Part shown: positions 1 to 22,167 of the stretch, in pieces
Layout of the letters: each line of letters opens with the position of its first letter
Numbering within the stretch: position 1 is the stretch's first letter
Source: a virus
DNA: 22,167 bases
IMG/VR virus record: IMGVR_UViG_3300007640_000273
Span: 1 to 22,167 of that record
Strand: one strand, 5' to 3'
The notes under the pieces: generated by a model
What the model was told of the DNA's origin: nothing
Databases searched by the model: none
What the model saw: the letters and a program-made list of their open reading frames with translations, nothing else
Position numbers and translations under genes: made by a program

Positions 1-28
1 ACTCTATTCAGTTGGATTGATCAGGTGA

Positions 29-922
29 TCAGGAAGGGTCAACAGTAGCGTCGATACCAGCCACGCGAGCAGCTGCACGGCCGTTGATCAGAGCCAGACC
101 ACAGTACCACTCAACGCGGGTGATCATTTGGGGCTGGGTGTGATCTTCGCCCAGTTCGCGGACGCTTACGCCACCGTTCTGGATGCCGGTCAGGTGATCG
201 TTACCGAAGGACACAACGTACATGTCCTGAGCGGAGGGAGTGCCGTCGAGGATGGCCACGTTCTTGTTGTCGCGGTCCAGCTCAAGCACGGGCAAGCCCA
301 TGTAGCTGTACTGCTGGTAGCCGAACTCGTTACGGGTGATGTCGATCTGGGTGTTGGTGCGGGTCTGACGGGTCAGAGCGCGACGCAGGGACTTAGACAT
401 AACCAGATACTTGCGGCCGCCTTGAGCGTCCACGTTGTCGATGGCTTCGTCAAGCACGCCCAGGTCCAGAGCACCGCCGCCGTTGGCGAAGTACTGAGAA
501 GAACCAGAAGTGATGCGAGCAGCCAGGCCGTCGAACTCGGCAGGGGACTGGTTGGAGTCGCCGTTGATGAACAGAGCTTCCCAAGCCATGCGCATTGCGC
601 GGACGCGGGACTGCACCTGATAGGCCTTGGCCTGAGCGCCCTCGAGGTCGACGATAGCGCGGTCCACCTTGATGTCGCCACCGAAGAGCTTCAGGCTCTC
701 GGACTGCTGGCTGACTTCAGCGTAGGACTCAGCCAGGGAGCCGTTATAGTTCCTGAACCCGACGTCGGGCAGCGATTCCTCGCGCTTCCAAAAGAGCCCG
801 TTACCCTCGATATTACGGAAGGGAAGAACAGACATGAGCTGACCAGCGGCCAGTTCGGTCACAACAGCAAGCTCTTGGGGAGTGCGAGCGTGCTTTTGTG
901 CTTCGAGCAGGGTCAATGACAT
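29..922 (-). CDS. Major capsid protein (HK97 fold)
   Basis: This 297-residue protein forms the icosahedral head shell. The sequence fits the HK97-fold family: a short N-arm, a stretch around residues 40-75 consistent with the extended E-loop, a charged and helical segment at about 85-125 matching the spine helix (DRAIVDLEG, then WEALFINGD), and a C-terminal half ending in a GLALINGRAAARVAG strand-helix segment typical of the axial and peripheral domains. There is no long N-terminal delta domain, in keeping with a separate scaffold gene directly upstream. The start is an ATG about 8 nt after a TAGGT Shine-Dalgarno-like sequence. Codons end mostly in C or G, unlike most neighbours, as expected for the most abundant virion protein. 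A terminator and a leader of about 150 nt separate it from the scaffold gene, so it probably has its own promoter. Family assignment is from remembered patterns; I am confident of the role. Confidence 0.85.
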   Translation of the reverse strand: MSLTLLEAQKHARTPQELAVVTELAAGQLMSVLPFRNIEGNGLFWKREESLPDVGFRNYNGSLAESYAEVSQQSESLKLFGGDIKVDRAIVDLEGAQAKAYQVQSRVRAMRMAWEALFINGDSNQSPAEFDGLAARITSGSSQYFANGGGALDLGVLDEAIDNVDAQGGRKYLVMSKSLRRALTRQTRTNTQIDITRNEFGYQQYSYMGLPVLELDRDNKNVAILDGTPSAQDMYVVSFGNDHLTGIQNGGVSVRELGEDHTQPQMITRVEWYCGLALINGRAAARVAGIDATVDPS

Positions 923-1070
923 AATAAATACCTAAAAAGATGAAGGTGAAAAGGTTTGGGTGATCGAGCCGCCCAGCATCGCGCTGATTGCCTCAGGACA
1001 CCCTGTCCAGATCGCCTCATCACGAAACGTCCCTTAAGGGTATCATCTAAATATATTATGCCTAACCATG
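923..1070 (-). promoter_or_regulatory. Leader and probable promoter region of the capsid gene
   Basis: This stretch of about 150 nt between the scaffold terminator and the capsid start has no convincing ORF. Reading toward the capsid gene it starts AT-rich (ATAATATATTT, about 1048-1060), a candidate -10 region, although no good -35 box is visible. It then has the palindrome CCCTTAAGGG (1031-1040) and a stem-loop GGACA-GGG-TGTCC (996-1008). The last 40 nt are pyrimidine-rich and lead into TAGGT-N8-ATG. A structured leader could stabilise the capsid mRNA, but that is inference. A capsid promoter is expected because a terminator lies just upstream. Confidence 0.4.
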
Positions 1071-1093
1071 AAAAAGGGGCCCATCAAGGCCCC
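1071..1093 (-). terminator. Rho-independent terminator after scaffold gene
   Basis: On the minus strand GGGGCC, a 6-nt loop (TTGATG), GGCCCC and a run of five T form a perfect 6-bp GC stem with a U-tract. It begins 11 nt after the scaffold stop codon and lies before the capsid leader, so it separates scaffold from capsid transcription. Confidence 0.85.
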
Positions 1094-1104
1094 ATCTCAT
1101 CAGC

Positions 1105-1824
1105 TTAACTAAAAGCACGCTGGAAGAGTTGTTCAGGAGTGAGACTAGAGAGATCCTCTGTTACCATGCCGTTGGTGTCGGTACCGCCGTAGCCAAGCCC
1201 AGCTCCTGCACCCTTGGCCCCTTTGAAGAAGGTGCCATAGATTGGATGGATCTTATAGGAAGCGATAAAGTCTTCAGCAGACACGCGCTTGCCAGACTCT
1301 TTATCCAGTACAGGATCGCCAGCTGCATCAATCACAGTCAATGAGCCATCGGCTTCGTGACGGAAGCTACCACCGATCTGCTGGGCCATCATGTCGAAGA
1401 ACGACACGCCATCAGCGGCATCTGTGCGGCCACCAGCAGAGTAAAACACCTTTTCGAGGGCGTACTTTTTCTGGTATTCGGCAAGAGCGGCCTTGGCAGC
1501 TGCAGCCTCCTTGGCGGCCTCCTGGGCCTGAGAGGAGTACTTCTGCTCAAGTAATTCACGCTGCTCGCCATACTGAGATTGAATCCTGGCAGCCTCTGCG
1601 GCCTCAGCCTGCAGCTTGGTGTACTCCTCGGGATTGATCTCGGCGAATTTCTCGAGGTTAGCCTTGGTCTCCTTGAGGTCGCGCTCGTACTGCTTGCGTG
1701 CTTCACGCTCAGCCTTCAGCGCCTTAAGGAGGTTCTCTGCTTCCGAGCGAGGCATCATATCGTCGCCTGCTGGAGCGGGTGAGGCATTAACTTCCGTCTC
1801 GGGAGTCATGTTCTCTTCAGCCAT
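1105..1824 (-). CDS. Capsid scaffolding protein
   Basis: This 239-residue protein is predicted to guide assembly of the capsid shell and then leave or be degraded. Position and composition support the call: it lies directly upstream of the capsid gene, its N-terminal 25 residues are acidic and disordered, residues about 28-130 are a highly charged Ala/Glu/Lys/Gln-rich coiled coil (KAEREARKQYERDLKE and onward), and the C-terminal third is a small mixed domain ending in SLTPEQLFQRAFS. This matches the layout of GP20/DUF4355-type scaffolds. Charged helices near the C-terminus commonly bind the capsid protein, which the last 20 residues could do here. The ATG has no good Shine-Dalgarno sequence; the upstream 60 nt can fold into two mutually exclusive hairpins. 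A strong terminator follows. No protease motif is visible, so a fused scaffold-protease is unlikely. Confidence 0.75.
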   Translation of the reverse strand: MAEENMTPETEVNASPAPAGDDMMPRSEAENLLKALKAEREARKQYERDLKETKANLEKFAEINPEEYTKLQAEAAEAARIQSQYGEQRELLEQKYSSQAQEAAKEAAAAKAALAEYQKKYALEKVFYSAGGRTDAADGVSFFDMMAQQIGGSFRHEADGSLTVIDAAGDPVLDKESGKRVSAEDFIASYKIHPIYGTFFKGAKGAGAGLGYGGTDTNGMVTEDLSSLTPEQLFQRAFS

Positions 1825-1832
1825 GTTATGTG

Positions 1833-1866
1833 ACAGGGATCACCCCTGTAAGAATGTTACAGGGGT
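1833..1866 (-). promoter_or_regulatory. Two mutually exclusive hairpins before scaffold gene
   Basis: A perfect 10-bp stem (1842-1851 with 1857-1866, 5-nt loop) overlaps a second possible 6-bp stem (1833-1838 with 1844-1849, 5-nt loop). The shared arm contains the only AGGGG sequence near the scaffold start and cannot be in both stems at once. There is no T-run, so this is not an ordinary terminator. It may be an RNA processing site or a translational switch; function is inferred only from complementarity. Confidence 0.5.
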
Positions 1867-1886
1867 AGTATGCCTATGGGCGTGAT

Positions 1887-2387
1887 TCAAAGATCAAAGG
1901 GAACAATCGTCAATTGATAAAAGTAATCAGCTGTAGAGTCACCCCACTTCCAAACGTTAAGTGTTTTACTTTGATTGTGATCTTGCGTGAAAGAGCTGCC
2001 GCCAAAAAACCTTTGTGTTGTGCCATCAGACCATATAGCCAAAATCCCTAGCCCTGATCTGGTGTTGATGCCGTCGCTGCAATCCCTAGCCCGCCAAGGC
2101 AGAAGCTCAAAGCTTACTGGAGGAGATTTTTGTGCTTCCGTGTAAGGAGGGTACCTCCACCAGCCATCCCACTGTAATCCATCGTCGCAAAAAATCTCAG
2201 TAGCGTTTATGTAAAAACCTGGCTTGGAAAAGACAATATCAGGACACGAGCAGGTTGTAGGGTCAAAGTCTTCTATGTTGCCTGTGCCGCAGGGATCATC
2301 GCAGTTGTACGCTTGTATACAAGACGATCCAACGCACCTGCATTTAGGATTGCAGCTAGTGAAATCGCCAGGAGTCGGGCATGCCAT
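1887..2387 (-). CDS. Cysteine-rich protein, probably virion-associated
   Basis: I do not recognise this 166-residue protein. The first 50 residues hold nine cysteines in close spacing (CNPKCRC, then CIQAYNC, CDDPC-type steps, then TTCSC), with further cysteines near residues 67 and 102. The remaining two thirds are rich in Trp, Tyr, Phe and Asp with alternating hydrophobic residues, suggesting a beta-rich globular domain (WDGWWRYPPY; WSDGTTQRFFGG). It has no signal peptide or membrane segment. It starts 1 nt after the stop of the zinc-ribbon gene, so translation is probably coupled, and it lies among tail-fibre genes. The Cys-rich head resembles in style, though not clearly in sequence, the 503-residue protein at 4533-6044. 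A host-contact or fibre-tip role is possible but unproven. Confidence 0.65.
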   Translation of the reverse strand: MACPTPGDFTSCNPKCRCVGSSCIQAYNCDDPCGTGNIEDFDPTTCSCPDIVFSKPGFYINATEIFCDDGLQWDGWWRYPPYTEAQKSPPVSFELLPWRARDCSDGINTRSGLGILAIWSDGTTQRFFGGSSFTQDHNQSKTLNVWKWGDSTADYFYQLTIVPFDL

Positions 2388-2388
2388 A

Positions 2389-2763
2389 TTAGCGACTCCA
2401 CTTCTGGAGAGGGCACAGGGTGTTCGGGTTGCCGCCGATCCATGTCTTCATCTCCATCATGCAACCACACTCGCTGCAGCGCTTTGAATCCTTGATGAAC
2501 GATGGGCAGGACTTGCAGGTACTGTAGCGTTCATTTCTGATTTCAGCTGAAACCTTTCCAGAACGAATAGCTTGACCAGTTGCCTTCGATAACCCAGTAA
2601 TCATTTCCTTCGGACTGGCTTTAACTTTTTTAGAGTGAGCTATATTGCCAGGATTGGCCTTGTTCATCGCCTTTGTTAGCTCTTCGTGCCGTTTCTTAGG
2701 CCAAGCCGATACGGCTCCCGTGGGGTAGGCACCCCCTGATTTCAACTCTTCTCTGATGTCCAT
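2389..2763 (-). CDS. Small zinc-ribbon protein
   Basis: This 124-residue protein has a basic, lysine-rich first half and a C-terminal metal-binding domain. The metal ligands are probably drawn from Cys83, Cys86, Cys96, Cys99, Cys101 and Cys117: a CKSC knuckle, then CSECGC, and finally CPLQKW at the C-terminus. The C-x2-C ... C-x2-CGC ... CPL-x-KW pattern recurs in many phage proteins of unknown function, often beside structural genes. The start ATG follows a CAGGA element by about 12 nt. The downstream Cys-rich gene begins 1 nt after its stop, and the tail fibre gene ends 31 nt upstream, so it is inside the fibre operon. A nucleic-acid-binding or assembly role cannot be told apart from sequence. 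Confidence 0.7.
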   Translation of the reverse strand: MDIREELKSGGAYPTGAVSAWPKKRHEELTKAMNKANPGNIAHSKKVKASPKEMITGLSKATGQAIRSGKVSAEIRNERYSTCKSCPSFIKDSKRCSECGCMMEMKTWIGGNPNTLCPLQKWSR

Positions 2764-2793
2764 GGTTTACCGAAATCCTGAATAGAATACCTA

Positions 2794-4491
2794 TCAAGAT
2801 TCAAGTGGTAAAACCGAAAGTGTTGTTGTAATTGTATTTACCGAACCTGACTTGTTCTCAACTTTTATATAAAGCTCATCCGCTGGTACCGCTTCAAAGT
2901 TAAAGTAATTTACGGCAGGGGTGACTATTACCTGCTGGGGTCCTGTAGTGATGATTTCCGCTAAGACTCCAGACCCAGGATCGGGATCTTCTGTCTCTAG
3001 CCTTGCTACGTCTGAAGTCCTTGCGGTCTGGCTGCAATAAACCGTGACCCAAGCCGCCTGGTCAACCTCAATAGCAAGTAACTGCCCTGCCTTTCCAGTG
3101 CCAGTAATAGTCAGGTTTTCATTGGCTCCATCAGCCAGAGAAGAGCTAGTAACGGAAGCAGTTGTGCGCAAGCTGTTAGCGCTAATAGTACCAGGCTCCC
3201 ATTGGCCTAGAAGGTTGTTCCATATCAGAGCTTGTCCATCTGTAGGTAGCGTGGTAGAGGTGTCTACGTCAGAAAGGTCATCGATAGATACGACACCTCC
3301 GCTGCCATTGGAAGCTGCTGTAATTCTGCCCTGGGCATCAACAGTAATAATTGGATTGGTAAAAGAACCAGCAGAAACCCCCGTATTTGTCAGATTCAGC
3401 GTAATCGAACCAGATGCAGTAATCGGTCCGCCAGAAGACGTTAACCCAGTTCCCCCAACAACATCAACACTAGTAACAGTGCCGCCAGTGAGGGGGGTTT
3501 CCCATGCTGGAACCCCTCCTGATACTGTCAAGACTTGACCTGCCGCGCCGATACCTAGCCTTGTAGTACTGCCTCCAGAGCGGATCACTACATCCCCGTC
3601 TGTTGTAAGAGGGTCCGCGTAGCCACCTCCAGCTCCGCTAGCAATTGAAGTAATTCTACCCTTTGAATCTACTGTGATGTTTGAACTTGTGTAACTTCCA
3701 GCTGTAACACCAGTATCGGTCAACGAAAGGTCGAAAGAGCCACTGCCTGTGACAGGACCTCCCACGGATGTGATGTCATCGCCGTCCAATATGTCAACAG
3801 AGGTAACAGTACCAGTAGTGCCTGGAAACTGCCAGGCAGGCAAACCGTTAGCTACAGTGAGAACCTGTCCAGCGAGTCCTATGTCAAGGGCTGTCGTAGA
3901 TCCATTCCTGTAAACCATCTGACCGTCCGCTGCTAGTGGATCCGTATAACCACCACCAGCGCCATTGGAAACATTGGTAACTCTTCCATAACTGTCTACG
4001 GTTATGTTGGCACTTGTGTAAGACCCTGGGGTGACAAGGTCCATCGTTGGTAGGTCGACCAAGAGGGAACCAGATGTTGTTACAGGGTTAACTGAAACTG
4101 TTAGCGTCGTACTACTAAGGCCAACGCTGGTTACAGTGCCAGTCCCAGCAGCGCCACTGCTAACCTGAACCCAGGCACTTGTATAATACACATGGTAAGA
4201 GTCATCGCTAGGCTTGAACCAAAGATCTCCGTCAGCTAACGGCAGCCCACTAAGACCTACGGTTGGAGCCGTGTCGCTGACGATAGCCCTTCCACTTGCA
4301 GAGGTTGGGTTAAATTTTACAATATCACCGCTACCATCAACTGAGTACATCTCCAGGTTGCCAGGAGACAGTCTTAGCACAATTTCGCCCTGGGTAATCT
4401 CGTCACTTCCTCCGCTACCAATAGCAGCCAGAATGGCAGCCTCGCTGTCCGTTGAGTTCTTTAAGACAATGCGATCAGGAAAGACTGCCAC
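2794..4491 (-). CDS. Tail fibre protein with glycine/threonine beta repeats
   Basis: This 565-residue protein probably forms a trimeric host-recognition fibre. Residues 1-115 resemble the common fibre base: a GEIVLRLSPGNLEMY strand segment, then ADGDLWFKPSDDSYHVYY...WVQV, a motif seen in many fibre N-termini. Residues 118-400 hold two full repeats and one partial repeat of about 110 residues, each with GTVTSV, GSFxLSLT, GxYTSxNITVDSxGRIT and DPLxxDGxVVxR...GQVLTV...PAW blocks. A linker at 401-440 leads to a C-terminal beta domain (440-565) containing WVTVYCSQTARTSD and EDPDPGSGVLAE, a pattern I associate with cyanophage fibres. The start is GTG with no clear ribosome binding site. The gene lies 41 nt after the Cys-rich protein gene. 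A fibre role is well supported; the receptor is unknown. Confidence 0.8.
   Translation of the reverse strand: MAVFPDRIVLKNSTDSEAAILAAIGSGGSDEITQGEIVLRLSPGNLEMYSVDGSGDIVKFNPTSASGRAIVSDTAPTVGLSGLPLADGDLWFKPSDDSYHVYYTSAWVQVSSGAAGTGTVTSVGLSSTTLTVSVNPVTTSGSLLVDLPTMDLVTPGSYTSANITVDSYGRVTNVSNGAGGGYTDPLAADGQMVYRNGSTTALDIGLAGQVLTVANGLPAWQFPGTTGTVTSVDILDGDDITSVGGPVTGSGSFDLSLTDTGVTAGSYTSSNITVDSKGRITSIASGAGGGYADPLTTDGDVVIRSGGSTTRLGIGAAGQVLTVSGGVPAWETPLTGGTVTSVDVVGGTGLTSSGGPITASGSITLNLTNTGVSAGSFTNPIITVDAQGRITAASNGSGGVVSIDDLSDVDTSTTLPTDGQALIWNNLLGQWEPGTISANSLRTTASVTSSSLADGANENLTITGTGKAGQLLAIEVDQAAWVTVYCSQTARTSDVARLETEDPDPGSGVLAEIITTGPQQVIVTPAVNYFNFEAVPADELYIKVENKSGSVNTITTTLSVLPLES
3292..4140 (-). repeat. 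Internal protein repeats of the tail fibre
   Basis: Residues 118-226, 227-336 and 337-400 of the fibre start with the same GTVTSV block and share the NITVDSxGRIT signature near their ends. The first two units are complete (109 and 110 residues) and the third is cut short after the signature. DNA identity between units is modest, so this is old duplication, not a recent expansion. Confidence 0.8.
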
Positions 4492-4516
4492 GACAATACA
4501 AGAGCTGAGTTAGTTT

Positions 4517-4531
4517 GCCTACGAGGTAGGC
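4517..4531 (-). other. Small hairpin between Cys-rich and fibre genes
   Basis: GCCTAC-CTC-GTAGGC on the minus strand is a perfect 6-bp stem with a 3-nt loop in the 41-nt gap. No T-run follows, so it may be an RNA processing or stability element, not a terminator. Confidence 0.4.
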
Positions 4532-4532
4532 A

Positions 4533-6044
4533 TTAGCCAATAGTGGCGCTCCCTGTGACCTGGGTATCGCCTGAACATCCAGTAGGGCCCGAGAGTGTAG
4601 TCTGGTAAGTGATTTTACCCTCGCAGTCCTTAATTGTGATTAGGCGACTCCCCATAATGTATTCTGTATAGCCACAAGACCCTTGACGGTAAACAGGTCC
4701 AGAGTCTTCATAAGATATTGAAAGCGGGCCTTTGGCATTAAGACGTACAGTCCAGCTTGCTGAGGGGTTGGTATATATATCGCCGCAGCCGTTAGGCCTG
4801 CTACACTTTGGATTAGCAATAGTATACGAATTTCTAGTGATATTAACTGTGTAGGTTTGAATTGCAGTACATTGACACAAGGGATCTGGTACACAAACGC
4901 CCGCAGCATTACAGATCTCGCAGTCACCACAGTCGCTATCGCAGTTGCAATCGCAAGGAAAGCAGTCGTCAGAAAGACCGCTGTAGTCACACTGCTCAGT
5001 AAGGGTTGCGGTACCACCCCCTACGCTGATAGTTCCAGAAGTTCTACAGACCTTTCCTGGCGGGCAGGGCGGAACAGGATCTCCGTCATAAGTAGTAATA
5101 GTTACGCAGTCGCCAGCGCAGGGATCTCCGCCTGGCGGGCAATCGTCGACCTTGGCACAACCAGCCAGTGCACAGTCAGCTAAAGAAGGAGAAAAAGCAT
5201 TGCAAGCGGAAACACAACACTTGAAGCTACCCACTGTTCCGCAGGGGCAAGTGTGATTTAGCATAATAGTGCAGGTTTGGCATGACGCACAGTCATCCAC
5301 GCAATCACCCTCCTCTGAGCATCGCTCGCACGCACCACAGCCAGAAGCTGAGTCGCAGTAGCAAGGCGCATCGGAACCAAGAGGAACGCATTTATTTTGA
5401 CTCGATGAGCAGAACTCACACCGGGAGCACGTATTTCCGTCACTGCAGCCTGCAGGGGGTTCGCCTGTCGCTTTTAAAGCGTTGTCGCAGAATCGACTGC
5501 AATCACCGGGCGGTGGTGGTGGGCATTGCGCAGTACCAGAGTTAGTACTAGCAGTACTCCCGTCACAGCATTGCCCGTCAGGGCCAGGAATACCGCCAAA
5601 TCCACCGCACCCTTCGTAAAGGCATTGGCCTGTAGCCTTATCTCTGATTGTAACTAAATCAAGTCTATCCCTTGTGAACCCGCTCGCAACGAAGCCATAA
5701 GGAGTTGAACCGAGTAGATCCGTGTAGAAATCGACAAAATCAGGATCACCATAAAGTATGATTTTTTCAGTCGCTCCGCACGGGTTGCCTCCGCCGCCAC
5801 CGCCTCCGCCGCCACCGCATCCCTGCCCATTAACTATACCGCTACCGTACGCCCTGTCCTCCACACACCGCCCACCGGAGCACTTAAACCCAGAGGCGCA
5901 CTGGCTATTCGTTGTACACTGCTGCGCGGGTTGAACAGCTCTCCAAATACCACCCTCATAGCCTCCGCTATTCAAGTATGTCCGGGCGTCGGATATGATC
6001 TTATCGTTGTTGTTTTTGTCCCAAAACTGCTTTAAAGACCCCAT
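4533..6044 (-). CDS. Large cysteine-rich protein (55 Cys in 503 residues)
   Basis: I do not recognise a named family. About 11% of residues are cysteine, a very high share for a phage protein. The first 40 residues are ordinary; Cys pairs begin with a C-x5-C-x5-C-x4-C cluster (CASGFKCSGGRC), followed by a run of ten glycines between cysteines near residue 80 and a conventional cysteine-free stretch (about 92-137). A proline run sits near 174. Residues about 180-400 hold dense CxxC and CxC motifs (CDCNCDSDCGDC), and the last 100 residues form a beta-rich, Cys-poor domain. The spacings resemble extracellular disulfide-rich modules or metal knuckles. There is no signal peptide. ATG follows AGGG by about 8 nt. 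It sits between small tail genes and the fibre, so an adhesin or tail-tip decoration is plausible. Confidence 0.7.
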   Translation of the reverse strand: MGSLKQFWDKNNNDKIISDARTYLNSGGYEGGIWRAVQPAQQCTTNSQCASGFKCSGGRCVEDRAYGSGIVNGQGCGGGGGGGGGGNPCGATEKIILYGDPDFVDFYTDLLGSTPYGFVASGFTRDRLDLVTIRDKATGQCLYEGCGGFGGIPGPDGQCCDGSTASTNSGTAQCPPPPPGDCSRFCDNALKATGEPPAGCSDGNTCSRCEFCSSSQNKCVPLGSDAPCYCDSASGCGACERCSEEGDCVDDCASCQTCTIMLNHTCPCGTVGSFKCCVSACNAFSPSLADCALAGCAKVDDCPPGGDPCAGDCVTITTYDGDPVPPCPPGKVCRTSGTISVGGGTATLTEQCDYSGLSDDCFPCDCNCDSDCGDCEICNAAGVCVPDPLCQCTAIQTYTVNITRNSYTIANPKCSRPNGCGDIYTNPSASWTVRLNAKGPLSISYEDSGPVYRQGSCGYTEYIMGSRLITIKDCEGKITYQTTLSGPTGCSGDTQVTGSATIG

Positions 6045-6058
6045 TTAATAGCCCTGAT

Positions 6059-6406
6059 CTAGGATAAGGGTACCAGAGGGTTGTAGAACCCAGCTTTGGG
6101 GTCCCATGGCCTACCTGTCCTTGAATCGAAGTATTCTGAACCATTGTCTGTCCTTTTCCAGAAAAGCTCGCCACCGATCTCAACAGAAACGTACATAGTT
6201 GCCTCTCCTTGAGTTCCTGAAATCTTTTGAAAGATGATTTGCCCTTCCCATTCTGGCTCAGTGGTCTCCTGCTTCAAGACACCGTCATCCACGTATCTCC
6301 TTACCTCTCCTGGAACTGAGCTTATAATTTTAACCGCAACAATTTTAGCTTCCTGCCTAGTCGGAGCGGGCGTCTTAAAGCTTAATCTAGGATTGTTGAT
6401 CGCCAT
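6059..6406 (-). CDS. Small hypothetical virion-type protein
   Basis: This 115-residue protein of unknown function has charged, alternating residues that suggest mostly beta structure (EWEGQIIFQKI, TMYVSVEIGGELFWKRTDNGSEYFDSRTGRPWDP). It begins with an MAINNP-type start like its neighbour. Its ATG overlaps the TAA of the gene before it by one base (TAATG), and a CAGGG ribosome binding site lies 5 nt upstream, inside that gene, so translation is coupled. It ends in TAG with another in-frame stop eight codons later. Placement in the tail-tip block suggests a minor tail or fibre-attachment protein; no catalytic motif is visible. Confidence 0.6.
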   Translation of the reverse strand: MAINNPRLSFKTPAPTRQEAKIVAVKIISSVPGEVRRYVDDGVLKQETTEPEWEGQIIFQKISGTQGEATMYVSVEIGGELFWKRTDNGSEYFDSRTGRPWDPKAGFYNPLVPLS

Positions 6407-6615
6407 TATACCCTGAGATAGCGATTACCAGCAGAGTTCACAATGTACAACTCAACTCTGTCGGTGGATCCGTTATAGAAACCAACGAGGATGTTAGGCG
6501 TAATAACTGGATCTAAAACCACGTTTGTGTCAGGCCTAGTAGAAAGCATCTGAATCGCAACGTCAGTGGCCTCGTTGAGCGGAGTTGTACCAATAAAAGA
6601 ACGATTAATTGCCAT
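6406..6615 (-). CDS. Very small hypothetical protein
   Basis: This is a 69-residue protein when started at the ATG at 6615, one base after the TAA of the upstream gene. A TTG 36 nt further upstream is possible but would overlap that gene. The sequence (MAINRSFIGTTPLNE... then VGFYNGSTDRVELYIVNS) looks like a single small beta domain, with an MAIN start shared with the next gene and an aspartate/asparagine-rich centre. It overlaps the following gene at TAATG. Probably a small structural or chaperone component of the tail tip; function unknown. Confidence 0.55.
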   Translation of the reverse strand: MAINRSFIGTTPLNEATDVAIQMLSTRPDTNVVLDPVITPNILVGFYNGSTDRVELYIVNSAGNRYLRV

Positions 6616-6616
6616 G

Positions 6617-6880
6617 TTAAATGTGCTTACTGAAGTAAATCCCTTTAGCAAAACTTAGCTCTACCTCTGAATTTCGAGGTAATGAAGTTATGCCAATCCT
6701 TTTAGTGTTGTAGGTCTTGTCCCTGTATCTAACAAGACCCTGCCCCATGTTACCAATACCTTCCCAGTAACCAGTGACATTGCCCTCAAAGTCACCAGTA
6801 ATAATCTCCTTTCGCTCTCTCCTCTCTAGCTCAACGAGCCTAGAAGAGTTTGAAAGTTCTAAAAGTGATTCTAGTAACAT
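6617..6880 (-). CDS. Small hypothetical protein
   Basis: An 87-residue protein starting MLLESLLELSNSSRL with an amphipathic helix of about 25 residues rich in Glu and Arg, followed by a beta-rich tail (GDFEGNVTGYWEGIGNMGQGLVRYRD). The ATG lies 2 nt after the TAA of the 247-residue gene and has no good ribosome binding site, so translation is probably by reinitiation. It has no recognised domain. Its tight packing (spacings of 1-2 nt on both sides) says it is expressed with the surrounding tail genes. Confidence 0.6.
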   Translation of the reverse strand: MLLESLLELSNSSRLVELERRERKEIITGDFEGNVTGYWEGIGNMGQGLVRYRDKTYNTKRIGITSLPRNSEVELSFAKGIYFSKHI

Positions 6881-6882
6881 GA

Positions 6883-7626
6883 TTAAACAGCGTAGTAGCC
6901 AAACTGCTTCAGATTCCAGTAAAACACCGCTTCGTTGCCACCTGTCAAAGTAACCGCATTTGTAGTCTGAGCAACTGCTAGAATGTTTCCTTCATCAGGC
7001 CCTGGGGAAGACACAGTCGAGACAGCAAAGGCTAAGCTTCCAGTAGCCCCACTTGGACATACGCCAGCAGTAATAAGGTCCGCAGCAGTGAAGACGATCG
7101 CTTCCGCTGCTACATAGCCAGTACCACCATTGGAAAGGGTTACAGCATAATCACCCGCAGTGGCTCCGCTGTTGGTTACGGTGATGTTGATCATTAAACC
7201 TGTACCAGACCCGCTCGAAGAAGACTGGAGAATATTTGTATAGGTTCCATTAACACCAGCACTGGGTGCGCTATCTACGCCGCCGATGGCAGTAGTAACC
7301 CCAGAAGTCCAGACAAGAGCTACGTGGGAAAAATCAATCGCAGTAGCGCCACCGTCATGCGCAAAAATCGTTGACTTTGTATTCAAGGGTACACCGTCAT
7401 CGCTGTAAGCCAACACATCGCCCGACGTATACCCAATTGACTGAGGATAATAACCACCAGTACCTGGTGTTACAGCAAAGCTCAGGAAGCTAGTATCATC
7501 AGTAATTCCAGGAGTATAAGATGTTCCAGGTGCGTTAATGAGGCGTGCCTCGAAATAAGCATCAACGAATCGGTTCGTTACCTGAGCCGTTAACTCCGAA
7601 CTTGAGACTTTTGCAGCTAGGGCCAT
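6883..7626 (-). CDS. Putative virion structural protein with GxGY beta module
   Basis: This 247-residue protein has an N-terminal helix (SSSELTAQVTNRFVDAYFEARL) and then a Gly/Thr/Ser-rich beta region. Residues about 140-210 contain a module of the form GTGLMINITVTN ... NGGTGYVAAEAIVF ... GATGSLAFAVSTV. GxGY modules of this kind recur in tail and baseplate proteins, and the same pattern appears in the amber-separated extension of the tail tube gene (15453-15701). The protein ends WNLKQFGYYAV, compatible with an exposed strand. The ATG has no clear ribosome binding site. The 74-nt gap before it contains no ORF. A tail-tip or fibre-connector role is likely from context only. Confidence 0.6.
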   Translation of the reverse strand: MALAAKVSSSELTAQVTNRFVDAYFEARLINAPGTSYTPGITDDTSFLSFAVTPGTGGYYPQSIGYTSGDVLAYSDDGVPLNTKSTIFAHDGGATAIDFSHVALVWTSGVTTAIGGVDSAPSAGVNGTYTNILQSSSSGSGTGLMINITVTNSGATAGDYAVTLSNGGTGYVAAEAIVFTAADLITAGVCPSGATGSLAFAVSTVSSPGPDEGNILAVAQTTNAVTLTGGNEAVFYWNLKQFGYYAV

Positions 7627-7700
7627 GTCGTTAACCGTTGGTCTCGATAGGATTCCTATGAAGTTAATTGCATCAACACTAAAAAGTCGTGCTACTATAG

Positions 7701-9980
7701 CTAGACGCTAGCAAAGAGATCTGAGTCGATAACTGTAGCATCTTCCGCTACGATGGCCCCATTGAAGTCGACTGGTATGCTGCCATTCGCAGTTGTATAC
7801 AGAACGCCGCCAGGAGCGATAATCAGGCCCGCAGCATAAACCACAAAAGTCTTATAGATATTGCTGCTATAAGACGCCTCGCTAGAAGTGATTACCCCAT
7901 CACTTCCGTAGATGGGAGTTGTTAGTTTGAGCATCATATTGACGTCAATGTCAAAAGCAAGAGCCCCTCCACTTACGCCTGTCTCGTTTTCGATAGAAGG
8001 AGGCACCGAGGGGGAAGGAGCGCCTGGAGCTTCACCCGTTCCGCCCATATTGGGGATAGCAGCGCCCTCAATATTCTCCGGTATTACGACTGTTCCGTTG
8101 GAGTCGCCAATCCAGACCCCATTTGTTACAAACATTGATTCGTCTGGCGTCACTCCCCACGCAGTTGCGTCCATCCTCATTGCAAACAACTTGTCGACCG
8201 AAGGGTCGTAGAACCTGAAAGGCATCCCTGGAAACCAGTTAGAAGCAACATCTTTGCGAAGACCCTCGGCGATTTTAAGCCCGAAAGAATCTCCCTTCGT
8301 GAATAGCTCGATGTACTTTGAATACAGGTCAACGGCATTATCAATCTCCTCCCTGGTTTCAAGTAGGAGGGGCATTGGAATGCTTTGTTCTTCGATATAA
8401 GGCCCTGCCTCCTCGACATTTGACTCTGTAAACCTTCCTGAGAAAAGTCTTATTAGCTCACTCTCTTCCTTGGTAGAGGTTGTTGGAGTGTTTGCGATGT
8501 CAGGATTAATATTAAGGGTCACATTCGTTGTCGACCTTCTTACGTCTTTGGTCTGAATTCCGACTATAGCGTCAAGATTGATGCCCGATTTGATACCGAC
8601 GCCTCTAGACGAGACGCTGTTGTAATTGATCCTGCTTTCGATCTTATCGTTTCCTTGTTCCCTGAACTGCTGAATCGTGCGCGTGATCCTGTACATATCA
8701 GTAAGGCTCAGGTTTGGGTCGAACAGCTGAGGTATTCCGTCCACGATTCCAGCTCTCCAGTCCAGAGGGTTAGCCGCGCTTAGGGTCGTTGCATAAACGT
8801 CGGTAACCGTCTCTACAAGCTCTCCTCCTAGACCAAAGTAGTTAATCTGCTCTGAGTATGCAAGCCTAATTTGTTCCATACCATAAAAAGGGCAATCACC
8901 ATTCTCTTGGCAATCCGTAGCCCAGACCGAACGACAGTAGGTATAATAATCCGCGAAATATTGCTGATTAGCCTCAATAGCGGGACCATAGGTTTCTCTA
9001 TAAACCCTACTAAGCTGAGCACCGGGTCCGCCATAGTAGCTAATCGTTGTGTCAGTTCTAGTCGTCGGAAGATAAACAGCAACCCTTTGCAATTCATACC
9101 CCTCCGAACAGGCTCCTGCCCCATTTCCGTCTGGCTCATCAGGAATGTTACCACACCCGCTTTGCGCTGCTGGGCTCGAGGAGCTAGACGATGCGGCCCC
9201 AGCGTTTTCAATGGTACCATTAGGGTTTTCCTCGGAAGCGTCGCCGTTAATCCGCTTGAAAGTGCTCGCTGGATATTGTATAAAATAATAAGAGTCGTTC
9301 GTTTCGGTGTCCTCTCTGTTGAGCTGGTCGCTCGCAATAAGACCAGCGGGAACTTGATACGAAAGCCTGATTTGATCTGGTATTGACTCCGCACCAAGCA
9401 AGGGCTGTGCTGAAATTGCGGTTACGCCCAGAACGGAAGTCCATTGACCAGCCGCAAAGTTACCATCTCCATCTCCATCAAAGTAAACACCTGAGACGAG
9501 ATTGCCTTGACTGTCTTGGTAGAGATATTTTCCTACCGAAGCGAATGCAGCAGATATGTTTGAGAACTCTTGCTGAGCTGCGTCAAGAGCAAGAGGAGAA
9601 AGAGATATAAGATTCTGAACCTCGTCCGTAAGACTTGCAAGACCTAGTCTGCATGCCATGGAGATTTCAAATGTAGCAGACTCAACGTTGTAGACAGACC
9701 CAGCAACGTAAAGCAAGCCTCTGGGGTGTCTTTCCGTAGTGCCGTCAGGATATGTCATCTCAAGAATGATCTCCTGTCCGCGCTTGAACCTAGAGCGACC
9801 ATAATCACTTTTAAGGTCGCTAGAGGGCTCTGTGCCAAGAGTTACAGTCCCCTGGGTGACAATACACCCGTTATTGAATCCAGCGAGGTCCTGGGCGGTC
9901 CAGGACACCAGCGAGGACGTGTAGTCAACTCCATTGATACTGAGAGAAGATACTTTGGCTTTGTTAATTAAGTAAGACAT
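7701..9980 (-). CDS. Baseplate hub / tail-associated protein
   Basis: This 759-residue protein likely forms the tail-tip hub to which fibres attach. The first 130 residues show hub-like features: LSINGVDYTSSLVSW, then SRFKRGQEIILEMTYPDG and RHPRGLLYVAGSVYN, consistent with the beta barrel of gp27/Tal-type proteins. A Ser-rich spacer with six consecutive serines (around residue 265) and a few cysteines interrupts the middle. A mixed domain follows with many Tyr and Arg, then a Pro/Gly/Ser linker (about 640-660) and a C-terminal beta domain. The start chosen at 9980 has a perfect GGAGG 7 nt upstream; a longer start at 10007 would overlap the previous gene. It follows the 132-residue gene by 1 nt and ends in TAG with another TAG two codons on. 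Confidence 0.6.
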   Translation of the reverse strand: MSYLINKAKVSSLSINGVDYTSSLVSWTAQDLAGFNNGCIVTQGTVTLGTEPSSDLKSDYGRSRFKRGQEIILEMTYPDGTTERHPRGLLYVAGSVYNVESATFEISMACRLGLASLTDEVQNLISLSPLALDAAQQEFSNISAAFASVGKYLYQDSQGNLVSGVYFDGDGDGNFAAGQWTSVLGVTAISAQPLLGAESIPDQIRLSYQVPAGLIASDQLNREDTETNDSYYFIQYPASTFKRINGDASEENPNGTIENAGAASSSSSSPAAQSGCGNIPDEPDGNGAGACSEGYELQRVAVYLPTTRTDTTISYYGGPGAQLSRVYRETYGPAIEANQQYFADYYTYCRSVWATDCQENGDCPFYGMEQIRLAYSEQINYFGLGGELVETVTDVYATTLSAANPLDWRAGIVDGIPQLFDPNLSLTDMYRITRTIQQFREQGNDKIESRINYNSVSSRGVGIKSGINLDAIVGIQTKDVRRSTTNVTLNINPDIANTPTTSTKEESELIRLFSGRFTESNVEEAGPYIEEQSIPMPLLLETREEIDNAVDLYSKYIELFTKGDSFGLKIAEGLRKDVASNWFPGMPFRFYDPSVDKLFAMRMDATAWGVTPDESMFVTNGVWIGDSNGTVVIPENIEGAAIPNMGGTGEAPGAPSPSVPPSIENETGVSGGALAFDIDVNMMLKLTTPIYGSDGVITSSEASYSSNIYKTFVVYAAGLIIAPGGVLYTTANGSIPVDFNGAIVAEDATVIDSDLFASV

Positions 9981-9981
9981 T

Positions 9982-10380
9982 TCAAACCTCCGACATGCCG
10001 AAGGCAACCAGGGTTAGATTCCCTCCCATGTATGTATAGGATGGAGAGGTGCTGAAAACAGCATTAGTGGTAACTGACGCACCAAAGGTCTCGTCGGTAA
10101 TACCACAAGCAACAGGCTTGCCTGCCGCTCTATCTGTGTCCCATGCCACGAATAAAGCGTCTAGAGCTAGCGCGTCGGCAGTGGGAATGACTGCGGCTAT
10201 TGTCCAGATGTATTTTTGCCTATAAGCAGGGCCTCCAAGGACATGCGAGCCATTAGCCGAATACTCAAAAGAAGCATTATTTGCGTACTGTCTCGGGAAA
10301 TCTTGCCCAGTAAAATCAGTAATTACTACGTTATGGTTGACCGCTAGCGAGTCGTTAAAAGCAATGCCTATACTAGCCAT
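9982..10380 (-). CDS. Putative distal tail / minor tail protein
   Basis: This 132-residue, mostly beta protein sits between the tape measure block and the hub gene, where siphoviruses often keep a distal tail (Dit-like) or minor tail protein. It begins MASIGIAFNDSLAVNHNVVITDFTGQDFPRQY, has a central helix (PTADALALDALFVAWDTDRAAG) and ends in beta strands (YTYMGGNLTLVAFGMSEV). No Dit signature is certain. No good ribosome binding site precedes its ATG. Its 3' end carries the strong GGAGG used by the next gene. Role assigned by synteny. Confidence 0.5.
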   Translation of the reverse strand: MASIGIAFNDSLAVNHNVVITDFTGQDFPRQYANNASFEYSANGSHVLGGPAYRQKYIWTIAAVIPTADALALDALFVAWDTDRAAGKPVACGITDETFGASVTTNAVFSTSPSYTYMGGNLTLVAFGMSEV

Positions 10381-10407
10381 CAGCGCGATGTAACTGGGCT
10401 AGTCTTC

Positions 10408-10755
10408 CTAATCCTCTACACACGCCCGATGTCTACGCAAACCATCCCCACCGTCCCATCTGGGAGGAATGATTTTCCCTTCAAGAAAACGCTCTTTATA
10501 ATCCTTATCAGTACTAACCTTGTATTTGAAAACCTCCAGCCATTCTGACTCCAGAATATCTAGCACCTCGTCAGGAGCCTCGTCCGCCTCCGCATCACTA
10601 CAAGCGGTCCACCTGTAAACACAAGTATAGAAAAGGTGTTCGTCGCTCATCTCAGACAACTCTCCGTTAGAGTAGTCAGAAACCTCCCTGATATTTAAAG
10701 CGTTTTGCCTGTAGATTTCGGCGGCAAGTTCGGGGTCTGGAGCAAAGAATGACAT
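10408..10755 (-). CDS. Small acidic hypothetical protein after tape measure
   Basis: This 115-residue acidic, helical protein starts MSFFAPDPELAAEIYRQNAL. It contains two predicted helical segments and a conserved-looking Trp-rich patch (VYRWTACSD, SEWLEVFKY), ending in a basic tail. Its ATG follows GAGG by 10 nt and lies 18 nt after the tape measure stop. It is placed where some phages keep a small tail-tip assembly protein. No family is recognised. Confidence 0.55.
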   Translation of the reverse strand: MSFFAPDPELAAEIYRQNALNIREVSDYSNGELSEMSDEHLFYTCVYRWTACSDAEADEAPDEVLDILESEWLEVFKYKVSTDKDYKERFLEGKIIPPRWDGGDGLRRHRACVED

Positions 10756-10773
10756 ACTAGGATTGCCTCGTAA

Positions 10774-13700
10774 TCAAGAATACCGAGACCTTTTGATCCT
10801 TGCAAGTTCGACCATCATGGTGCTTGCAGTTTTAGTTGGATTATTGGACTGAACAGTAACGTTGTTTACGACGTTGTTACTAGTGGCAACGCTAGAAGTT
10901 CTAGTAGAACTATTGCCAAACCTTACGTTTGCCCCCTTCGGCGTCTTGCTCTTCTTGCCTTGAGCTTTCATTTCACTCCAGACATTGGCGGGAATAATTT
11001 CACCATCCATAGGAGCTGTAAAACGATTGTTGGCATTTCCAGGCAACTCGAACATGGATCCGTCTTTGCCGACGAAACCTTCCTTTCCGATTTCGTTAAC
11101 CCTGTATGTGGTTCCACTAGTAACAGGGCCACCCCTCCATCTACTACCTCCTGATGGCTGACTTCCGGTATTGTCCTTACTGAAAGACCTGATATTATCA
11201 ATTCTTCTTTTACCTAGCTCAAGCAAATCATCAAAAGTTTCCATGCCATTGCCATCAAAACTATTGGTAATTTTTAAATCTTTTTCGTCAACACTAGGGA
11301 AGGTATTGGCTTCAAAATTTCCCTTAGAATTATCTGAATTAACGCCTTGAGAATCGTTTTTATCCCAGATGCTTTTGGGAACAGTCAAACTACCAGCTGC
11401 AGGTGTAAAAGCTTTAGAGAACAGGTCGTCGTAAAACCCTGAAAAAGGCTTATCTCCACCGTCGGCGGCATTCTCCTTCAGCTTTTCAACCCCTTTGTTG
11501 ACAGGCGTCTCGGAGGTTTCTTCTTGTAATGCCAGCTTACTCCAGAAATTTTCAGGAACAACTAATTCTTTAGCGGCAGTATTTTGCAAAAGCTCCTTAG
11601 CCCTTCCCTCAAAAGGATTTTCAAAGGCTTCCTTTTGCAATGTTAGTTTATTCCAGAAATTTTCAGGAACAACTGCCTCGTTAGTTGTAGCATTTTGCAA
11701 GAGCTCCTTAGCCCTTCCTCTGGCAGGCTTTTCAGAAACTTCTTCTTGTGCTGTCAGCTTACTCCAGAGTTTTTCAGAAATAGCTTGCTCGTTAGTGCTA
11801 GTATTTTGCCAGAGTTTTTCAGTCCCTTTCTTAAAAGGCTTTTCAGAAGTCTCTCCTTGTGGTGTCGATTTATTCCAGAAATTTTCAGAAATAGTTCCTT
11901 CGTTAGCTCCAGTATTTTGCAATAATTCTTTGGAAACTTTGTTAGTAGGCTCTTCGGAGGCTTCTTTTTGCGGTGTCGACTTACTCCAGAAATCTTCAAG
12001 AATATTCCCTTTGTTGGCAACAGCGTCTTGTTGAAGTTCTTTAACCCTTTTTCCAACAGGTGTTTTAGAGGGCTCTTCTTGTGCTGTCAGCTTACTCCAG
12101 ACATTGGCGGGAATAATTTCGCCGTCTATAGGAGCGGTAAAGCGACTGTTGGCACTTCCTGGCAGCTCAAACATGGAACCGTCCTTGCCAACAAAACCTT
12201 CCTTTCCGATTTCGTTAACCCTGTAGGTAGTACCTCCAGTAACAGGACCTCCCCTCCAATTGCCACCCCCTCCCGGCTGGGCTCCGGCGTTAGCGTCACC
12301 ACCACTTTTTTTGGCATTTTCTGATAGCTGTATTCCAATTGCCCTGGCCTTTTCCAGCTGTCTTTGTAAAGCTCCGTTAGTGATGTAATCAATGTCGTCC
12401 TCCAGACCTCTTTCGGCTTTGCCCATATCGTCAACCGCTGCCTCAATGTCTTCTAACTTGTCTTCTTGCTCGCCGAGTTTTTCCTTGATAAAATCAATCC
12501 TCTTTTTTCTTTCTTCGTGCTGCTTCTTTTCTTTTTCTCTAATATCATCTATAAACTTCTTTTCCTCTTCTTTCGCTTCTCTTTTCTTTTCTTTCAAATC
12601 CGTTATCCTATCCTTGCTGTCCCTGTTGTTTTGCTCATCAATACCAGCGAGCACCTCAAGTGCAGTCTTAATTTCCTCCATGGTCTTCATTTCAGCTGCC
12701 TTAATTTCCTCCTTTCTTTTTTTCTCCTCTTCGTCTAGCCTCTTTTTCTCCTCTGCTTGCTCTTTCTCTTTTTGAGCTTTTTCTTCCTCCAACTTCTTGA
12801 GTTCCTTTGCTTGCTGCTTCTCAATTTGAGCTCGGCGCTTGGAGTTTTGAATTTTTTCAATCTCAGCTCTTGCTCTTTGCCTTTCTATAGCGGTCTCAGC
12901 AGTACTGGCCTCCTTTCTCAGTTCATTAAGCTTCATCTGCTGAAGCCTTTGCTGCTGGGGACCATTGCCGCTGGAGACTGAATCAAGTTCAGCTGCATAT
13001 TTTTCTTTTATCTTTGCGATTTCTGCGTCAAGATTGCTTATTTCCGCTGCATGGCTCGCCTCCATCTCGGATCTTTTTCGATCGTAAAAAGCCTCTACAT
13101 CGCTCGTCAGCCCATCGTAGTATGCCCTGTAGTCGTTCCTTAGGCTATTGAGTCTATTTCTTTCGTCTTCCGTCTCTCTTTTTTGAACTTCTGACTTTCT
13201 TTGAATCTGACGAATTTGTTCGTCAACACCTTTGACTACTTCCTCTGTTTCTTTTTTGTTTGCATTAACTTTTGCATCAGCATTTCTCTTGATCGCCTCC
13301 ATCTCTTTGTTCAGAACTTCTATCTTCCTCTCTCCAAGCTGCTTGTCCCTGTCTAGCTGAGCCCTCTGGGCTTCAATCATCTCATTAAGCTTGGTTTTTG
13401 CGGCTCCATAGGCACCCTCAAGCCTCTTCATTTCGGCTTCAGCCTTCTTCGTATTAAGTGCGTCGATTGCCGCGTTCAATTCTTTTTGCTTTTCTGTAGT
13501 AGGCACAAGTCCAGAGTCTTTCATAGCCTGGAGTTCTTTCTCTAGCCTTTCGATCTCTTCCTCTTCTTTCTTGAAAGCATTGGTAGTTCCAGTGATAGCC
13601 TCATCGAGTGCTGTCTGAGCGTCAATAACACTTCTCATGTCACCCGCTTCTGCGAGTGCCTGTGTAAATCCCTTCATACCAGGAATGAGGTTAACTAGCC

Positions 13701-15348
13701 ATCCCAGTGTTTCAACCAGCCTTAAGATACCGGCCACAACCGCCGCAATGATCGTTCCAGCGCCACCAAGGATTACACCAAAAATTTGGATAAGACCGTA
13801 AGCGACAATTCCTAAAATCGTATTTAAAATCTTAAGGCTTTCAGAGAATTTTTCCGCCCAATTATCGCCAAGAATAGCCTTTGCGATTTCTTGGATTTTC
13901 TGAATCCAAAATTCAAAAGCCGCTGCTATCTCATAGATAACAATCATTAACCCGTTACTAATCCACTCGATCAAGACGCCAATAACAGCAGAAAGTTCTT
14001 TAAACATCGTCTGAATCCCAGGCATGCTGGTAGCGATTTTAGCAAAAAACTGTGCAAAAGCAGCTGAAATTCGCAACAAAGATTCACCCAATGGGGCAAG
14101 AGCTTCGCCCATAGATTCCATTGCAATCGTAATAAGGCTGTTAATTCTTGCCATTACCTGCTGAATGGTTGTGCCTCCTTTTTCTCCAATGGTTGAAATC
14201 GATTTCTGGATTTCTCCCATAGAGCCCGCAACAACCTTTCTGGACTCTTCAGCAGAAGCAATGAAAGCCTCTTTGAACATTTGAGCGCTAATCTCACCGT
14301 CTTGCATAGCCTTACCGAGATCCTTGATCCCGTAAGCGCTTTCCATGTAAGAGGCAATCTGGCCGCGAAGAGCTCCATCAAGTTCAGCAAACTGCTGATT
14401 AAGTTCTTCGCCCTGAAGCTTTCCTTTACCCATGACCTGGGCAAAGGCTTCGATGTACCGACCTGTCTGCTCGGTATTAAGACCAAGCGTAACGGCCTTC
14501 GCGGAAATAGCTTCAATAACCTTCTCTGTATCAGAGAGGCTTCCTCCTGACTGCATGATTGCAGGGCCAAGTCTCAAATAAGCCTTTTCGATTTTCTGGA
14601 TGCTTGCCCCGTAAGTTAGAGCTATAGCCCTTGAAGACTTCAAGATTTGATCCTGGTTGGCAACAGAAACTCCAAGAGCCTCAAAGGCCAACTGAACTCG
14701 CTGGATATCTTTAGCCCTGTTGACAAATTGCGACGCAGCCTGCTGTATTACCTGTATAGCCTGGCCAACGGCTTGAATCTGAAAGCTTAACTGGGTCATT
14801 TTATTACCCAGACTCGAAATCCTAGTCACGATATTACCGCCCTGGCCGGTTGCGGCGAAAGCCTCGTTAAGGTCTTTGCCTAGTTGGTTGACTTTGGCTT
14901 GGATTTTTGCGATTTCAGGATTAATAGCTCTGAATTTCTTCCCAGATGCACTGACCTGCGTCACATACGCAGCAGTTGCATTAAGGAGCTGCTTCTGGGT
15001 AGCCAGTTGCTGCTTCAGGCTGGTTACGCTTCCTGATCTCGCCTTATTTTCTTTGTCGAGCCCCTGCAGAACCTTGGACTGAAGTTTGTCCACTTCTTTG
15101 TATACTGTTTTATAAACGCCATCTAACCCTTTTTCTTGGGTCGTATTTATAGTTGTTTGGATGGTCACCTCGCCATCCATGTCCATTAATTTACCAAGCT
15201 GTTGACTGTACTCCTCGAATTTTCTCTTAGAATAAGCGTCGGTTTTGTCTTGTAATTTTTTAGCTTTATCATAAAGCCCTTGAATTACTTGACCCGGCTG
15301 AGCGGCGTCGATGTTAAGTTCGACAGGGAGCTTAATCTTCTGCGTCAT
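10774..15348 (-). CDS. Tail tape measure protein
   Basis: This 1524-residue protein sets tail length and probably passes into the host membrane during DNA entry. The N-terminal 200 residues are helical. Residues about 205-385 match the tape_meas_nterm family (FVNRAKDIQRVQLAFEALG, then KLQGEELNQQFAELDGALRGQIA). Residues about 425-560 are strongly hydrophobic with several possible membrane segments. A very long charged coiled coil fills about 590-1010. The C-terminal part is unusual: a 55-residue glycine-rich module (WRGGPVTGGTTYRVNEIGKE) at 1031-1085 recurs at 1404-1458, and between them lie six 37-residue repeats (1083 to about 1300). At about 0.15 nm per residue the length predicts a tail near 230 nm, if the repeats stay helical and extended. 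The start ATG has only a weak AGGT upstream; a terminator lies just before it. Confidence 0.9.
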   Translation of the reverse strand: MTQKIKLPVELNIDAAQPGQVIQGLYDKAKKLQDKTDAYSKRKFEEYSQQLGKLMDMDGEVTIQTTINTTQEKGLDGVYKTVYKEVDKLQSKVLQGLDKENKARSGSVTSLKQQLATQKQLLNATAAYVTQVSASGKKFRAINPEIAKIQAKVNQLGKDLNEAFAATGQGGNIVTRISSLGNKMTQLSFQIQAVGQAIQVIQQAASQFVNRAKDIQRVQLAFEALGVSVANQDQILKSSRAIALTYGASIQKIEKAYLRLGPAIMQSGGSLSDTEKVIEAISAKAVTLGLNTEQTGRYIEAFAQVMGKGKLQGEELNQQFAELDGALRGQIASYMESAYGIKDLGKAMQDGEISAQMFKEAFIASAEESRKVVAGSMGEIQKSISTIGEKGGTTIQQVMARINSLITIAMESMGEALAPLGESLLRISAAFAQFFAKIATSMPGIQTMFKELSAVIGVLIEWISNGLMIVIYEIAAAFEFWIQKIQEIAKAILGDNWAEKFSESLKILNTILGIVAYGLIQIFGVILGGAGTIIAAVVAGILRLVETLGWLVNLIPGMKGFTQALAEAGDMRSVIDAQTALDEAITGTTNAFKKEEEEIERLEKELQAMKDSGLVPTTEKQKELNAAIDALNTKKAEAEMKRLEGAYGAAKTKLNEMIEAQRAQLDRDKQLGERKIEVLNKEMEAIKRNADAKVNANKKETEEVVKGVDEQIRQIQRKSEVQKRETEDERNRLNSLRNDYRAYYDGLTSDVEAFYDRKRSEMEASHAAEISNLDAEIAKIKEKYAAELDSVSSGNGPQQQRLQQMKLNELRKEASTAETAIERQRARAEIEKIQNSKRRAQIEKQQAKELKKLEEEKAQKEKEQAEEKKRLDEEEKKRKEEIKAAEMKTMEEIKTALEVLAGIDEQNNRDSKDRITDLKEKKREAKEEEKKFIDDIREKEKKQHEERKKRIDFIKEKLGEQEDKLEDIEAAVDDMGKAERGLEDDIDYITNGALQRQLEKARAIGIQLSENAKKSGGDANAGAQPGGGGNWRGGPVTGGTTYRVNEIGKEGFVGKDGSMFELPGSANSRFTAPIDGEIIPANVWSKLTAQEEPSKTPVGKRVKELQQDAVANKGNILEDFWSKSTPQKEASEEPTNKVSKELLQNTGANEGTISENFWNKSTPQGETSEKPFKKGTEKLWQNTSTNEQAISEKLWSKLTAQEEVSEKPARGRAKELLQNATTNEAVVPENFWNKLTLQKEAFENPFEGRAKELLQNTAAKELVVPENFWSKLALQEETSETPVNKGVEKLKENAADGGDKPFSGFYDDLFSKAFTPAAGSLTVPKSIWDKNDSQGVNSDNSKGNFEANTFPSVDEKDLKITNSFDGNGMETFDDLLELGKRRIDNIRSFSKDNTGSQPSGGSRWRGGPVTSGTTYRVNEIGKEGFVGKDGSMFELPGNANNRFTAPMDGEIIPANVWSEMKAQGKKSKTPKGANVRFGNSSTRTSSVATSNNVVNNVTVQSNNPTKTASTMMVELARIKRSRYS
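10975..11139 (-). repeat. Duplicated TMP module, C-terminal copy
   Basis: This 165-bp segment encodes WRGGPVTSGTTYRVNEIGKE and onward to PANVWSEM. It aligns without gaps to 12094-12258 at an offset of 1119 nt and keeps many identical third positions, so the duplication is fairly recent. Both copies flank the 37-residue repeat array. Confidence 0.85.
11437..12102 (-). repeat. Six tandem 111-bp repeats in tape measure gene
   Basis: Units run 12102-11992, 11991-11881, 11880-11770, 11769-11659, 11658-11548 and a decayed sixth 11547-11437. Each encodes 37 residues beginning with a (F/V/L)W(S/N)K(L/S)TxQ block, then an ExxExP segment, a KELLQN block and an Asn/Glu-rich stretch ending in PEN or SEN. 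Unit 1 starts inside the last residues of the duplicated module (PANVWSKLTAQ), suggesting the repeat grew out of it. Protein similarity is clear in all five full units; DNA similarity is strongest in the PENFWNKL and KELLQN parts. Confidence 0.9.
12094..12258 (-). repeat. Duplicated TMP module, N-terminal copy
   Basis: This is the partner of 10975-11139, encoding WRGGPVTGGTTYRVNEIGKE to PANVWSK. The TYRVNEIGKEGFVG core resembles the TYRVGExGPELF-type motif often found near tape measure C-termini in siphoviruses, so a single copy was probably ancestral. Confidence 0.85.
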
Positions 15349-15389
15349 AACCTAACAAAATCTTCTATAGTCTTCCAGGTTTTAGGTGC

Positions 15390-15414
15390 AAAAAAGGGGC
15401 CTGATTAGAGCCCC
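15390..15414 (-). terminator. Rho-independent terminator between tail tube and tape measure
   Basis: On the minus strand GGGGC, a 9-nt loop and GCCCC are followed by six T. It lies after the end of the extended tail tube frame (15453) and 42 nt before the tape measure start, and so can lower tape measure mRNA relative to tail tube mRNA. Confidence 0.8.
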
Positions 15415-15452
15415 TCCGGTATTCTTCGCCGTAAGTATCGCGGTTACGGACT

Positions 15453-15701
15453 TCAGGAAATCGTCGCGACTCGGAAGGAGCCCACACCAGGGGTACCACC
15501 CACTTCGGTAACAGTGACGGTGTCGCCAACCGAATAGCCAGAGCCAGCAGAGGTGATGTTGACTGCGGTAATGTCTCCAGAGACGTCTGTATCGACGGTA
15601 CCGGTGGCATTGCCAGAGAGGGTGACTGCGGCCCCTACTTGAGAGGCCGTAAAAGCAGTCGTGGTAGCTAGTGTGTCGACGGAGGCGATACCTCCAGTCA
15701 G
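15453..15701 (-). CDS. In-frame C-terminal extension of tail tube behind TAG
   Basis: Directly after the tail tube TAG, the same frame stays open for 82 codons to a TGA at 15455-15453. The encoded stretch starts LTGGIASVDTLATTT, contains SAGSGYSVGDTVTVTEVGG and ends GSFRVATIS: a compact Gly/Thr/Val beta module like the GxGY domain in the protein at 6883-7626. Codon choice is the same C/G-ending style as the tail tube gene. It has no ATG and no ribosome binding site, and CTG right after the stop is an unlikely start, so it is best explained as a readthrough extension giving a 280-residue minor form of the tail tube protein. In other siphoviruses (for example SPP1 17.1*) such extensions are made by frameshifting. 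A recent nonsense mutation of a longer gene cannot be ruled out. Confidence 0.65.
   Translation of the reverse strand: MTGGIASVDTLATTTAFTASQVGAAVTLSGNATGTVDTDVSGDITAVNITSAGSGYSVGDTVTVTEVGGTPGVGSFRVATIS
15681..15695 (-). promoter_or_regulatory. Stem-loop 6 nt after the tail tube TAG
   Basis: GGAGG-TATCG-CCTCC on the minus strand is a perfect 5-bp GC-rich stem with a 5-nt loop, beginning 6 nt after the TAG (15704-15702). Structures at this distance stimulate stop-codon readthrough or frameshifting in well-studied viral cases. Here the role is inferred from position. Confidence 0.5.
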
Positions 15702-16295
15702 CTAAGCAATAGCGTCAAGCTCAAGCTGGTAAGGACCATAGCCAGTGATGGAGCATTCCCAGGACACGATGCTGGTAACTTCGTTGGACTCGGTATAGCC
15801 CATCAGAGTGCCGTAGCCATAGACGGTCTCAACGGTGCCAGTAGGACCAACACGAAGAACCTTCACGCGGAGGCCGTTGCTAACGGTGTTGGCTTCGGTG
15901 AGACGGAGAATCTGGTAGCCCACATCCTTGAAATCAGCGATACCAGCCAAGGACAGGTTGAAGCTCTTAGTGGTAGCCACAGCCTGGTTGAAGCCTTTGG
16001 ATTCATCGTCGTAGGTGTAAACGTCCTCGGAACCAGTATCGGTCTCCAGGGAAGCCTGGGTCAGACCAGCCAGGCGCACAGGCTTGTCAGTGCCATCCAT
16101 AGTAAAAGTGTCAGCGCCAACGGTGAAAATGCCGTTTGCGAAAGACACAGCACCAGCAGCGAGGGTGGTGGTGTCAATGAAACCCGTAGTAGGAGCGTCG
16201 CCAGCGGTGACACCATTAAAGGTCACGTCGACACTAGCGGAGTTCAAAGGGACAATGTAGAAGTCGTAGCCAAAGGCTGCGTTGAAGTTTGCCAT
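15702..16295 (-). CDS. Major tail tube protein
   Basis: This 197-residue protein polymerises into the tail tube. It is a small, beta-rich, Thr/Gly-rich protein directly upstream of the tape measure and directly downstream of the putative tail terminator. The pattern TYDDESKGFNQAVATTKSF, then SLAGIADFKDVGYQILRL and a C-terminal SIVSWECSITGYGPYQLELD is typical of siphovirus tail tube proteins, where the last strand contacts the next ring. Codons are strongly C/G-ending, like the capsid gene, which fits high expression. It ends in TAG, but the frame continues for 82 codons (see 15453-15701). No Shine-Dalgarno sequence is visible; a CGGGT-ATAC-ACCCG hairpin followed by TTTT (16301-16318) sits just before the ATG and may affect translation or trim the message. 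Confidence 0.85.
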   Translation of the reverse strand: MANFNAAFGYDFYIVPLNSASVDVTFNGVTAGDAPTTGFIDTTTLAAGAVSFANGIFTVGADTFTMDGTDKPVRLAGLTQASLETDTGSEDVYTYDDESKGFNQAVATTKSFNLSLAGIADFKDVGYQILRLTEANTVSNGLRVKVLRVGPTGTVETVYGYGTLMGYTESNEVTSIVSWECSITGYGPYQLELDAIA

Positions 16296-16373
16296 ATTAG
16301 AAAACGGGTGTATACCCGCAAGAAGGTACTTCGGACCTTCACGGCCCGTTACTTTATATTGCCTAAGGGGTGT

Positions 16374-16808
16374 TTAGGTGGCGAGAATGGGCTTGTCGGC
16401 AGGAATGTTAATAGATGTCTGGACGTTAGCCCCGATACCCGAAGAAGCAGTGACAGTTTGGTATGATGTGGCGCCACTAAAGATTTCCATAATACGCTTA
16501 ACCACGACATTCATGTCATCTCCAGTCGAAGGTTCCCAGCAGATAACGAAAACTGTCCAATCGGCAATCAGGTCGCTACTGTCAAACTTATCGATCCTTC
16601 TGAAGTCAGCAGTATCATGAATAATAACTTCGATACCTGTTACGCTTTTTATGCTAGGAAGATCAGCTCCAGGCGTTGTAACAGTAACAGCGGCCACAGG
16701 GGAAGAGTTGCCTTTGAATTCGTAAGAGCCAACTGCATTCGTGAAAACCGAATCTGCAACCAATGTGTCGTAAATAATCTGAGGTGTAGACGGAAAAATT
16801 TGTGCCAC
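16374..16808 (-). CDS. Putative tail terminator / tail completion protein
   Basis: This 144-residue protein is expected to cap the head-proximal end of the tail tube. It starts GTG-GCA-CAA with a helix (PSTPQIIYDTLVADSVFTNAVG), continues with strands (GIEVIIHDTADFRRID), then the core strand ADWTVFVICWEPSTGDD and a helix (MNVVVKRIMEIF). This alpha/beta layout, length and position immediately upstream of the tail tube match tail terminators of the lambda gpU/HK97 gp9 class, though primary sequence alone is not decisive. The stretch 16374-16295 before the tail tube gene contains two small hairpins. The GTG is preceded by a TTGACGATTTC motif at 9 nt, also found at the same spacing before the chaperone gene. 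Confidence 0.6.
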   Translation of the reverse strand: MAQIFPSTPQIIYDTLVADSVFTNAVGSYEFKGNSSPVAAVTVTTPGADLPSIKSVTGIEVIIHDTADFRRIDKFDSSDLIADWTVFVICWEPSTGDDMNVVVKRIMEIFSGATSYQTVTASSGIGANVQTSINIPADKPILAT

Positions 16809-16817
16809 TAGACTACA

Positions 16818-16828
16818 GAAATCGTCAA
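16818..16828 (-). promoter_or_regulatory. TTGACGATTTC motif before tail terminator start
   Basis: The 11-mer TTGACGATTTC lies exactly 9 nt before the GTG at 16808. An identical 11-mer lies 9 nt before the ATG at 18509. Both are preceded by TATxCT-like sequences. It may be part of a phage-specific promoter or a leader element; no Shine-Dalgarno sequence is present at either start. Confidence 0.45.
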
Positions 16829-16925
16829 GATAGGTTTCCTTTAAGGTAAACTAGGGCAACAACGCAATGATTGCTATGCATCCAAAGCCTTCGGATCTTT
16901 TCATTGACGTTGCTTTTATTAAAGA

Positions 16926-17348
16926 ATGAGCGACGTAGTTAAAATACAGGTCTACGACCGTCCTTCAGACTACGTTTACAACATGACTACATTAAATAGC
17001 GGCGAAGCCCGCCGACTTTGGCGTGCAGCAATCAAAGAAGCTTGGGATAACAAGTGCGCCTACTGCGATTCGCCACCAATTTCGGACGAGTCTCTTACCA
17101 TTGACCACGTAAAGCCAAGATCTAGGGGAGGTCAGGACTGCACTTCCAACGTGATCCCCGCTTGCTGGAAATGCAATCAGGCAAAAGCGAGTCTTGATTG
17201 GGTCGCTTGGTACAGAATGCAGCCATTTTACTCGATCAACGGTGAATGGCGTATCAGAGAGTGGCTTAGGACTGGAGAAGTCAAAGACCTAGTATCAAGT
17301 CAAGATGACTCCGACTGGCACGAAAACCTTATCAACGAATTAATTTGA
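16926..17348 (+). CDS. HNH homing-type endonuclease
   Basis: This 140-residue protein has an HNH nuclease core: zinc cysteines at 44 and 47 (CAYC), the catalytic Asp60-His61 pair (LTIDHVKPRSRGG), Asn75, and a second zinc pair at 80 and 83 (CWKCNQAK). The C-terminal helix (LDWVAWYRMQPFY) and a WRIREWL stretch follow as in cyanophage and T4-type HNH enzymes. It would cut DNA specifically, most often to spread its own gene into related phages lacking it. It is on the strand opposite to the surrounding structural genes, between the chaperone frameshift ORF and the tail terminator, and its last 17 nt overlap the former tail to tail. The ATG has only a weak AAAGA upstream; a TTGACG lies close by but no fitting -10. 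A late-gene packaging HNH role is less likely because no terminase is adjacent. Confidence 0.85.
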   Translation: MSDVVKIQVYDRPSDYVYNMTTLNSGEARRLWRAAIKEAWDNKCAYCDSPPISDESLTIDHVKPRSRGGQDCTSNVIPACWKCNQAKASLDWVAWYRMQPFYSINGEWRIREWLRTGEVKDLVSSQDDSDWHENLINELI

Positions 17349-17922
17349 GCACTTGATCCTCTTTAGCTATAACTTTCATTGGAATGGTTGGGACGATTAG
17401 GCTTACAATGGCCCCACACGGGCTCTTAAACTCTCTGTGACCTGTCGCACCTTCCCTGGCAATAAGAAGCCCTCTGTACCCATCCTCGACCCTCTCAGGG
17501 GCAAGAAGGATGGCCTCTTCCGATATAAAGGCAAGCAGTCTAGGCGGAGCCCCGATTGCGGTAGATATAAGGTCCTTGTAGCAAAATAGAGCCCAGGACG
17601 GTAGACGGCCTGCCTCGATTAAGGCCTTGTAAGCATCGCTGTATCGACTGGAAGCCATTCCCTCTCGCTTTTGAGGCTTATAGAGGCAGAAGTCGTCTAG
17701 ATGATACCTGCTTGATTTCTTGGTATCAATTTTAGAGTTAATATACAAAGATGCTAATAAAGCTGAAGGCCTTTCCTGATCATGCAGCTCAATCCGACGA
17801 GCCTCACCAGCCCTTCTAAAAGCAATTACTACATACTCGTAGGGCAGACTGTAAAAATTATCCAAGTTGAACTCGGACGACCCTGGATAAAACCTTTTAA
17901 GCTGCCAAAAGATCTGGTCCAT
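17332..17922 (-). CDS. Frameshift (GT-type) part of tail assembly chaperone
   Basis: From its first ATG this frame encodes 196 residues. However, it is open back past the end of the previous gene and is entered by -1 frameshifting at AAAAAAG (17964-17958). The predicted fusion is 184 residues of the first ORF, 12 junction residues (VNEGDSARLTLP) and these 196, about 392 in all. The T part starts MDQIFWQLKRFYPGSSEF, has LPYEYVVIAFRRAGEARR, and ends with a beta-rich segment. In lambda the GT fusion bridges tape measure and tail tube subunits. AAGG lies 12 nt before the ATG, so independent translation is possible. Its 3' end overlaps the HNH gene on the other strand by 17 nt. Confidence 0.7.
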   Translation of the reverse strand: MDQIFWQLKRFYPGSSEFNLDNFYSLPYEYVVIAFRRAGEARRIELHDQERPSALLASLYINSKIDTKKSSRYHLDDFCLYKPQKREGMASSRYSDAYKALIEAGRLPSWALFCYKDLISTAIGAPPRLLAFISEEAILLAPERVEDGYRGLLIAREGATGHREFKSPCGAIVSLIVPTIPMKVIAKEDQVLKLIR

Positions 17923-17954
17923 TGGCAGTGTTAACCTTGCAGAGTCACCCTCGT

Positions 17955-18509
17955 TTACTTTTTTTCAGCCTCCAGAATGTCGGCCTCCTTGTCAGATTCT
18001 TCTACACCAAACTCTTTATTAAGCTTTTCAGTGCTGCGGGCCTCCTCATCATCAAATAAGCCCACCAAGGCCATAATAAGATCAGGGTGCAAGCCCAGGA
18101 CATCCTCGACCTCAAGGTCACCAGAAACCCGAAAAAGAAGCATGCAGTAAGCCTTGACCACATCTTCGGTAGCGCGAGTTTTGTTCAGCTCGGTCATCAG
18201 GTCGTTGATTTCGTCGTTAAACTCAATCCAAAGGCTGTCGTCACCACTGTTCAAGGCTTTTTGCAGCACCTCATAAGCCTCTTTCATCCCCAGTCCCCGC
18301 TTCTCTCCCACCGAACGAGCAGCACGAAGCATAATCTTCATGGTTTCGTCCTGGCTTACATTCGACTGATGAAAAGATCGCTCCCCAGCTGTCAGATACC
18401 CCCTTCTTTCAATTTGAATTTGCCCGGACTCTTCCGTTCCGAGCGTTTCCAGTACTGGCTTGTTCCTGGGCTGTACAACGAAGGGAAGTTTGGAAGCAGA
18501 GATGTCCAT
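17955..18509 (-). CDS. Tail assembly chaperone (G-type)
   Basis: This 184-residue, acidic and mainly helical protein is predicted to bind the tape measure during tail assembly and to be absent from the virion. Residues 60-160 are helical (NVSQDETMKIMLRAARSVGEK; then MALVGLFDDEEARS) and the last 20 residues are a charged tail ending EAEKK. Like lambda G it ends right at a slippery heptamer: the last codons GAA-AAA-AAG precede TAA. The ATG has no Shine-Dalgarno sequence, but the TTGACGATTTC motif sits 9 nt upstream and a TGGTATACT extended -10-like element (18539-18531) further up, so a local promoter is possible. It is placed before the tail terminator and tail tube, whereas lambda keeps G/GT between tail tube and tape measure. 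Confidence 0.7.
   Translation of the reverse strand: MDISASKLPFVVQPRNKPVLETLGTEESGQIQIERRGYLTAGERSFHQSNVSQDETMKIMLRAARSVGEKRGLGMKEAYEVLQKALNSGDDSLWIEFNDEINDLMTELNKTRATEDVVKAYCMLLFRVSGDLEVEDVLGLHPDLIMALVGLFDDEEARSTEKLNKEFGVEESDKEADILEAEKK
17958..17964 (-). promoter_or_regulatory. Programmed -1 frameshift site AAAAAAG
   Basis: The zero-frame codons GAA-AAA-AAG-TAA place the heptamer A-AAA-AAG in the X-XXY-YYZ register used by E. coli dnaX and many phage chaperone genes. Slipping back one base avoids the TAA and enters GTA-AAC-GAG, which runs without a stop into the 196-codon frame. A GGAGG lies 4 nt upstream and may act on the ribosome. I see no strong downstream stem or pseudoknot by eye. Confidence 0.85.
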
Positions 18510-18518
18510 GACTAGCTT

Positions 18519-18529
18519 GAAATCGTCAA
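18519..18529 (-). promoter_or_regulatory. TTGACGATTTC motif before chaperone start
   Basis: This is the identical partner of 16818-16828, again 9 nt before the start codon. A TGGTATACT extended -10-like sequence (18539-18531) lies just upstream, immediately before the stop of the gp10-like gene, so transcription could start about here. Confidence 0.45.
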
Positions 18530-18540
18530 TAGTATACCAG

Positions 18541-19116
18541 CTACAAGTTGCTGATCACTGATCCGTTGAAATTAAACTTGGGAGTAGGGCCGCCACCCAG
18601 AAGGGTCGCACTGATCCATGGTCTCTTGGGGTAATAGATGGGTCTTGCGTTTGGATTGCCGTAAGGTTGAATATACCCGCCATTGTGAACGATACCTGCA
18701 TAGGGAGATGAATACGACACGGAAACGCCATTTCGGTCGATTTTTACAACACCGCTTGACTTGAGCTCGCCCGTATCAACAATATCCCTTTTTTTACCAC
18801 CCTTCCACCTCCATTTCGGAGAATCCATTGCATTATCAAGAGCTTGCTTCAGGTCTCTGGCAACACCATCGAAAACCCTGTCTAGCATTGCCTCTAGATC
18901 CTCTTCTGCGGACTCCTCCAAAGCTTTCATTACGGCCCTGTAGGCACTTTTATTAAACTCAATCTGAACAGGAGGAAAAAACAAAACACCTGGGAGCGGT
19001 GGTAGAGGTGGCGCAAACTCAAGCTCCTTTGGGATTATCTGTCGAACCTCTTTATTCAAAGAGGCACTATCAGTGACCCCAGACTTCGTGGTTTTGATTT
19101 TCGCCTTCCTAGCCAT
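18541..19116 (-). CDS. HK97 gp10-like neck / morphogenesis protein
   Basis: This 191-residue protein resembles the HK97 gp10 family, which helps join tail to head. The N-terminal 60 residues are basic and then Pro-rich (FAPPLPPLPGVLFFPP), followed by a helix (AVMKALEESAEEDLEAMLDRVFDGVARDL). The diagnostic second half is VDTGELKSSGVV, SYSSPYAGIVHNGGYIQPYG and ARPIYYPKRPW, corresponding to the family's DTGxLxxS, YAxxxHxG and RPW-type blocks. Its ATG overlaps the stop of the head-closure gene (TAATG), so translation is coupled. It ends in TAG with TGA four codons on. Placement between head-closure and chaperone genes agrees with the family. Confidence 0.7.
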   Translation of the reverse strand: MARKAKIKTTKSGVTDSASLNKEVRQIIPKELEFAPPLPPLPGVLFFPPVQIEFNKSAYRAVMKALEESAEEDLEAMLDRVFDGVARDLKQALDNAMDSPKWRWKGGKKRDIVDTGELKSSGVVKIDRNGVSVSYSSPYAGIVHNGGYIQPYGNPNARPIYYPKRPWISATLLGGGPTPKFNFNGSVISNL

Positions 19117-19625
19117 TAATTTTGAATTTCACCTCCAGTAATTTGAATCTGGACTCCAGCAATTTCCTTGTAAATGATCTCGTCAATCCCTTGGCCCCCG
19201 AAAACACCGCTAGAACGCTGGATTTTAACTGCAGGCATAATTGGATCTTGGCCAAATCTAAACTGGCACTCGGTTCCGGTTGCCAGCCAGGTGTACTGGG
19301 TCATAACCTGAGCAAAGACCAGACCAGTTTCGTCAGAAGTCTCCAGATTCCAGTCGGAAGGGACGGAAGTAAACGTTAAAGCATAGCCCCGGTAGTAAAA
19401 TTGATCACCACTACCGCCAGGAAGCATTTGACCGTCGAGCTGGCTTTCCAACGGAATGGGCTTGGATCCCGAAGATACGCCACTATACTGGGCTCTCTTG
19501 ATGAAAAGTTGCACTAGATAGCTATCACCAGGAGCCTCTACCCAACGACCGTTGACATTTGATACAGTTGTCTGACCAGGAACTAGGAGCCTTCCGTTGA
19601 TATATGGAGCCAAAGGGGAGGCCAT
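19116..19625 (-). CDS. Putative head-closure (stopper) protein
   Basis: This 169-residue protein has a beta-barrel look: short strands (RLLVPGQTTVSN; SYLVQLFIKRAQYSG), a Gly-rich loop (DGQMLPGGSGDQFYYRGYAL), then VFAQVMTQYTWLATGTECQFRFG, and a C-terminal GVQIQITGGEIQN strand. Position just upstream of the gp10-like gene is where siphoviruses usually code for the head-closure or stopper protein that seals the portal after packaging. The sequence similarity is too weak for me to be sure. The translation start is unusual: GAGGAG sits in the loop of a perfect 7-bp hairpin that ends directly before the ATG (19626-19655). It overlaps the next gene at TAATG. Confidence 0.5.
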   Translation of the reverse strand: MASPLAPYINGRLLVPGQTTVSNVNGRWVEAPGDSYLVQLFIKRAQYSGVSSGSKPIPLESQLDGQMLPGGSGDQFYYRGYALTFTSVPSDWNLETSDETGLVFAQVMTQYTWLATGTECQFRFGQDPIMPAVKIQRSSGVFGGQGIDEIIYKEIAGVQIQITGGEIQN

Positions 19626-19655
19626 GGAACCCGTTTAAATCTCCTCTAGGGTTCC
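19626..19655 (-). promoter_or_regulatory. Hairpin presenting the Shine-Dalgarno in its loop
   Basis: GGAACCC (19655-19649), a 16-nt loop and GGGTTCC (19632-19626) form a perfect 7-bp stem whose 3' arm touches the ATG at 19625. The loop holds GAGGAG. In linear distance this Shine-Dalgarno is too far from the ATG (about 20 nt), but folding the stem would bring them closer together. A further small hairpin (TTCCC-TGGAG-GGGAA, 19667-19681) lies upstream. Confidence 0.55.
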
Positions 19656-19683
19656 GTCGCGCTAGTTTCCCCTCCAGGGAACC

Positions 19684-19863
19684 TCACTCGCTCTGCTCGT
19701 TACGGCAGAAACGACAAGAAGACAGTTTACCCGTCACATACTTGCTATAAGCTTTGTTCATCTGCACCTCTGCACCGCACTGGCACTCCACGGCAACCGT
19801 TTCTGCGTGTGCCACATGACGCAGTAAAGACCCTAGGGGGCCGTCTTGCATTTCAGGATGCAT
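19684..19863 (-). CDS. Tiny zinc-ribbon protein (59 aa)
   Basis: This 59-residue protein has a CQC pair near residues 27-29 and a CRFC pair near residues 50-53, spaced as in small zinc ribbons (VECQCGAEVQMNKAYSKY; LSSCRFCRNEQSE). The N-terminus (MHPEMQDGPLGSLLRH) has an alternative Met at residue 5. No clear ribosome binding site precedes either. It lies between the head-closure gene and the divergent promoter of the plus-strand gene at 19900, so its 5' end overlaps that promoter. Likely a nucleic-acid-binding or assembly accessory; the call rests on the Cys pattern and an open frame in the expected direction. Confidence 0.55.
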   Translation of the reverse strand: MHPEMQDGPLGSLLRHVAHAETVAVECQCGAEVQMNKAYSKYVTGKLSSCRFCRNEQSE

Positions 19864-19874
19864 GGTGTTATACT
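19846..19874 (+). promoter_or_regulatory. Sigma70-like promoter for the plus-strand gene at 19900
   Basis: TTGCAT (19846-19851) and TATACT (19869-19874) are separated by 17 nt. The -10 matches 5 of 6 consensus bases; the -35 is weaker (TTG). Predicted start of transcription is near 19881, giving a short leader that carries AAAGGAG 8 nt before the ATG. It overlaps the 5' end of the minus-strand zinc-ribbon gene. Confidence 0.6.
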
Positions 19875-19899
19875 ATGAACAACGAAAGGAGTATTCCAA

Positions 19900-20142
19900 A
19901 TGAAGCGCACACTGGACCTAAATGACGAATGGATGACAGTCAATGACTACATCCCAGAAGGCCTGAGACAAGCCATAATCGCCCATGAATGGCCCGAATA
20001 TGTAGCTGCAGGGAAAGACCCCTACGACCCTCCTTCAGGGCCTTCTAGGAGGTTCCTGTTGCAGTTCAAGAACGGTAGAGAGGTATGGCTCCGTAATATG
20101 AAGCCCCGAGATATCCTCCGAGGCATGAGCAGAAACTCATAA
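19900..20142 (+). CDS. Small hypothetical protein on the opposite strand
   Basis: An 80-residue protein (MKRTLDLNDEWMTVNDYIPEG... RFLLQFKNGREVWLRNMKPRDILRG) that I do not recognise. It looks like a small mixed alpha/beta protein with a basic C-terminus and no membrane segment. It has the best expression signals in the window: a TATACT -10 with a 17-nt spacer and an AAAGGAG ribosome binding site 8 nt before ATG. It runs against the surrounding structural genes, and its last 77 nt overlap the 3' end of the putative adaptor gene. This suggests an independently transcribed inserted gene (moron), perhaps acting early or against host functions, but no function can be assigned. Confidence 0.65.
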   Translation: MKRTLDLNDEWMTVNDYIPEGLRQAIIAHEWPEYVAAGKDPYDPPSGPSRRFLLQFKNGREVWLRNMKPRDILRGMSRNS

Positions 20143-20470
20143 TCTGCTTTACATCATCCTCAATCTTAGCTTTTTCCTTGGCAGGACCACTCACCCCACC
20201 ATTGGCAACTTCCCATTCCAGTACATCTGCCTTTACAAGCACCTTCCCTTCGACGTCTGCAAGGTCCTGTGTGCTTTGTGCAGCGTCTGCGGTATCCCAT
20301 GCATCCAGAAGGGCAACAAGATCCGTTGCAGCGGCTACAGACATATCCTCGAGTTGGTTTAAACAGTTGGAAACACAGTCCAACGTATAAGAGCCAAATG
20401 GCAAATTTAGTACCTTGATGACCCTGTAGTCGTCACCAGCTGTATAGACGCCAGAGGTATCAAGAGCCAT
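20066..20470 (-). CDS. Putative head-tail adaptor protein
   Basis: This 134-residue protein is mainly helical: a beta start (VYTAGDDYRVIKVLNLPFGSY), two helices (VSNCLNQLEDMSVAAATDLVALLDAW and TQDLADVEGKVLVKADVLEWEV), then a third (KEKAKIEDDVKQIMSFCSCL). This all-helical fold, size, and location just before the head-closure gene suit the connector class of HK97 gp6-type adaptors that dock on the portal. Sequence evidence is weak, so this is from order and fold style. No ribosome binding site is obvious. The last 77 nt are shared, on the other strand, with the gene at 19900-20142, so the last 25 codons are constrained in both directions. Confidence 0.5.
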   Translation of the reverse strand: MALDTSGVYTAGDDYRVIKVLNLPFGSYTLDCVSNCLNQLEDMSVAAATDLVALLDAWDTADAAQSTQDLADVEGKVLVKADVLEWEVANGGVSGPAKEKAKIEDDVKQIMSFCSCLGGYLGASYYGAIPLYRS

Positions 20471-20492
20471 CAGATAAAGAAGCAGCGCTAGA

Positions 20493-20591
20493 TTAGGCTA
20501 CCATCGGTATCATAACTGGTATTATCCGTATCGCCTGCACTGCAGTCACTTCGCTTCCTGGTAGAATGGAGTCAACAAGGTCCAGGTTCAT
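20493..20591 (-). CDS. Possible 32-residue peptide
   Basis: The only minus-strand frame across the gap between the adaptor and the 91-residue-type gene encodes MNLDLVDSILPGSEVTAVQA followed by a hydrophobic tail rich in Ile, Val and Pro. No ribosome binding site is visible and it overlaps the plus-strand gene at 20566. It could be chance. Confidence 0.2.
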   Translation of the reverse strand: MNLDLVDSILPGSEVTAVQAIRIIPVMIPMVA

Positions 20592-20769
20592 GCTACATAA
20601 CGGCCTCGCCCTACTACTAGCAGTTCGCTGTCAACAAAAAGATGCCGTAATTCAACTCCTTGGCCGCATCTATCACCAGATGAACGAAAAAGACTCCAAA
20701 ACTCTCATGAATCGTGTCATCTATTTAATGACACCTAAAGAACGTGATTGGCTTAAATCCTTAGCTTAA
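20566..20769 (+). CDS. Small hypothetical helical protein on opposite strand
   Basis: A 67-residue, mostly helical protein: ALLLAVRCQQKDAVIQLLGR, then KDSKTLMNRVIYLMTPKERDWLKSL. The first ATG has no good ribosome binding site; an ATG at 20590 follows AAGG at about 9 nt and gives a 59-residue form. Codon use and amphipathic helices look genuine. It sits on the strand opposite the structural genes, like the genes at 16926 and 19900, and ends with a 4-nt overlap with the minus-strand gene at 20766. A weak TATTAT element (20520-20525) may be its -10. Function unknown. Confidence 0.5.
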   Translation: MESTRSRFMLHNGLALLLAVRCQQKDAVIQLLGRIYHQMNEKDSKTLMNRVIYLMTPKERDWLKSLA

Positions 20770-21035
20770 ACCAACCTAGGGTAAATCAATCCACTTGTAG
20801 GTCGACCAGAAGGCCCACCACCTCCCCCATCTGTATATGTAATCCAACCAGCTAACGGCTTGGTAACTCCACTTGTATTAACAGCAGCACAAGTAAAGGT
20901 AGACCCCACATTAACTATAGAGATAGAATCAGTGTCCAATACATACTGTTGCACAGGACTACCATCTTCAGTAATCAAAGGAGTAGTAAGCAGTGTACCC
21001 CAAGTAGGGCTTGCACCAATATTGGAAAAGCTCAT
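20766..21035 (-). CDS. Small beta-rich protein, likely structural
   Basis: This 89-residue protein begins MSFSNIGASPTWGTLLTT at the ATG at 21035, 2 nt after the stop of the upstream gene; a TTG 6 nt earlier is less likely. The sequence is beta-rich with a YTDGGGGGPSG loop and a short RPTSGLIYPRLV end. Codon use matches the 291-residue gene upstream (A- and T-ending), and differs from the capsid and tail tube genes, so the two probably came as a pair. A decoration or fibre-like component is possible; no family recognised. Confidence 0.55.
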   Translation of the reverse strand: MSFSNIGASPTWGTLLTTPLITEDGSPVQQYVLDTDSISIVNVGSTFTCAAVNTSGVTKPLAGWITYTDGGGGGPSGRPTSGLIYPRLV

Positions 21036-21037
21036 AA

Positions 21038-21913
21038 TCAAACAGGAATAAGAACAGCACTACCAAGATAACCCAAAGACATATACTGCTCCCCAGTCTC
21101 AGCCGCCCTGAACTCTCCCCATCTTGCAGTAGTACTTCTTGCAGCATATAATTTATCGCTAGCTGGATACCACAACCCTTGGCCAATACCATCATACCCA
21201 GGCTTACTAGCAGCACCACTAATAGTACTCACACTCAAATACATTGGGCCAATAAGAGCTCCACTGCCACCTGTCATGGTGGGATCTGTATCATATAGCC
21301 CTACACCACCCGTCCAGTAATCCATATAGTTATCATACGCAAACCCAATGTTCCTTACACTAAAACACCACCTATTACTCTTGTCCTTAAATACAACAAA
21401 TGTATTCTCATCACTAATGCCAGCACCATGCTTAATAGCAACACATAAAAACTCCTCACCATTAACATCATTATATATAACAATAGCCTGATTATCATAA
21501 CCCGCATCCCCAGTACCAGATATAGCTGAATAATGACCAGGTTGTTGATTATACGTCCCATAACCATTATTACTCGTGTCATCCCCATACTCATCCGTAA
21601 CCGCAGCAGTTAAACTTGTCTGCGTTCCATAAAACATTAGATGTGGATATGTAGGACCTAATGCATTTAACCCAATACTTGTATCAGGAAACTCATAAAC
21701 AAATCCATTCGTAGTTCCACTGTTCGTACTGCTAGCAGGATCCCTTTCCTTTACAGGTAACATCCCATTTGTAGTAATACTCGCATTACTACTGATAGCA
21801 GTGATCCATGCATCAATCTCAGTTACAATACTACCCATTAAACCAGCACTCGTCTGGTCATCCCATGGATACGTCGCATTGTCCCATACACCATACTTCG
21901 CAGTAATACCCAT
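21038..21913 (-). CDS. Hypothetical virion-type protein (291 aa), AT-rich
   Basis: This 291-residue protein is rich in Gly, Thr, Asn, Tyr and Asp and starts MGITAKYGVWDNATYPWDDQ, like a protein meant for the virion surface. A Tyr/Gly/Asn-rich stretch (DEYGDDTSNNGYGTYNQQPG) precedes a domain with VIYNDVNGEEFLCVAIKHG and FKDKSNRWCFSVRNIGFAYD, suggesting beta structure. There is no catalytic motif I can name. ATG follows CAGGG by 5 nt. Its base composition and codon use are distinctly more A/T-rich than the main structural genes, which may mean recent transfer. It is followed 2 nt later by the 89-residue gene, so the two form a unit. Confidence 0.6.
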   Translation of the reverse strand: MGITAKYGVWDNATYPWDDQTSAGLMGSIVTEIDAWITAISSNASITTNGMLPVKERDPASSTNSGTTNGFVYEFPDTSIGLNALGPTYPHLMFYGTQTSLTAAVTDEYGDDTSNNGYGTYNQQPGHYSAISGTGDAGYDNQAIVIYNDVNGEEFLCVAIKHGAGISDENTFVVFKDKSNRWCFSVRNIGFAYDNYMDYWTGGVGLYDTDPTMTGGSGALIGPMYLSVSTISGAASKPGYDGIGQGLWYPASDKLYAARSTTARWGEFRAAETGEQYMSLGYLGSAVLIPV

Positions 21914-21964
21914 AGAACCCTGATTACTTCGATTGGTCTGTGTAGGATGCCAAAAGTCTGTTTC

Positions 21965-21986
21965 AAAAAAATTTCAAAATTTTTTT
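21965..21986 (-). other. A/T-only palindrome upstream of the 291-aa gene
   Basis: Nine A/T pairs (21965-21973 with 21978-21986) around a 4-nt loop, followed by more T, lie between the zinc-finger gene and the 291-residue gene. It could be a weak terminator or a bent promoter-proximal element; stability would be low. Confidence 0.3.
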
Positions 21987-22004
21987 ATTTCGGGAAAAGC
22001 TGTT

Positions 22005-22166
22005 TCAGAACTTTTTTGCAGATTTTCTGCGGCACTGATCAGAGCAGTACTTCACCTTGCCCTCTGACTCGAAAGAGGATTTACACCATACACATTCCAG
22101 CTTATGCGGCTGCTTGTTAATATAATAACGCTCCCGCGCCGCTTCTTTGCCCGCTAGCCTGGCTTT
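22005..22166 (-). CDS. Partial small zinc-finger protein
   Basis: The last 53 residues of a protein whose start lies beyond the right edge. It has a basic helix (KARLAGKEAARERYYINK) followed by a zinc finger with CVWC and YCSDQC pairs and ends RRKSAKKF. The C-x2-C ... YC-x3-C pattern occurs in small phage and HNH-associated zinc fingers, so a DNA-binding or nuclease-related role is possible. It ends in TGA at 22007-22005. Confidence 0.6.
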   Translation of the reverse strand, partial: KARLAGKEAARERYYINKQPHKLECVWCKSSFESEGKVKYCSDQCRRKSAKKF

Positions 22167-22167
22167 C

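Follow-up and report, generated by a model that had tools for sequence, protein, structure and literature searches.

Tailed phages are known to make minor, extended forms of their tail tube or capsid subunits by frameshifting, and in the RNA virus Q-beta the A1 protein arises by readthrough of the coat protein gene. In phage SPP1, a single gene encodes the tail tube protein gp17.1 and a minor, C-terminally extended form, gp17.1*, at a ratio of about 3:1 (roughly one long subunit in four), and in the laboratory the phage can do without the extension (PMC6316719, PMC8718954). This extension, an FN3 (Ig-fold) domain of 87 amino acids, is added by a +1 shift at CCCUAA. The major tail protein gene of the Listeria phages A118, A500 and PSA also yields a second product, again by +1 frameshifting (PMC5009743). 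Poleroviruses and enamoviruses use a leaky stop in the coat gene to produce a minor extended virion subunit (PMC9553062). Coat readthrough in RNA viruses involves other contexts and stimulators and unrelated proteins, whereas the gene described here belongs to the tail of a tailed dsDNA phage. We found no described case of stop-codon readthrough extending the tail tube in tailed dsDNA phages; a search of open papers, which did not cover the S-CBS2 genome paper, returned no report of readthrough in tail tube or cyanophage genes.

The DNA analysed here (hereafter, the window) is a virus record of 22,167 bases in which most structural genes lie on the minus strand. Among named phages it is closest to the Synechococcus siphophages S-CRES1, S-CRES2, S-CRES3 and S-CBS2, and it is a fragment of an S-CBS2-like cyanosiphovirus, one of a family whose hosts are marine cyanobacteria. 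The product of positions 15702-16295 on the minus strand (197 codons at 15705..16295, followed by the stop) is securely identified as a tail tube protein. It matches phrog_38654 with an E value of 1.3e-73 and scores above the cut-off for NCBIfam NF047353 (38 bits, cut-off 27), the family of Listeria type. For Pfam PF06199, the window tube falls below the cut-off (17.6 of 23.8) and the S-CBS2 tube exceeds it (29.4). The tube part of a model of tube and extension fused, itself only moderate in quality (pLDDT 76.4), matched lambda gpV, the SPP1 tube and others in Foldseek, with a best E value of 3e-5.

The tube frame ends in TAG (15702..15704, minus strand) and then, as a sequence-only reading had noted, remains open for 82 codons (15456..15701) up to a TGA at 15453..15455. 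Both SPP1 and the window thus place a C-terminal extension of similar size behind the tube gene, but here it follows a UAG in frame. We propose, with a probability of roughly 85%, that programmed readthrough of this UAG yields a minor, longer tail tube protein; the readthrough itself, its level, the residue inserted, incorporation into the tail and the role of the long form are all inferred from sequence. In random sequence with the base composition of the window, 82 codons stay open in 2.0% of cases, in agreement with the earlier estimate of about 2%. The other TAG-ending genes of the window, cited in that reading as an internal control, do soon meet a further in-frame stop, after 8, 1, 2 and 4 codons. 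Its statement that the extension has no start of its own was confirmed as well: there is no ATG, and GTG does not appear before codon 67, too far in to be relevant. A terminator-like hairpin read from the sequence, GGGGC TCTAATCAG GCCCC TTTTTT (15390..15414, minus strand), lies downstream of the extension, which places the extension within the tube transcript. Of 37 relatives, 32 have such a hairpin after the extension stop; in phages without an extension it comes after the tube stop, in 14 cases out of 17. As an 82-codon run alone has a 2% chance, the case for readthrough rests on the relatives.

We scanned IMG/VR twice for tail tubes, with the tube protein and with a tube alignment, and the two scans agreed. 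After collapsing, 60 distinct tube genes formed the set for all counts of TAG and extension. Every TAG-ending tube is followed by an in-frame extension (43/43), and none of the tubes ending in TGA or TAA is (0/17). All 43 extensions keep to frame 0; they measure 81-89 amino acids or, as two tandem modules, 185-187. Fisher's test gave a p value of 8e-10 for this association with tubes clustered at 90% identity and 3e-6 at 80%. On the tube tree the trait changes nine times, at least six of these changes being forced by well supported branches, and TAG and extension switch jointly. A third scan was queried by a single extension protein, and TAG precedes every tail tube extension examined in it. 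The cultured phage S-CBS2, whose host is Synechococcus CB0204, has the same arrangement, with a tube TAG followed by an 85-codon extension, and it is therefore not an assembly artefact. In GenBank, the S-CBS2 extension is annotated as a separate 'structural protein', gp020, with a GTG start 7 codons after the TAG. In S-CRES1, S-CRES2 and S-CRES3 the tube gene stops at TGA and no extension follows; PSS2, a more distant phage, lacks one too. A search of genome contigs yielded a single relative, which lies in a metagenome-assembled genome bearing the title Proteobacteria and shows the TAG arrangement; a plasmid search gave no match.

For the window alone, given the 2% chance of so long a run, one could entertain a frame left open by chance, or a longer tail tube gene recently shortened by a nonsense mutation. 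This explanation would leave 43 distinct relatives with the same arrangement, none carrying a sense codon at the stop, and with both stop and extension under selection, and we give it next to no credence. The finding that would have refuted the sequence-only reading, relatives with a sense codon in place of the stop, was sought among the relatives, including those from the extension-based scan, and did not turn up. Two relatives, L032 and L182 (IMGVR 3300017951_000145), carry an in-frame TAG at tube codon 18, where their relatives have a sense codon (K), in tubes that are otherwise intact; whether this is a sequencing error or a second UAG is unknown.

Across relatives, dN/dS is about 0.30 for the extension and 0.20 for the tube, a substitution pattern from which we infer that the extension is under purifying, coding selection. 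AlphaFold2 modelled the window extension as a six-stranded beta domain with a mean pLDDT of 96.8, in line with its earlier description as a well-formed beta module. The fusion model shows tube and extension as two distinct parts; the linker between them, residues 195-199 at the UAG, is modelled with low confidence. As regards the output, a minor extended tube protein, the comparison with SPP1 17.1* in the sequence-only reading holds. For the added domain, no FN3 or Ig family matched the extension above cut-off, and among solved (PDB) structures there were only weak matches to beta-barrel domains. The window extension appears to be a small beta module different from that of SPP1. The T4 gp18 domain I family (PF22639) was rejected as a match, at 18.6 bits against a cut-off of 27 and over 21 residues only.

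The best viral fold match of the extension is the C-terminal domain of Syn5 gp58 (TM 0.85, 49% identity), which also matched by tblastn (61% identity over 53 amino acids) and by hhalign (probability 98.9). Additional density seen on the Syn5 capsid has tentatively been attributed to Syn5 gp58, a virion protein (PMC9207676). The protein shares homology with the extension through its C-terminal domain, but it is a stand-alone podovirus protein made without recoding. Further fold matches were cyanophage tail, fibre and structural proteins. From these matches and that to Syn5 gp58, we take the extension to be a virion-type module that cyanophages use in several places. A structural protein of one relative (L238, IMGVR 3300007346_000880; a 331-residue frame around position 3001) seems to contain the beta module in an ordinary sense frame. 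Its counterpart in the window (6883-7626, minus strand) looks related, and BLASTP for the module was not significant there.

The modules are also mobile. In L020 and L028, the extensions share 92% nucleotide identity and the tubes 68%, and the extension is likewise more alike than the tube in L030/L167, L001/L066 and L072/L173. Similarity so much greater in the modules than in the tubes attached to them indicates that modules are exchanged between tail tubes. In the relatives with 185-187-residue extensions (L013, L075, L194 and L202), each half matches the extension profile, which identifies these extensions as two tandem modules.

The nucleotides around the stop form a linear context, GCT TAG CTG ACT GGA GGT in the window (15690..15707, minus strand) and NNT TAG YTG AYT GGR GGT in the family. 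The codon before TAG is NNT in all 43 TAG tubes (GCT, AAT, ACT, AGT, ATT, GGT, CCT and GTT all occur), versus NNC in 11 of 17 unextended tubes. With TAG counted as positions 1-3, a TGA at positions 5-7 is invariant in the TAG tubes. We measured synonymous conservation in 25 extensions with pairwise identity below 80%. The third extension codon is GGA in 23 of 25 (background 12%, p 3e-19), threonine at the second is written ACT in 17 of 18 (p 2e-8), leucine directly after TAG is written YTG in 25 of 25 (p 7e-7), and NNT precedes the stop in 25 of 25 (p about 1e-11). These p values overstate the strength of the signal, because the 25 sequences are treated as independent although they share ancestry and exchange modules; the direction is consistent nonetheless. 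Such position counts indicate that the nucleotides around the stop, NNU UAG YUG AYU GGR GGU, are conserved beyond what the protein requires.

Homologous modules that do not follow a TAG, those of Syn5 gp58 and of the L238 structural protein, lack GGAGGT at the matching place. A scan of IMG/VR with nothing but the 20-base motif retrieved 25 stretches, every one an extended tail tube. A looser motif with 14 specified bases, TTAGCTGATTGGRGG, gave 72 stretches, among which the tail tubes are extended and the others look like chance matches, and use of the motif at other genes was rejected. Five relatives with an altered GGAGG (L161, L194, L198, L202 and L204) retain NNT TAG CTGA and the extension, which points to U UAG YUG A as the core.

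The same positions bear on two further ways of passing the stop. In-frame bypassing, whereby the ribosome would hop over the UAG without inserting a residue, has been achieved with synthetic constructs and has been raised for natural readthrough cases (PMC5009743). It is barely tenable at this locus, where the preceding codon varies while the following one is YTG, leaving no matching landing codon. Frameshifting at the tube stop is not needed to reach the extension, and here too the codon before the stop varies.

A GC stem-loop just after the TAG had been noted in the earlier reading. The hairpin GGAGGTATCGCCTCC (GGAGG/CCTCC; 15681..15695, minus strand) does begin 6 nt after the TAG, but it fails as a conserved feature: its 3' arm is absent in most relatives, the window region around it is not unusually stable (z -0.57), and RNAalifold on the relatives found no covarying structure. 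Since it is not conserved, the stem-loop is probably not functional and is unlikely to stimulate readthrough. Of the joint conservation of TAG, stem and extension that would be looked for in relatives, TAG and extension show a perfect association and the stem does not take part.

Conservation of GGA GGT at the nucleotide level, together with its match to the anti-Shine-Dalgarno sequence, raises the main rival to readthrough. On this view ribosomes re-initiate after termination, or initiate internally, with GGAGGU just after the UAG in the role of Shine-Dalgarno sequence, and translate the extension into a small virion protein of its own (compare S-CBS2 gp020). In its favour, 8 of 39 relatives have a GTG 8 codons downstream of the TAG, but no start is conserved: ATG occurs in none of the 39 extensions, 7 lack ATG, GTG and TTG throughout, 19 lack all three within their first 20 codons, and the window has none near the stop. 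Initiation would also leave unexplained why only TAG is used and why NNT always precedes it, and the few relatives without GGAGG still keep NNT TAG CTGA and the extension. We consider re-initiation quite unlikely; the extension as an independent gene was rejected for want of a conserved start codon.

The exceptionless use of UAG in extended tubes speaks for another rival, efficient suppression or reassignment of UAG by a phage or host tRNA, under which the long form would predominate, as in phages that use genetic code 15. However, TAG is a normal stop elsewhere, where S-CBS2 uses it for 20 of 102 genes and the window for 5 of 23, and if UAG were a sense codon the conserved context would be needless. 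Nor was any tRNA found in S-CBS2 or the window, a search of phage sequences that does not extend to the host genome. Efficient suppression or reassignment is accordingly highly unlikely, and genetic code 15, in which TAG is sense genome-wide, is not met by these gene ends. Some TAG-ending S-CBS2 genes are followed by open runs of 164-510 codons, which, by coordinates, appear to enter the next annotated gene in the same frame. A phage-encoded suppressor tRNA was rejected, with no UAG-reading tRNA in the window, S-CBS2 or 14 related records, most of them fragments. One of these records (L221, IMGVR 3300031841_004050) has tRNAs above cut-off, a tandem tRNA-Met(CAT) and tRNA-Leu(TAA) at 1424-1583, and the other 13 gave no tRNA match.

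Programmed readthrough is supported by the conservation, together, of TAG, its flanking nucleotides and a translated extension, while the readthrough event itself remains an inference. Under this model, most ribosomes would terminate at the UAG and release the 197-residue tail tube protein. A minority would decode the UAG with an ordinary near-cognate host tRNA, probably inserting glutamine, the residue reported at UAG in the absence of a suppressor (PMC8954436). They would continue in frame for 82 codons to give a tube protein of 280 residues, in which a short, flexible linker at the site of the UAG would connect the tube to the additional C-terminal beta domain. The expected junction is the tube end, one extra residue and LTGGIATVDTLTTSSPF. 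The degree of leakage would be governed by a short linear element, U UAG YUG AYU GGR GGU. With the long form built in among ordinary subunits, part of the tube's subunits would carry a module on the surface, much as with SPP1 gp17.1*. Host-surface adhesion and particle stabilisation are likely roles of this module, by analogy, since cyanophages place like modules on other virion proteins; its absence from S-CRES1-3, phages of the same group, suggests that it is accessory, perhaps for adhesion. Counting against readthrough are the annotation of a separate gene in S-CBS2, the Shine-Dalgarno-like GGAGGU, which leaves re-initiation open, and the lack of proteomic, reporter or ribosome-profiling evidence.

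We lean, with less assurance, towards regarding U UAG YUG AYU GGR GGU as a new bacterial-type readthrough signal, compact and linear, which would have evolved in cyanosiphoviruses, been kept while extension modules were swapped between tail tubes, and might act partly by pairing of GGAGGU with 16S rRNA. Programmed stop-codon readthrough in tailed dsDNA phages would then have its first known example. If true, extension of the tube by stop-codon readthrough is an evolutionary solution separate from frameshifting. UAG is reportedly almost absent from highly expressed bacterial genes (PMC8954436), and the tube gene, presumably highly expressed, keeps it without exception wherever an extension follows. 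A motif so short and defined could reveal how the bacterial ribosome is made to leak at UAG. Because such extensions are missed in annotation or called separate genes, similar cases in other phages may have been overlooked.

The surroundings of the tube gene offer some further observations. Only about 100 bases (15349-15452) separate the extension from the tape measure gene, which leaves no room for a separate tail assembly chaperone gene of the G/GT type found between tube and tape measure in lambda. The long tape measure-like protein (10774-15348, minus strand) has coiled-coil-like charged repeats between its other parts, and WRGGPVT-GTTYRVNEIGKEGFVGKDGSMFELPG occurs twice in it. Upstream of the tail genes, on the opposite strand, lies an HNH-endonuclease-like open reading frame (16926-17348, plus strand); S-CBS2 and the S-CRES phages have an annotated HNH endonuclease in the equivalent place, also on the opposite strand.
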